Below, piece after piece: positions 1 to 64,000 of a stretch of 64,000 nt of DNA. How positions within the stretch are numbered: position 1 is the first letter of the stretch; every line of letters starts with the position of its first letter. The notes beneath the pieces were generated by a model. That model was not told where the DNA came from, made no database searches, and was given only the letters and a program-made list of their open reading frames with translations. The stretch is from Occallatibacter sp. Lineage in GTDB: Bacteria; Acidobacteriota; Terriglobia; Terriglobales; Acidobacteriaceae. The DNA lies in contig JARLFZ010000005.1 in NCBI GenBank assembly GCA_031296305.1, forward strand, positions 22,236-86,235, read 5' to 3'. The position numbers and the translations under genes are program-made.

Positions 1-2
1 TC

Positions 3-1232
3 GGGCAGGTCTTCCGCGCCATACTGGCGAACAAATTGCGGAGCTTTCTCACCATGTTTGGGATCGCCTGGGGCGTGGGGTCGCTCCTGGTGCTGGTCGG
101 GCTGGGCGAAGGTTTCCGCAGCGGGCAGCGCAAGCAGTTGGCCACGTTCGGTAACGACCTGGTGATGATGTGGGACGGCACCATTCCTGCGCTGCCCAAT
201 CAGCACACGGGAATGCGGCCCTATCAACTCACCGTGGGCGATGAAGCGGCCATGCGCCAATTGACAGATCTGAGGGCCGTCACGGGTTACCTGAGCCGCA
301 ACGATCTCTACCAGGTGAGTGCCTACGCGAACACTTCGGGGCAGGTGCTGGGCGTGGAGCCAAATTATTCTGAGGTGCGATTCCTGCCCATCGCGGAAGG
401 ACGATTCATTGACGCGTCCGACCAGGCCGAGCGGCGGCGCGTGGTGGTGCTCGGATCGAAGAATGCTCTGCTGCTGTCCCTTGGCCATCCGATGCTTGGC
501 GAAACCATCACCATCAACGACATTGCGTTTACCGTGGTGGGCCGCGCTGAGCCAGTAAGCCACGGCAACAACGACAGCGAAAACCAAAAGATCTACATCC
601 CGCTGACCACGATGCTGGAACTGTTCGCCATGAAGGGCGACAACGTAGCGCAGGACGCGCTGAGCTCCATTCAATATCAGCCCGCGAAGAGAGGCGACGT
701 GGCGGCGGCTGTAGTGGCGGTGCATCGCGTGATTGCCGAGCGCCACGGCTTCGATCCCTCGCTCATCGATGCATTCGAGGAGTGGAACACCATCCACACC
801 CAGCAGATGATCGCGGCCATCTTCAACGGCATGGATATTTTTCTGGGCGGTGTGGGGCTGGTGACGCTGGCCCTCGGCGCAGTGGGAATTATCAACATCA
901 TGCTGGTCTCGGTAACGGAGAGAACGCGGGAGATCGGCGTGATGAAAGCGGTGGGAGCCACGCGGCGCAGCATCCTGGCGCAATTTTTCTGGGAGGGGCT
1001 GTTGCTCACCGGCATCAGCGGCCTGATCGGCGTGGGCTTGTCCTGGGCATTTATGGCTCTGCTGCAGGAACTGCTGACAGGCAAGATGCCGGGCTGGGAT
1101 CCACCGCGTCTGGTGCCATGGTCGGCCGCGCTCGCGGTTGGGTCGCTGGCCATCTGCGGCATTGTGGCAGGACTTTATCCGGCGAGCAAAGCCGCGGCTC
1201 TCGATCCAATTGAAGCGCTGCGCAAGGAATAA
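3..1232 (+). CDS. ABC transporter permease, MacB/FtsX type (5' end truncated by window)
   Basis: Open frame runs to the window edge (GQVFRAILANKLRSFLTMFGIAWGVGSLLVLVGLGEG); C-terminal FtsX motif TERTREIGVMKAVGATRRSILAQFFWEGLLL...DPIEALRKE. Confidence 0.9.
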   Translation, partial: GQVFRAILANKLRSFLTMFGIAWGVGSLLVLVGLGEGFRSGQRKQLATFGNDLVMMWDGTIPALPNQHTGMRPYQLTVGDEAAMRQLTDLRAVTGYLSRNDLYQVSAYANTSGQVLGVEPNYSEVRFLPIAEGRFIDASDQAERRRVVVLGSKNALLLSLGHPMLGETITINDIAFTVVGRAEPVSHGNNDSENQKIYIPLTTMLELFAMKGDNVAQDALSSIQYQPAKRGDVAAAVVAVHRVIAERHGFDPSLIDAFEEWNTIHTQQMIAAIFNGMDIFLGGVGLVTLALGAVGIINIMLVSVTERTREIGVMKAVGATRRSILAQFFWEGLLLTGISGLIGVGLSWAFMALLQELLTGKMPGWDPPRLVPWSAALAVGSLAICGIVAGLYPASKAAALDPIEALRKE

Positions 1233-1271
1233 AAAACAGGGACTAAGGGACTAGGGACTGAGGGACTGGCA

Positions 1272-2513
1272 ATGCTGAAGGACATACTCGCGCAGGCTTG
1301 GGCGGCGATGCTCGCCAACATGCGCCGCACCGCCCTCACCATGTTGGGCATGGCGTGGGGCATCGCCACCGTGGTGGTGCTGCTGGGCTACGGCGCTGGG
1401 TTCAGCAAAGCCATTGAGGCCATCTTCGCGCAGTGGGGAACGGAAACTATCGGCTTCTTTCCCGGTCGCACCAGCCAGCAGGCGGGCGCCGACAAGGCCG
1501 GCGCAATTGTGCGGTTCACACTAGACGATGTGGACCGCGTCGCCGACAGCGTTCCCGGCGTCGACCGAATCTCACCAAACGAGTGGCTCAATAATGTAGC
1601 CGTCCAGAATGACCTGCATACGTACACGTGGGAGGTCGACGGTGTGCGCACTGCGTTTCAGGATATCTTCAAGCTCGACACCGATGCCGGCCGCTTCTTC
1701 AGCGGCCAGGAAGAAGATCAGCGCGCGCACGTGTGCGTGATTGGTTCCGAGGCCAAGACCAAGCTCTTCTCCGGCGAGTGGGCGGTGGGCGAAAGCATCC
1801 GGCTGAATGGCGAGATCTTCACCGTGGTTGGTGTACTCAAACCCAAGATGCAAGAGAGCGGCGACAACGTCAATCGGGTTATTTATATTCCATTCAGTAC
1901 CTTCAGCGACCTGAAGGACACGCATTACATCGACGGCATCTGGTTCAGTTATCACGGCGATCACATGCAGATCGAACAATCCTTGCGCGCGACGATCGCT
2001 GCGGCGCATCACTTCCGCCCTACGGATCATAATGCCCTGCATGTGGCCAACCTGATGACGCAGTTGTCGCAGTTCCGCATTCTGTCGATCGCGTTGCAGG
2101 TACTGCTCTCGATGGTGGGCGCGCTTACACTGGGCATCGCCGGCATCGGCCTCATGAACATCATGCTGGTGGCCGTGCAGCAGCGCACGCGCGAAATCGG
2201 CATTGAAAAAGCGCTGGGTGCGCGCCGCAACCAGATCCTCGTGCAGTTCCTGGCCGAGGCGCTCACCATCACCGGCGTCGGCGGAGCGTGCGGCATCGCG
2301 CTGGCGTGGCTCATCTCCTTAGCAGTGGGCCGCATCCCGTTCTACAGCGAGATCGCGCAAAATGCATCGAACGCCGACATTCGGCTCATCATCACCCCGG
2401 GCTCGGTCGCCATTGCCACGGTGATTCTCGTGGTTACCGGCCTTGTGAGCGGCATGATTCCCGCCATCCGCGCCGCGAATCTCGACCCCATCGAGGCTCT
2501 GCGTTACGAGTAA
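1272..2513 (+). CDS. ABC transporter permease, MacB/FtsX type
   Basis: MRRTALTMLGMAWGIATVVVLLGYG and QQRTREIGIEKALGARRNQILVQFLAEAL...LDPIEALRYE; tandem paralogue of the previous CDS. Confidence 0.9.
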   Translation: MLKDILAQAWAAMLANMRRTALTMLGMAWGIATVVVLLGYGAGFSKAIEAIFAQWGTETIGFFPGRTSQQAGADKAGAIVRFTLDDVDRVADSVPGVDRISPNEWLNNVAVQNDLHTYTWEVDGVRTAFQDIFKLDTDAGRFFSGQEEDQRAHVCVIGSEAKTKLFSGEWAVGESIRLNGEIFTVVGVLKPKMQESGDNVNRVIYIPFSTFSDLKDTHYIDGIWFSYHGDHMQIEQSLRATIAAAHHFRPTDHNALHVANLMTQLSQFRILSIALQVLLSMVGALTLGIAGIGLMNIMLVAVQQRTREIGIEKALGARRNQILVQFLAEALTITGVGGACGIALAWLISLAVGRIPFYSEIAQNASNADIRLIITPGSVAIATVILVVTGLVSGMIPAIRAANLDPIEALRYE

Positions 2514-2536
2514 TTGGCCGAGAGCATTGGTTGAGG

Positions 2537-5500
2537 TTAAACCTGGCGATCAGGCTCGCTGGTGGCTTCAACCGGGATGGACAGTGCCATTGCGAGAGCT
2601 TTGATACCGCGCAGATCCATTTTGCCTGTGCCGAGCACCGGGATGGCATCGACGTGGATGAATTGGCCCGATTTCGGCTTCCATAAGGCGGGCAGGTCGC
2701 ACTGCGCGAACTTTTCCAGCACAGGAGCAAGTTTGGACTCGGGAAGCGTGTGGATGACGACGATGCGTTCGCTCTTTTTTTCGTCGGGTACCGCGGTAAC
2801 CGCGAAGACTTGCTCGGCGGACTCGGCAAACTCGTTCAGTTTTTCTTCAATGAGAATGTGCGGCACCATCTCGCCGCCAATCTTGCTGAAGCGCGAAAGC
2901 CGATCGGTGATGGTGAGGAAGCCGTCTTCCTCCATCATGGCGATGTCGCCCGTGGTGTACCAGCCATCGTGCAGAACTTCGGCGGTCTTCTCCGGCTTGC
3001 CCAGGTAGCCGCGCATCACATTGGGGCCTTTCACGAGCAGCATTCCCGCGGTTCCCGGGGGTACGGGCTGGCCATTGTCGATGTCGACGATTCTGACGCT
3101 GACGCCGGGGAGCGGGTGGCCGATTTTGCCGCGGCGGGATGCGACCTGGCGCACTCCCGGAGCGCGAAAATCCTTGCCATTCACCGCGACGATCGGCGAG
3201 CACTCCGTGCAGCCGTAGCCCTCGAGAGGTCGAATGCCGAACTGGTCTTCGAAGGCGAGTGCGACGCGCTCCTGCAATTTTTCCGCGCCGACGAGCACGT
3301 ACTGTAGCGAGCCGAAGCTCTCAGGCGTGCAGCGGCGCATGTAGGCCTGCAAAAACGTGGGCGTGGCGACGAGGAGTGTGACGTTGTACTTCTCGATCAG
3401 TGCGCCGACAGTCTGCGCGTCGAGCGGATTGACGTGGAAGACCACGCCCACGCCGTGTACCGCGGGTAACCACAGCCCGGCCATGAAACCGAAGGAGTGA
3501 AAGAAGGGCAGGATGCCGAGAATTTTGTCGCGGCCATCCAGCATGAATACCTGCATGATCTGGCTGATGTTCGACGCGATGTTGAAGTGCGTGAGCATCA
3601 CGCCCTTGGGATCGCCGGTGCTGCCGCTCGAAAAGATGACGGTGGCGAGTTGATCCATTTGGGCTGCCCGACCTTTGCCGGTGGCGAATTCTGTCTGGAG
3701 CTTAACGCGATTGGCACCAAGTGCGCGCTTGAGCAGACCGGCCGGCATCAGCCAGGCCAGCGCCAGCGCGGCCAGCTTCTCAGTGAGACGCGGGGCGGCG
3801 AGTGCTTCTTCGAGCAGCAGCGTTCGGCCGGGGATGATCATGTTGGGGAAGCGCTCAAGAAATGCGCGCGACGTAATCACGACGTCAATGCCGCACTGTT
3901 GCGCGCTGCCGGCAATCACTTCGTTGGACGCAGTGTAATTCAGGTTGACCGGCACGCGGCCCGCGAGCATGAGCGCGTAGTTGGCGAGAGCGCCGCCGGC
4001 GCTGGGAGGAACCAGCAAGCCGATCATCGGTTGCTCGCCGACTTCTCGCCGCAAGCGGCGCGCGATGAAAACAATTTTCACGAGCGCCGATGCGAAGGAG
4101 AGGCGCGGCGTTTTGCCATCGGCCATAAAAAACTGCAACGGATGCAAGCGAGCCGTGTGCACAAAGGCACGGTCGAGCGTTCTCATGCGTGGCTTGCGCG
4201 CTTCAAAGGCTACGGCCTGCAGTTCCTGCACTGCCGCACGGACTTCAATCGCTGTTGAAGTGGGCGGCATGGGTTTTCCGAAGCTCACTGTGACGTGGTA
4301 GGGAATGTGGTGCGGCATCTTCCACAGAAAACGCCCGCGCTCGAAGCTGAAGATGCTGCCCCACACGCCGTCAAGGTTCATGGGAACGATGGGCACCGCG
4401 ACGTCCTTCATGATGCGCTCCAGGCCGCGGCGGAAGGGAAGCATCTGTCCGGTGCGCGTGATCTGGCCCTCGGCGAAGATGCAGACGATCTCGTCGTTGC
4501 GCAGCGCGTCGCTGGCTGTGTGCAGCGATTGCAGCATTTCGCGCGGATGCAGTTCGCTCGAAATCGGGATGGGGTTGATCATTTGCGCGAGGGGTTTGAC
4601 GTAGGGGTGGTCGTAGATGCCTTTGAACACCAGGAAGCGGATGGGGCGATCGGTGGCCGCGATCAGAAGCGCGACATCGACAAACGACATGTGGTTGCAG
4701 ACCAGCAATGCGCCGGTTTTCTCAGGAAAATTGTCGCGGCCGATCACGCGCACGCGATAGATGGTGCGCGTGGCGAAGAAAAGAATCAGGCGCCCGAACC
4801 ACTCGGGGAGCAGATAGAGAACGTAAGCCGTGGCGGCCGCTGTAATGACGGAGCCGGCGATGATGACGCCTTGGGGATTGAGGTGGACGTACTGGGTGAA
4901 GACGAAGTAGACGACAGATGAAAGCGCGATGCCGACGAAGGAGAGCAGGTTGGCCGCGGCGATGATGCCGCCCTTATCCTCTTCGCGCGGTTTGTGCTGA
5001 ATGAGCGCGTTCACCGGCACGGCGAAGAATCCCGCCCAGAATCCCAGCAGGCCCAACAGCACAGCCGATCCTGTCATGCCGTGGGGCATGACTCCGAGGA
5101 TGAAACCGGTGACGGTCATGCCGATCGAGCCGAGCGGAATCAGTCCGTACTCGATCTTGTTATCGCTCACCCAACCGGCGGTCATGCTGCCGATGCCGAT
5201 GCCCACGGCGAGCATGGCGTTCAAGTAGCCGGTTTTGGTCTGGCTGACGTGCAGTACATCGGGCCCGTAAATGACGATGGTGGAGAAGAGCAGGGAGCCG
5301 AGAAACCAGAAGTAGGCGTTGCCCAGCACGGCCAGAAACAGCGCCGTGTCTTTGCGCATTTTGCCGATTTGCACTAAGAGATCGCCGACAATATTGATGC
5401 GGAAAGGCTTCTCCGGCGCGGCAGCCGGCACATTGTCGACGCCGAGGCTGGTGATGAAACCGATCGCGGAGAGACCAAGCAGCACGTAGCCTGCGTTCAC

Positions 5501-6064
5501 TTCATGCCCGGAGAATTGCTGGCCCATCCACGCGCCGACCACCGTACCAATAATGATGGCGAGAAACGTCCATAGCTCGATGACGCCGTTGCCCCACGAC
5601 AGGCTCTTCTCAGGCAACAACTCGGGGAGCAAACCATATTTCGATGGCCCGAACAGCGCGGCCTGACTGGCCACCAGCGTGAGCGCGACCAGCGAAAGCG
5701 TGAGCGTGTGCGTGGCGAGGCCGGCTGTCGCCAGCAGCATCGATCCGAACTCCATGACCTTGGTCCAGATCGTGACCTGGCGCTTGCTGAAGCGATCCGC
5801 CAGCCAGCCGCCGGGCATGCTGAAGATGAGAAACGGCACCGAGAACAGGAAGGTGACGACGGAGACGAACGTCTCGCGCTGGGTCTGCGCCATGTTCATC
5901 CCGATAACGATCGAGAGCAGGAGATTGCGCAGGATGTTGTCGCTGAAGGCACCCTGAAACTGCGTCGCGATCAAAGACCAGAAGCCGCGGCGGCTGCGCG
6001 GCGCAGCGGCGGCGGGAGAGTTGGCAGGGTTCAACACAAGGGGATCACTCGAAACAGTGTTCAT
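2537..6064 (-). CDS. MFS lysophospholipid transporter - PlsC-like acyltransferase - acyl-CoA/ACP synthetase fusion (LplT-Aas-like)
   Basis: 1175 aa: N-terminal MFS (GGWLADRFSKR), central acyltransferase (VCNHMSFVDVAL, FAEGQITRTGQ), C-terminal AMP-ligase (IFSSGSTGDPKGVMLTH, GYGCTECSP, GWYTTGDIA). Confidence 0.88.
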   Translation of the reverse strand: MNTVSSDPLVLNPANSPAAAAPRSRRGFWSLIATQFQGAFSDNILRNLLLSIVIGMNMAQTQRETFVSVVTFLFSVPFLIFSMPGGWLADRFSKRQVTIWTKVMEFGSMLLATAGLATHTLTLSLVALTLVASQAALFGPSKYGLLPELLPEKSLSWGNGVIELWTFLAIIIGTVVGAWMGQQFSGHEVNAGYVLLGLSAIGFITSLGVDNVPAAAPEKPFRINIVGDLLVQIGKMRKDTALFLAVLGNAYFWFLGSLLFSTIVIYGPDVLHVSQTKTGYLNAMLAVGIGIGSMTAGWVSDNKIEYGLIPLGSIGMTVTGFILGVMPHGMTGSAVLLGLLGFWAGFFAVPVNALIQHKPREEDKGGIIAAANLLSFVGIALSSVVYFVFTQYVHLNPQGVIIAGSVITAAATAYVLYLLPEWFGRLILFFATRTIYRVRVIGRDNFPEKTGALLVCNHMSFVDVALLIAATDRPIRFLVFKGIYDHPYVKPLAQMINPIPISSELHPREMLQSLHTASDALRNDEIVCIFAEGQITRTGQMLPFRRGLERIMKDVAVPIVPMNLDGVWGSIFSFERGRFLWKMPHHIPYHVTVSFGKPMPPTSTAIEVRAAVQELQAVAFEARKPRMRTLDRAFVHTARLHPLQFFMADGKTPRLSFASALVKIVFIARRLRREVGEQPMIGLLVPPSAGGALANYALMLAGRVPVNLNYTASNEVIAGSAQQCGIDVVITSRAFLERFPNMIIPGRTLLLEEALAAPRLTEKLAALALAWLMPAGLLKRALGANRVKLQTEFATGKGRAAQMDQLATVIFSSGSTGDPKGVMLTHFNIASNISQIMQVFMLDGRDKILGILPFFHSFGFMAGLWLPAVHGVGVVFHVNPLDAQTVGALIEKYNVTLLVATPTFLQAYMRRCTPESFGSLQYVLVGAEKLQERVALAFEDQFGIRPLEGYGCTECSPIVAVNGKDFRAPGVRQVASRRGKIGHPLPGVSVRIVDIDNGQPVPPGTAGMLLVKGPNVMRGYLGKPEKTAEVLHDGWYTTGDIAMMEEDGFLTITDRLSRFSKIGGEMVPHILIEEKLNEFAESAEQVFAVTAVPDEKKSERIVVIHTLPESKLAPVLEKFAQCDLPALWKPKSGQFIHVDAIPVLGTGKMDLRGIKALAMALSIPVEATSEPDRQV

Positions 6065-6260
6065 CGGCGAGGTGTTACAAAAACTGCGAGGGTTCCGCGG
6101 ATTTGCTCAATTCTACTTGAAATACAGGGAGCGAGGGAGCAAGCCACGCCAGTGGGCACAAATCGCCCGCCGGGGACTCCGGCAGGGCGCGAGAAAACGC
6201 TGTGCCTCTGCAGAATATCGAGATCATGAATAAACGGGGGTAGTCGCCGCTCTGCGAGAG

Positions 6261-6311
6261 CGGGGGTCGGGAGACCCCCGCTACAGCCGGTCAGGAGACC
6301 GGCGGTACGAT
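6261..6311. repeat. Dispersed palindromic intergenic repeat, copy A
   Basis: GCGGGGGTCGGGAGACCCCCGCTACAGCCGGTCAGGAGACCGGCGGTAC: two adjacent hairpins. Confidence 0.75.
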
Positions 6312-6325
6312 TTTGCTCGCCGCTT

Positions 6326-7183
6326 TTACGCTTTCAGGAATTTCTCGATGTTGGTGTAGCTGATCTGCAGGCTCTCAAGCGGGGGGCGCTCCGTCACATC
6401 CTGCTCCACATACATGTTGGGAACTCGGAACTGCTCCGCGAGCCGCAGAATGCTAGGCCAGTCGAGCGTTCCCATGCCCACCTCGGCAAAGTGCTGGGAG
6501 CCCGGCCCGGTATCTGTCGAGGTCGGCGCATTGGGCTTGCGGTCTTTGAGGTGGAGCGATTGCATGCGCGCACCATATTTTTTGAACAGCTCCACGGGAT
6601 CGCGCCCGGCCTGCGTCACCCAGTAACAGTCCATCTGCCACTGCACCAACTGGGGGTCGGTTGATTGCATCAGAATGTCAAAACCGGTGACGCCATCGAA
6701 TTGCTTGAACTCTGTGTCGTGGTCGTGGAAGCCGAACTTGAGGCCCATTTTTTGGGCTTGCTCGCCCCAGGCATTGTATTGATCGGCGGCGCGCTTGAAG
6801 CCGTCGGCAGAGTTGCCTACCGATTCCGGAACCGAAGAGCACACCGCGCATTCCGCGCCCAGTTCTTTGGCGTAATCGAGGCGCGCGCCGAAGTCGTTGT
6901 AACCGAAGTGCGCGCTGGGAACAATGAGGCCGGCATCGAGAATGGCCTGACGCAGGTCTTTCGCGGCCATTTTGTACTCGGCGACGTAGGTTTCCACGGT
7001 GCGATAGCCGATTTTGCGAATAGCGGCCAGCGTGCCGGGGAAGTCCTTGTCGACCAGGCTGCGCACCGTATAAAGCTGCACCCCGACAGGGCGATCCATC
7101 TTCTTGCCGATTGCGCGCGGCGCCAAGGCGCACGCGGCCACACCGGCCGCCGCTCCGGCAACAAATTCACGTCTGGTAGGCAT
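6326..7183 (-). CDS. Sugar phosphate isomerase/epimerase family TIM-barrel protein, probable Tat/Sec signal
   Basis: MPTRREFVAGAAAGVAACALAP leader; GVQLYTVRSLVDKDFPGTLAAIRKIGYRTVE, FGFHDHDTEF, SLHLKDR motifs. Confidence 0.82.
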   Translation of the reverse strand: MPTRREFVAGAAAGVAACALAPRAIGKKMDRPVGVQLYTVRSLVDKDFPGTLAAIRKIGYRTVETYVAEYKMAAKDLRQAILDAGLIVPSAHFGYNDFGARLDYAKELGAECAVCSSVPESVGNSADGFKRAADQYNAWGEQAQKMGLKFGFHDHDTEFKQFDGVTGFDILMQSTDPQLVQWQMDCYWVTQAGRDPVELFKKYGARMQSLHLKDRKPNAPTSTDTGPGSQHFAEVGMGTLDWPSILRLAEQFRVPNMYVEQDVTERPPLESLQISYTNIEKFLKA

Positions 7184-7517
7184 GGTGATTTCTCCTTAAA
7201 ACCAATCTTGTAACAGATACAGATGAATCGGCAGGGTAAGCGCACACATTGGACGAAATGACCCTTGCGAATCGAACCACTGACTCGGCGGCCCGGAAAC
7301 TGCACGTTCAGGGGCAGAAGAAATCTATTACGATTGATTGCAAGTGTCAAGAACCACGGCGGATCCCGGCGCCGGTGAAACCAGATTGAGCCAAGCTATG
7401 GAATAACGCGGAAGCGTGCATTATGGCCTGTCCAGCCGGGCAATTATCCTGGAATAGGCAGGCAAGGAATAAACGCCAAGGGCGTCTGGGCAAGCGCCGA
7501 TTGTGCGATAATTTGGA

Positions 7518-7547
7518 TTGACAATCGTTTGCAATCGATAATACTAT
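7518..7547 (+). promoter_or_regulatory. Candidate sigma70-type promoter upstream of the transaldolase, with CAATCG direct repeat in the -35/spacer region
   Basis: TTGACA (7518-7523), 18-nt spacer, TACTAT (7542-7547); CAATCG at 7522-7527 and 7532-7537 (10-nt period). Confidence 0.4.
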
Positions 7548-7687
7548 TCTTCTTCATTCCGGAGAGTAGAAAACTCCTTGTCTGGCTGTTGGAACTGATG
7601 AGTTTTGCTTTATCGATCGGCCGGAAAACATCGCACTGCCAGCGCCAGACGCGTGCAAACGGAAATTGAGTATTCGCGGGAGGAATC

Positions 7688-8692
7688 ATGCCGCAAAATC
7701 TACTGGAACAGCTACGTAAGCACAGCGTGATTGTCGTTGACACCGGCGACATCGAGGCCATGGAGCGCTTCAAGCCGCGGGACGCCACCACTAACCCCTC
7801 GCACATTACCAACGCGGCCAAGATGCCGAAGTATCAGCCCATTCTGGATGGGGAGTTGCTGAGCGCGCGCAAGGAATTGGGCGCGGACGCGAGCGATCAG
7901 GCGGTTGCCAACCTGGCTTTTCGTCGGCTGGGCATTGCGTGGGGCAAAAATATTCTCGCCGTGGTTCCGGGCCGCGTGTCGACCGAGGTCGACGCGCGCT
8001 TGTCGTACGACACCGAAGCCAGCATTGCGCAGGCGCGGAGCATTATTGCGCAATATGAGGCGGAAGGAATTTCGCGCGAGCGGATCCTGGTGAAGATTGC
8101 GGCGACGTGGGAAGGCACCCGGGCCGCAGAGGTGCTTGAGAAGGAAGGCATCCACTGCAACCTAACGCTGATTTTTGGAACGTTCCAGGCTGTTGCGGCG
8201 GCTGAGGCCGGGGCGACTCTGGTTTCGCCGTTTTGCGGCCGAGTTCTCGATTGGTACAAGAAGGAAACCGGAAAAGAATATTTCGGCGCTGACGATCCCG
8301 GAGTGATTCACGTGACCGCGGTTTACAACTACTTCAAGAATTTTGGTTACAAGACTGAGGTGATGGGCGCGAGCTTTTGGAATGTTGGCCAAGTGCGCGA
8401 GCTGGCGGGCAGCGATCTGCTGACGATTGCGCCGAAGGTGCTGGCCGAACTGGAAGCCGTTGACGACGAACTGACGCCGAAGCTCAGCGTTGAAGCGGCG
8501 AAGGCGATGCCCATTGAGAAAATTGTCGTGGACAGCAAGGAAACCTTCGAGCGCCTGCTTGCCGCCAACCGCATGGCCACTGACAAGCTGAAGGAAGGCA
8601 TCGAAGGTTTTTCCGCCGCGCTCGTCGAATTGGAGACGCTGCTGGCGAAGCGCCTTGCCGAACTGGAATCGCGCGCCACGGCAACCGCGTAA
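7688..8692 (+). CDS. Transaldolase (TalB-type fold); candidate sulfofructose transaldolase
   Basis: VDTGDIEAM, DATTNPSHI, VPGRVSTEVDARLSYDTEAS, ILVKIAATWEGTRAAE (Schiff-base Lys), SPFCGRVLDWY; the TalB ASFRN motif reads ASFWN here. Confidence 0.92.
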   Translation: MPQNLLEQLRKHSVIVVDTGDIEAMERFKPRDATTNPSHITNAAKMPKYQPILDGELLSARKELGADASDQAVANLAFRRLGIAWGKNILAVVPGRVSTEVDARLSYDTEASIAQARSIIAQYEAEGISRERILVKIAATWEGTRAAEVLEKEGIHCNLTLIFGTFQAVAAAEAGATLVSPFCGRVLDWYKKETGKEYFGADDPGVIHVTAVYNYFKNFGYKTEVMGASFWNVGQVRELAGSDLLTIAPKVLAELEAVDDELTPKLSVEAAKAMPIEKIVVDSKETFERLLAANRMATDKLKEGIEGFSAALVELETLLAKRLAELESRATATA

Positions 8693-8764
8693 TCACGGCG
8701 CGCGCAGGGCAAAGCGCAGCGCTGAAATTTAGCAGGGCTCGAAGGCGAGAAGAGAAGGACGCGA

Positions 8765-9937
8765 ATGGGCGTGGGAAATCTGATGATCGTGCAGGGCGGC
8801 GGTCCCACGGCCGTCTTCAACATCAGTTTGTCCAGCGCGATCTCAGAGTCAGTCAGCCAGGCCGGAGCGGGCCGCGTGTTTGGCGCGCGCTACGGCATGC
8901 GAGGGCTGGTCGAGGATGACATTGTCGAGCTTGGCAAGATGACGGCCAATGATCTCGAGTTTCTGCGCAACAGCCCGGGCGCGGCGCTGGGTTCCTCTCG
9001 CTACAAACCTTCAGAAGACGACTACGACCGCATGGTCGAGAACCTGCGCCGGCTCGATGTTCGATCGATGATTTTCATGGGCGGCAACGGCACCATGAAG
9101 GGCGCGGCGCTGGTGAGCAAGCGCTGCCGCGCTGCAGGATTTTCGATGCAAGTCATCGGCGTGCCCAAAACGGTGGACAACGATATCGCCGTGACCGACC
9201 GATGCCCGGGATATGCCAGCGCGGCCCGGTACATGGCGCAGACCACGCGCGACCTGGGCATGGATATTCGCTCGTTGCCGCAGCCGGTGACGATTCTCGA
9301 AGTGATTGGGCGCAGCATTGGATGGCTGGCGGCGGCAACAGCACTGGCAAAGGACAGAGAAGCCGACGCGCCGCATTTGATTTATCTCCCTGAGAGACCG
9401 TTCTATGCGGAGAAGTTTCTGGCGGACCTGGATCAGATTGTGACCAAGTACGGCTGGGCCATTGTGGTGGCGACGGAAGGAATTCGCAATCCCGATGGCA
9501 GCCTGGTCTACGAGCTGAAAGATGCCACGCATCTCGATCCGCTGGCGCGGCCGATGACAGGCGGGGTAGGACAGTTCATGGCGAACCTGGTGGGCGAGAA
9601 GTTGAAGATTCGCTGCCGCACGGAAAAGCCGGGATTGATTGCGCGCGCCGCGATGACGCAGGTTTCCGCGCAGGACCGTAAGGACGCCGAACTTGTAGCC
9701 CGCGCCGGAGTGCGGGCGCTGGCTGCCGGCGAAACGGAGAAGATGGTGTCACTGCTGCCACTTGGCGCTCAGAGCGAAAACGAGCTGGTTCCGTTGAGCG
9801 AAGTTGCCGACGCGGAACGGCCGCTGCCGGCGGAGTGGATTCTCGACGCGGCGATTCCTGTGGGCGACAAATTCTTCAACTACGTGAAACCATTGGTGGG
9901 CGAGCTGGCGCCGTATTTCGTCCGCTATACGAATTGA
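8765..9937 (+). CDS. 6-phosphofructokinase family (PfkA-type) sugar kinase
   Basis: QGGGPTAVFN, MGGNGTMKGA, GVPKTVDNDIAVTDRCPGYASAARY, LEVIGRSIGWLAAATAL. Confidence 0.88.
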   Translation: MGVGNLMIVQGGGPTAVFNISLSSAISESVSQAGAGRVFGARYGMRGLVEDDIVELGKMTANDLEFLRNSPGAALGSSRYKPSEDDYDRMVENLRRLDVRSMIFMGGNGTMKGAALVSKRCRAAGFSMQVIGVPKTVDNDIAVTDRCPGYASAARYMAQTTRDLGMDIRSLPQPVTILEVIGRSIGWLAAATALAKDREADAPHLIYLPERPFYAEKFLADLDQIVTKYGWAIVVATEGIRNPDGSLVYELKDATHLDPLARPMTGGVGQFMANLVGEKLKIRCRTEKPGLIARAAMTQVSAQDRKDAELVARAGVRALAAGETEKMVSLLPLGAQSENELVPLSEVADAERPLPAEWILDAAIPVGDKFFNYVKPLVGELAPYFVRYTN

Positions 9938-11343
9938 TGCACTGGATGGAAAGGATGAACATGCAGAAGTCTGAGACAACTGCCGCGCAAAAGCCGATTG
10001 GCGTGCTGATACTGGGACGCAAGCGCCCCGGATTCGACCAGGAATGGAACCAGATTATTTGTGGGCGCGCCCTGGCTGCGCTGAAGGATATGGGCTACGC
10101 GACAGTCGGAGCCGAGACGCCGGTCATCGACGATGCCACCATCGCAGTGGCGCTCGACAAGATTCGCGCGGCTGGATGCCAGGCGCTGGTGATGTTGCAT
10201 CCCTCGATGGGAAATGGGCAACTGGCGTTGACGGTAGCGCAGCAGTGGCCCGATCCGGTGGTGCTGTGGGCCACGCCGGAGCGGCCGGGCGATGGCAAGG
10301 TGAGCTCGTGCTCGCTGGTGGGGCAACATCTGTGGGGGTCGACGCTGCGGCAAGCGGGGCATGCGTTTGAGCTTGTGTATGGCGATCCGGACGATAAGAC
10401 TTTACGCGCGGAGATGGTGCGGGCGATCGCCATTGCGCGCACAGTGGCGGTGCTGCGCAGTGCGAAAGCAGGTGTGATCGGAACGCACGCACCCGGATTT
10501 ATCGACCTCGCCGCCGATCCGTTTCTTCTGCAAAGGACCATGGGCACGCAGTTGCACCCGTTGAGCCTGCCACAGTTTGTGGAGCGCGTGCATGCGATTG
10601 CTGAAGAGAGTGTGCGCAAGGATGTGGAGCGCGTTCTCGATCTGAAGCTGCCGATGCGCGACGTGACGAAAGACGATTTGCCGATGAGCTCGCGTTGCTA
10701 TTTGGCAATGCGGGAACTGATGGCAGAGGAAAGCCTGGACGCGATCACGATTCAATGCTGGCCCGAGTTGCCTAACATGATTGGGCAGTGGCCGTATCTC
10801 GCGGTTTCGCGGCTGGGCACCGAGAGCGTTGCGGTTGCGATTGAAGGCGATGTGGATGGTTCCATAGGCAGCCTGATGAGCCGCGAGTTGGGAGCGGGGA
10901 CCGGGTACCTGAGCGACTGGCTGGAGCACGATCGCAACACGATTTTCTTTTGGCATCCGGGCATGGCGCCGATGGATATGTGCAATCCGGTGGGTTCGGA
11001 AGGCGGGCCAACGCTGGCCAAGCACTTCAACATTGTGAAGCCGATGGTGGTGGACGGAAGTCTTCGCAGCAACGAGGACGTGACCATAACGCGGCTATGG
11101 CGGTGCGACGGCCGCTATCACATGACGGCGTTTGAAGGGCGCAGTGTGGCGCCGAGGCGCAAGGTGACCGGAAATATGGTGCTGGTGGAAGTGAATGAGA
11201 CCGCAGGCAGCGGCGATGTGCCAGCGCGTTTTGACCGCCTGGTGCACGCGGGCATGCCGCACCACGTGCTGCTGTCGTTTGGCAAGCAGCAAGAGACGTT
11301 CCGGAGATTGGCTAGAGCACTGAACGTGGAATGGAGCGAGTAG
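9937..11343 (+). CDS. L-fucose/L-arabinose isomerase-like family protein; candidate sulfoquinovose isomerase (SqvD-like)
   Basis: ~465 aa, overlaps the PFK stop (TGATG); FucI/AraA-like architecture with AITIQCWPELPNM, VAIEGDVDGSIGSLMSRELG, HAGMPHHVLLSFGK. Alternative start at 9961. Substrate is inferred from neighbours. Confidence 0.68.
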   Translation: MHWMERMNMQKSETTAAQKPIGVLILGRKRPGFDQEWNQIICGRALAALKDMGYATVGAETPVIDDATIAVALDKIRAAGCQALVMLHPSMGNGQLALTVAQQWPDPVVLWATPERPGDGKVSSCSLVGQHLWGSTLRQAGHAFELVYGDPDDKTLRAEMVRAIAIARTVAVLRSAKAGVIGTHAPGFIDLAADPFLLQRTMGTQLHPLSLPQFVERVHAIAEESVRKDVERVLDLKLPMRDVTKDDLPMSSRCYLAMRELMAEESLDAITIQCWPELPNMIGQWPYLAVSRLGTESVAVAIEGDVDGSIGSLMSRELGAGTGYLSDWLEHDRNTIFFWHPGMAPMDMCNPVGSEGGPTLAKHFNIVKPMVVDGSLRSNEDVTITRLWRCDGRYHMTAFEGRSVAPRRKVTGNMVLVEVNETAGSGDVPARFDRLVHAGMPHHVLLSFGKQQETFRRLARALNVEWSE

Positions 11344-11374
11344 GGAGCGGAAAGTGTAGTCGCGGGAGTAGGCG

Positions 11375-11425
11375 AGCGCGGGCGGGGACGCCCGCACTAC
11401 AGCCGGTCTGGAGACCGGCGCTACA
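11375..11425. repeat. Dispersed palindromic intergenic repeat, copy B
   Basis: GCGGGCGGGGACGCCCGCACTACAGCCGGTCTGGAGACCGGCGCTACA. Confidence 0.75.
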
Positions 11426-11476
11426 TAAAAGAACGGCGCTACAAGCCAGAGGTAGCGCACATGCGAGGCGAAGCGG

Positions 11477-12916
11477 ATGAGCAACGACGAGCAAAAATCG
11501 TACAAGGTGTATTTCGGCGGGAAGTGGATTGAGACCGGCGAGAAGATCCAGATCACGGATCCGGCGACGGGCGAAAAGTTTGCCAGCGTTTCCGCGCTCA
11601 ATCGGGATCAGGTGCATTCGGCATTCGACGCGGCGCAGGCGGCATTCCCCGCGTGGCGCGCGCTCACAGCCAAGGAACGCGGCGCATTTTTGTTTCGCGT
11701 GGCCGACGAAGTGCACAAGCGCGCGGATGAGATTGCGCACCTGATCACGCTCGAAAACGGCAAGCCGCTGGCGCAGAGCAAAGGCGAGATGGCGATGACC
11801 GAGGACCATCTACGCTGGTTTGCCGAGGAAGGCCGGCGCGCTTATGGACGGGTAATTCCGCACCAGGCGCCGGGCAAGCGCAACATGGTGGTCAAGACGC
11901 CTATCGGCGTGGTGGGCGCGATTGCTCCGTGGAACTTTCCGCTGGTGTTGGGCATTCGCAAGGCCGCTCCGGCGCTGGCCGCGGGTTGCCCCGTGGTGCT
12001 CAAGCCTTCTTCGCAGACGCCGCTCAGTTCGATTGCTTTCGCCGAGTGCGTTGAGGCGGCCGGAATTCCCGGCGGCGTTTTCCAGCTTGTGATCGGCAGC
12101 GCGCGGATGATTGCCGAGGAGTTTCTTACCAATCCCATCTGCCGCAAGATCACGTTCACGGGCTCGACTGAAGTGGGAAGGGAACTGATCAAGGGAGCGG
12201 CGCAAGCGATCAAGCCGCTCTCGCTCGAGCTGGGCGGGCTGGCACCGCTGCTGGTGTTCGACGATTGCAATCTTGACCAGGCAGTGCAGGAGACGCTCAT
12301 CGCGAAGTTCCGCAACACCGGGCAATCGTGTATCGCGGCGAATCGCATCTACGTGCAGCGTTCCATTCACGACGAGTTCGTGAAGCGGTTCGTCGCCGGA
12401 GTGCAGAAGCTGAAGACCGGTCCCGGATTGGAGCCGAGTGTCGACATCGGACCGCTCATCAACCAGCAAGGGCTGGACGCGGCATTGGCGCAGATTGAAG
12501 AAGCAGTGGGCCGCGGCGGCAAAGTTCTTTGCGGCGGCAAGCGCAAAGGATCGACGGGCTACTTCCTGGAGCCGACGGTGATCGACGGAGTGAGCGCAGC
12601 ATCACTGTGCATGCGCGAGGAGACGTTTGCGCCGGTGGCCCCCATTACGACGTTTGAAACCGAAGATGAGGCGATCGAGTTGGCGAATGGCAGCGAGTTC
12701 GGACTGAGCGCCTACGCGATGACGCGCGACATTGCGCGCATCTTCCGGTTGGCGGAACGCATCGAGGCAGGAACCCTAGGCATCAATGACGGCGCGCCGA
12801 CAACGAGCAATGCCCCCTTCGGCGGCGTGAAGCAAAGCGGATGGGGCCGCGAATTGGGCAGCGAAGGGTTGGAAGCATTTATGGAGACGAAGCATGTCTC
12901 TTTTGGCGGAATGTGA
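11477..12916 (+). CDS. Aldehyde dehydrogenase, GabD/AldA-like; candidate 3-sulfolactaldehyde dehydrogenase
   Basis: GVVGAIAPWNFPLVLGIRKAAPALAAGCPVVLKPSSQTPLS, FTGSTEVGREL, LELGGLAPLLVF, FRNTGQSCIAANR. Confidence 0.9.
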   Translation: MSNDEQKSYKVYFGGKWIETGEKIQITDPATGEKFASVSALNRDQVHSAFDAAQAAFPAWRALTAKERGAFLFRVADEVHKRADEIAHLITLENGKPLAQSKGEMAMTEDHLRWFAEEGRRAYGRVIPHQAPGKRNMVVKTPIGVVGAIAPWNFPLVLGIRKAAPALAAGCPVVLKPSSQTPLSSIAFAECVEAAGIPGGVFQLVIGSARMIAEEFLTNPICRKITFTGSTEVGRELIKGAAQAIKPLSLELGGLAPLLVFDDCNLDQAVQETLIAKFRNTGQSCIAANRIYVQRSIHDEFVKRFVAGVQKLKTGPGLEPSVDIGPLINQQGLDAALAQIEEAVGRGGKVLCGGKRKGSTGYFLEPTVIDGVSAASLCMREETFAPVAPITTFETEDEAIELANGSEFGLSAYAMTRDIARIFRLAERIEAGTLGINDGAPTTSNAPFGGVKQSGWGRELGSEGLEAFMETKHVSFGGM

Positions 12917-12952
12917 CATTTTCACGGAAGGAACAATGAAGGAGCAAATGCG

Positions 12953-13234
12953 ATGATTCAGTTTCTCGTTCACGATACAGCGGACACGGTTGGCGTGGCC
13001 GTCGTGGATATTGCGGCCGGAACAGAGTTGACCGGCCGGGATCTCTCAACCAATAAGCCACTGACGGCGAAGGCGGCGCAGGATATTCCGCTGGGCCACA
13101 AACTGGCGCTCAAGGATTTGGCCGTGGGCGACACGGTGATCAAGTATGGCTGCGAAATCGGAAAGATCGTGCAGCCGGTCAAGGCCGGGCAACACGTGCA
13201 CGTGCAGAATTTGAAGACGAAGAGGTGGGCATAA
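12953..13234 (+). CDS. suyA: Sulfolactate sulfo-lyase, small subunit (SAF domain, UxaA N-terminal-like)
   Basis: 93 aa: [20 protein letters not shown]...[49 protein letters not shown]; stand-alone subunit abutting suyB. Confidence 0.87.
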
Positions 13235-14397
13235 TGAAGGACCAGACAATTCATGCGTATCGGCGTGAAAATGGGCGCGTCGGCGTTCGTAATCACGTGA
13301 TTATCCTGGCCGTGGACGATATTTCGAATGCCGCGACCGAGGCTGTGGCTAACAACATTAAGGGAACGCTGGGCCTACCCCACTCGTACGGACGCCTGCA
13401 GTTCGGCGAGGACCTCGAGCTTTTCTTCCGCACCATGATCGGCACCGGCTCGAATCCCAACGTGGCCGCGGCGATTGTGATCGGCATTGAGCCGGGCTGG
13501 ACGCAGAAGATTGTGGACGGCATCGCGAAGACCGGCAAGCCGGTGGCCGGATTTTCCATCGAAGGCCAGGGCGACATCGCGTGCATCGCGCAGGCTTCAA
13601 GGAAGGCGAAGGAGTTTGTGCAGTGGGCGACGGAGCTGCAGCGCACAGAGTGCAAGTTCAGCGAGCTCTACATTAGCGTGAAGTGCGGCGAGAGTGACAC
13701 CACCACCGGGCTTGCAAGCTGTCCCGCGGTCGGCAACGTGATTGACAAGCACTGCGCCAACGGCGGCATGGCCTCCTTCGGCGAAACCACGGAGCTGACC
13801 GGCGCCGAGCATATTGTGGCCGCCAAGGCCGTGAATGAAGCGGTGCGTGCGCAGTTCCAGGCCATGTTTGATGACTACCAGAAGCTGGTATTCGGCCAGA
13901 AGACCGACGATCTCTCCGAATCGCAGCCGACGAAGGGCAACATTGCCGGCGGATTGACGACTATCGAAGAGAAGGCGCTGGGCAACGTGGAGAAGCTGGG
14001 CAAGCACACGAAGTTCGTCGGTTGCCTGAAACCGGCAGAGATGCCCACGGACAAGGGCCTGTGGTTCATGGATACGTCGAGTGCCGCTGCAGAAGCCGTG
14101 ACACTATGGGCGGCTTCGGGTGCGGTGGTGCACTTGTTCCCGACGGGACAAGGCAACGTGATCGGCAATCCCATTGAGCCGGTGATCAAGCTCTCGGGAA
14201 ATCCCAAGACCGTAAAGTTGATGGCCGATCATATCGACGTGGACGTGTCGCCGGTTCTGCAGGGCGAGATGACGCTCGACCAGGCTGGCGATGCGTTGAT
14301 CGAGATGATCGTGCGCACAGCGAACGGACGGAATACTGCGGCGGAAGCGCTGGGTCATCGCGAGTTTGTGATGACAAAGCTCTATCGCAGCGCGTAA
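13234..14397 (+). CDS. suyB: Sulfolactate sulfo-lyase, large subunit (UxaA family)
   Basis: [79 protein letters not shown]...[11 protein letters not shown]...[29 protein letters not shown] overlap with suyA. Confidence 0.88.
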
Positions 14398-14626
14398 CTT
14401 CCTCAAGAGTCTGTTGACAAGGTCGCAGATTCGATGAGGATTTTGAAAAGGTACGATTTTAATCGTGCCAGGTGAGCAGTAAGTAAGCACTCGGCTTTAG
14501 CCGCTGAGGGGATGTTGTTCAAAGACATCCCTCAGGGGCTAAAGCCCACAGACTTTTTCGAACGGCGAACGGCACGGCTAAAGCCATGCCCTTTCAAAGC
14601 GCCAATCGCTTTTTATTGAGGCTTTT

Positions 14627-15691
14627 ATGAATCGTTATTCCAAAGAAACGCTTGTTAGCGTCGTGACGCAACTGGCAGCCGGAATGGGCGTGCCTGTTGC
14701 CGATGCGGCGCTTTTTGCCGAGGTGCTGGTGGATGCCGACGTGAGCGGCGTCTCCACCCACGGGGTCTCGCGGCTGAATATTTACCTGAAGCGCATCGAT
14801 TTGGGACTCATCGATCCCAGAGCGAAGCTGAACATTGACCGGCAAGCGGGGAGCGTGCTGGTTCTCGATGCCGGGAACGGGCTCGGACAGATACAGGCGC
14901 GCAAGGCTCTCGACCTGCTGATGCCGATGGCGCGCCAGAATGGCGTGGCGACCGCGACCATTCGCAACTCACAGCACTTTGGCGCGCTGTCATGGTACGC
15001 AAACTTCGCGGCCAGCCAGGGCATGGTTTTGCTGGCCATGACCAACTGCGAGCCGGCCATGTCGCCTGAAGGCGGATACGAAGCATTTTTTGGCACCAAC
15101 CCCATCGCCGCTTCATTCCCCACCGGCAAAGGATTTCCGGTGAAGATCGATCTCGCGACTTCAGGCGTTGCGCGCGGCAACATCATCGCCGCACAAAAGA
15201 AAGGCCAGCCCATTCCGCCGGGCTGGGCCCTCGACGCGCAAGGGAATCCAACCACCGATGCATCGCAGGCGCTGCTGGGCACGGTGCTCACCATGGCAGG
15301 GCACAAGGGCTATGCGCTGGCGATGATGGTGGAGCTTTTCAGCGGCGTGCTTTCGGGCTCGGCGATCGGCCCGGACGTGGGCTCGATGTACAAGAACCTC
15401 GATCGCAAGCAGGATGTGGGCCATTTCTTCTGCCTGTTCGACGTGAAGGCTTTCCTCGATTACGACGAGTACCTCAAGCGCATCGACGAAACCATCGATC
15501 GCATCAAGAGTTCGAAAAAGCGCCCTGGCGTAGAAGAGATTCTGGTTCCCGGCGAGCGTTCCGCGCGGAAAGCCGCCATCAACAATGCCGAGGGTGTCCC
15601 CGTTTCACCCGAGACGATCGCGGAGATCGAGCAGTGGTGCTCCCGCTTGCACGTCGCATTCAATTGTCATGAGGTGGTAGGCCAGCCATGA
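14627..15691 (+). CDS. comC: Ldh2/malate-L-lactate dehydrogenase family; (R)-sulfolactate dehydrogenase candidate
   Basis: VLVDADVSGVSTHGVSRLNIYLKRIDLGLID, NSQHFGALSWYA, FFGTNPIAASFPTG, LGTVLTMAGHKGYALAMMVELFSGVLSGS; adjacent to suyAB. Confidence 0.83.
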   Translation: MNRYSKETLVSVVTQLAAGMGVPVADAALFAEVLVDADVSGVSTHGVSRLNIYLKRIDLGLIDPRAKLNIDRQAGSVLVLDAGNGLGQIQARKALDLLMPMARQNGVATATIRNSQHFGALSWYANFAASQGMVLLAMTNCEPAMSPEGGYEAFFGTNPIAASFPTGKGFPVKIDLATSGVARGNIIAAQKKGQPIPPGWALDAQGNPTTDASQALLGTVLTMAGHKGYALAMMVELFSGVLSGSAIGPDVGSMYKNLDRKQDVGHFFCLFDVKAFLDYDEYLKRIDETIDRIKSSKKRPGVEEILVPGERSARKAAINNAEGVPVSPETIAEIEQWCSRLHVAFNCHEVVGQP

Positions 15692-16677
15692 AGGATATTT
15701 TGACCGATATTTTGATTTCGGAAAACATTCAAGGCGCCGGTGTCGATGCGTTGGGCGCTAGGTTTCGTGTCGCCTTCCAGCCGGATTTGTGGAAGGATCC
15801 GGCACTGCTTGCCGAAAAGGTGAAGCAATGCAGGGCGCTGATCGTGCGCAACCAGACGCCGGTGACAGCGTCGCTTATCGACGCGGCGCAAGAGCTGCTG
15901 GTGATTGGCAGGGCCGGGGTGGGGCTCGACAATGTCGACTACAAACACGCCGAGAAAGCTGGCATTGTGGTTTCGTTTACGCCGGACCAGAATGCCATCA
16001 GCGTGGCCGAGATTGCCATCGGCATGATGCTGTCGCTGGCGCGATTTATTCCCGCCGCCGACGCGGATACGAAGAAGGGCAACTGGAACCGGCAGCGCTT
16101 CGTGGGCACGGAGCTCTACGGCAAAACGCTGGGCATCGTGGGCGCGGGCAAGATCGGATACCTGACTGCGCGGCGTGCGATGGCGTTCGGCATGAAGGTT
16201 CTGGCCTACGATCCTTTTCTGAGCCGGGACAATATTCTGCTGAGCGAAGTGCAGGCCGAGTTGGTGGAGCTGGATGAGTTGCTGGCGCGGGCGGACGTGG
16301 TTTCGTGCCATTTGCCGGCTACGACGCAGACCGTGGGGCTGCTGAACCGCGAGCGCTTCATGAGCATGAAGCCGGGCGCGTTTTTCATCAACACTTCGCG
16401 CGGCAAAGTGGTAGTGGAACAGGATTTGGTGGAGGCGCTGAAGGCCGGGATTGTGGGAGGAGCGGCGCTGGATGTGCGGAGCAAAGAGCCTCCGCAGGTG
16501 GGCGAGCTCGAGGCCATGCCGAACGTGATTCTTTTGCCGCACATCGCGGCGTTCACCAACGAGGCGCAGGATCGCGTGACGGCGGCAATCTGCGAGGATG
16601 TGGCGAGAGTGCTGGACGGAAAGCCGGCGCTGAATGCGGTGAAGCGGGCAATGCCAATGCCGCGCGTTACTTCCTGA
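15688..16677 (+). CDS. slcC: D-isomer-specific 2-hydroxyacid dehydrogenase; (S)-sulfolactate dehydrogenase candidate
   Basis: VIGRAGVGLDNVDYKHAEKAGIVVSFTPDQNAISVAE, GKTLGIVGAGKIGYLTARRAMAFGMKVLAYDPF, FFINTSRGKVVVEQDLVEAL; ATGA overlap with upstream dehydrogenase. Confidence 0.83.
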   Translation: MKDILTDILISENIQGAGVDALGARFRVAFQPDLWKDPALLAEKVKQCRALIVRNQTPVTASLIDAAQELLVIGRAGVGLDNVDYKHAEKAGIVVSFTPDQNAISVAEIAIGMMLSLARFIPAADADTKKGNWNRQRFVGTELYGKTLGIVGAGKIGYLTARRAMAFGMKVLAYDPFLSRDNILLSEVQAELVELDELLARADVVSCHLPATTQTVGLLNRERFMSMKPGAFFINTSRGKVVVEQDLVEALKAGIVGGAALDVRSKEPPQVGELEAMPNVILLPHIAAFTNEAQDRVTAAICEDVARVLDGKPALNAVKRAMPMPRVTS

Positions 16678-18160
16678 TCTGGATCGGCTTTTGCCCGTCG
16701 GGTTTGGGCACGAAGATATCCTGCCAGATCAGGCCGCACTCCTTGACCATCTGCATCGGATACTCGAGGCGGCCGAGCTCGGCTTCGGCGTTATTGGTGC
16801 CGAAAGAGAATTTGCAGCCGGCAGCCTTGGCCAATTTAAGAAATGCCGGGCTCGGAATCTTTCGGCGGTTGTTGATTTCGATGGCTACATCGTTGCGCAG
16901 GGCCGCGTCGATCACGCATTGCATTCGCGGCGGCGTCCACAGCGCGTCGTAATCCGCGGCAATCTGGTCGGGGATATAGGTCGCGTTGGCGTAGATGTCG
17001 ACAGGCTCGCGCATGATGCCCTCAATGCGCTTCACTAACATCTCCATGAACGCCTGCTTGTCGGTGATCACGCCGATCTCCTCGGGAATCCAGATCCTCA
17101 TGCGCTTGCCATTGTCATCGCTAAACGTCATCGCGTCGGTGAAGACGTAATCGAAGCGGGCGACGGATTCGGGCGAGACGAGAGTGCGCCACTCGCGGCC
17201 TTCTGCCTGCATGGCCACGAAGCAGGGTTGGCCCTTCATGCTTTCGAGATAGTCGCGAATGCTGGCGTCGTCGTGCACGGGGAAGCTGAGGCCGCAATTG
17301 ATAGCAATGCCGTAGCCGATGCCGACTCGCCGCGAGTTGGAGAGGGCCTGATCGAGCGTGAGCCCACCCTTGAGGTGGGTGTGGTAATCGACCACGGGAA
17401 TGTTGGCCGCGCCGAGACGGATGATGTCGCGATAGACGTCGTCGACTATTGGGCGCTCGTCGGAGAGCTGCGGGACGGCATCGGGCAGCGGGCGGACGCG
17501 AAGGTTGCGGAAGAATGTTGCGCTCTGCGGGCTGCGCGCTTCGAGGGCGAATGTGCCATGGCTGATGCGGCAGTTGAAATCTGGGTTCGCTGAAAATGGC
17601 TCGTTCGGCTCGATGTAATCGACGACAAGCATGTTGTTGATGCGGACCTGTACCTGCTTTTGACGGACGAGAATACTCAGAGTGAACCATTCGTTGTCGA
17701 GGATGAATTGTTTCCAGACATGCCGCACGCCCATGAGCGAGCCGGTTTTTCTGCGTTGGATGAAGCCGTTCGGACCGCGTGCGTCATTGGCCAACAGCAC
17801 CTGAAATCCCGGAGAGGGTGAGGTCGACGGACGGGCTTTGGTGTGAAAGCAGATGGCGGACTCCGCGCCCGGCTGCAACATCACTTCCGCGCCGAATTCG
17901 AAGTTCGTGAAATTCGCTTGGCCGGAAGAACCGGTATAGAGGAGGCGCGCATTCGCGCCGCGGACGGATATTTGACCGTTGGTTGCGCTGAACGCATCCG
18001 CGCGCTCGTGGGCCCGCCAGCCGTGCAGAGAGGTACCGTCGAAGAGCGAGATCCAGTCCGTCGATTCGGCGGGAAGGGAACGGATCGCTGCCGGGGCAGC
18101 GAGAAGTAGCGCCAATGCATCGCGTCGCGAGATAGTGGGCATGGACTCCTTTCGTGCCAA
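16667..18160 (-). CDS. DUF1080 (3-keto-disaccharide hydrolase-like) domain fused to a PHP/amidohydrolase-like domain
   Basis: N-terminal ISLFDGTSLHGWRAHERADAFSATNGQISVRG (DUF1080-like jelly roll); C-terminal IPVVDYHTHLKGGLTLDQAL; signal sequence MPTISRRDALALLLAAPAAI. Confidence 0.72.
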   Translation of the reverse strand: MARKESMPTISRRDALALLLAAPAAIRSLPAESTDWISLFDGTSLHGWRAHERADAFSATNGQISVRGANARLLYTGSSGQANFTNFEFGAEVMLQPGAESAICFHTKARPSTSPSPGFQVLLANDARGPNGFIQRRKTGSLMGVRHVWKQFILDNEWFTLSILVRQKQVQVRINNMLVVDYIEPNEPFSANPDFNCRISHGTFALEARSPQSATFFRNLRVRPLPDAVPQLSDERPIVDDVYRDIIRLGAANIPVVDYHTHLKGGLTLDQALSNSRRVGIGYGIAINCGLSFPVHDDASIRDYLESMKGQPCFVAMQAEGREWRTLVSPESVARFDYVFTDAMTFSDDNGKRMRIWIPEEIGVITDKQAFMEMLVKRIEGIMREPVDIYANATYIPDQIAADYDALWTPPRMQCVIDAALRNDVAIEINNRRKIPSPAFLKLAKAAGCKFSFGTNNAEAELGRLEYPMQMVKECGLIWQDIFVPKPDGQKPIQIRK

Positions 18161-18162
18161 GA

Positions 18163-19434
18163 CTATGCCGCGGCGGTGGCGGGCTGATCGAGTGTGCGAT
18201 ATTTGCGGCCGACGGCGAAGAGGGCAAACGTGCCTGCAAGAGGCATGAGCCCGACCAGCAGAAAGACCGGCGTGTAGGAGAAGCGGTCGATGAGAATGCC
18301 CGTGAGCAACGGAAACAATGCGCCGCTCAAGTCTCCGGCAATACCCATCAGCCCTGCGGCGCGGCCCACCTGGTGCTCGGGAAACAGATCGGTGACGGCC
18401 GCGAACATATGCGCGGAGAGAAAATTGTCAGCTGCAATGGTCACGGAGAGCAGGGTCATGACCAGACCGATGCCGCGAAGAAAAGGCACGCCCAGGCTGA
18501 GCAAGCAGACGAGCGCGCTGCCATACATCAGGATCCGCCGCGTATTGCGCACCGAGAATCCGCGACGAATCATCGCACCCGCTGCCCACCCTCCCGCGAT
18601 GCCGCCGACGTCGCCCATCAGAAACGGAATCCATGCGACGATTCCAATCTGCACCATGGTCATGTGGCGCGCGCTGAAAAGATAGATGGGCGTCCAGTAC
18701 CAGTAGAACTGCATGACAGGTCCAACAAAGAAGCGGCAAAGGATGACAGCCCATGTGGAAGAGTTGCTGAGGAGCTCGCGTGCGGAGATCGAAGGCTGCC
18801 CGGCCGGCGCCGTCGATTTCGGCTCCTTGCCGTACATGAAATACCAGGTGGGAATCCAAAGGAACCCGGCAATCGCGGGCACGATGAACGCAACGCGGAA
18901 ACCATAATGCTGGAGGAGGTACACCATGACCGGTACGGCGAGAGTTGCGCCAATGACGCTGCCGCCGTTGAAGATGCCGATGGCGAGAGTGCGGTCTTTC
19001 TTCTCAAATAGCCGCGTGATGGTCTTGACCCCACCCGTGTAGGTGCCGCACTCGCCAGTGCCTTTCCAGTATTGCGAGAGGCCGAGCGACAGTCCCGAGC
19101 CCGCGAGCGCAAACGAGGCGGTCGCGGTCGACCACCATGCGATGGCAGCCGTGAGCCCGAGGCGAGCGCCCAGGCGATCCATGAGATAGCCCATGGGGAA
19201 TTCGCCGGTCATCATGCCGAAGCCGAGCGCGGAGACGATTCTTCCGTAGGCGGCGTTGGTGAGATGGAAAACCGTGCGCAGCACAGGTGCCATGACCGAA
19301 AGCGCCAGGCGGGCGATGAACATGATGACGGTGAGAAAGAAAAGCAGGCAGAGAATGAGCCAGGCACGCGCCCTTCTGGAACGCTCGAGTGCTTGTCCGC
19401 TCTCGGTCTGGATGATCTCTTCAGCGTGCGGCAA
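18163..19434 (-). CDS. MFS transporter, anion:cation symporter (ExuT/GudP)-like
   Basis: 12-TM hydrophobic pattern; GMMTGEFPMGYLMDRLGARLGL, YWKGTGECGTYTGGVKTITRLFEKKDRTLAIGIFNGGSVIGATLAVPV. Confidence 0.83.
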   Translation of the reverse strand: MPHAEEIIQTESGQALERSRRARAWLILCLLFFLTVIMFIARLALSVMAPVLRTVFHLTNAAYGRIVSALGFGMMTGEFPMGYLMDRLGARLGLTAAIAWWSTATASFALAGSGLSLGLSQYWKGTGECGTYTGGVKTITRLFEKKDRTLAIGIFNGGSVIGATLAVPVMVYLLQHYGFRVAFIVPAIAGFLWIPTWYFMYGKEPKSTAPAGQPSISARELLSNSSTWAVILCRFFVGPVMQFYWYWTPIYLFSARHMTMVQIGIVAWIPFLMGDVGGIAGGWAAGAMIRRGFSVRNTRRILMYGSALVCLLSLGVPFLRGIGLVMTLLSVTIAADNFLSAHMFAAVTDLFPEHQVGRAAGLMGIAGDLSGALFPLLTGILIDRFSYTPVFLLVGLMPLAGTFALFAVGRKYRTLDQPATAAA

Positions 19435-19477
19435 ACTGCCTCCGGGCCCTAACTGCTATGCGAGACGACGTGCGTCC

Positions 19478-20479
19478 TCAGCCTTGCAGGCCGCGCGCCT
19501 CATGCCAAGGATACGCGGACTCGAGCACTTTGTTGATTTCTTTGACATTGTGCAGGCCCGTGGTGTTCAACCACTCTTCAAGCGCGGAGGCGCCGCCTTT
19601 GACGAAGACGGGAACACCGTCTTGCCAGGTGGCCCGGCCGGCTAGCACACCGTGAAACTGCGCGCCGCTTTCAACTGCCAACTCCAGCGTCTCAAGAAAA
19701 ACCTGACTGCTGACGCCAGCGGAAAGGAAAATGATTGGTTTGCCGGTGAACGCCGCCTCGGCGCGAATGAACTCCATTGCATCAGCGCGCGTGTGGAGCT
19801 TCTGGCCATTGAAAGCCCTGGTCCCTTCGACATGGGCTATTTGCATGGGGACTTCGATCTTCAGCACGTCTGCGCCGTAGCGCTCCCTGCTGAACTCTTC
19901 CATGGATTTGAGGATAATCTCCGGCTTGCGGCGCGCGTATTCGATGCTCTTCTCGCCTTCGCCATGCACGTCATAGGGAAGGAACTCGAGAAAAAATGGA
20001 ATGTCGACAGCCTTGCACTCGGCGCCGATGCGCTCGACCCACGCCCGCTTGCGATCGTTGACCCAATCTTTTTCAAAGGGATTGTAATAGACGAGGATTT
20101 TGACGGCGTTGGCGCCCGCTTCCTTGATGCGCAGCGCCGACCAGCCCTCAAACAGCGAAGGCAGCCGCTCCGGCTTGTCGGGACTGTATCCCGCGTGTTC
20201 GTAGGCGAGCAGCAGGCCTTTGCCATGGATGTGCTTAGTGGCCTCAAGGCCATACTCGATATCGAGCAGAATGGACGAGGCCTCTTTGGTCAAGGTCTGC
20301 GCAACCAGGGTTTTGAACTCCGACACCATCTCGGATGGCGGCTCACTGCCTCCCAGTTCCCTTGCCAACATGTTCCGGAGCAGCCCACGTTGATCCATGG
20401 CCAATGCGGCGATCACACCCCGGCTATCGGAGACGGCGTTCAAGCCGGCAATCTTACCCGGCGTCAATTTGATTGGCAT
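19478..20479 (-). CDS. LacD-like class I tagatose/fructose-bisphosphate aldolase family
   Basis: GVIAALAMDQRGLLRNML, SSILLDIEYGLEATK, LLLAYEHAGY, VKILVYYNP, IPFFLEFLPYD, ADVLKIEVPM, IIFLSAGVSSQVFLETLELAVESGAQFHGVLAGRATW. Confidence 0.85.
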   Translation of the reverse strand: MPIKLTPGKIAGLNAVSDSRGVIAALAMDQRGLLRNMLARELGGSEPPSEMVSEFKTLVAQTLTKEASSILLDIEYGLEATKHIHGKGLLLAYEHAGYSPDKPERLPSLFEGWSALRIKEAGANAVKILVYYNPFEKDWVNDRKRAWVERIGAECKAVDIPFFLEFLPYDVHGEGEKSIEYARRKPEIILKSMEEFSRERYGADVLKIEVPMQIAHVEGTRAFNGQKLHTRADAMEFIRAEAAFTGKPIIFLSAGVSSQVFLETLELAVESGAQFHGVLAGRATWQDGVPVFVKGGASALEEWLNTTGLHNVKEINKVLESAYPWHEARGLQG

Positions 20480-20587
20480 GTTCTTCCCCTACTTGGAGAT
20501 TCCCAGCACCCATGATGCGCCCGAGACTGACGCAGCGGCAACGCGCAAAGAATGCAGAGATCGGGTCTGATCCAACGAGTCGCAAGA

Positions 20588-20617
20588 ACTATATCGAACT
20601 GGATTTGGGAGTGTCAA
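20588..20617 (-). promoter_or_regulatory. Candidate sigma70-type promoter for the LacD-like aldolase
   Basis: Minus strand reads TTGACA-N18-TATAGT, about 110 nt upstream of the aldolase start. Confidence 0.5.
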
Positions 20618-20813
20618 TCGATGATAACTGATAATCAATGATTTTAGGCGACTGCGGTTGTCGTAGGACAAGGCAGCATTGCTCGGAACGTTTGAACTCG
20701 ACGTCGAGCGCCGAATAGAACCAAGACCCATGAATTTGCTTAACATTCTGGCTGGGTTAAATTTCATAAATCATTGTATTAAAAGCTCTTACAAAAAATC
20801 TATTGAAATTGAT

Positions 20814-20843
20814 TGACAGAGGTTATGGTCTCTGCCTATACTT
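20814..20843 (+). promoter_or_regulatory. Candidate sigma70-type promoter into non-coding region
   Basis: TTGACA (20814-20819)-N18-TATACT (20838-20843); no convincing CDS until 21466. Confidence 0.45.
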
Positions 20844-21063
20844 CGGCCCGAATCAGAGACCGTTGTTTTTTTGCCCAAAAATCAGACTGCAAAAACCTTT
20901 GAATTTGCAACGGGTTGTCACTTCGCCGGATTGATGCCGGTGTTTTTCGATCCAAATTTGCAAACGCGAATTTTGCGGGGTTCCGTGTCATTGCTATGAA
21001 GCAATCTGAGCAGAAAAACCGGCGGCGCTTGACAGGGCTGAATGCAGACCTTAGATTAGCCAT

Positions 21064-21262
21064 ACCCGGACGGGGGCAAGATGGATTTGCCAGCGCACGG
21101 GAAAATGTCCCAGGTCTACCAAGTGATGATTTCTGGATTCACTCCCGCGATGTGTATGTGTCGCTGTCTTTGCAGCGTCGTGCGGGCGTGTTCCACGGGA
21201 TAAACTCAGAAGCGAATTCTGTATTCCTGCAACCCACCCGCCACGAGGCGCGGTGGGTTTTT
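21064..21262 (+). ncRNA. Candidate structured small RNA (family unassigned)
   Basis: Preceded by TTGACA-N17-TAGATT (21029-21057); nested hairpin CCCGC(21144-21148)...GTCGCTGtctttgCAGCG...GCGGG(21182-21186); ends at a rho-independent terminator. Confidence 0.35.
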
Positions 21263-21267
21263 GTTTT
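21231..21267 (+). terminator. Rho-independent terminator
   Basis: AACCCACC-CGCC-acga-GGCG-c-GGTGGGTT followed by TTTGTTTTTT. Confidence 0.85.
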
Positions 21268-21302
21268 TTGGGGGGATTCCCTGAACGAGTCCGTTTTTTC
21301 CC

Positions 21303-21383
21303 GAGCACCGATGGCGAAGTGGCCAACGCGCCGGGTCGCAAAAAAAACCATGTTCGCGAGTTCGATTCCGGCCCGGGGCTCCA
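21303..21383 (+). pseudogene. tRNA-like sequence, degenerate
   Basis: GAGCACC...GGGGCTC acceptor-like ends plus CCA, D-arm-like GATGGCGAAGTGGCCAACGCG, T-arm-like GCGAGTTCGATT; T-stem and anticodon stem pair poorly. Antisense translation gives the tRNA-typical GAPGRNRTR string. Confidence 0.4.
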
Positions 21384-21465
21384 GTAATTGAGAGTTTCTG
21401 CTGCGCGCCAGGGAAGAATTCGAGGATCGGAACCACGACGCGTTGAGTAGGTATCAAGGAGATTC

Positions 21466-22368
21466 ATGGAAGGCAAGTCACGAAGACAGATTCTTCAGGC
21501 GATTGGGTCTCTTGGCGCTTATGGGGCGCTATTTCCGCTGGCCTCACGCGGCGCTTTTGCGCAATCCGGCCACGTGCCGGCGGGGATCCGGTTCGGAGTG
21601 CAGTTGAATGCATTTCCTATCGACCCGAAACGATTCGAGACCTTTGAAGCCACGCTCGAGCTGGTGAAGCAGATCGGGTATCAGGGATTTGAGGCGGGCT
21701 TCCGCTTTCTGAGCGAACAGTTCGCGGCGCCGGAAAAGGCGCGCCGCAGCATCGAGCAGACCGGCCTGACGTTTTTCGGCATTCATATATTTTTCCCCGA
21801 CAATCTCTACGACCAGACGACGCGCATTGCGGCTCCCTCCGTATACGAGCCCGTGGCGCGCGGTGGTGCGGCGCTGGGCGCGAAGCATCTGATCCTGAGT
21901 GGCGCGCCGGCCCAAAATGCCGATCAATTGAAGGCCAAGATTGAAGCCTTGAATACCGCAGGGCGATTTGCGCGCACCGCCGGTATTGCGGCTGCCTATC
22001 ACAATCACTGGTGGGAGTTCGAGTCGAAAGTTGGAGAAATCGAAGCGCTCTATTCGCAGACCGATCCCGAGCTCGTGCATTTTGTTCTCGACGCGGGACA
22101 TGCATTTCATGGCGGCGCCGACGTTCCGGCATTCATTCGCGCACACGCCAAGCGCATCATCGGATTCCATCTGCGCGATTTCAAGAACAACGATTATGTG
22201 GAGCTCGGCACAGGCGATTTCCCGCTCCATCAGGTCGCCGCCACCATCGAGCAGATCGGCTGGAAGGGTTGGGTGGAGAACGAAGAGGAACGCGCCGACC
22301 ATTCGCAGGGCGGCGAGAAAGTGATTGCTCCAGCTTTCAAGGCCATGAGGGAGGCATTTACATCGTGA
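21466..22368 (+). CDS. Sugar phosphate isomerase/epimerase family TIM-barrel protein with signal peptide
   Basis: IRFGVQLNAFPID, LELVKQIGYQGFEAGF, AYHNHWWEFESK, FVLDAGHAFHGGAD, IIGFHLRDFK. Confidence 0.82.
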   Translation: MEGKSRRQILQAIGSLGAYGALFPLASRGAFAQSGHVPAGIRFGVQLNAFPIDPKRFETFEATLELVKQIGYQGFEAGFRFLSEQFAAPEKARRSIEQTGLTFFGIHIFFPDNLYDQTTRIAAPSVYEPVARGGAALGAKHLILSGAPAQNADQLKAKIEALNTAGRFARTAGIAAAYHNHWWEFESKVGEIEALYSQTDPELVHFVLDAGHAFHGGADVPAFIRAHAKRIIGFHLRDFKNNDYVELGTGDFPLHQVAATIEQIGWKGWVENEEERADHSQGGEKVIAPAFKAMREAFTS

Positions 22369-23555
22369 ACCGCCGTGAATTTCTTTATACCGGAGCAGTA
22401 GCCGCCACAGCCGCCGCGCGCAGCATGGATGCGCGCGCCTACGCTGCCATTCCCGGCGCCAACGATCGTGTGGGCCTGGGAGTGATCGGTCTCGGTCGTC
22501 GCGGAACCATTGTCAGCGGCGGATTTGTTCAGGATCCCAGGGTCGAGATCCGGGCGCTGGCAGACATTTACGACAAGCAGGCAGCGGACTTTCAGGCCCG
22601 GTTCAAAGAGCATGTCGCACAGGCCCAAGTTTCAGTCGAGTACCAGAAGATGCTCGATCGCAAAGATGTGGATGCGGTGCTGGTTGCCACCCCGGACCAC
22701 TTGCATACGCAGATCGCCAAGGACACGCTGGGAGCCAACAAGCACACCTATCTGGAAAAACCGACCGTGCATCGCTGGAGCGAGCGCGAGACGCTGACGA
22801 AAGCCGCGGAGGCGAGTAAAGCCATTCTGCAATGCGGCACGCAGCAGCGCAGCGGCGCGCATTACCAGCGCGTGAAGCAGGAGATCTTCGACACGGGCAA
22901 GCTGGGTAACGTGATTTTTGTGCGCGCAGTTTGGAGCAATTTTCCCTGGCAGCGTCGCGTGATTCCCAATGTGCCCCAACCGGCAGGGCTGCGCTGGGAC
23001 CTGTTCCTGGGGCCGGCGCCGAAAGTTCCTTTTGAACTATCGCGGTACAGTTCGTGGCGGTCCTATCACGACTACGGCAATGGACTGCTCGCGGACATCC
23101 TTACCCATTGGGCAGATGTCGCGCAGTGGATGCTCGGCGACGACAAGCCCGAGACTGCGGCCGCGCTGGGCGGCGACTTCCAGCTCACGGGCGATCTCAC
23201 CAATCCCGACACGGTCAGCGCAGTGATCCGCTACAAAAACTGGAATCTCAACTTTGAGTCGTCCGTTCTCTCCATCCGCAATCCACGGCCTTCGGTCTTC
23301 TTTGAAGGTACTGAAGGGACGCTCGACCTGAGCCGTGAAGGATACACGCTTACTCCCAACAACGGCGCGACAACCCAGTTTGACTCAACACAGGATCTGG
23401 AGCGCGCACACACCGGAAACTTCATCGATGCCATTGTGAATGGCAGCAAGGTGAACGCACCGCTCGCAGCCGGACTGGCCGCCAGTGTGCCTGTCATGAT
23501 GGCGCTCCAGTCATATTGGTCGCGCAAGCTTTGTACGGCAGCAGAACTTTCGTAG
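22365..23555 (+). CDS. Gfo/Idh/MocA family NAD(P)-dependent oxidoreductase with Tat-like signal
   Basis: GTG start overlapping upstream stop; MNRREFLYTGAVAATAAARS leader; VGLGVIGLGRRG, VDAVLVATPDHLHTQIAKDTLGANKHTYLEKPTVH. Confidence 0.85.
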   Translation: MNRREFLYTGAVAATAAARSMDARAYAAIPGANDRVGLGVIGLGRRGTIVSGGFVQDPRVEIRALADIYDKQAADFQARFKEHVAQAQVSVEYQKMLDRKDVDAVLVATPDHLHTQIAKDTLGANKHTYLEKPTVHRWSERETLTKAAEASKAILQCGTQQRSGAHYQRVKQEIFDTGKLGNVIFVRAVWSNFPWQRRVIPNVPQPAGLRWDLFLGPAPKVPFELSRYSSWRSYHDYGNGLLADILTHWADVAQWMLGDDKPETAAALGGDFQLTGDLTNPDTVSAVIRYKNWNLNFESSVLSIRNPRPSVFFEGTEGTLDLSREGYTLTPNNGATTQFDSTQDLERAHTGNFIDAIVNGSKVNAPLAAGLAASVPVMMALQSYWSRKLCTAAELS

Positions 23556-23631
23556 AGGTCCCGCATGGGGTTCAAGGCATGCGGAAATGACAACCGTTGA
23601 ATCAGGACACTTTCTCTCATGAAAGGACAGG

Positions 23632-26600
23632 ATGAATAACACACTTCGCAAACTACTCTTCGCCAGCTTCGCAGTGCTCCTCACGCTGGGCGCTGCATCC
23701 CGCGCCTTCGCGCAATCCACAGGCAGCATCCGCGGCACGGTGAACGATCCGAGCGGCGCTGCCATTGCAAATGCCGCAGTGACGCTCACGGACACGAACA
23801 CCGGCCTCAGCCGCGACACCGTGACCAACGACATCGGCATCTTTGTGTACCCCAATCTGCCCATCGGATCGTACACGCTGAAGATCTCCGCGGCAGGATT
23901 CGAGACCATGAATCGTCCCGGCCTGACGTTGCTCACAGGCCAGGTGATTGATTTGCCGATCGCGATGGCTGTAGGCCAGCAGACCCAGCAGATCACCGTC
24001 ACTTCAGAAACCCAGCAGATCGAGACCAGTATTTCGGCCCTGGAACAATCGGTGACGCAGCAACAGATGCGCGACCTGCCGCTGAACGGCCGCAATCCGC
24101 TGCAACTGACCACATTGACGGCCGGAACGGTTCTGACCACGACCGGCACCGAGAGCGGCCAGGAAGACAACACCGGCCTATCGGTAAACGGCCTGCGAGC
24201 CACGGAAAACACCTATTCGCTTGACGGCACGATTTACGTCAACCGTTTCTTCGACTCCGTGCCGACCATGCCGAACCCAGACGCCTTGCAGGAGTTCACC
24301 ATCCAGGCCTCGAACTACAGCGCCGACCATGCCGGCGCGGGCGCCCTGGTCCAACTCTCCACGCGCTCTGGAACCAGCGCACTGCACGGCGAGGCGTGGG
24401 AGTACTTCCGCAACACGAAGGTGAATGCGCGCAACTATTTCTGGTCGGCGACAAAGCCAAATCCGCCCTTCAAGATGAACCAGTTCGGCGGCACTGTCGG
24501 CGGCCCGGTCTTCAAGAGCAAGAAAGCATTCTTCTTCTTCTCGTCGGAAGATCTGCAGCAGCGCTCGGCGCCCACGCCCATCACCATCCAATTGCCGACG
24601 GCGGCGGAACTGACGGGTAACTTCTCGGCACTGGCAGCGCAGGGCATCGCGCTTTACAGCCCGGTAACCGGTTGCGGCTATGGGCAAACAGGAACCGCGC
24701 CCAATTGCAGCGGCACCATCACCGACATCATCCCCTCGGCCATGGATACGCTGTCTTCAGCAGTGAACAAGCAGTATCTGGCTGCACAGGAGCCGTTGTC
24801 AGTGGCTGCGACCGGCGCCAACGCGGGACTTTATAACACCCTGACCACGAGCACGAACAACAACATCGACAACACGCAATACCTCACGCGCCTCGATTAC
24901 GCTATCGGCCAGAACGACCATGTCAGCGGCCGGTACTTCTACAACCAGGACAACTTCCAGCGTCCGTTCACGGCTCCTCTGGGCTTTTTTGCGGCGAACC
25001 TTTTCCGCAACCAGTCGCTGACGCTCAGCGAGGCGCACGTCTTTTCGCCCACGCTCACGGGCGCGGTGTATTTTGGCTTCTACCGCGGGGCGCGCACGCA
25101 GATTCCCGAAGCGCCGGGTCTGAAGACCGACTTCCAGCTCGGGCAGACTGGCGTTCCCTATGGCAGCCCGACAGAGAACCTGATCCCGTTCCCAGGTGTT
25201 CGTGACAACCTGACAAATATCAACATCTTCTCTGGAGGCGCCCTCACGCAGGATGCGACTACCTTCGATATACACGCCCAGATCGTCAAGCTGGTGCACA
25301 AGCACACGCTGACCATGGGCGGGGACATGGAAAGGTCGCGCATCGACATGGACGACTACTCCTACACGCCGGGCGACAATACCTTCAACGGTGCGCGCAC
25401 GCAGGCGCCTGCAGGCACGACGTTGCCATCTGGATTCACGAAGAGCGGCAACGCATTTGCTGATTTCTACACGGGCTACGAGTCCAGCTTCTACCAGGAC
25501 AACGGGCGCAAGGCGTATTTGCGCGAGCTCCGTCCGTCACTTTACGTGCAGGATGACTGGAAGGTAACGCCGCGGTTGACCCTGAATCTTGGACTGCGCT
25601 GGGATCCGTGGATGCCGCCCATCGACAAGAACGGTACGCTGGTGGGCTTCAACCTGGCCAATCCCAGCTTCCAGTCGTCGATCGCTCCCGGCGCGCCGAA
25701 GGGCATGTGGTTCGTCGGCGATTCCGGACTGACGAACTCAGTCTTCAAAAACAACATGAAGGACATGTCGCCGCGCGCCGGCTTTGCTTACAACGTGTTC
25801 GGCAACGGCAAGACGGTGGCGCGTGGAGCGTACGGTATCTTCTACGGATTCCCGGAAGGCCTGCTCTATCAAAGAACCGATGCCATGCAGCCCGTGGACC
25901 TTTATCTCAACATTCCCAATCCGCCACAGTGGGACAACGTCTATACCGGATACGCGGGCGGCGATCCCTTCCCGCGTGGCCACGTTACGCCTTCGTCATT
26001 CGCGAGCTACACCTTCCTGAAGCCTCTCGCAGGTGGCGTACTGAATCCTGCCTCGCACGTGGAGTATACGCAGGCCTATAACTTGATCATCGAGCAGGAT
26101 TTGTCGCACGGTTTCGCCTTCAACGTGGGCTACGTGGGTAACCACGCAGAACACGTGATGGCTTCGCGGCAGTTCAACCCGGCCATCTATAACGCGAGCG
26201 ATAGTCCTGCCGACACGGTGGGCAACGAAAACACACGCCGGCTGTTCTCGGGGCTGGGTGCGGTGGAACTGGCCGACGCCTGGAACTGGGAAAAGACCAA
26301 TGCGCTGGAATTCAACGTGACGCGCCGCTCCGCTCATGGGCTCACACTGCTTTCCAACGTAGTTTGGATGAAGACCATTGACAATGGATCGTCGGGAACT
26401 GAGGGCCAGGCGGGACCACCGAATCCATTCAACCTGAATAGCGCGCGCGGCGTGGCCGACTTCGACCAGGCAGTGCGCTTCACTACATCAGTCAACTACC
26501 CGCTGCCGCGCTTCCACGTGACCGGCCCGGCGAGTGCTCTGGCCAATGGCTGGCAGGTCAACGCCATCGTTATTTCGCAAAGCGGCTTGCCTCTCACCAT

Positions 26601-27051
26601 TACCAGCGGCGTGGACAACTCGCTCTCCGGCGTAGGCAACGACTACGCGGTGTACGTGCCGGGCGTGAGCCCTGCCCGGCCTGCAGGCGCTTCGAAAATT
26701 ACACAGTGGTTCAATCCCGCGGCGTTTGCAAAGAACCCAATCCCCTCGGCAAATGGCAACGTTCAGTCCTTCGGCAACGTGCCGCGCAACTCTCTGCGCG
26801 GACCGGCCTACGAGGACACGGACATTTCGCTCTTCAAGGACATCATGGGCGAGCATCGCGTTCACGGCCAGTTCCAGGCAGAAGCCTTTAACGCCTGGAA
26901 TCACACTAACCTTGCCAACCCCACAACGAGTGCTTCGTCGGGAACCTTCGGTCAAATTACTGCAACAAGCAGCAGCACTGGAACTGTCAACTCACCTTCT
27001 ACAGTTGGCGCGCAGCGTGTGTGGCAGTTTGTGGCCAAGATTATCTTCTAA
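23632..27051 (+). CDS. TonB-dependent receptor with N-terminal carboxypeptidase-regulatory-like domain (Oar-like)
   Basis: GSIRGTVNDPSGAAIANAAVTLTDTNTG; plug-like LPLNGRNPLQLTTL; TNQFGGTVGGPVF-type segment; C-terminal beta-strand ending FVAKIIF. Confidence 0.88.
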   Translation: MNNTLRKLLFASFAVLLTLGAASRAFAQSTGSIRGTVNDPSGAAIANAAVTLTDTNTGLSRDTVTNDIGIFVYPNLPIGSYTLKISAAGFETMNRPGLTLLTGQVIDLPIAMAVGQQTQQITVTSETQQIETSISALEQSVTQQQMRDLPLNGRNPLQLTTLTAGTVLTTTGTESGQEDNTGLSVNGLRATENTYSLDGTIYVNRFFDSVPTMPNPDALQEFTIQASNYSADHAGAGALVQLSTRSGTSALHGEAWEYFRNTKVNARNYFWSATKPNPPFKMNQFGGTVGGPVFKSKKAFFFFSSEDLQQRSAPTPITIQLPTAAELTGNFSALAAQGIALYSPVTGCGYGQTGTAPNCSGTITDIIPSAMDTLSSAVNKQYLAAQEPLSVAATGANAGLYNTLTTSTNNNIDNTQYLTRLDYAIGQNDHVSGRYFYNQDNFQRPFTAPLGFFAANLFRNQSLTLSEAHVFSPTLTGAVYFGFYRGARTQIPEAPGLKTDFQLGQTGVPYGSPTENLIPFPGVRDNLTNINIFSGGALTQDATTFDIHAQIVKLVHKHTLTMGGDMERSRIDMDDYSYTPGDNTFNGARTQAPAGTTLPSGFTKSGNAFADFYTGYESSFYQDNGRKAYLRELRPSLYVQDDWKVTPRLTLNLGLRWDPWMPPIDKNGTLVGFNLANPSFQSSIAPGAPKGMWFVGDSGLTNSVFKNNMKDMSPRAGFAYNVFGNGKTVARGAYGIFYGFPEGLLYQRTDAMQPVDLYLNIPNPPQWDNVYTGYAGGDPFPRGHVTPSSFASYTFLKPLAGGVLNPASHVEYTQAYNLIIEQDLSHGFAFNVGYVGNHAEHVMASRQFNPAIYNASDSPADTVGNENTRRLFSGLGAVELADAWNWEKTNALEFNVTRRSAHGLTLLSNVVWMKTIDNGSSGTEGQAGPPNPFNLNSARGVADFDQAVRFTTSVNYPLPRFHVTGPASALANGWQVNAIVISQSGLPLTITSGVDNSLSGVGNDYAVYVPGVSPARPAGASKITQWFNPAAFAKNPIPSANGNVQSFGNVPRNSLRGPAYEDTDISLFKDIMGEHRVHGQFQAEAFNAWNHTNLANPTTSASSGTFGQITATSSSTGTVNSPSTVGAQRVWQFVAKIIF

Positions 27052-27165
27052 ATGAAATGTGCCGGAGCCGCTGGCTGCAAACCCGAGAACGGATTGCGAA
27101 CTCACAGTGAGATCGCAATCCGCGGGCTCGCAGCAGGACTCCGGCAATTTTTTGTCGATCGATAT

Positions 27166-28086
27166 TTACAGATGAATCCAGCCGCCGCGGATCAGCGATA
27201 GCGACGTCACGGCCACAATGATCCACAGCACGACGCCTTGCAGAAGCGGCCGCACGCCGACTTGGCGAATGGTCTTCATGGAAAGCCCTGTGCCAATCAG
27301 ATAGAGCGTCACCGTAAGGCCAATCACGCCGAGATGCTTGAGCACCGGGTAAGTCGGCTGAAAGGTGTGGATATAAGTATTGCTGACGGCGGCAAAGCAG
27401 AAGAAGAGAATGAACCACGGCCATTGCACGCGCGCGCTGCTCTTCCTGGCCACGGCGGTTCCCATGGAGATGGGCACAATCCAGAGTGCGCGCGCCAATT
27501 TGACCGTGGTGCCCACAGCCAGAGCCAGGGCGCCAAATTTGGCAGTCGCGCCGACCACCGAGCTAGTATCGTGAATGGCGAGCGCCGACCACAAGCCGAA
27601 CTGAGTTTGCGTCATGTGCAACAAAGTCCCAATGAGAGGAAAGCTCAGCAGGGCAACCGAGTTGAGAACGAAAACCGTGCCCAGCGAGACGGCAATCTCT
27701 TCTTCGCTGGCATCGGTAATGGGCGCGATGGCGGCGATAGCGCTGCCGCCGCAGATGGCGGTGCCGGCACAGATCAGGAAAGAAGTTCCGCGACTCACTT
27801 TCAGAAACTTGCCGAGAGCCCACCCCAACGACAGGGCAAAGGCAATGCTGATTGCCGTGTAGACAAATCCGGAGCGACCGACGCTGATCACTTCGTGAAG
27901 GTCCATGCCGAAGCCAAGGCCGATGACGGAGGCCTGCAAAAGAAATTTGGAGAGCCGCTTGGATTCTGTGTTGAACGGATGGACGAATGAGAATCCGAAG
28001 ACAAGGCCGCCGGCCAGCGCGACTGGCGGGGAAACAAGACCCGTGGCAGCGAGGATCAGGCCGGCGAAAAAGAGGGTTTTCGACAC
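27166..28086 (-). CDS. YeiH/UPF0324 (TauZ-like) putative sulfate/sulfite exporter
   Basis: SKFLLQASVIGLGFGMDLHEVI, GTSFLICAGTAICGGSAIAAIAPI, LWSALAIHDTSSVVGA; multi-TM protein. Confidence 0.82.
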   Translation of the reverse strand: MSKTLFFAGLILAATGLVSPPVALAGGLVFGFSFVHPFNTESKRLSKFLLQASVIGLGFGMDLHEVISVGRSGFVYTAISIAFALSLGWALGKFLKVSRGTSFLICAGTAICGGSAIAAIAPITDASEEEIAVSLGTVFVLNSVALLSFPLIGTLLHMTQTQFGLWSALAIHDTSSVVGATAKFGALALAVGTTVKLARALWIVPISMGTAVARKSSARVQWPWFILFFCFAAVSNTYIHTFQPTYPVLKHLGVIGLTVTLYLIGTGLSMKTIRQVGVRPLLQGVVLWIIVAVTSLSLIRGGWIHL

Positions 28087-28192
28087 ACATTCAGTGTGCG
28101 GTTGGAACTGCCTGCGCGTCCAAGCAGAACGAATGATGGGGCATTAGCCGCGCTTATCGGCTGTGGGCGCCTGTTGTATGTGAGTTAGTTTC

Positions 28193-29122
28193 TCAGACCT
28201 TGACTGCGGCGCGCCTTGCCCCGGCGCGCGCGGCAAGGAACCTGCGGAACTCCTGGGCCAGGCCATGCGGCTCGGGACCCTTCGCGGTAACGAGCAGAAA
28301 ATCGCGGTGGATGCGGAGGCCTTTGATTTCGACAATCTTGAAGCTGTGCCCCAGGCGCAGGTCCTTGGCAATTGCCCAGCGAGAAACGAACCCCACGCCA
28401 AGGCCCGCTTCTACGGCCGATTTGATCGCTTCTGTGGAGTCGAGTTCCATCACGATCTGAAGCGCGCGGCGCTTGATCCCCTGCCGCTCCAGCGCCATCT
28501 CCGTAATTCTGCGTGTGCCCGATCCGCGTTCGCGCATCAGTAGCGGAGCCGAAACAAGATCGGCGCATGTTATTGAAGCTCTCTCCGTCCACTCGTGCGC
28601 GGCGGGCGCTATAAGCAAAATCTCGTCGCGCAGAAAGGGTTCGGTACGCACGTCGCGGGTACGCGGCGGCCCTTCAATAAATCCGAGCGCTATTTTCTTT
28701 TCCCTTACAGCGCTCACAATATGTTCGGTATTGCCGCTCAACAGCGTGGGCAAAACACGAGGATTCTCCGCGCGAAACTCACCGAGCAGGCGCGGCAAAA
28801 CGTACTGCGCAATGGTTGTGGAGGCTCCGAGGGTGAGCTGGCCGACATGATCTCCGGTGAGAGCAGCGATTTCCTGCTCGGCCTTTGTCACAATCTGTTG
28901 CACGCGCCGCGTGTGCTTGAGCAGCACCGTTCCCGCAGCGGTCAATCCGGCATGCGGTCCCGAGCGATCGAAGAGCTGAACGCCGAGATCTTCTTCAAGA
29001 GCCTTAATCTGCAGGCTTACCGCGGGCTGCGTCAGGTAAAGTTCCTCAGCGGCTTTGCGGAAACTTTGCTGTTCCGCGACCGTCCGAAAGACAACCAGGC
29101 GGAAGTTCTCGAGACTTGCCAT
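28193..29122 (-). CDS. LysR-family transcriptional regulator (YeiE/CysB-type neighbourhood)
   Basis: MASLENFRLVVFRTVAEQQSFRKAAEELYLTQPAVSLQIKALEEDLGVQLFDRSG HTH; LysR substrate-binding domain; ORF track start upstream is probably not the real start. Confidence 0.88.
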   Translation of the reverse strand: MASLENFRLVVFRTVAEQQSFRKAAEELYLTQPAVSLQIKALEEDLGVQLFDRSGPHAGLTAAGTVLLKHTRRVQQIVTKAEQEIAALTGDHVGQLTLGASTTIAQYVLPRLLGEFRAENPRVLPTLLSGNTEHIVSAVREKKIALGFIEGPPRTRDVRTEPFLRDEILLIAPAAHEWTERASITCADLVSAPLLMRERGSGTRRITEMALERQGIKRRALQIVMELDSTEAIKSAVEAGLGVGFVSRWAIAKDLRLGHSFKIVEIKGLRIHRDFLLVTAKGPEPHGLAQEFRRFLAARAGARRAAVKV

Positions 29123-29177
29123 TGATCCATTAGAACATTCACGAATGAGATCTGGCTCTGCTGCCTTCGCGATTTGC

Positions 29178-30602
29178 TCACGAGTGAGCAGAATGCAGCG
29201 CGTCGTGGGATTCAGCACGGAGAGCAAATTCACGGGCAGCAGCGAGAATGCCCGAAGCCCATTGCGGCGTGGCCGTGGCGTGAAGATGCGTGTATGCCGC
29301 GAAGACATTCTGCGTAACGAGGCCGTCGCGGCCCGCACCGCATCCATTGCCGCGGAGGACGGCGCAGGCGGAGGTTACGAATTCGGAACCGCTGACGATG
29401 CGCGAATAATGGAACTCGTGACCGCGCAGAACGGCGCCCTGCGGGAAAAATGGATTCAATGCATCGACACGCAATTCACTGTAGCCGTGACCTTGCGGCG
29501 TGGCAAAGGCTTCGACGTCAATGGGAAACACGTTGGCCATGGGATAGCGGGTGCCTTGCCAGGTAAGACTGCGCGCCAGAAGCATAAGGCCGCCACACTC
29601 GGCGTACACGGGATGGCCGGCGGCGCATGCATGGCGAAGCGACTCAAGAAAACTGGTATTGGCGGAGAGCGCACGAGCATGCGTCTCCGGGAATCCCCCT
29701 CCAATATAGAGAGCGTGCAGGCCGGTGGGGAGGGAAGTCGCATCGAGTGCTGAGATGGGCACCAACTCGGCGCCCGCACGCTCCAGTTCCTCAAGATTCT
29801 CCGGGTAGTAGAAAGTGAATGCCGAATCCCGAAGATATCCAATTCTGAGACCGTGCGCATCTGGTATAGGCGGGAGCGCTTCCGTGCACGTCGCTAGTGC
29901 AGGGGCACTGCGAGCGATGGTCAGCAGCGCATCGAGATCCACGCGATTCTCCATCCAGGCGAGAAGATTGCGCTCCACACTGTCCATGGTTTGGTGTTCG
30001 TCAGGAGGAACCAATCCGAGATGTCGTTCGGGAAGTGGATTCGCCTCAAGCCGGGGCAGCGAGCCGATCACCGGGATGGAGCAAACCGATTCGATCGCAT
30101 CACGGAGTACTTGCTCATGCCGCTGGCCGTTGACTTTATTCAGCACAACGCCTTGAATCGAAGCGCGAGCATCGAGTTTCTGGCAACCCAGGACTAGCGC
30201 AGCAGCCGTGCGTGTCATTTTGGCGGCGTCGAGCACCAGCACGATGGGCGCGTCAAGGGTTTCAGCGAGGTTTGCGCTCGAGTAGGTTCCTGCGGCGTCG
30301 AATCCATCAAAGAGTCCGCGGTTGCCCTCGATCACGTTGACGCCGTCGCAGGTACCGTGACGCACAAACGAGGCGCGTGCCGCCTCAGCGCCCATCAGGA
30401 ATGCATCGAGATTGCGAGCCGGATGGGCGGAGGCCCACGCAAGCCAAGCAGGGTCAATATAGTCCGGCCCTTTTTTGAAGGCGCGAACGTCGAGCCCCGC
30501 GCGGCGCAGCAGCAGCAAAATGCCCAGAGTGACGATGGTCTTGCCGGAGCCACCGGAGAGCCCAGCAACGAGCAGGCGCGGCATGGAAGGTTTGGCGTTC
30601 AC
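29178..30602 (-). CDS. dsrN: Cobyrinate a,c-diamide synthase (CobB/CbiA) family; probable siroheme amidase DsrN
   Basis: LLVAGLSGGSGKTIVTLGIL, FKKGPDYIDPAWLAWA, GLFDGFDAAGTYSSANLAETLDAPIVLVLDA, glutaminase YIGGGFPETHARAL...YAECGGLMLLA; embedded in dsr island. Confidence 0.82.
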   Translation of the reverse strand: MNAKPSMPRLLVAGLSGGSGKTIVTLGILLLLRRAGLDVRAFKKGPDYIDPAWLAWASAHPARNLDAFLMGAEAARASFVRHGTCDGVNVIEGNRGLFDGFDAAGTYSSANLAETLDAPIVLVLDAAKMTRTAAALVLGCQKLDARASIQGVVLNKVNGQRHEQVLRDAIESVCSIPVIGSLPRLEANPLPERHLGLVPPDEHQTMDSVERNLLAWMENRVDLDALLTIARSAPALATCTEALPPIPDAHGLRIGYLRDSAFTFYYPENLEELERAGAELVPISALDATSLPTGLHALYIGGGFPETHARALSANTSFLESLRHACAAGHPVYAECGGLMLLARSLTWQGTRYPMANVFPIDVEAFATPQGHGYSELRVDALNPFFPQGAVLRGHEFHYSRIVSGSEFVTSACAVLRGNGCGAGRDGLVTQNVFAAYTHLHATATPQWASGILAAAREFALRAESHDALHSAHS

Positions 30603-30625
30603 AATCGAATGCGGCCGCAGCAGGC

Positions 30626-30880
30626 CTATTCCGTGCCTTCCTTGGGAGGAAGCTGGATGTATGAGCCTCCGAGATAGCTGTAAATGCAGCGTCCAGTGTC
30701 AATGAGAATGCGAATTGCTTTCTTGCAATCGTCCTTGCTGCAAGTAGCCTCGCCGTGGCGCGCGATCATCTCCTTGATGAGATCGCCCGCTTTCAAATTT
30801 TTCTTTCCGGCACATTCGGCCAACAGCTGGTACATCTCATCCGCCAAGGTTTCAATGGGAACCGCGGCCATATCTGTCAT
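30626..30880 (-). CDS. DsrD-like small winged-helix protein
   Basis: 84 aa; KKAIRILIDTGRCIYSYLGGSYIQL resembles the C-terminal wing of DsrD; located between dsrN and SUMT. Confidence 0.55.
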   Translation of the reverse strand: MTDMAAVPIETLADEMYQLLAECAGKKNLKAGDLIKEMIARHGEATCSKDDCKKAIRILIDTGRCIYSYLGGSYIQLPPKEGTE

Positions 30881-31710
30881 ACTTCTCCTTCTTTTTGAGG
30901 TGCATGCAAAGCCACCAGTTGTTGCAGGCGTTCGCGAAGGCGAACCACCTCGCCGACTACGAGCGTTGCCGGCGGCTCAATATTGGCGCGTCGCACCTCC
31001 GCGGCGATGTTTTCAAGAGTGTCCGCGACAACGCGCTCACTTTCGCAATAGGCCATCTGAATCATTGCCGCCGGCGTGGAGGGTGAGCGCCCCGCGACCA
31101 GCAAATTGCGAACAATCGCCTCAATATTGTGTACGCCCATGAGAAAGACCGCCGTGCCGATTCGCGCCACGGCCTCCCAGTCTACGCGATCCTCGCTGCC
31201 GTCTGCACTGTGCCCCGTCACAATGACGACCGAGGAGGACGACTCACGATGGGTGACGGCGATGCCGGCGCTGAGCGGAGCCGAGAGGCAGGATGAGACG
31301 CCGGGAATGACTTCGAAGGGGATTCCGTGCTCGGCTAAGTACTCCACCTCTTCTCCACCGCGCCCAAAGAGAAACGGGTCGCCGCCTTTGAGACGAACCA
31401 CCATCTTGCCCAGGCGCGCCTTTTCGACAAGAAGTGCGTGAATCTCGTCCTGGCGCGCGTGGTGGCCGGGTTCCTTGCCCATGTAGATCTTTTCCGCGGA
31501 GGGTCTGGCCAGAGCGAGGACGCCATCATGGATGAGGCGGTCGTAGACGAGGACGTCGGCGGCACGAATGCGCTCGACGGCGCGCAGAGTGAGGAGGCCG
31601 GGATCGCCCGGACCCGCGCCGACCAAAATCACTTTCCCAGGCTGCTCTTCGCGCGCGGTTACAGGAGGAGATTCCGGTTTGGTTCCCGACGATGGGTCTG
31701 CGAACGCCAT
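30877..31710 (-). CDS. cobA: Uroporphyrinogen-III C-methyltransferase (SUMT)
   Basis: GKVILVGAGPGDPGLLTLRAVERIRAADVLVYDRLI, VVRLKGGDPFLFGRGGEEVEYL, IPFEVIPGVSSCLSAPLSAGIAVTHR. Confidence 0.93.
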   Translation of the reverse strand: MAFADPSSGTKPESPPVTAREEQPGKVILVGAGPGDPGLLTLRAVERIRAADVLVYDRLIHDGVLALARPSAEKIYMGKEPGHHARQDEIHALLVEKARLGKMVVRLKGGDPFLFGRGGEEVEYLAEHGIPFEVIPGVSSCLSAPLSAGIAVTHRESSSSVVIVTGHSADGSEDRVDWEAVARIGTAVFLMGVHNIEAIVRNLLVAGRSPSTPAAMIQMAYCESERVVADTLENIAAEVRRANIEPPATLVVGEVVRLRERLQQLVALHAPQKEGEV

Positions 31711-31740
31711 GCAACTTTCTCCACTCAGCCCTAAATTCGA

Positions 31741-32895
31741 CTAGCTTTCAACTTCCTCGCGTACCGAGAGCACGATCTTGTAAAACACCGTGATGAGAAA
31801 CGCACCGACGGACCAGATTCCTGCAACAATGGTCCACTCCGGCAGCGAAGGCGCATAATGCGCGATCGCACCCAGCGGCGACGGCACAAAGCCGCCCACG
31901 ATCAAGCCCAGCCCCTTCTCAAGCCAGAGCGAGGTGAACACAAGGATGCACGCGATGGGCAGTTGTGTGCGGCGCCAGGCAGGCGTGAATAGAATAACCA
32001 GCGCAGCAATCGCGAATATTGCGGAAACCCACATCCAGGGAGCGAGATTGTGCCCACCACCAAGCAGATAGAGATATTCAAAATGCACGGTGTGTTCCGG
32101 AATAGCCGCGTAAAACACCGTGAATACCTCGACTAACACGAAAAAGACATTGATCGTCATCGCGTAGGTCATGATGACGGCGAGCTTGCGAATGGCGTCT
32201 TTGCCTACGTCGTATGCGGTGAGCTTGCGCAGCGCAAGACAAAGCAGGATGAGCAATGCCGGACCAGAAGAGAATGCCGAGGCGAGAAAGCGCGGCGCAA
32301 GAATCGCTGTAAGCCAGAACGACCGGCCGGCAAGGCCGCTGTAGAGAAATGCGGTGACGGTATGGATGCTTATGGCCCAGGGGATGGAGAGAATTGCCAG
32401 TGGCTTGATCCATCGCGGCGCTGGCGTCTCTTCGCGTTCCGCGCGCAGCGTAACGAAGGCAACGATGGCGTTCAGCAGCAGGTAGCCGCTCAAAGAGACC
32501 ATGTCCCAGAACATGAGCGAGCGCGGCGAGGGGTAAAGAATGATATTGAGCACGCGCGAGGGCTGGCCGAGATCGACAAAGATAAAAAGGATGCACATGA
32601 TCACCGAGACGATGGCGAGAAACTCGCCAAGAATCGTGACGCGCGCGAATTGCTTTTCGCGATGCAGATAATAAGGCAGCACAACCATGACGGCCGATGC
32701 GGCGACGCCGACAAAGAAAGTGAATTGCGCGATGTAGAGTCCCCAGCTCACGTCACGGCTTAGGCCCGTGATGCCCAGGCCCTGGTTCAGTTGTCGCAAA
32801 TAAAAACAGAGGCCGGCAACGATGACGCATAGCAAACAGAGCAGCCACATCCAGTAGCGGCGGCTTCCTTTGAGCGCTTTGTCGAGCATCAACAT
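31741..32895 (-). CDS. dsrP: DsrP, NrfD-family membrane subunit
   Basis: Multi-TM protein MLMLDKALKGSRRYWMWLLCLLCVIVAGLCFYLRQLNQGLGITGLSRDVSWGLYIAQFTFFVGVAASAVMVVLPYY. Confidence 0.9.
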   Translation of the reverse strand: MLMLDKALKGSRRYWMWLLCLLCVIVAGLCFYLRQLNQGLGITGLSRDVSWGLYIAQFTFFVGVAASAVMVVLPYYLHREKQFARVTILGEFLAIVSVIMCILFIFVDLGQPSRVLNIILYPSPRSLMFWDMVSLSGYLLLNAIVAFVTLRAEREETPAPRWIKPLAILSIPWAISIHTVTAFLYSGLAGRSFWLTAILAPRFLASAFSSGPALLILLCLALRKLTAYDVGKDAIRKLAVIMTYAMTINVFFVLVEVFTVFYAAIPEHTVHFEYLYLLGGGHNLAPWMWVSAIFAIAALVILFTPAWRRTQLPIACILVFTSLWLEKGLGLIVGGFVPSPLGAIAHYAPSLPEWTIVAGIWSVGAFLITVFYKIVLSVREEVES

Positions 32896-32899
32896 GGCA

Positions 32900-33664
32900 T
32901 CAGACCAGGTAAAAAACCGACGGACCAGTTCCGAGTTCGGGTTCGCGCTGCACGGCAAAACGCTCGCGCAGTAGTTGACGCGGCTCCGACTCCGGGTCCG
33001 CAAGATTGCCGAAGGTGAAGACACGCTGGGGACAGGCATCGACGCAGGCCGGCTTGAGGCCGCGCGCGAGCCGCTCTTCGCAGAAGTTGCACTTTTCTAC
33101 CACGCCTTTGGTGCGCGTGGGGAAATCGGGGTTGATGCTCTCGATGCTGGGCCGCGGATCTTCAAAGTTGAAGCTGCGCGAGCCATAGGGGCAGGCGGCG
33201 ACACAATAGCGACAGCCGATGCAGCGATGCCAATCCATCATTACGATGCCGTCGTCGCGTTTCCATGTGGCTTGCGTGGGACAGACGCGCGTGCATGGCG
33301 GGTTGGCGCAGTGATTGCAAAGCAGCGGGACTTTCGTCTCTGTGACGGTTTGCGGGGCGAAGTCAGTTTGCGCGGAAGGAAAGACCGTGGCATCCGGCTC
33401 GGTCCAGATCCATTTCACTTCGTGCGCATGGTTGGCAATCTGCGGAATGTTGTGCGCGGCGTTGCAGGCATGGATGCAGGCGTTGCAGCCATCCTTTTCG
33501 CGGCACTTGCTGAGATCGATCACCATTCCCCAGCGCACAGGTTGCGTCGACGCGGCGCGTACGCTCGATGCAGGCTGGCTGACGGATTCCGCCGCTCGCT
33601 TGCATCCGGCAGCAAGCAGCGAAAGGCCGGAGATGCGCAGAAAATCTTTGCGCGTAATCTTCAT
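32900..33664 (-). CDS. dsrO: DsrO, periplasmic ferredoxin-like subunit
   Basis: MKITRKDFLRISGLSLLAAGC leader; multiple 4Fe-4S motifs (CREKDGCNACIHAC, CNHCANPPCTRVCP, CIGCRYCVAACPYG). Confidence 0.9.
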   Translation of the reverse strand: MKITRKDFLRISGLSLLAAGCKRAAESVSQPASSVRAASTQPVRWGMVIDLSKCREKDGCNACIHACNAAHNIPQIANHAHEVKWIWTEPDATVFPSAQTDFAPQTVTETKVPLLCNHCANPPCTRVCPTQATWKRDDGIVMMDWHRCIGCRYCVAACPYGSRSFNFEDPRPSIESINPDFPTRTKGVVEKCNFCEERLARGLKPACVDACPQRVFTFGNLADPESEPRQLLRERFAVQREPELGTGPSVFYLV

Positions 33665-34077
33665 GGCGTGCTCCGAGTTCTGGAGCCGGCGACAGTTTGC
33701 GGATCGTTGTGGCAGTTCCAGCAGTACGGATCGGAGACACCGGAATAGGCGTGGCAGCGGTCGCAGAATTGTTCCTTGTTGTGGCAACCGAGGCAGGTGC
33801 GCGTGAGGCTTTTCTCGTAGACCTTGCCATTGAAGGCAACAAAGCGACGGTCGCCATGGCGCACTACATCTTCTCGCCATTGGATCAGCATCTGCATGTG
33901 CGCGGCGCGCATGGTGCCAGCGGGCGCTACGCATTCCTTCTGATTCGCAGGTAGCTCGAGGTTGGGAGGTTTGCTCTTGTTCGATGCCTTCCCATTCGCG
34001 ACTGCATACCAGGCGGGACAGGTGAGCGCCGCAACGAAGAAGGCCAAACCGGCAAAGATCCACACACGATCACGCAT
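33661..34077 (-). CDS. dsrJ: DsrJ, triheme cytochrome c
   Basis: Signal anchor and three CxxCH motifs (CLGCH, CDRCH, CWNCH); ATGA overlap with dsrO. Confidence 0.92.
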   Translation of the reverse strand: MRDRVWIFAGLAFFVAALTCPAWYAVANGKASNKSKPPNLELPANQKECVAPAGTMRAAHMQMLIQWREDVVRHGDRRFVAFNGKVYEKSLTRTCLGCHNKEQFCDRCHAYSGVSDPYCWNCHNDPQTVAGSRTRSTP

Positions 34078-35704
34078 GGCCGGCCTCGTTCGCAGTGGTG
34101 GCCGCGTATGCCTCGGCTGGGAACGGTTCGCCGCGCAGATCGGCGACGCGTTCCTTTTCTCCGGTCATCACCAGCGCGTTGCCTACGAGTTCGTGCACGC
34201 CGGCGACTTCGACGCCCGGCACCCAATACTCAAGCAGCGTGGGCAGCGTGGCCTTGTCGATGGCGCAGATGCAAGTGAGCAGATTGACGCCGTGCTTTTG
34301 CTTCACGTATTTCACGGCGTTGGCGCGCGGAAAGCCGCCGCGCAGGCGCATTTCGAGGTTTTCGTCGGTGCCGAGGCCAGCGCCCGAGCCGCAGCAGAAG
34401 GTCTGCTCGCGGATGGTGTTTTCTGGCATCTCATGGAAATTACGGCAAACAGCCCTGAGAATGGATCGCGGCTCTTCCAGCAGGCCCATGGCCCGCGCCG
34501 GATTGCAGGAGTCGTGATAGGTTGCGATCCAGCGATCGTTGCGCCGCGGATCGAGCTTGAGTTTTCCGTGATGGATCAGGTCGGCGGTGAACTCGCAGAT
34601 GTGCACCATTTTTGTGGAGCGGGCATTCTCGAAGACTGTGCCGGTGAGGGGCGAGACGGGCACGCCGAGAAAATCGGCCGGGCCGTTCATCGTATCCATA
34701 TATTGGTGCAGCACGCGCCACATGTGACCGCACTCGCCGCCGAGAATCCATTTGACGCCGAGACGTTTGGCTTCCTCGTAAATCTTGGCGTTCAGGCGCT
34801 TCATCATTTCGTGCGAGGAGAAGAGCCCGAAGTTTCCGCCTTCCGAGGCGTAGGCGCTGACGGTGTAGTCGAGGCCGATTTCGCGAAAGAGCATCAGGTA
34901 GCCGAGCAGCGTGTAGTAGTGCGGCGTGCCGAAGTAGTCGGCCGAGGGCATGACGAAGAGCACTTCGGCGCCTTTGCGGTTGATGGGAACGTGGAAGTCG
35001 AGCCCGGTGATCTCCGCGGCCTCGTCGGCCGCAAAGTCGAGGCTGTCTTTGAATCCATGCGGCTGGATGCCGAGATGATTGCCGACGCGAAAGCAATTGG
35101 CGGCGGGCTCAAGCACCCAGTTGGTGTTGCAGCCGATGAGATTGAGCAACTCGCGGCCCATCATGGTGATCTCCGCGGTGTCGATGCCATAGGGGCAGAA
35201 GACAGAGCAGCGGCGGCACTCGGTGCACTGGTAGAAGTAGTAGAACCACTCCTTGATCACGTCTTCAGTGAGCTCGCGGCCACCGGCCAGCTTGCCAAAA
35301 ATGCGCCCGGTCAACGTGAAGTAGCGGCGGTAGATAGAACGCATCAGCTCCGCGCGTGCCACGGGCATGTTCTTGGGGTCGGAGGAGCCGAGATAGAAGT
35401 GGCATTTGTCGGCGCAGGCGCCGCAGCGTACGCAAATGTCCATGAAGAGGCGGAAGGAGCGGTATTTATCGAGGCGCTCTTTCATGCCGTCGAGGATAAT
35501 GCGTTTCCAATCCGGCGGAAGCTTCCAGTCTTTATCGAGCGGCTGCCAGGCGCGCGGATTGGGAAGGCCGAGAGCAGTGAGATTTTTAGGCGCGGCACTG
35601 TAGCAGATCGAGCCCTTGCGAAACTCGACATGCGAGTCGCGCCAGTCGCCATGCGGCGGCTTTAGCTCAATTTGTACGAGCGTTTCCGGCATCTTCGGTC
35701 TCAT
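34070..35704 (-). CDS. dsrK: DsrK, HdrD-like Fe-S protein
   Basis: CVRCGACADKCHFYLG, CTECRRCSVFCPYG, CCG-type motifs (HDSCNPARAMG, FCCGSGAG); start MRPKMPETL or MPETL. Confidence 0.92.
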   Translation of the reverse strand: MRPKMPETLVQIELKPPHGDWRDSHVEFRKGSICYSAAPKNLTALGLPNPRAWQPLDKDWKLPPDWKRIILDGMKERLDKYRSFRLFMDICVRCGACADKCHFYLGSSDPKNMPVARAELMRSIYRRYFTLTGRIFGKLAGGRELTEDVIKEWFYYFYQCTECRRCSVFCPYGIDTAEITMMGRELLNLIGCNTNWVLEPAANCFRVGNHLGIQPHGFKDSLDFAADEAAEITGLDFHVPINRKGAEVLFVMPSADYFGTPHYYTLLGYLMLFREIGLDYTVSAYASEGGNFGLFSSHEMMKRLNAKIYEEAKRLGVKWILGGECGHMWRVLHQYMDTMNGPADFLGVPVSPLTGTVFENARSTKMVHICEFTADLIHHGKLKLDPRRNDRWIATYHDSCNPARAMGLLEEPRSILRAVCRNFHEMPENTIREQTFCCGSGAGLGTDENLEMRLRGGFPRANAVKYVKQKHGVNLLTCICAIDKATLPTLLEYWVPGVEVAGVHELVGNALVMTGEKERVADLRGEPFPAEAYAATTANEAGHA

Positions 35705-36692
35705 TCTCGATTTCAAGCGGAATTCCCGCAGCCTGCATCTTGTCGCGGAATTCTTCTTCCCATTCCACATAAGCGTGGGTTTTTACGGGAGCGTTCCAAG
35801 GATTGATATGCCGCTGGCTACGACTGTTGTTGGCGAGGTTGCGGGTCGGGCTCAGGAACACGCCGCTCATGTGCATCAATTTGCTGAACGGGAGATATGC
35901 AGCGAGCGCGCAGACCAAGAGCAAATGGCAAAGAAACAGCGCGCTTAGCGCCTGCGAAGCGCCCGGCCGGAACGCGGCCAGGCCAAGTGCAAATTGCTTC
36001 ACGCTGAGTATGTCGACACGTGTGAAGTAGCGCATGAGAATGCCAGTGACGGCGATGGCCAGCAGCAGGAACAGCGCGAAGTAGTCAGAGAAAAGCGAGA
36101 GGTAGCGCAGGGCGGGATCGCGAAAACGCCGGAACAACAGAAATGTCATCGCGCTGACCAGAATCACGTCAGAAAAATAAAGCGGCGGCACGCCAATCTG
36201 GAAGTAGCCGTCGAGACGCTCGAGAGCGTTGACGAATGCCGGAACGGGCTCGAGGAACAGTCGCAGATGGCGGAGCATGATCAACAGCAACGTCCAATGA
36301 AAGGCCAAAGAACAAAGCCAGAGGCTCGCACTCTCACCCAGAATCAGGCGTCCGCCCGAAAGGCGCGCGCGATTGTTGCGAAAGAGCGAGCGGAAGAGCA
36401 GAATTTCGGCGGCCATACGAGACACGACACCCCATCGCGTAGAAGGATTGTCGATTTTCGCGAAACGGATCCAGACAAGCGATTTCTGCTGACCGCAGGT
36501 GACGGGAATATGGAAGGGAACTGGCACGAATGCCCAGCGGGCGACGCGCCAGCAGAAGCCAATGAGAAGCGCAGCGAAAGCTGCGTAGGGAACGAACGTG
36601 GCAAGAACCATGCGTGCCGGTGCGCCTTGCCCGCACGCAAAGCCGGCCAAAACCAGGGCCAGCACCGCGAGCAGTGAATAGAGCGCATTCAT
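35667..36692 (-). CDS. dsrM: DsrM, heme b membrane subunit (NarI-like)
   Basis: Multi-TM; FLSPTRNLANNSRSQRHINPWNAPVKTHAYVEWEEEFRDKM C-terminus; overlaps dsrK. Confidence 0.9.
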   Translation of the reverse strand: MNALYSLLAVLALVLAGFACGQGAPARMVLATFVPYAAFAALLIGFCWRVARWAFVPVPFHIPVTCGQQKSLVWIRFAKIDNPSTRWGVVSRMAAEILLFRSLFRNNRARLSGGRLILGESASLWLCSLAFHWTLLLIMLRHLRLFLEPVPAFVNALERLDGYFQIGVPPLYFSDVILVSAMTFLLFRRFRDPALRYLSLFSDYFALFLLLAIAVTGILMRYFTRVDILSVKQFALGLAAFRPGASQALSALFLCHLLLVCALAAYLPFSKLMHMSGVFLSPTRNLANNSRSQRHINPWNAPVKTHAYVEWEEEFRDKMQAAGIPLEIENETEDAGNARTN

Positions 36693-36703
36693 GATTGGTC
36701 CCG

Positions 36704-37150
36704 TCACTTTGCCGCGCACTGCATGCGCAAGCGCAACTCTTTTTCGCGCAACCCTGCAATCTGATCGCGGCAGGCCATGTACTGGTCGAAGGCCATCAAA
36801 GCCATTTCGTCGATCCGAATTTCAAGAGCCTGCGGAGGAGCGCCTATGACTTCAACCACCACGTCGCGAAGGTCGAAGATAAAGCGCAGCGCGTCGGAGG
36901 GACGAAAATCCTGCACGGCGCGAAGGCGGACTAAAGCATCGAGTGCGGTCGCAATAGCGCTTTCTTCCATTTCGCCGAGCAACTCGTGGGCCAGCGTGGT
37001 CAAGCTCTGCTTGATGGCATGGCCCGCGGGATTGCGGAAGGGATCCGTCTCGCCGCACAGGAGCGCATGCGCCTCCGCTGGATAGGAAGCGAGAGTGCGC
37101 TCGATCCAACGCTCCGCGACAATTTCTGCGATGGCTCCGCTCACGCTCAT
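36704..37150 (-). CDS. DsrT-like protein (RsbRD N-terminal domain-like)
   Basis: 148 aa helical protein between dsrC and dsrM, the position of dsrT in dsr operons; IRIDEMALMAFDQYMACRDQIAGLREKEL. Confidence 0.6.
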   Translation of the reverse strand: MSVSGAIAEIVAERWIERTLASYPAEAHALLCGETDPFRNPAGHAIKQSLTTLAHELLGEMEESAIATALDALVRLRAVQDFRPSDALRFIFDLRDVVVEVIGAPPQALEIRIDEMALMAFDQYMACRDQIAGLREKELRLRMQCAAK

Positions 37151-37156
37151 GGCAAC

Positions 37157-37474
37157 CTACACGCAGCCTGTGGGCTTGGGAAGTCCGGCGAGCTTGCAGG
37201 CGCCCTTGGCGGGGCCGGATGGAAAGAGCTGGTAAATCTCACTCAGCTTGTATCCGGTCTCTTTGCAGACCTTGCGGACCATGGGCGCGATACCAAACTG
37301 AAGGTAGTAGTTGCGAATGTAGTTGATCACCTTCCAATGGCCATCAGTCAACGCATCGATCGACTCGGATTTGGCAAAGTCCTTTGCCACGTCTTCGGTC
37401 CAGAGATCGGGCTCCTGGAGGAAGCCATCCTCGTCGACATCGTATTTCTTGCCTTCCACTTCAAACGTCGGCAC
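37157..37474 (-). CDS. dsrC: DsrC sulfur carrier protein
   Basis: 105 aa; ends GACKLAGLPKPTGCV, with both conserved C-terminal cysteines. Confidence 0.96.
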   Translation of the reverse strand: MPTFEVEGKKYDVDEDGFLQEPDLWTEDVAKDFAKSESIDALTDGHWKVINYIRNYYLQFGIAPMVRKVCKETGYKLSEIYQLFPSGPAKGACKLAGLPKPTGCV

Positions 37475-37488
37475 AATTCACCTCACAA

Positions 37489-38685
37489 TTAGTTCATTGC
37501 TATGTATCCGCACGGACACGACTCCGCACATTTTCCGCAACCGTTACAGAGATCGAGCTTGATTTTGTAGTGCTCGCCTTTGGGCAGCTTGACGAAGCAG
37601 TTTTTGCTGCAGTACATCCAGCAGGTCTCGCAGTCCATGCACATGCCGCATGACATGCAGCGCGCGGCCTCGGCAAGCGCCTCGGCCTCGGTCATCGCAG
37701 CGCCGCCATCGACGCGCTGTGCGGCTGCCGGATGCCAATCGAGCTTCAAACTTTCAGAACGAATGACGGCAGGTGCGGCAGTCTGCGCTGCACTGCGGCC
37801 TTCAAGGTGCGCAGAGATGGCTTCGGCGACTGCGCGTCCCTGGGCAATTGCGACGCTCACGGTGTTGAGCACACGCGGGACAGCTTCGGTAGCTTCTTCG
37901 GCCGGAATGTCCGGTGGCTCCGCGGGCAACTCGCCGATAAGCGCTGCGACGCCATTGCTGCCGGCGCGCAACTCCAATTGCGCAGCCTTTTGCAGCCCCA
38001 TGGCGAAGAATACGACCTGGTAGTTTCGTTGCAACTCTTCTAGCGAAAGATCCTGGCCGACAACGCAGCCGGTGCGCAACTCGATGCCGAGACCAAGGAT
38101 GTTTGTAATTTCAGCATCGAGGATATCGGCGGGAATAAGCGAGCGAGGGATGCGAGAACGCATCATGCCGCCGGGCCGGGGTGCGGCGTCGATGACGGTG
38201 ACCGTGTAGCCCTTGCGGGCAAGATGCCAGGCGGCAGAGAGCCCGGCAGGACCTGCGCCGACTACGGCGATGCGCGGCGCATCGGCGCGGGGTGGAGTGA
38301 TTGTCTCGGCGCGCAATCCTTGTGCGATGGCAAAATCACCGACGAACTGCTCCAGTTTGTTCACGGCAAGCGGGCCGTCTTTGGCTTTGCGATTGCAATT
38401 CAGCTCGCAAGGATGCTGGCAGACGCGGCCGCAGATAGCAGGGAAGGGATTGTGCTCCAGAATCTTGCGCCAGGCGAGCTCAATAGCTTGCTCAGGCGTG
38501 CGGCCATAGGCTTTATGCTGGGCCAGCGCCACGAGCCACCCGCGCACATCGGTTCCACTGGGGCAGCTATGGATGCAGGGAGCCGTTTTCGCGATGTAGG
38601 CGGGGCGATGGGTGCTGACGCCAGCGTCAGCGGCGCTATGCTTGATCACCGGCTTCTTCACTTCTTTGAATAGCCCCATCAGCAA
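37489..38685 (-). CDS. dsrL: DsrL-like FAD/Fe-S oxidoreductase, shortened (second nucleotide-binding domain apparently missing)
   Basis: CGRVCQHPCELNCNRK, RIAVVGAGPAGLSAAWHLARKGYTVTVIDA; C-terminal ferredoxin CNGCGKCAESCPCG; no GGGNxAxD-like NAD(P) motif. Confidence 0.8.
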   Translation of the reverse strand: MLMGLFKEVKKPVIKHSAADAGVSTHRPAYIAKTAPCIHSCPSGTDVRGWLVALAQHKAYGRTPEQAIELAWRKILEHNPFPAICGRVCQHPCELNCNRKAKDGPLAVNKLEQFVGDFAIAQGLRAETITPPRADAPRIAVVGAGPAGLSAAWHLARKGYTVTVIDAAPRPGGMMRSRIPRSLIPADILDAEITNILGLGIELRTGCVVGQDLSLEELQRNYQVVFFAMGLQKAAQLELRAGSNGVAALIGELPAEPPDIPAEEATEAVPRVLNTVSVAIAQGRAVAEAISAHLEGRSAAQTAAPAVIRSESLKLDWHPAAAQRVDGGAAMTEAEALAEAARCMSCGMCMDCETCWMYCSKNCFVKLPKGEHYKIKLDLCNGCGKCAESCPCGYIAMN

Positions 38686-38713
38686 CCTCTACTCGTCGTC
38701 TGCAATGCCCGCA

Positions 38714-39802
38714 TTAATAGCGAATGTGTGTCGAGCGCGCGAATGTCATGCCGGCGTTCTTGAAATCATCGATGTGATAGCGCGTGAACTCGAAGCCGGT
38801 GAGCTCGAAGAACCGCGGCCAGCCAATGCGATCGATCCATTCGCCCACGCGCTCGTACTTACGGGCTTCGCCGCGATAGACATCGACAATCTTCGTTACT
38901 GCTTCGATAACTTCAGGCCAGCGCGGCGGATTGTTGGGCAGGAACGGGATCGAAAGACGTGAGAAGCGTGGAGCGCTGCGCGCATTGCTGACCTTGCCGC
39001 CGACCCAGATGGAGAGCCCGTCGTTTTCCGCATCAGCCATGCGCATGGCCGGACAAACGCTGAAGCAGTTGCCGCAGTACATGCAGTCTTCTTCCAGGAC
39101 TTCGACGGATTGCTTGCCTCCCACACCGGGTACCGGACGAATTGCGCCTGTGGGGCACGAGGCAACCAGCGTGGGCACCTCGCAGGCCTTCGTGAGCAAA
39201 TCGTTTTGGACCTTGGGCGGGCGGCGATGCACGCCGAGGATGGCAATGTCGGAACAGTGCACTGCGCCGCACATGTTCAGGCAGCAGGCCACGGCGATGC
39301 GCAGCTTGGCGGGCAGATCTTCGTGCGTGAAGTGATCGATGAGCGCATCCATCATGCTCTTGACCAGCCCCGAAGCGTCAGTAGCCGCGGCGTGGCAATG
39401 CACCCAGCCCTGCGTGTGCACAATGTTGCTGATGGCGTTGTTGGTGCCGCCAACGGGAATGCCCAGCAATGCGAGCTCCTGCTTCAGCGGTTCGATCTGC
39501 GCCGGATCGGTGAGGAGAAACTCAACATTGTTGCGGCTGGTAAAGCGCAGATAGCCGCCGCAATATTTGTCGGCGAGATCGGCATACTTGCGCAGGGTTT
39601 GAATGCTGAGCAAGCGCGGCGTGCCCCCACGCACGGTGTAGAGGCGGTCGCCCGATTCGGCAACATGGCACAGAACGCCGGGCGCCAGGGTCTCGTGATA
39701 TTTCCACGTGCCGTAGTTTTTGAGCACGATGGGCGGCAGATATTTGTCGTAGCGTGGAGGCCCGACGTCGGTAAGCCGTGGTTGCAGCGGTGTGGTCGTC
39801 AT
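38714..39802 (-). CDS. dsrB: Dissimilatory sulfite reductase beta subunit
   Basis: [72 protein letters not shown]. Confidence 0.96.
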
Positions 39803-41016
39803 GCCTCATCCTCCTTCGCGGGTTGGTAGTAGATGTAAGGGTTGTCGCGCGGCGCGGAAACCATCTCCGGCGCGGGATCGAGCCCGATGCCATCGAGAAA
39901 TGCGGCAAGCCCGACGCGCTGAATCAATTCGCCGATGCGCTCGCGATTGGTACCGTACTCATCCCAGAAATCCCAGATGCGCTGTATGAGCTCCTTAAGT
40001 GTGTCGAGCAATTCATCCGCTGCGACAAAGGGAATCAAGACGGAGGAGAGCAGTGCGCCCTGCAGAATGGGCGCTTTGGCGCCGATCAGGATCACTGCGC
40101 CTTTTTCCACGCCGGGCCGCAGAGCCTTGGGCATGGCGTTGATGCAGTGCATGCAGCGCACACAGTCGCGGTTTTTGATGTTGAGCTCTTTGCCATTCCA
40201 ATCCATGCACCTGGTGGGGCAATTGGCGCAGATGTCTTTTTGAATGTCGACTCCGGCGGTGGCGTAGTTCGCAACTTCTGCCTGGTCGATGCGAATATCG
40301 TCCTTCCACGTGCCGATGACGGAAAGATCGGCCCGGGCAATGGCGGCGACGCAATCGTTGGGACAGGCCGAGCATTTGATCTTGAATTTGTAAGGCAGCG
40401 CAGGCCGATGCAGCTCGTCCTGATAGGCCATGGTCAGGTCGTAGCAAAGCTTCATGGCGTCGAAGCAGGCCCATTCGCAACGGGCCATGCCCACGCAGCA
40501 GGAAGGCGTGCGCACCGCCGAGCCCGAGCCCCCAAGATCGAATCCGGCGTGGGTCAGTTCCTGGAAGGTCGCTTCGAGATGATCGGTCGTTGTGCCGAGC
40601 AGGATCATGTCCCCAGTTGAGCCGTGCATGTTGGTCAGGCCCGAGCCGTGACGCTCCCAGATGTCGCTGATGGTGCGCAGAGCCTCACTTGTGTAGAACC
40701 ATCCGGCCGGCTGATTCACCCGCAGAGTGTGAAAGTGCGCAACCTTGGGAAACTGCTCGCCCACATCGCTGTAACGGCCGATGACTCCGCCACCATAACC
40801 CAGCACGCCCACGAGGCCGCCGTGTTTCCAATGGCTCACCTTGTCTTCGTAGGAAAGCTCGAGCTGGCCGAGCAGATCCTCTGCGCCCCCGGTAACTCCC
40901 TGGGCCGACTTGATCTCTGTGACGAAGCTGGGCCACGGGCCTTTTTCCAGTTCGTCGAGCAGCTTGGTTTCGGGTTTGCCGTTGGCGGGTTTTACGCCCT
41001 CGTCTGCATCTGCCAT
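39799..41016 (-). CDS. dsrA: Dissimilatory sulfite reductase alpha subunit
   Basis: [86 protein letters not shown], ferredoxin [15 protein letters not shown]; start MADADEG. Confidence 0.96.
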
Positions 41017-41170
41017 GGCCTTGCTCCTTTCGCCACAAAACGCCGGTTTCTTCAGCCGGCGATCCATCGAACACGAGGAACTGCTCGGTCAGAAAAGCGG
41101 GGCCGGAGAGCGGCGAAGCGGCCCGTTTGCGCATCGGTCAAACCGCACAGTTCCCCGACCATGAAGAAAA

Positions 41171-41188
41171 TCAATCATCATAGATTGA
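41171..41188. promoter_or_regulatory. Perfect inverted repeat between divergent dsrA and sirC-like genes (candidate operator)
   Basis: TCAATC-ATCATA-GATTGA, 6-6-6 perfect dyad in the divergent intergenic region. Confidence 0.4.
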
Positions 41189-41212
41189 ACGCGTCGCATA
41201 GGAGCTTTCGCC

Positions 41213-41923
41213 GTGATGAGTGTCACAACCAGCGGCGATCAGGTGTGGGAATTTGTATCAAGTTGCATTGGATTGGCGGTGAAATTGGCATCCACAAGCT
41301 GCAAGGCCGCATTTTTCCCGATACTGGTGAACCTGGCCGGGCGGAAGTGCGTCGTTGTGGGAGCCGGAACGGTTGCCGCCGCCAAGATTGAGGGTCTGTT
41401 GCTCTGCGACGCCGATGTGGTGGTCGTCAGCCCGCATGCGGTGCAGGCGATCCAACGTCTAGCGCGGGCTGGGAGGCTGGCCTGGCGGCGAAGGGCGTTC
41501 TCGCGAAGAGATGTGCAGGGGAAGTTTTTGGCCATCGCCGCCACGAGCTCGGGCAAGGTGAATGAGGCGGTGTTTCGCGCCTGCGCGGCGCGGGGCGTTT
41601 TGTGCAACTCCGTGGACGATCCGGAGCATTGCGACTTTATTTATCCCGCGGTGGCGCGGCGGGGGCCGTTGCAGATTGCGATTTCAACCGGCGGCCGCAG
41701 TCCCGCGCTTGCTGCCAGGCTGCGGCGGGAGCTGGAGCGGCAGTTTGGTCCGGAATGGGGGGCGTGGGTAGAGCATCTCGGCAGGCACCGCGATGAGTTG
41801 CTCAAGGGAAAGATGCCCGAGAAGAGCCGCCGGCGCCGCCTGCAACAAATGGCAACGCCGAAAGCGTTTCGTGATTTTCTGCGCGATGGAGGCCAGACGC
41901 CGGCACGGAAGAATCGCGGTTGA
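41213..41923 (+). CDS. Siroheme synthase N-terminal domain protein / precorrin-2 dehydrogenase (SirC/CysG-N)
   Basis: FFPILVNLAGRKCVVVGAGTVAAAKIEGLLLCDADVVVVSP, CNSVDDPEHCDFIYPAVARRGPLQIAISTGGRSPALAARLRRELE; exact start uncertain. Confidence 0.87.
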   Translation: MMSVTTSGDQVWEFVSSCIGLAVKLASTSCKAAFFPILVNLAGRKCVVVGAGTVAAAKIEGLLLCDADVVVVSPHAVQAIQRLARAGRLAWRRRAFSRRDVQGKFLAIAATSSGKVNEAVFRACAARGVLCNSVDDPEHCDFIYPAVARRGPLQIAISTGGRSPALAARLRRELERQFGPEWGAWVEHLGRHRDELLKGKMPEKSRRRRLQQMATPKAFRDFLRDGGQTPARKNRG

Positions 41924-41932
41924 AGTTGTTGC

Positions 41933-43540
41933 TCAGCGCCATTCCCAATCGATGAACCCCGGCTTGACGTCGGTCATCGCGTTCACAACCAGCTCGACAA
42001 GCCCGCCATAGAAAATGCGATTCTTCTGCCAAAGATCGTAGTACGTGATCATGTCGCGGAACTGCCCTTTGCAGTTGCTGCATGGGGCGCACAGATATTT
42101 TGGCGACTCCGGGCCGGGGCATTCGGCGAATGCGTTCAGAATCTGCTCGAGCTTTTTGCGTCCGGAGACGTGGAATCGCCAGTCGGGAAAGTTGTTGCCG
42201 CTCATGATGGCGAAGCCGCTGCCGCCGCCGCAGCAATAGTTGTTCACGCCATGCGGCTCCATCTCGCGAAATTGCGGGCAAAGAGCGCGAAGGATCTCCC
42301 GTTGCGGCTCGACCACGCCCATCAAGCGCACCATATTGCAGGGATCGTGGAGAGTGACCGGAAAATCGTTGCGCGTGGGATCGAATTTGATTTTGCCGCT
42401 GAGAACGATGTCGCGCAGCAATGGCAAATAGCTTTCCCGCGGAATGTTGAGGTCACCGGTTAGAATTCGGTCGGCAATCACGCACAGTGCTTTGTGCGCG
42501 TGTCCGCATTCGCCAATCACGATGCGCTTTACACCCAGCTTTTTCGCGGCCTCCATGTGCTTCAGCGCCACGCGAGCGAATTGGGCGTCGTCGTACCACA
42601 GGCCGTAGTTAATGGCGTCGTAGGCCGCCAACTCGGAGGACATCGTCCAGTTGACGCCTGCCATGGTGAGAATGAGCGCAAATGCGCCGGGGTTCTCAGG
42701 CCAGGCCATGATCTCGCCGGCATTGTGGATGAGAAGAACGTCTGCGCCCTCGATGTCCCACGGGGTGTGGACTTCGATGCCGGTGCGTTCGCTTATGTCT
42801 TCGTCGACGAAAGCGACATTGTCTTTCACGATCTCGGCGGTCATGCCCGTCGACGAGCCGGCTTCGAGCTGCAGCATGGAGCCATTCTCGTGGATCTCGC
42901 GCGGCACAATGCCCATCTCCTGGCTGAACAGCTTGCGCAATTCGCGCGCCACCAGGCCGTTATCGCAGCCGATCGGGCAGGATTGCGCGCAGCGCCGGCA
43001 AAGATTGCAGCGGTAAGAGAGTTCGATCAGCCGTGCAACGAGGGGCCAGTTCAGATGGATGTCTCCATGCTGCCAGGCTGAGAGAAGGCCGCCGCGTTTT
43101 ACGTACTTGAAGTAGAGGCGGCGCAGAATTTCGGCGCGGAAGGTCGGGCGGTAGAGTTCGTTGCGGCCGCTGGCCTCGAAGATGTGACAGGATTCCGCGC
43201 AGGTCTGACAGCCGGTGCAGTGCTCCATGGTGAGCAGCAGCGGCTCGAAGAAGGTCCAGTTGTTTTCCTTGTCGAAGAGTTTGTCGAGGCCGGAAAGAAA
43301 GCGGGCGACAAGTTGCTCCTCTTCATCCGATGACTTCGGTTTGGGAATGTTGACGGCGCAGGTATCGTCGAGGCCGCATTCATAGCGGCTCTGGCATTGC
43401 TCTGATAGCGCAGCCCAAGCGTGGTCCTTTTCCTCGCTTTCGAGCGGCGCGGGCAACGGCATCAGTTCTTTGTTCTCGAGGTGGATCAGGGCCTCGCTGC
43501 CGGGCCGCGAAATATCGCGGAGGTCGATTTTGCCGCTCAT
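41933..43540 (-). CDS. DsrK paralogue (HdrD-like heterodisulfide reductase-type Fe-S protein)
   Basis: CTGCQTCAESCHIFEASGRNELYRPTFRAEILRR, CNLCRRCAQSCPIGCDN, HDPCNMVRLMG, NYCCGGGSGFA. Confidence 0.87.
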   Translation of the reverse strand: MSGKIDLRDISRPGSEALIHLENKELMPLPAPLESEEKDHAWAALSEQCQSRYECGLDDTCAVNIPKPKSSDEEEQLVARFLSGLDKLFDKENNWTFFEPLLLTMEHCTGCQTCAESCHIFEASGRNELYRPTFRAEILRRLYFKYVKRGGLLSAWQHGDIHLNWPLVARLIELSYRCNLCRRCAQSCPIGCDNGLVARELRKLFSQEMGIVPREIHENGSMLQLEAGSSTGMTAEIVKDNVAFVDEDISERTGIEVHTPWDIEGADVLLIHNAGEIMAWPENPGAFALILTMAGVNWTMSSELAAYDAINYGLWYDDAQFARVALKHMEAAKKLGVKRIVIGECGHAHKALCVIADRILTGDLNIPRESYLPLLRDIVLSGKIKFDPTRNDFPVTLHDPCNMVRLMGVVEPQREILRALCPQFREMEPHGVNNYCCGGGSGFAIMSGNNFPDWRFHVSGRKKLEQILNAFAECPGPESPKYLCAPCSNCKGQFRDMITYYDLWQKNRIFYGGLVELVVNAMTDVKPGFIDWEWR

Positions 43541-44490
43541 TTTTGCGCCTCCCGGGTGGTCTGCGCCTCCCTTGTGGGGTTGGTGGTGGCAATCTCAGCC
43601 CAGGTGCGCTGGCCGTCAGCGCCCACGTGCGGCGCAGACCATGTGGGTTTGTAGCCCAGCGATGCGGCCACTTTGTCTTCGAGAACGCTTCCGCGCTCGT
43701 TGCGCCGGTCGTCCCACCGCACCGCATGCCAGGTAAAGTATTTGGCAATGAAATGCGCCATGTGGGTGAACGGAATATATGCCAGGAGTGTGGAGGCCAG
43801 AATCAGGCCTGCGCCGAATGCGGACCCCATGGTAATGCTGCGATCGAAGTGAACGGCGCCGCGCGCGAATTCACCGAGTGTCGCCGTGCCGGGCGCGCGC
43901 AACATGTATCCGCCGATTAGAAGCGTGAATGCCACAATGAAGAACAGCAGGTTAAAGATATCTCCGGCGTGCGTGGAATTCTTCAGGGCCGGATCGGCGG
44001 TGCGGCGCATCAGGAGCCAGAAGGCACCGGCGACAATGAGAGTGGCTGCGATAGCTGCGGAGAACATGGCGATCGGAGCCAGCACGTGAACGAGTCCAGT
44101 GATTTGCGACGTGGCGGACAACTGGCCGCACGCCAGCGCCAGCGCAGCGCAGGCAACCGCGGCGATGGCGATATAAAGTCCGAAATGAAAGAGAAAAGAT
44201 GGAAGCCACAAGCGGCGGTTGTATTCGCGCAGGCTCTTGAGGAAGAGAATCTCCTCGATCATTACGCGCCATTCGCCGCGCCGGTTGGTCACTTGCGGCT
44301 GACGCCACCATTCCTGAGTTTCGAAATACGATCCGCCATACGCCGCGCGATAGGGATGCTCATGGGGCAGTGGATAGATTTCCCAGCGCAGGTGCAGTGG
44401 CGTCCGGGCATAAACGAGAATGCGCCTTAGACAGCCAGCCAGAAAAATGAACAGGCCGAAATAAATCGCGAGATAAACCGCGGCGGTCAA
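43537..44490 (-). CDS. DsrM paralogue (NarI-like membrane cytochrome b)
   Basis: Multi-TM protein, ATGA overlap with downstream DsrK paralogue; IPFTHMAHFIAKYFTWHAVRWDD. Confidence 0.82.
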   Translation of the reverse strand: MTAAVYLAIYFGLFIFLAGCLRRILVYARTPLHLRWEIYPLPHEHPYRAAYGGSYFETQEWWRQPQVTNRRGEWRVMIEEILFLKSLREYNRRLWLPSFLFHFGLYIAIAAVACAALALACGQLSATSQITGLVHVLAPIAMFSAAIAATLIVAGAFWLLMRRTADPALKNSTHAGDIFNLLFFIVAFTLLIGGYMLRAPGTATLGEFARGAVHFDRSITMGSAFGAGLILASTLLAYIPFTHMAHFIAKYFTWHAVRWDDRRNERGSVLEDKVAASLGYKPTWSAPHVGADGQRTWAEIATTNPTREAQTTREAQK

Positions 44491-44600
44491 CTTTCTCCTC
44501 CGTGCAGCCGCTCAAGTGCGACAAGCTGATGGTGAATGCTACGGGGATTGTACACCGAAGTTGAAAATCCGCTAGTGTTCGAGATCATGCCGGTCCGCGA

Positions 44601-45566
44601 TCAGGCCGCAGGCATCGCGGTTGCCAGCTTGAGTTTGCAGAAGACGAAGGGCGCGAAAAACATGCCTGCGAAACTGGCCGTTGCAATGCGAAGATAGTCG
44701 AGCGCCGAACCAATGAAGGACGCGTTGGCGGCAATCGGCGCGAAGGCCGCATTGAGGCCTAGCGAGACGGCGATCATGATGCCGATCGATAAGAAGTAGC
44801 GTAGAAACTTGGTGGCGAGTCTTCCGCTGCGCGGGTCGAAGTTCACGATGCGCAACTCGAGCGGGCAAGCGATGACGAGGCCAGTGAGCCAGCCGCAATA
44901 AATCGTCATTTCCCGCACCTGGCTGTCGATATGCCTGCCGTTGAAAGCGACTGCGAGCAGCCACACCACTGCGCTCCCGGCGAAAGTGATGGCGATTTGA
45001 AAGCCATACGGCACTTTGCGCCAGTGGTTCGCCAAGCGTTCGGTGTAGCGGATTGCAACGAGGCCGAAAAGAAGGCCGAGGGCCCAGCCAAGCAAAACAT
45101 CTTCAACGTAGTGCACGCCAAGATAAGGCCGCGAGAAACCGATGACAATGACGAGAACCACTAGCCCCGAGCGGATGAAACGGCTCCTGGTGAAAGCGAA
45201 CAGGTAGGAGTAGAAAGCGGAGGAGCCCATGGCGTGGCCCGACGGCGTGGAGTATTCAAGAGCCAACGACTTGGCTTCGGACGAAGGGACGGCCCATTTT
45301 TCCTTATAAGTTCCGTCGGCTATGAAAGGCCGGGGATTCCTGAGGAGAATCTTCAGCAAATCGTTGAAAGTCATGGTGAGCAGAAGCAGCACGGTAAGGC
45401 GCACGGCTAGACGCTTGTCCCACGCCACGTAAACCATCATGGTGAAGAAGAAATAGAAGTAAGCAGTCCCCGAAAAACTTATGGAGTGAAGAAAATAAGT
45501 GAGGTAGATGTTTCTGTGGTCGGCCAGAAACTCGACCCAAGCCAGGTGAAAGTGCAGAGGTGTCAT
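44601..45566 (-). CDS. PAP2-family phosphatase
   Basis: YSTPSGHAMGSSAFYSYL and SRPYLGVHYVEDVLLGWALG PAP2 motifs in a multi-TM protein. Confidence 0.9.
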   Translation of the reverse strand: MTPLHFHLAWVEFLADHRNIYLTYFLHSISFSGTAYFYFFFTMMVYVAWDKRLAVRLTVLLLLTMTFNDLLKILLRNPRPFIADGTYKEKWAVPSSEAKSLALEYSTPSGHAMGSSAFYSYLFAFTRSRFIRSGLVVLVIVIGFSRPYLGVHYVEDVLLGWALGLLFGLVAIRYTERLANHWRKVPYGFQIAITFAGSAVVWLLAVAFNGRHIDSQVREMTIYCGWLTGLVIACPLELRIVNFDPRSGRLATKFLRYFLSIGIMIAVSLGLNAAFAPIAANASFIGSALDYLRIATASFAGMFFAPFVFCKLKLATAMPAA

Positions 45567-47251
45567 CGCGCTGTCTTGGTTCCCTCCACGTGGACTGGCT
45601 GGTTGCCGTTACAGTCATTCGCAACGCCCCAATTGACGTAAATGGGGTTGCCGATGAGCCACAATTTTCCGCCGGGCCCGGCGACTTGCGCGCGAAACCA
45701 GTGGCGGCGACCATCGCTCGTCCAGGGCAGAGTTTCCGTGGCGTCCGCGGTGGAGATGGCGGTGCCGGCGGCGGGCGTGGCATCTTGGCCATCCTCAACC
45801 CAGTGCAGTGTTCCGCCTGCCGCGGCGGTCACATGCGCGGAAAACTCAACATGATCAGCCGACGCCGAGTTCAACTTGTCTCCCGCGTTAACCGACTGGC
45901 TGTGGCCATGCGCCGTCACCACGAGAAGCCGGTCGCGGGTTCCGACCACATCTATAAAGACATGGCCGGCGCGAATGCCGTCGAGGATCGCGGACGTGGA
46001 GAGCTCCGCTGCAAACACAACGGTCGTGGGGCTGCCGATGGAACCGATTTGATCGAGCAGTTGCATGGGGCGGTGATTGTCGCTCCCGCCGATTCCCGTG
46101 AGGCGGCAGCCGCGATTGAGTTCCCGATTCCAGAAGGGAAGGTCGGAGAGACCTTGCTGCTCGCTGCCTCCGTTGACCACTTCCACGCCCGTCAGCAGAC
46201 GCATGTCTAACGGCGTCTTCGGCTTCCACCCGCAGCCGAGGCAGATTTCGCCGCTCGGAGAAAGCGGGTGATTGATCGAAGTGATCGCACCAACCTGCGC
46301 AGCGCTCTCGAGCAACGCATTCACATCGGGGACGGTTTTGCCATCGAGGCGGAAGTCCACAAAATCGGTGCTGCCGAGGAAATTGATGTGCCCCTGAAAT
46401 GTCGTGATTTCGCGGCCGGGAATCAGAAGCAGCTTGTCGAAGTAAGGTTGCAGCTCGCGCATTTCGTCATATTGCGAGCTGGCATTGTGATCGGTAATGG
46501 CGATGAAGTCGAGTCCGCGGCGAGCGGCGGCATCCACGGTGAAGAAGAGCGGGCAGGGAACCATTTTCCCGGTCTGGCTGGGGCATTGGCCGTCACTGTG
46601 CGCGGTATGCATGTGCGGATCGCCCCGAAACCAGGCGGGTCCGGCGCGTAGCGGCTCGCGGAGGACCGGCGGCAACGCAGCCACTGCGCCGGTGCGCGTG
46701 AGATATACGTGAATGGTGTAATGCGACTCGACGCCGGCGCGAATGTTGGGCACACCGATCAGGACATTCCAGGTACCTGATGGGATGGCTCCCGGTAAAC
46801 AGGATGGCGTGGCGTCGGAGAGGCCGACAGTGAGCGTGGATTTGTTTCCGCCGCTCCAGCAGCGCAGCCCAGCGGGATCGAGCAGTCCGAGATCGAGGGC
46901 GGTGTGCTGTTCCTTTTCGGTGTAGCTGAAGGTGATGGTCACGCGCTCCGTGCCCACGGGCACCGCAAAGGGAACCTGCACATAGCTCTGGTTCTGGGAG
47001 CCGCGCACCACGCCCTGGAGGACGAAATCGGAGCCCGAAGAATCCGCGACCGGAGGCGCTTGCTGCGCCAAGGCGCCGCAAGGCAGTCCACAGGGAGACA
47101 AAAAGAGCAGCACCAGGACGAGAGTGATGGCTTCAACTGCCGCCAGGACGCGTTTTCTCAAAGCCAGCATATTCCTCCGGCCGGTGGAAGCACTGCCCGA
47201 AAAGTCAGGACACATGATGGAATTGTCTGCCTTATCAGCTATAGTTGCCAA
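45563..47251 (-). CDS. PHP-domain metallohydrolase (CehA/McbA-like)
   Basis: WFRGDPHMHTAHSDGQ, RRGLDFIAITDHNASSQYDEM, LIPGREITTFQGHINFLG. Confidence 0.85.
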   Translation of the reverse strand: MATIADKADNSIMCPDFSGSASTGRRNMLALRKRVLAAVEAITLVLVLLFLSPCGLPCGALAQQAPPVADSSGSDFVLQGVVRGSQNQSYVQVPFAVPVGTERVTITFSYTEKEQHTALDLGLLDPAGLRCWSGGNKSTLTVGLSDATPSCLPGAIPSGTWNVLIGVPNIRAGVESHYTIHVYLTRTGAVAALPPVLREPLRAGPAWFRGDPHMHTAHSDGQCPSQTGKMVPCPLFFTVDAAARRGLDFIAITDHNASSQYDEMRELQPYFDKLLLIPGREITTFQGHINFLGSTDFVDFRLDGKTVPDVNALLESAAQVGAITSINHPLSPSGEICLGCGWKPKTPLDMRLLTGVEVVNGGSEQQGLSDLPFWNRELNRGCRLTGIGGSDNHRPMQLLDQIGSIGSPTTVVFAAELSTSAILDGIRAGHVFIDVVGTRDRLLVVTAHGHSQSVNAGDKLNSASADHVEFSAHVTAAAGGTLHWVEDGQDATPAAGTAISTADATETLPWTSDGRRHWFRAQVAGPGGKLWLIGNPIYVNWGVANDCNGNQPVHVEGTKTAR

Positions 47252-47357
47252 GGAACATCATCGCGCTCGTTGAGGCTTCTGTAACAGGAAGCGGTGAAAC
47301 GGGCCGAGACCGGCGCGCGGTGAGAACGGCGCAGGCCGGAAGGCAGAGAGGTAAATC

Positions 47358-48470
47358 GTGAAACGAGCAGCTGTGGTTGCAACTTTAATGGGAATGGCAA
47401 TGGCGCTTGCGCCCATTGCACAGGGAGAGACGAAGATGTCGATATGGGGTCATACCGCGGATGGAACCGCCGTGCCGATTTATACGTTGACCGGCGGACA
47501 GGTTGAAGTGAGAGTGACAGCGTACGGAGCGCACCTGGTGAGCGTGAAGGCTCCGGATCGCGCAGGTAAAATGGCGGATGTCGCACTGGGCTATGACACG
47601 CTCGATACGTATCTGATCAAGCCCAGTCCGTACATCGGCGCCGTGGTGGGGCGCTATGGCAATCGCATTGCGCTGGGCAAATTTACGCTGGACGGAAAAA
47701 CCTACCAGATTCCCGTCAACAACGGCGCCAACGCGCTGCATGGCGGTCCGAAGGGATTCGACCAATACGTGTGGCAGGCGAAGGAAGTGCCGGACGGAGT
47801 CGAGTTCACGCATGTGAGCCCCGATGGCGACATGGGATTTCCGGGGACGCTGACCGCGACGGTGCGCTACACGCTCAAGGGGAATACGCTGCGCATCGAC
47901 TACTCGGCCAAAACCGACAAAGACACGGTGTTGAACCTGACCAACCACTCGTATTTCAACCTGCACGGCGACGACCAGGGCAATAATCTCGACCAGAAAA
48001 TTCAAATCGACGCCGACCGCTACACGCCTGTTGACGCGGGGCTGATTCCGACCGGTGAGTTGGCGCCGGTTGCCGGCACGCCGATGGATTTCCGCAAGCC
48101 GGAAGTCATTGGCGCGCGCATCGATGCCGACAACGAGCAACTGAAGCGTGCGGGCGGCTACGATTTCAACTGGGTGCTGAACGGCAAGCCGGGAACGCTG
48201 CATCTGGCGGCGATCGTTACCGATCCGGTGAGCGGGCGCAAGCTCACGGTGGAGACCACCGAGCCAGGCGTGCAGTTCTATTCGGGAAATTTCCTGGATG
48301 GCAGTTTTACCGGCCGGCACGGCGTGAAATACGCGAAGCACGCCGGATTCTGCCTGGAAACGCAGCACTTCCCGGATTCGCCGAACCATCCGGATTTCCC
48401 GACCACTGAGCTGAAGCCCGGCGAAACGATGCACTCGACGACGACGTTCACGTTTGGGGTTGAGAAATAG
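47358..48470 (+). CDS. galM: Aldose 1-epimerase
   Basis: YIGAVVGRYGNRIALGKFTLDGKTYQIPVNNGANALHGGPKGFDQYVW, NLTNHSYFNLHG, GFCLETQHFPDSPNHPDFP. Confidence 0.95.
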   Translation: MKRAAVVATLMGMAMALAPIAQGETKMSIWGHTADGTAVPIYTLTGGQVEVRVTAYGAHLVSVKAPDRAGKMADVALGYDTLDTYLIKPSPYIGAVVGRYGNRIALGKFTLDGKTYQIPVNNGANALHGGPKGFDQYVWQAKEVPDGVEFTHVSPDGDMGFPGTLTATVRYTLKGNTLRIDYSAKTDKDTVLNLTNHSYFNLHGDDQGNNLDQKIQIDADRYTPVDAGLIPTGELAPVAGTPMDFRKPEVIGARIDADNEQLKRAGGYDFNWVLNGKPGTLHLAAIVTDPVSGRKLTVETTEPGVQFYSGNFLDGSFTGRHGVKYAKHAGFCLETQHFPDSPNHPDFPTTELKPGETMHSTTTFTFGVEK

Positions 48471-48556
48471 TAGTGGTTATGTTGCGCAGGTCTCCAGACG
48501 GGCTGTACTGGCGGCGTCCACGCCGCCAGGAATTTTATAGCGTTGGGTTGAAAGCG

Positions 48557-48606
48557 TGCGGGGGTCTGGAGACCCCCGCGACAGCCGGTCTGGAGACCGG
48601 CGCTAC
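48557..48606. repeat. Dispersed palindromic intergenic repeat, copy C
   Basis: GCGGGGGTCTGGAGACCCCCGCGACAGCCGGTCTGGAGACCGGCGCTACA. Confidence 0.78.
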
Positions 48607-49400
48607 ATCGTTTTCCATTTGCTGAACCATCCGAGACCGTCCGAAGTCTTCGCGGCCGGGATGTATTCGCAGCCGATCCAGCCTTCGTAGCCAAGCTCGT
48701 CGATCAAATCGAAAAGATACTCGTAGCGAATCTCACCCGTGTCGGGCTCGTGGCGCTCCGGCACGCCTGCAATTTGGAAGTGGCCCACGCGCGTTTGCTT
48801 CGGGTCCGCAAGATATTTGCGAATCCTGATGGCTAGATCGCCCTCTTCCACCTGGCAATGGAAGAGGTCCATGAGGATTTTGAGATTGGGGGCGCCGATT
48901 TCGGCGACAATCGCGTGCGCTTCTTCCTGGCGATTCAGAAAAAAGCCCGGCATGTTGCGCAACGCGATGGGCTCGATGAGTAATTGGATCCCTGCCACCC
49001 GCGCCTGATCCGCCGCCCAGGCAAGATTTTCGGTATAGACGCCAAGCAGGTGTGCGCGATCCGCTCCCGCCGGTGGGATTCCGGCCATGGAATGAATGCG
49101 TGGACATTGCATGACAAGCGCGTACTCGAGAGCTTGCAGAAAACCGTCGCGAAATTCTTTTTCGCGGCCGGGCAGCGCCGTGATGCCACGCTCGCCCGCC
49201 TTCCAGTCGCCGGGAGGCGAGTTGAAGAGGACCTGGCCCAGTCCGTGTTCCTTGAGCAGCGCGGCCAACGTGGCGGCTGGATGCTCGTATGGGGACAGAT
49301 ACTCGACAGCCGTGAAGCCATCGTGCGCAGCCGCGGCAAAGCGGTCGAGGAACTTGTGTTCCTGGTACATCATGGTCAGGTTGGCGGCAAAACGAGGCAT
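48603..49400 (-). CDS. Hydroxypyruvate isomerase family protein
   Basis: [81 protein letters not shown]. Confidence 0.9.
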
Positions 49401-49447
49401 GGCATCGGCTCCGTAATCAAATTATGGGCTGCGTTGAGACGCCGGAA

Positions 49448-52288
49448 TTATTTCGCATGAGCGTTGAGCTGAGCGAGCACGCGCTTCAGATCGTCGAGTT
49501 TCTGCCCGGCTTCGGCCAGCTTACCCTCTGAGGTCAGGCGCTGATAATCGGCGAAGTCTTGACTTGCCTGCGCAATCAGCGCGTTGACGCTGGCTGCGGG
49601 TTGGGGCGCGCCTGTGGGCGTAGCCGCCGGCCCACTCGACGACGCAGCCGGCTGCGATTCGGCGCCGGTCAGCGATGGGGCCTGCGATCCGAAGAGCGAA
49701 GCCAGCGCGGCCTCGAAGGTCGGCCCATAGGCAAGGCGATCCTGCAAAGCCAGAACCACCAAACGCAGTTCCGGCATGGGGCTTTGGTTGGCCTGCAAGT
49801 AAATCGGCTCTGCATAGAGCAGCGCCTGCCCGCAGGGAATCACCAGCAGGCTGCCGCGGATCACCTTCGAACCATTCTGATTCCAGAGCGTGAGCTGTCC
49901 TGAGAGCTGCGCATTCTGGTCGATGCGCGCTTCAATCTGTTGCGGCCCGTCGACCAGTCGCGTCTTCGGAAAGTTGAACACCACGGCGGTTCCGTAATGC
50001 GCGCCGTCGCTGCGCGCCGCAATCCAGCCAATCATGTTGTTGCGGCTGATGGGCGTGAAGGGAAGGATCTCGACGAACTCGAGGCCGCCCGATTCTCCCG
50101 GAAGCGTCATCAACACGAAGTTGGGTTGCATGGCCACCGCGCCCTGATCACTGCTCTGGGTCGAACCATTTTCGGTAGCCACGGTCCACTGATCTCCGCG
50201 ATTGTAAAAGACCTCGGGGTTGGTCATGTGATAAAGGCCGTATACGTCGGCCTGCAAACTGAGCAGCGCTTCGGGATAGCGCACGTGAGCACGCAGCCAC
50301 GAGGGCATGGTGGACGCGTCCTTGAACAGCCCCGGATAGATGCCGCGCCATGCCGCGAGGATGGGATCGGAACCATCGAACACGTAGAAAGTGACGGTGC
50401 CATCGTAGGTGTCCACCACAGCTTTCACGCTGTTGCGGACGTAATTGACCGATTGTCCATAGAGATCGGCCGCTGCGGAGTAAGGATAGGTGGATGAGGA
50501 AGTGTAGGCGTCAATGACCCATGAGAGGCGTCCATCGTCGCCGACGACAATGTAGGGATCGTGATCGAAGGTGAGGAACGGCGCCAGCGCAGTCACGCGC
50601 GCCAGCACATTGCGCCGCATCAGCAGACGGCTGTCGGCCTTGATGTCGTCGCTGAAGGGAACCTTGGTCAGGTCGCCGCGATCGAAGGCCAGCAGCACGC
50701 GGCGCATAAAGCCGCCCATCACGATGCCGCCTGTGCCTTCGTAAGTGGAATAACTGTCGTTCTGGCCCTCAGAGTAATTGAATTCCTGCTGGCCGGTTTT
50801 GACGTAAACATCGGTGTCGGTCTTTTCGCCGAAGTAGATTTCGGGGCGCGTCACTTTGAGGTCGGGCACGGTGCTTTGCACGGGCATGTTCGAGAGAAGG
50901 AGCGTAGGCAGGCCCTCGGTTGAAAATCCGTTGACGGGATTCATGGTGATGCCGTAGCCGTGGGTGTAGATCAGCTTGTCGCTGATCCAGTTGCGGCTGG
51001 TGTCGGGCAGTTTGTCCACGTCCAACTCGCGAACGGCGAGCATCACTTGCCGTAACGATCCGTTGATCTGGTAGCGATCGATATCGATGCCGGGGAATGA
51101 ATAGTAGGTGCGAATCTCCTGCAACTGGGTTAATGTGGCCTGCAGGGCGCCCACGTCCCAGAGGCGGATGTTTTCAAGCGTCGCCTGATTGTGTTCCGGA
51201 TCGGCTGCGGCAACCGTGGTCTCAGCGGGGAATTCTTGCTGGGCAAAGAGGTCGAGGCCGTAGGCCTGGCGGGTGAGGGCGATGTTGTCCACGATAAAAG
51301 GCCGCTCTTTGTCGAGCCGGTTGGGATTAACGATGAAGGTGCTGTTGTACCATCCAGCCAAACTGACCACTACAAAACAAACCACTGCGGGAACAATAGC
51401 CGCAAGCAGCCAGCGCACGCGTAGCTTGAGCAGGCCGCAAGCGAAGGCAATCACCGCGCCGATGGCGAGCGCCACGCTGATGAACAGCATGCCGATCAGC
51501 GTGACGTGCGCATCCGTGTAGGAGACTCCGGAAAAGATCGGGTGCTGGTCGAAGAAGAGATCGAAGCGGCCGACATACTCGCGAATAGCCAGTGTGAAAA
51601 GCAGAAAGCCTGCGGCGATGGAAACACCACGCCAGAAGGACGAAGTGGATCCCTCGAAGTGGCCGCCGCGCAAACGTCCGCCGCCCGCGGCGATCAGGAA
51701 GAGCACAGCGAGAATCGAGATCAGGACCGCCAGCGTGAGCAACCAGCCGGCGATAAGTTCCCAGGCCGGCAAGGTAAAGAGATAGAAGCCCAGCGGACGA
51801 CCGAGGATGGGGTCAACAGGACTGGTGGCCGTGGCGGGCGCATACCAATAAAGAGCCAGCGTAGGCCATTGCGATTCCATGGCGAAGCCGGTGGCGACGG
51901 AGATGAGCAGCGCTGCGATGACGCCGATGGAGTGCAGAAACTTTGCTATCGGCAGCTCGACGGGGCGGCCGGCGAAAAAAATGGTATGCGTCTCAGGCAA
52001 ATCGCCGGCGTGGCCGTGGCGGAAAGCGACGAAAGCGCCGAAGAGGACGAGGAAAGTAAGCACGGCAAAGACCGCGAACGTCCCCCACTGAAGGCCAAAG
52101 GTCTTCCAAAAGACGGGAGCATACCCGAGCGAGTCGAACCAGAGCAGGTCAACCCAATAGGAAATGGCAGCGCGGCCACCAATAATGACAAGGACGACGA
52201 GAGCAATGGGAAGATAAACGGCCAAGTTGCGGCGCCGCGGCTTTGGCTGCGGAGGCCAATCGATAGTTTCGGGCATTTCCTGCTCCAC
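49448..52288 (-). CDS. UPF0182 family large membrane protein
   Basis: SYWVDLLWFDSLGYAPVFWKTFGLQWGTF; NIRLWDVGALQATLTQLQEIRTYYSFPGIDIDRY; 946 aa. Confidence 0.92.
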   Translation of the reverse strand: MEQEMPETIDWPPQPKPRRRNLAVYLPIALVVLVIIGGRAAISYWVDLLWFDSLGYAPVFWKTFGLQWGTFAVFAVLTFLVLFGAFVAFRHGHAGDLPETHTIFFAGRPVELPIAKFLHSIGVIAALLISVATGFAMESQWPTLALYWYAPATATSPVDPILGRPLGFYLFTLPAWELIAGWLLTLAVLISILAVLFLIAAGGGRLRGGHFEGSTSSFWRGVSIAAGFLLFTLAIREYVGRFDLFFDQHPIFSGVSYTDAHVTLIGMLFISVALAIGAVIAFACGLLKLRVRWLLAAIVPAVVCFVVVSLAGWYNSTFIVNPNRLDKERPFIVDNIALTRQAYGLDLFAQQEFPAETTVAAADPEHNQATLENIRLWDVGALQATLTQLQEIRTYYSFPGIDIDRYQINGSLRQVMLAVRELDVDKLPDTSRNWISDKLIYTHGYGITMNPVNGFSTEGLPTLLLSNMPVQSTVPDLKVTRPEIYFGEKTDTDVYVKTGQQEFNYSEGQNDSYSTYEGTGGIVMGGFMRRVLLAFDRGDLTKVPFSDDIKADSRLLMRRNVLARVTALAPFLTFDHDPYIVVGDDGRLSWVIDAYTSSSTYPYSAAADLYGQSVNYVRNSVKAVVDTYDGTVTFYVFDGSDPILAAWRGIYPGLFKDASTMPSWLRAHVRYPEALLSLQADVYGLYHMTNPEVFYNRGDQWTVATENGSTQSSDQGAVAMQPNFVLMTLPGESGGLEFVEILPFTPISRNNMIGWIAARSDGAHYGTAVVFNFPKTRLVDGPQQIEARIDQNAQLSGQLTLWNQNGSKVIRGSLLVIPCGQALLYAEPIYLQANQSPMPELRLVVLALQDRLAYGPTFEAALASLFGSQAPSLTGAESQPAASSSGPAATPTGAPQPAASVNALIAQASQDFADYQRLTSEGKLAEAGQKLDDLKRVLAQLNAHAK

Positions 52289-52379
52289 TCATGCGATTTG
52301 TGCGCACTGAGATACGCAAGAATTGTACAGCGGTGGAACTGTGTGCTCCGCATTATTCCCAATTGGGTATAATGGAAAC

Positions 52380-52742
52380 GTGCCAGAAGTTCTAAAGCCG
52401 CTGCGCTGGGTCGGATCGACGAAGAAGGATTTGCTGGCCATGCCGGAAGAGGTGCAACAGGTCTTCGGGTTTGCGCTTTTTCAGGCGCAGATCGGGCAGA
52501 TGCACTCGGCGGCAAAACCGCTGAAGGGGTTCGGCTCGGCAGGGGTTGTGGAGGTTGTCGAGGATTGGCGCGGCAATGCCTACCGCGCCGTGTATACCGT
52601 GCGATTCGCTGGGACGGTGTATGTCCTGCACTGTTTCGAAAAGAAATCGAAACGCGGAATCGAGACACCGAAGCGGGAGATGGATCTGATCCGTGTACGG
52701 CTAAAAGAGGCCGAGGCGCAAGCATTGGGGGTTGTGCGATGA
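52380..52742 (+). CDS. HigB/RelE-type (phage Gp49-like) toxin
   Basis: KPLRWVGSTKKDLLAMPEEVQQVFGFALFQAQ...VVEDWRGNAYRAVYTVRFAGTVYVLHCFEKKSKRGIETPKREMDLI; GTG start; followed by HTH antitoxin with ATGA overlap. Confidence 0.85.
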   Translation: MPEVLKPLRWVGSTKKDLLAMPEEVQQVFGFALFQAQIGQMHSAAKPLKGFGSAGVVEVVEDWRGNAYRAVYTVRFAGTVYVLHCFEKKSKRGIETPKREMDLIRVRLKEAEAQALGVVR

Positions 52743-53053
52743 GCAAAGTGAAGGCAGCAAAGAGCGCATATGAAGAGTTGGGTTTTCGAGACGCCGATGA
52801 GATGCTCTTGAAGGCGCAATTGGCGGTGAAGATTGCGGAGACTCTACGAAAGCGGGGATGGAGCCAGCAGCAGGCGGCAAAAGCGCTGGGATTGACGCAG
52901 CCCAAGCTCTCCGGGATGCTGCGCGGGCAATTCCGCGGCATCAGTGAGGTCAAGATGATGGAATGCCTGCTTCGGCTCGGGCGTGGGGTGAAAATCGTTG
53001 TCGGGCCGGAGGGCAAAAGGACTGCGGGGCGCGTGGAAGTGGTGGCAGCTTAG
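52739..53053 (+). CDS. XRE/HigA-type antitoxin
   Basis: AETLRKRGWSQQQAAKALGLTQPKLSGMLRGQFRGISEVKMMECLLRLG HTH. Confidence 0.87.
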   Translation: MSKVKAAKSAYEELGFRDADEMLLKAQLAVKIAETLRKRGWSQQQAAKALGLTQPKLSGMLRGQFRGISEVKMMECLLRLGRGVKIVVGPEGKRTAGRVEVVAA

Positions 53054-53094
53054 GGTGCGCGTCGCTTTCGTCTCGAAATTTCCGCCTGCAAAAA

Positions 53095-54213
53095 TCAGAT
53101 CAGCTCGGAATGCCCGGTGACGCCTAGCTCCTTGACGATCTTGCCTACATCCTGCGAGTGGTTGCGGTGAGCAATCAGCAACGCGTCTTCGGTGTCGACG
53201 ACGACCAGGTTCTTCACTCCGACCAGAGCCACAAATTTTCTGGGGCTGAAGATGTAGTTGTCGTTGGCCTCGATGGCCATGTGACCTCCGGTGTCGGTCA
53301 CATTGCCTTCGGCGTCGCCGCGCATGCGCGTCTCTAACTGGTACTCGTAGAGGGAGGACCATGAGCCGAGATCGTTCCAACTGAACTCGGCGGGAATGCA
53401 ATACAAATTCGACAGGTGCTCGCCCTTGGCGGACCTCGGCTCAAGAACCGCGTAGTCGACGGAGATGTTTTCGCACTTGGGATACGCGCTATGGAAGATC
53501 TCGTCGAACTGCGGTGTACCCCAGGCGGCGGCGATGGATTCAAGCAGCGGAGCGGTTTCAGGCAGGTGCTCACGGACGGCGTTGGCCAGGGTGCGTGCCG
53601 ACCACAGGAAAATGCCGGAGTTCCAGTAATAGTTGCCGGCGGCGACAAACTCTTCGGCGCGGTTCTGATTGGGCTTTTCGATGAATCGGCGCACGTGCAG
53701 GGCGGAGTCGTCCTTGGTCAGGTCGCCGGTTTCGATGTAGCCGTAGCCGGTTTCTGCGCGGGAAGGTTCGATGCCGAGCACCACGATGTTTTCGCCGGCT
53801 GCGGCCGCGGCAATGCCTTTTTGCAGGGCCTTGAGGAAACGCGGCTCGTCGCTGATGACATGGTCCGAGGGAAAAACGCCGAGCACGGCGTCCGGGTTAT
53901 CGCGCTCAATGAGGAAGGCGGCGAGGCCGCACGCGGGTGCGGTGTTGCGGGCCACGGGCTCCTGCACGATCTGCCCGGCGGGCATGCCGGGCAACTGGTC
54001 GGCAATCTCCTGAGCCAGATACTCGTTGGTGATGATCCAGGTTTTTTCCAGCGTCGTCAGCGGCTTGAGACGTTCCATAGTTTGCTGAATCATGGAGCGC
54101 TCGCCGTCGAGGGCGAGAACCTGCTTGGCGCGGGCGCGCCGGGAACGGGGCCAGAAGCGTGTGCCGCTGCCCCCGGCCAGTATCACGGGACGGAAATCGA
54201 TAGCGTTCAACAT
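53095..54213 (-). CDS. manC: Mannose-1-phosphate guanylyltransferase
   Basis: PVILAGGSGTRFWPRSRRARAKQVL, GVFPSDHVI, FIEKPNQNRAEEFVAAGNYYWNSGIF. Confidence 0.92.
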   Translation of the reverse strand: MLNAIDFRPVILAGGSGTRFWPRSRRARAKQVLALDGERSMIQQTMERLKPLTTLEKTWIITNEYLAQEIADQLPGMPAGQIVQEPVARNTAPACGLAAFLIERDNPDAVLGVFPSDHVISDEPRFLKALQKGIAAAAAGENIVVLGIEPSRAETGYGYIETGDLTKDDSALHVRRFIEKPNQNRAEEFVAAGNYYWNSGIFLWSARTLANAVREHLPETAPLLESIAAAWGTPQFDEIFHSAYPKCENISVDYAVLEPRSAKGEHLSNLYCIPAEFSWNDLGSWSSLYEYQLETRMRGDAEGNVTDTGGHMAIEANDNYIFSPRKFVALVGVKNLVVVDTEDALLIAHRNHSQDVGKIVKELGVTGHSELI

Positions 54214-54360
54214 TGAAGAAACATCCTACCCGACAAAGACAACGTTTGCACAGCGCAAAGCGAATTATTTTCAAGGAGGAAAGCCGCTGGCCGGAACAAC
54301 CCGGCCAGGATCCAGCACACATTGCACCGCGCGCGTAATTTCAAGCAATCCTCGGGCGAG

Positions 54361-54408
54361 TGCGGGTCTGGAGACCCGCACGACAGCCGGTCTGGAGACC
54401 GGCGCTAC
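54361..54408. repeat. Dispersed palindromic intergenic repeat, copy D
   Basis: TGCGGGTCTGGAGACCCGCACGACAGCCGGTCTGGAGACCGGCGCTAC. Confidence 0.78.
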
Positions 54409-54432
54409 ACGAGAGGCCGACCAAAATCGGAG

Positions 54433-55629
54433 CTATTTCAGGCCAGTGAGGAACTCGCCCATGCGGCGCGTGCCTTCGTCTATGTTCTGCTTGGTTACTG
54501 GGTAGGAGATGCGGATGTGCTCGCCGGTCCCGAAGGCCTCGCCGGGCACGGTGACTACGTGGGCCTCGTGAAGCAGTCGCGTGGCCAGTTCGGTGGCAGT
54601 CTTAGTGCCGCCCTTGCCCAGGTAAGCCCCGATGTTCGGGTAAACGTAGAACGCCCCTTCCGGCTTGGTGCAGGTGACGCCGGGAATCTTGGCCAGTGCG
54701 GCCAGCATGTAGTCGCGCAGATCGATGAACTCGGCGCGAAACTCAGCCACGCACTCCTGCGAACTGGTCAGCGCCGCGATCGCCGCCTTCTGCACAATGC
54801 TGGTGGCGTTCGAGGTGGATTGCGACTGCAGCTTGCTCAGGTTGGCGGTCACGGCTTTGGAAGCCAGCGCAAAGCCCGCGCGCCAGCCGGTCATCGAGTA
54901 AGTTTTCGAGAGCGAGCCAAGAATGACAAGGTGATCCTTGGCCCAGGTGAAGCTGCCTCCGGAGACGGGCTTGCCGGCATAGTTCAGGTATACGTAGCAC
55001 TCGTCCAGCAGCAGGAAAATCCCGCGCTCGTGGGCGAGATGGACAATGCGCTCCAGGTCCTCGGCCGTGACCACCGAACCCGCCGGATTCGACGGAGAAT
55101 TCAGGATGATTGCCTTTGTGCGCGGTGTAATGGCGCGCTCGATAGCGTCCGCGGTGATACGGAAGCTCTCGGCTTCGCTGGTTTCGAGATAGACCACTTT
55201 GCCGCCCGCGTACTGGATGATGTCCTTGAAGCTGACCCAGTAGGGAACCGGCAGAATGACCTCGTCGCCATGGTCGACAAGGATCTGCAGCGTGTTGAAA
55301 AGCGCCAGCTTGCCGCCGGCCGTGAAAATGGCCTCGTCAATTGAGTAGTCCGAGCCGAAGTCGCATGCGTGGCGCTCGACAATGGCTTTGCGCACGTCGG
55401 GAATGCCCGAAACCACGGTGTAACGGGTGAAGTTGGCCTCAATGGCGGCAATCGCGGCGTCCTTGATGTGCCGCGGAGTGGGGAAGTGAGGCTCGCCGGC
55501 CCCGAAATCCACCAGGTTGGCGCCCTGAGCGCGCAGTTTAGCCGCCTCGGCGGCCACAGCCATGGTCGCGGATACTTCGATGCGGCCAATGCGATCGGCG
55601 AAGACTTTTGCTGGAGCTGTAACGGTCAT
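54433..55629 (-). CDS. Pyridoxal-phosphate aspartate aminotransferase family
   Basis: VDFGAGEPHFPTPRHIKDAAIAAI, ILNSPSNPAGSVVTAEDLERI, LSKTYSMTGWRAGFALA. Confidence 0.93.
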   Translation of the reverse strand: MTVTAPAKVFADRIGRIEVSATMAVAAEAAKLRAQGANLVDFGAGEPHFPTPRHIKDAAIAAIEANFTRYTVVSGIPDVRKAIVERHACDFGSDYSIDEAIFTAGGKLALFNTLQILVDHGDEVILPVPYWVSFKDIIQYAGGKVVYLETSEAESFRITADAIERAITPRTKAIILNSPSNPAGSVVTAEDLERIVHLAHERGIFLLLDECYVYLNYAGKPVSGGSFTWAKDHLVILGSLSKTYSMTGWRAGFALASKAVTANLSKLQSQSTSNATSIVQKAAIAALTSSQECVAEFRAEFIDLRDYMLAALAKIPGVTCTKPEGAFYVYPNIGAYLGKGGTKTATELATRLLHEAHVVTVPGEAFGTGEHIRISYPVTKQNIDEGTRRMGEFLTGLK

Positions 55630-55780
55630 AACAGTTCTATCTTCGCAGATTTTCGGATGAGCGCAAAATCAGACAATTCCCAAAACCGACAATTCCTGGA
55701 ACGGCCGATCTGCGGGTCGGCGCGGCCATCCCCGTGGTAGACTAGCGCCGTTTATTCGCCACGTTTCTGAGAGGATATCC

Positions 55781-56971
55781 ATGCGGACGACAAAAGGTCT
55801 TGCCTCCGTTTTGCTCTGCGCTTTGACGGCGCTCGCCTTCTCCCAGCAGCCGCTTACCCCGCAACAAGCTCTGGCGCGGCTCTTTCAGCCGGGTCCGGTC
55901 AAGTCCGAGTGGTTTGCTCCTGCCTTTCTGAATCAAATTCCCCTCCAGCAGGTTGACTCCATTGTTCAGCAATGCACGGCGACACTGGGTAACTTCGTGC
56001 GCGTTGACGCGGCGGCTGACGGGGTCACGTTGGTAATGGATCACGGTACGGTCCCGGTGAAAATTCATCTAGACGCTCAGCAGCGTATCGACGGCCTCGG
56101 GTTCGGTTTGCCCCAGCCTGCCAAGCCCGCCAATGTCACCGATGTCATAAAGGAATTCTCCGCGTTGTCCGGCAAGGTATCTGCAGCTGTGACCGAAGAC
56201 GACAAACTTTTGGCGAGTCTGCATCCTGACGACGCACTGGCGGTGGGTTCCGCCTTCAAGCTGGCGATCCTGGCTGCGGCCCAGGAGCAGACCGCTGCCG
56301 GCAAACATCGGCTCGACGAGGTTCATTTGCTCGATCAGAGCTGGAAGTCGCTGCCCTCAGGCGTACTGCAAAGCTGGCCCGTGGGAACTCCGCTAACGCT
56401 GGCCACACTCGAGAACGAGATGATTTCCGTCAGCGACAACACGGCCGCCGATGCCATGCTCTCAATCGTGGGCCGCGAAGAAGTAGAAAAGTTCGCACCG
56501 CGCAACCGGCCCTTTCTCTCCACACGCGAAACCTTCGCGCTCAAAGCTCAAGGCAATGAGGCTCTGCTCGACCGCTATCGGGAGGCCGATGAGGCGCACA
56601 GGCGCGCGATGCTGGGGGAGATTGACGCGCAGCCCGTGCCCTCCGCAGCACAATTCGGCGAGGCCCCGGTGGCCCCTGATGTTGAATGGTTCTTCACCGG
56701 GGCCGAACTCTGTGGGCTTATCGAAAAGACTGCTTCGACCGAAGCCATGCGCATCAATCCTGGGCTAGCCAAACCCACCGATTGGAGCCAGATCGCTTTC
56801 AAGGGCGGGTCCGAAGGCGGAGTGTTAAACCTGACCACGGCACTCACCGGCAAGAACGGTAAGCACTACTGCGTGACCGCCACGTGGAACGATACCAAAC
56901 CAGTCGACCAGAACCGATTTTTCACCATTTACCAGGAATTGCTGGCGAGCCTGGCAGCGGCTGCGCAATAG
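55781..56971 (+). CDS. Class A beta-lactamase-like serine hydrolase
   Basis: VGSAFKLAILAA (SxxK), SVSDNTAADAML (SDN), FKGGSEGG; signal peptide. Confidence 0.82.
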   Translation: MRTTKGLASVLLCALTALAFSQQPLTPQQALARLFQPGPVKSEWFAPAFLNQIPLQQVDSIVQQCTATLGNFVRVDAAADGVTLVMDHGTVPVKIHLDAQQRIDGLGFGLPQPAKPANVTDVIKEFSALSGKVSAAVTEDDKLLASLHPDDALAVGSAFKLAILAAAQEQTAAGKHRLDEVHLLDQSWKSLPSGVLQSWPVGTPLTLATLENEMISVSDNTAADAMLSIVGREEVEKFAPRNRPFLSTRETFALKAQGNEALLDRYREADEAHRRAMLGEIDAQPVPSAAQFGEAPVAPDVEWFFTGAELCGLIEKTASTEAMRINPGLAKPTDWSQIAFKGGSEGGVLNLTTALTGKNGKHYCVTATWNDTKPVDQNRFFTIYQELLASLAAAAQ

Positions 56972-57090
56972 CAGAGTTGCAACGGCCGAGGTCGCAGGTT
57001 AATGAAGAGTCTGGGATTTCGGATCGCAAACCACTATGCCGACTTGACCATTACCGAGCCCCCGGGATGAAAAGGAGGGCCGCCCCTGCT

Positions 57091-57579
57091 TTACGCGCCG
57101 TTCTTGATGCGCACGCGCAGCCGCTTGAGCACGTTGGGAGGCACCAGGCCGCTCACGTCGCCGCCGAAACTAAAGACTTCCTTGACCATCCGCGAGCTTA
57201 CAAAAGAGTAGCGGCCAGCCGGCTGCAAAAACACGGTCTCGACCTCGGGAGCGAGGCGGCGATTCATCAGAGCCATCTGGAACTCGTGCTCGTAATCGGA
57301 GATGGCGCGGATGCCGCGCAGCACCGCCGAGGCGCCCTGTTGGCGGGCGAATTCCACCATGAGGCCATCGAAGGTTGCTACGGAGACATTGCCGATAGAG
57401 GCCGTGACCTCTTGCAACATTTCCACGCGTTCATCGACCGTGAACAGCGGGTCCTTGCCCGGATTGTTGAGTACGGCCACAGTTAGGTGGTCAAACAGTT
57501 TTGCTCCGCGCTGGATCAGGTCCACATGACCGTTGGTGGGCGGATCGAAGGTGCCGGGATAGATGGCTGTCTGGGGCAT
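57091..57579 (-). CDS. coaD: Phosphopantetheine adenylyltransferase
   Basis: MPQTAIYPGTFDPPTNGHVDLIQRGAKLFDHL, RGIRAISDYEHEFQMALMNRRLAPEVETVFL; ORF-track start lies upstream of the likely real start. Confidence 0.95.
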   Translation of the reverse strand: MPQTAIYPGTFDPPTNGHVDLIQRGAKLFDHLTVAVLNNPGKDPLFTVDERVEMLQEVTASIGNVSVATFDGLMVEFARQQGASAVLRGIRAISDYEHEFQMALMNRRLAPEVETVFLQPAGRYSFVSSRMVKEVFSFGGDVSGLVPPNVLKRLRVRIKNGA

Positions 57580-57622
57580 GGGCTCAAACCAAATTCTAGC
57601 AGTGACCCGTTCTGGCCTTCGC

Positions 57623-60577
57623 TTAACGTTCGGCGCGATGCAAAACCATCGCAACGGGTCCCGGCGGACGGTACAACGGGCTGCGCGACGGATCCGATCC
57701 ATCGGGGGGTGGGCCGACAGCCGGGCGCGAGGCGTCAGGTTGTGCCATGGGCTGCGGCGGACGCGAGCCGAAGTTCGGAGCGCGCTCGAGTTCGATGATG
57801 TCGCCGTTGATGCGGCCTGAAAACGTGCTGTTTCCGGCCTTGAAGCTGACAACGGTTCCATCCACCAGGCCGTCCGTAATCGGGGTTGGCGTATCATATC
57901 CGCCCGCCCAGCCTGTGCCGACGGCCTCCAGCACTCCTGTCAGCTTGCTCCCGTCCTGGCGCAACACGAAGATCTGCGTTCCGCCGTCCTGCGCAGGTCT
58001 CCACAGGCCGGTGATGCCCGAGCCCCTCGGCGCTACGCGCTCCCATTCGGCCACCTGCGGACGCAGCGCGACCGCGCCAGCCCAAATGGTCGTCTGCGCC
58101 GGAGTGAGACCCGGCGACGTGGCTTCGACCGCGATGCTATCTGCCAATTTCGTGGACTGGACAATCGCCATGCACATGCCACTGAACGCCTTGCGCGACG
58201 TGGCCTTGTCGGATTCCTGATCGGTGGGATCGCCGTTGCCGACGCCGATCAGTTTTCCCGCTCCCATGACTTTGAATGTGACCAGATTGTCGGTAATAGG
58301 CACGACGCGGCCCCGCGCATCGCGCACCTCAACGGTGAACATGGCCACATCTTCGCCATCGGCGGCGATTTCCGCACGGTCCGCGTACATGACGAGCGCG
58401 GCCGGAGCGCCTGTGGTTTCACGCCGGGCCGTCATCACAATTTCGCCATCCTTAAAGCCGCGCGCCTCGATGACCCCATGCACGTAGGGCACATTCCATG
58501 CCAGGTGCGAATCCTTCAGCATCTCTTTCGCTCCCAGGCTCTTGTCGTTCAAGAAGAGCTCGACCCTCTCGAGGTTCGAGTGTACCCAGACCGCGATCTC
58601 CTTGCCCTCCATGCCCTCCCAGTTCCAGTGCGGGAAGAGATGCAGCACTGGATGTTGGGTCCACCACGCCTGGTAGTAGTAGAAAGTGTCTTTGCGAAAT
58701 CCGCAGGTGTCGATGATGCCGTACTGCGAACTGATATTGGGCCAGCCGTTGGGCGAGGGCTCGCCGCGATAGTCGAAGCCCGTCCACACAAAGCCGCCGG
58801 CCAGCCAGGGGCGCGCGTTGCAGAAACTCCACCAGCCTTCGGCCGAAGCGCGGCCGGTTGTGGTGTAGGGATCGTAGGAACCAACGTAGCCCTTGTCGTA
58901 GTCGGTTACATAGATGCCGCGCGTACATACGGCGCTCACCGTTTCCGTGCCGATGACCGGCTTGCCGGGATGCGCCTCGTGATAGGCCTCGGCGCCTGGG
59001 TCGGCGTAGTTGTAGCCGATCACGTCGCACACCGCGAGACCGCCGGTTCCGATGGCGCCCGTCGGTGCGATGGAGACAGGGCGCGATCCATCGTGCCATG
59101 TGGCGACTTCTTTCATGGCCATGAGAATCTGCACGCCGCGTTCGGTGTTGGCCGTGCCCTCCTCGTTGCCCATCGACCACATGAAGACGCTGGGACGGTT
59201 GCGGTCGCGGCGGATCAGATTTTCGAATTGACTCAGGCCCTCGGGATTCGACGACATCATGCGCGTCTCGTCAAACACCAGCATTCCCAGGTCGTCGCAG
59301 GCATCGAGCAGCGCCGGGGTAGGCGGATTGTGCGAGGTGCGCAGGGCGTTCGAGCCCATCTCCTGAAGCTTGCGGATGCGGTAGTACTGCACTGCATCGG
59401 GCAGCGCCGCGCCCAGGCCCGCATGGTCCTGGTGATTGCAGGTGCCTTTCACCTTGACCGGCTTGCCGTTGAGAAAAAGCCCTTTTTGCGCATCGAACCG
59501 GATGGAGCGAATGCCAAAAATCGTTTCGTACCGATCGACCACATCGCCGCCCACGCGCACTTCCGTCACCAGCAGGTACAGGTTCCGGTCCTCGAGCGAC
59601 CAGAGCTTTGGTAGGGTGACGGTCATCTTCTGTTCGTAGGTCTGCTCCGAGCCGGCGGGAATCGCAACCGTGGCCGTAACCATTTTGCCCACGGCCTTGC
59701 TCCTGGGATCGAGGACACTGGATACTACGCGTGCGTTGGCGCTGGACTGCCCGTCGTTTTTTACTTCCGTGCGGATCGTGAGTGTCGCCGCGCCCGGCTC
59801 GATCTCCGAGCGGACGAACGTTCCCCATTGCTTCACATGGACGGGATTTGTTTTCACCAGCCAAACATGGCGGTAGATTCCCGCGCCCTCGTAGAACCAT
59901 CCGTCGCTCTCCGTCGCATCCACGCGTACCAGCAGGACATTTCTTCCGCCGGGATTGGCGAAGTCGGTGACATCGAAACGGAAGGGATCGTAGCCGCCGC
60001 TGTGCTGGCCAATGTAGAAACCGTTGAAGACCACCGTGGTTTCGCGGTAGGCGCCTTCAAATTCGAGAGAAATCCGCTTGCCCTTGTCCGAGTCGGGCAT
60101 CTCGAAGACACGCCGGTACCAGCCGACGCTGGTGGTAGGGTAGTCGCGGCCCAGCGGATAGAAACCTTTGCTCAGAAGCGCGGGATCGTTCGTGAAAGGC
60201 AGTTCGATGGCCCAATCGTGCGGGAGATCGACCGGCTTCCAGTCGCTGTCGTCGAAGGCGAGGGAACTGGCGGCGAGAAAGCCGCCGGTCTTTTGAAAGT
60301 TGCCGCCTCTGCCGCTGCCGAATCCGAAGTCCTTGATCGGGACGCACGCGTCGCCGAAGTGAAAGCGCCAGCCGAAATCGAGCAGCAGGCGCTCGCGCGC
60401 CGCGTTGTGCTGCGCCGGTTTTTGCGCAGCGCCCGATTTGTTTGCAGGAAGAGGGCCGGAGGTCTCTCCGGAAACTTGCATCGCGGCTGCAACGGGGCTC
60501 ATACCACTGGCCGCGGCGGCAATGGCCGGCGCCAGCAGACTTCCTTTAAGCATTTCTCGGCGTGAAAGAGCTTTCAT
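57623..60577 (-). CDS. Glycoside hydrolase family 2 (beta-galactosidase-like), with signal sequence
   Basis: DLPHDWAIELPF, SVGWYRRVFEMP, KGTCNHQDHAGLGAALPDAVQYYRIRKLQEMGSNALRTSHNPPTPALLDACDDLGMLV, WSMGNEEG. Confidence 0.9.
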   Translation of the reverse strand: MKALSRREMLKGSLLAPAIAAAASGMSPVAAAMQVSGETSGPLPANKSGAAQKPAQHNAARERLLLDFGWRFHFGDACVPIKDFGFGSGRGGNFQKTGGFLAASSLAFDDSDWKPVDLPHDWAIELPFTNDPALLSKGFYPLGRDYPTTSVGWYRRVFEMPDSDKGKRISLEFEGAYRETTVVFNGFYIGQHSGGYDPFRFDVTDFANPGGRNVLLVRVDATESDGWFYEGAGIYRHVWLVKTNPVHVKQWGTFVRSEIEPGAATLTIRTEVKNDGQSSANARVVSSVLDPRSKAVGKMVTATVAIPAGSEQTYEQKMTVTLPKLWSLEDRNLYLLVTEVRVGGDVVDRYETIFGIRSIRFDAQKGLFLNGKPVKVKGTCNHQDHAGLGAALPDAVQYYRIRKLQEMGSNALRTSHNPPTPALLDACDDLGMLVFDETRMMSSNPEGLSQFENLIRRDRNRPSVFMWSMGNEEGTANTERGVQILMAMKEVATWHDGSRPVSIAPTGAIGTGGLAVCDVIGYNYADPGAEAYHEAHPGKPVIGTETVSAVCTRGIYVTDYDKGYVGSYDPYTTTGRASAEGWWSFCNARPWLAGGFVWTGFDYRGEPSPNGWPNISSQYGIIDTCGFRKDTFYYYQAWWTQHPVLHLFPHWNWEGMEGKEIAVWVHSNLERVELFLNDKSLGAKEMLKDSHLAWNVPYVHGVIEARGFKDGEIVMTARRETTGAPAALVMYADRAEIAADGEDVAMFTVEVRDARGRVVPITDNLVTFKVMGAGKLIGVGNGDPTDQESDKATSRKAFSGMCMAIVQSTKLADSIAVEATSPGLTPAQTTIWAGAVALRPQVAEWERVAPRGSGITGLWRPAQDGGTQIFVLRQDGSKLTGVLEAVGTGWAGGYDTPTPITDGLVDGTVVSFKAGNSTFSGRINGDIIELERAPNFGSRPPQPMAQPDASRPAVGPPPDGSDPSRSPLYRPPGPVAMVLHRAER

Positions 60578-60627
60578 GGGCGTGGATTCTCCAAGGGGAT
60601 TCTAGCAGCGGGAAACCGTGCGGTTCT

Positions 60628-62814
60628 TCATCTTTGGCATTCGGCATCCGGAAAACAGGGGTCGCCCAGGTCACGAGTGCGCTGCTTCGTAACATAAGCC
60701 TTCCATGCCTCGCGTGTGGTCGAGGGATAGCGAAGCGTTCCAAAATCGGCGAAGGCGTCGCGGTAGACGATCCAGAGCTTTTCGGTTGCGCGAATGCTGG
60801 CCTTAGTCGGCACGTTGCCCGTCATGTGCTCGCCGGCAGTCGTGCGCTCCTTCTCCGGGGCGGAAGCGAGGACCTTCTGGTAAGCGGCATTCAGCGCCTT
60901 ATCGTCCGCGGCAAACTCAGCCGAAGTGCTGCGCGGCAACTCTTTGCGCTCAAACTTTCGCATGTCTTCAAGGAATGCCTGTTCCCGTTCCGTTGAGATT
61001 CCTTGCCAGCCTCCGCTGAAGAGGTAGTGTCCCATAACCGCGACTTCATTATGATCGTGTGCAGAAAGATAGGCATGCAGGGCGGTCAGCAATCGGTCGT
61101 AAGCAGTCTTCTGCACGGGCGTCATCGATCTTGCGATGGCGTTAAGCGCCGCTGTTCGCTTCTCGTTAGCGCCGGTCATTGCGATGAAATCGCACATGTC
61201 CAGCGCACGCGCCAGGGGAGCCACGTAGTTGCACATATCCAAATGCGACGGCACTGGGGAAGCAATCGCTTCCAACAGAGCGGGAGGGACAGCAGCACGC
61301 TTTTCATCCGAGGCGAAGCCGTCATTCGATGCGACCTGCTGGTCATCGATGGCCTCGCACGCAAAGCGCTGTGCAAGAAGGATATTCCGCGGGACGCCCT
61401 GGCCATTGGCATAGAGCATCGTCAACATAACGGAACCATTGATCTCTTCGCCAATCTGTGCGCCGACGCCTTCGAACCCGATGTTCTGGCTGCTCTGGAA
61501 GTGAATCAGATTGCGCTCGGCGATGGCGCATTGACGGGCCGCTCTGAAATCGACTGGCGCATCGATGCCGTAATACGGTTTGAAGGAAGCGCAGACTGGG
61601 AATTGCGGCTCGCTCGGTTCAGCAGTAATGTCGGAAGGAAGCGGCGCCGCGCGCGCATGCTCGCACATGGACAGCCAAGGCAGCGCCTCGGGGTCGGGCG
61701 ATTCATATCGATCAGAAATCCTGGCCAGCTTCTGGCCGCGTTCAGCCGTCATCCTGGCGCGCCAAAGGGCAGCTTTCTCCGCTCCAAAGCGCGCGGTCAC
61801 CAACGTGACCCATGCATCGCGATACGTGATCCATTCGCGCTCGATGCCACGCTCCTGCAATGGACTGAGTATGTCGCCCTGGTCCGGCACGCGCAGCTTA
61901 TCCATGAGGGTGCGATAGTTTCGGTTCAGCTCCGCGTCGGCTTGTGGCACAGCGGCCAGACCTGACGGCTCGACAGGAAGATTCCGCATCGATGCGAGAA
62001 ATGCGTTGTCGAATTCCGCGTGGGCCTCGTCGTACTTGCCATTACTGAACCAGTCCGGCGATCTCTCGCCAACCCGACCGGGCGTTAAATCCTGCCCCTC
62101 CCAAATAACGCTGGAGGCGCCAAACTTTTCTTCGGCGGACTCGAGCGCAGCGAGCGCGCTTTTCTGCGCAGGGTCCCAGTCGGCGGTCAGCGTGGCGATC
62201 TCATTCAGAATTCGCTTGCGGTTTTTCAGGTAAGCAATGTTCCCACAAAGAAACTCGTGAATCTCTTTCGGCGAGCCGGTCCCGCAAATGTCGAAGGGGG
62301 CTTGAGAATTCGACTCACCACGAACGGAGGCCTGCAGGGCGTTGAGATCGGCGGAAGTAAGATTGTTGGGGTAGGAAGTGGCTTCGCAACCCATGCGCAA
62401 GGCCAATGCGGTGTTGCGCGGCGTGCCCTGACCGTTGGCGTAGATCATCGCTAGAACCAGAGTGCCAGTGAAAATCCCGTAGCCGCCTGGGTGCGTAGGG
62501 ACGGCGGCTCGCTCCTGCCAGGCCAAATGCCGAGCTACCTCAAAATCTTGCGATTCGCCTCTCACGCCGTAATAGAAACTGCTCGAAGTCTTCCTGGTCC
62601 CATCGGGGAGCGGCGGGACGTCTGCCTCCGCCGGGAGCGGCGTCTTCAGCGCCTGCTCACAGGTTGTCTTCCAGGCAGGAGACAGATTGTAGCCAAATGG
62701 CGGCGCCGTGGGCGATTGGCCTTGGCAATGCGTAAGCGTCAGAGTCGCGAAGACCGCGCTTAATGTGAGCAGCGAACGCATTCGAGCCGTCGTGCAGAAC
62801 GAAGTGTGGCCCAT
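60628..62814 (-). CDS. Secreted protein with LprI-like (DUF1311) repeats
   Basis: Signal peptide; repeated NRNYRTLMDKL...ITYRDAWVTLVTARFG / NAAYQKVLA...WIVYRDAFADFG segments. Confidence 0.65.
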   Translation of the reverse strand: MGHTSFCTTARMRSLLTLSAVFATLTLTHCQGQSPTAPPFGYNLSPAWKTTCEQALKTPLPAEADVPPLPDGTRKTSSSFYYGVRGESQDFEVARHLAWQERAAVPTHPGGYGIFTGTLVLAMIYANGQGTPRNTALALRMGCEATSYPNNLTSADLNALQASVRGESNSQAPFDICGTGSPKEIHEFLCGNIAYLKNRKRILNEIATLTADWDPAQKSALAALESAEEKFGASSVIWEGQDLTPGRVGERSPDWFSNGKYDEAHAEFDNAFLASMRNLPVEPSGLAAVPQADAELNRNYRTLMDKLRVPDQGDILSPLQERGIEREWITYRDAWVTLVTARFGAEKAALWRARMTAERGQKLARISDRYESPDPEALPWLSMCEHARAAPLPSDITAEPSEPQFPVCASFKPYYGIDAPVDFRAARQCAIAERNLIHFQSSQNIGFEGVGAQIGEEINGSVMLTMLYANGQGVPRNILLAQRFACEAIDDQQVASNDGFASDEKRAAVPPALLEAIASPVPSHLDMCNYVAPLARALDMCDFIAMTGANEKRTAALNAIARSMTPVQKTAYDRLLTALHAYLSAHDHNEVAVMGHYLFSGGWQGISTEREQAFLEDMRKFERKELPRSTSAEFAADDKALNAAYQKVLASAPEKERTTAGEHMTGNVPTKASIRATEKLWIVYRDAFADFGTLRYPSTTREAWKAYVTKQRTRDLGDPCFPDAECQR

Positions 62815-62904
62815 TTTCCCACCAACGCGGAGGGGAGAGTCTTATAGATCGCCACCGGAGCCCGCCGCCCTTGGCACCTGTTTTCGGCGGAAGCTCCGGG
62901 AAGT

Positions 62905-63981
62905 CTATCCCTTGCGGCCTCGCACGGCTTCCTTGGCCTGGACTTCGCCGCCCGCGGGAACCTCGGGCACTTCGGCCTTGGCAGCGCCAATGCCAAGCTG
63001 CTTGCGCAACTGAGCGTCCATCTTGGCGAAGACTTCCTTGTTCTCCTTGAGGAAGGTGCGTGTGTTTTCGCGCCCTTGCCCGATGCGCTCTCCGGCATAG
63101 CTGTACCAGGCGCCGGACTTCTCTACGATATTGTGGGTCACGGCCAGGTCGAGCACGTCGCCCTCTTTACTGATGCCTTCGCCGTAGAGAATGTCGAACT
63201 CGGCCTCGCGGAACGGCGCGGCCACCTTGTTCTTCACGATCTTGACCTTGGTGTGCGAACCGACCACGACGTCGCCTTCTTTGACGGCGGCAATGCGGCG
63301 GATATCGATGCGCACCGAGGAATAAAACTTGAGCGCGCGGCCGCCTGTAGTGGTCTCAGGGTTGCCAAACATCACGCCGATCTTTTCACGGATCTGGTTA
63401 ATGAATATGAGGGCCGTGCGGGATTTCGAAACCGTGCCGGTAAGCTTGCGCAGCGCCTGCGACATGAGGCGCGCCTGCAGGCCCATGTGCGAGTCACCCA
63501 TCTCGCCATCGAGCTCGGCCTTGGGAACCAGCGCAGCGACGGAATCGACGACCAGCACGTCAATCGCTCCCGACCGGACCAGGGCTTCCGTGATTTCGAG
63601 AGCCTGTTCGCCCGAGTCGGGCTGCGACACCAGCAGGTTGTCGACATCGACGCCCAGCTTCTTGGCGTATCCGGGATCGAGTGCGTGCTCCGCGTCGACG
63701 AAAGCCGCCAGACCGCCCGCCTTTTGTGCTTCGGCGATGATCTGCAAAGTAATGGTGGTTTTGCCCGAGGATTCAGGGCCAAAAATCTCTGAAACGCGCC
63801 CTCTCGGAACGCCGCCGACGCCCAGCGCCGCGTCAAAACTGATGGAACCTGTGGAGATCACGGCAATGGGCAACAGCGCCTCGCGTGAGCCGAGCCGGAC
63901 AATCGACCCTTTTCCGAACTGCTTTTCAATCTGTGCCAGGGCTAGTTCTACGGCTTTGGCGCGGTCGTCAACGATGGCCAT
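62905..63981 (-). CDS. recA: Recombinase RecA
   Basis: [66 protein letters not shown]. Confidence 0.98.
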
Positions 63982-64000
63982 TTGGGAGGGCTCCTCAAGA

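Follow-up and report, generated by a model that had tools for sequence, protein, structure and literature searches.

Our study shows that the dsrL gene located on the reverse strand at positions 37489-38685 of the window (the whole 64,000-nucleotide stretch of DNA analyzed here) encodes a trimmed form of DsrL, which is a real and conserved variant of this protein and apparently an undescribed one; among the freely accessible main texts searched, none describes a DsrL devoid of this NAD(P)H-binding part. We propose, tentatively and with slightly less than even confidence in the proposal as a whole, that this DsrL makes no use of NAD(P)H and would relay to reductive DsrAB the electrons that a protein donor supplies, its trimmed core having spread between operons by recombination.

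The dsrL open reading frame (ORF) is open throughout and encodes 398 amino acids (aa) from a TTG codon. The ATG at position 38679 (N-terminus MGLFKEVKKP) is the likely start, since nearly all relatives begin there, resulting in a 396-aa protein (37489-38679, reverse strand), and the gene is intact in the window between dsrB and dsrC. A preliminary description of this DNA had claimed a 398-aa ORF with N-terminal cysteines, a GAGPAG motif, and a C-terminal ferredoxin but no GGGNxAxD motif, and the ORF and the alignment bear out all of these elements. From the N-terminus onward, all on the reverse strand, the protein comprises (i) a double [4Fe-4S] domain (aa 20-120; 38320-38622), matched by Fer4_20 in 15/15 trimmed members; (ii) the opening half of the FAD domain (aa 134-230; 37990-38280), with the GAGPAG, GGMMR, and AMGLQK motifs and an FAD-type Rossmann match in all members; (iii) a junction (aa 231-271; 37867-37989); (iv) the closing helix of the FAD domain, N272-xxx-AIAQGR (aa 272-292; 37804-37866), in which N272, I278, Q280, G281, and A285 are invariant; and (v) a two-cluster ferredoxin domain (aa 333-396; 37492-37683). 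Cluster-ligand positions were transferred by alignment from the DsrL-2 ligand list in PMC7596348. In the 15 trimmed sequences compared, the N-terminal ligands S22, R25, C35, C39, C87, C91, C95, and E110 are invariant, as are C341, C344, C347, C350, C353, C357, C361, C378, C381, C384, and C388 of the ferredoxin domain. The best model for the window protein is NF009410/PRK12771 (319 bits, under the curated cut-off of 516), and its Pyr_redox_2 match covers only the first 108 of 291 profile positions.

Alignment to 28 full-length acidobacterial homologues revealed that the junction stands in for ~156 missing residues, namely, the entire NADP(H) domain, including GGGDTAID and YRR, plus the GGD motif. 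GGD is the second FAD-contact motif of such flavoprotein folds. It occupies residues 408-410 of the full-length DsrL and is found in 28/28 full-length relatives versus 0/15 trimmed members. The deletion thus extends past the NAD(P)H domain into the FAD domain, a loss that the preliminary description had overlooked. The junction is 38-40 aa long in every trimmed member, with G249, E254, P256, E262, and R269 in common. The RLP loop and the GIGA motif are also altered, and residues Q88, K98, A166, M173, A226, Q230, E254, and N272 are newly fixed around the missing domain.

Sequence scans retrieved 18 distinct trimmed proteins, all from Acidobacteriota and from Terriglobales where placed, versus 35 distinct full-length homologues of ~552 aa. 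The trimmed set includes the peat metagenome-assembled genome (MAG) SbA5 (L039) and several independently assembled MAGs. An assembly error as the cause of the gap is excluded, since the same gap and the same 38-40 aa junction occur in 18 distinct proteins from independent genomes. The GGGDxAxD motif is present in 0/18 trimmed versus 32/35 full-length proteins and YRR in 0/18 versus 31/35; GGGDxAxD, YRR, and GGD are each found in 31-34 of the 35 full-length homologues and in none of the 18 trimmed ones. Within the window's family, trimmed DsrLs occur in genera g1, g4, g6, and g32 and full-length DsrLs in g5, g17, g20, and g263; full-length DsrLs also occur in Bryobacterales and in other parts of the phylum. 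In a survey of 396 genomes of the phylum, the matches listed included no trimmed DsrL outside the window's group. The point named against natural trimming in the preliminary description, full-length orthologues in close relatives, holds in part: other members of the family have full-length DsrLs, but trimmed ones are widespread as well.

The sequences further indicate that the trimmed dsrL is under purifying selection. The dN/dS ratios were 0.08-0.24 for trimmed pairs versus 0.09-0.14 for full-length pairs, with several dS values near saturation, and no stop codon interrupts any trimmed member. In most pairs, the lowest pN/pS within the trimmed DsrL was that of the ferredoxin domain. Cluster ligands stay invariant among trimmed proteins diverged to ~55% identity, and the FAD part varies far more than these ligands. 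A naturally trimmed form, as first suggested from the window sequence, is strongly supported by the 18 proteins, this selection, a single origin in the gene tree, and an intact operon context.

The window genome is an Acidobacteriota MAG of 4.1 Mb (84% complete), whose closest named relative at the dsr locus is SbA5. Its dsr operon lies on the reverse strand and starts with dsrM2, encoding a DsrM paralogue (43537-44490; weak NF038037 match, Nitrate_red_gam), and dsrK2, encoding a DsrK paralogue and candidate electron donor (41933-43540; NF045796, 323 bits, below the cut-off of 400). These are followed by dsrA (39799-41067; TIGR02064, 577 bits), dsrB (38714-39802; TIGR02066, 506 bits), dsrL, and dsrC (37157-37474; PF04358 and TIGR03342), the product of which carries two C-terminal cysteines (..GACKLAGLPKPTGCV). 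A gene encoding a 148-aa RsbRD_N-domain protein (36704-37150; PF14361) separates dsrC from dsrM (35667-36719; NF038037, 448 bits), after which come dsrK (34070-35770; NF045796, 724 bits), dsrJ (33661-34077; three CxxCH haem motifs in the translation), dsrO (32900-33664; NF045797, 297 bits), and the dsrP ORF (31741-33039; NF045798, 459 bits, with the family match starting at residue 51). The RsbRD_N gene was present in all loci scored and occupies this place between dsrC and dsrM in almost all of the acidobacterial dsr operons that were examined; its product evolves fast (~40% identity). Beyond dsrP, on the same strand, are a tetrapyrrole methylase gene (30877-31710), an 84-aa ORF (30626-30880) without Pfam or NCBIfam match, and a CobB-type dsrN (29178-30602). 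Together with a dsrV-like gene of the CysG N-terminal type on the forward strand (41213-41923), the methylase gene and dsrN place sirohaem/corrin-type genes at the operon flanks. A homologue of the 84-aa ORF lies directly 3' of dsrB in several relatives, and the ORF may therefore be a divergent dsrD. The dsrA-B-L-C order is the same in the window and its relatives, and the gene order around dsrL is that of full-length operons. No fixed difference between the trimmed and full-length groups was found in DsrA, B, C, M, K, O, or P; hence, the partners of DsrL appear unchanged.

How the trimmed form arose is suggested by the conflict between dsrL and its neighbors. In the dsrL tree, computed with the deleted columns omitted, trimmed genes form a single clade with 100/100 support. 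In contrast, seven concatenated operon proteins (A, B, C, M, K, O, and P) distribute trimmed operons over four lineages, with full-length operons branching among them, and they reject one trimmed clade (AU p=1.5e-46); the genes upstream and the genes downstream, taken separately, also split trimmed operons this way. Since the operon genes give four lineages and dsrL one clade, the trimmed core would have moved between otherwise similar operons, and the simplest reading of these trees is apparently one deletion followed by movement of the core among operons by recombination. Parallel deletions in the four lineages, combined with convergent substitutions, would also account for the operon tree and for the ends of DsrL (residues 1-60 and 300-396), which do not reject the operon groupings. 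Nevertheless, whole dsrL rejects these groupings, the FAD part unites the trimmed members in one clade at 100 with the middle of the gene trimmed-like, and all trimmed members have identical breakpoints and an alignable 38-40 aa junction. The sharing of this junction makes parallel deletion improbable. In L046 (DBS2-1.bin60), the clearest example of this conflict, eight neighboring operon proteins are nearest to full-length L074 and DsrL is nearest to the trimmed clade; this dsrL looks mosaic along its length. L046 could possibly be a chimeric contig, which would leave the other lineages unexplained.

As judged from motifs, the NADPH input appears to have been impaired along two separate routes in the window's family. 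The full-length DsrLs of SbA1, fen_85, bog_205, and bog_443 (L067, L069, L071, and L072) keep the NADPH domain and GGD, but their YRR loop is deleted and GGGD is changed to GAGG or GAGL. G640 (L139), which belongs to the same clade as these four, retains YRR and GGGD. As related full-length DsrLs thus lost the YRR loop independently, the NADPH input may be dispensable in this group.

Structure prediction suggested that the retained domains of the trimmed DsrL fold compactly. The AlphaFold2 model, built with 30 related sequences, had a mean pLDDT of 80 and a pTM of 0.82; pLDDT was mostly >90 on the FAD half-domain and the closing helix (~92 for helix 268-292), whereas the N-terminus and parts of the ferredoxin had low values. 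In Foldseek searches, the trimmed model aligned to NfnB-type chains over ~200 residues at 2.3-2.9 A and a full-length relative over 430-485 residues. FAD binding is nevertheless doubtful, since GGD is gone too: the FAD domain assumed to be retained in the preliminary description is present as its GAGPAG half, and the cofactor is less secure than was thought. The protein might even be a pure iron-sulfur wire without FAD, in which half a Rossmann fold merely spaces the N- and C-terminal cluster pairs. The absence of GGD from every trimmed member, the changed RLP loop and GIGA motif, and a FAD part much more variable than the invariant Fe-S ligands would fit such a wire. However, GAGPAG, GGMMR, the AMG motif, and the closing AIAQG helix are kept with several invariant positions where a mere spacer would be expected to drift more, and we consider this wire unlikely.

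On these grounds, we propose that a single ancestral in-frame deletion would have taken the NADPH domain together with the GGD FAD motif. The N-terminal [4Fe-4S] pair and the two-cluster ferredoxin at the C-terminus would have been left, as would the first half of the FAD domain and its closing helix. The product most likely still passes electrons to the adjacent reductive-type DsrAB through an iron-sulfur, and possibly also flavin, relay, and these electrons would arrive from a protein donor that docks either at the end carrying the ferredoxin or where the flavin face is exposed. Candidate donors could be the quinol-linked DsrMK2 paralogue, NfnAB, or a soluble ferredoxin that receives its electrons from 2-oxoacid oxidoreductases. 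As judged from its domains, the trimmed protein would be unable to act unaided as an NADPH-dependent donor of the DsrL-2 kind, and since the NADPH domain is lost and the rest well preserved, the bacteria that carry it probably supply their sulfite reductase otherwise. No stand-alone NADPH domain that could act in trans was found in the 11 trimmed genomes searched. Because the trimmed DsrL alone could not use NADPH, no such domain was found, and the partners appear unchanged, we favor a DsrL-derived relay without pyridine-nucleotide input, fed by a protein donor and delivering to DsrAB, a reading in which our confidence is about even. The reduction of DsrAB by the trimmed DsrL, the direction of electron transfer, the type of donor, and the presence or absence of FAD are all inferred.

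A protein donor had been suggested from the outset and is plausible as the best explanation, but the genomes single out none. Every trimmed genome checked encodes DsrK2, but so do most of the full-length ones, and DsrK2 was therefore dropped as a diagnostic partner; 2-oxoacid oxidoreductases, the ferredoxin-linked oxidoreductases at issue, are present in trimmed and full-length genomes alike and were dropped as a distinguishing donor. Among the genomes compared, no donor gene separated trimmed from full-length. Loss of sulfate activation was likewise rejected as the cause of trimming, as seven trimmed genomes have aprA above the cut-off and searches of seven others found none. In the latter (G000, G167, G122, G012, G022, G170, and G554, of which G000 is only 84% complete), a dsr operon was found but no aprA, suggesting sulfite rather than sulfate respiration. 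NADPH could also be delivered in trans by a separate protein (NfnB, GltD, or a larger HdrA-like fusion) docking on the trimmed DsrL: the window genome encodes NfnAB, and several trimmed genomes encode NfnB/GltD-type proteins that are 45-52% identical to the lost domain. These closest candidates, however, are complete enzymes themselves and are absent from G133, G012, G022, and G170, where the best match has an E value of only ~1e-11 to 1e-13, so that we think delivery in trans rather improbable. Still less probable would be a noncatalytic role, whether in scaffolding or assembling DsrABC or as a decaying gene. Although the sole well-characterized catalytic input of DsrL is gone, the ligand invariance, the low dN/dS, and the stop-free frame of every member noted above are at odds with such a role.

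The electron source of reductive DsrAB is an open point: PMC7596348 describes DsrL-2 as its NADPH-dependent donor, which is how DsrL-2 has been read so far, and the review PMC10591310 names DsrL or an as yet unknown oxidoreductase as the source and reports that its DsrL profile misses some DsrLs described earlier. With the trimmed clade, known from a group of Acidobacteria of soil and peat, nature provides a separation-of-function test in this respect, because DsrL is kept and yet NADPH would be unusable in the known way. The clade also cautions against concluding NAD(P)H coupling from the mere presence of dsrL in a MAG. If the protein-donor relay is true, electrons would enter dissimilatory sulfite reductase by a distinct type of route, and if the core did move by recombination, short and long DsrLs would be interchangeable beside the same DsrABC.

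Several known systems resemble the trimmed DsrL in part. The electron-entry modules of NfnB, GltD, and dihydropyrimidine dehydrogenase share its N-terminal cluster domain and FAD half-domain but keep the NADPH domain, and in them the DsrL-type C-terminal ferredoxin is missing or replaced by other partners; at the locus, both the NADPH domain and an adjacent GltD or NfnB partner subunit (GltB or NfnA) are absent. In size, the preliminary description was right that the protein is short, but the fitting comparator is the ~552-aa DsrL of other Acidobacteriota, than which it is ~156 residues shorter, and not the ~650-aa Allochromatium protein. SbA1, fen_85, bog_205, and bog_443 belong to the same GTDB-type family where placed and have an apparently impaired NADPH input in a DsrL of full length, whereas SbA5 (PMC6018796; "Ca. 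Sulfotelmatomonas gaucii" in PMC8528874) has the same trimmed form, 79% identical to that of the window. PMC6018796 reports dsrL beside dsrC in seven peat MAGs, with proteins that are shorter yet have the same functional domains, and expression of the sulfur genes of each MAG; the statement on domains, as worded there, does not fit the SbA5 sequence. Like the DsrL-2 of Desulfurella amilsii and "Ca. Sulfopaludibacter" SbA3 (PMC7596348), the trimmed protein is encoded after dsrAB, adjoins dsrC, and has the N-terminal ligands including Ser and Arg, the FAD Rossmann start, and the ferredoxin cysteines at its C-terminus. Unlike DsrL-2, it has neither the NADP(H) domain with GGGDxAxD and YRR nor the GGD of a complete FAD site, and it scores under the NF009410 cut-off. 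As the features that define DsrL as an NAD(P)H oxidoreductase are thus missing, we class it as DsrL-derived rather than as a DsrL-2.
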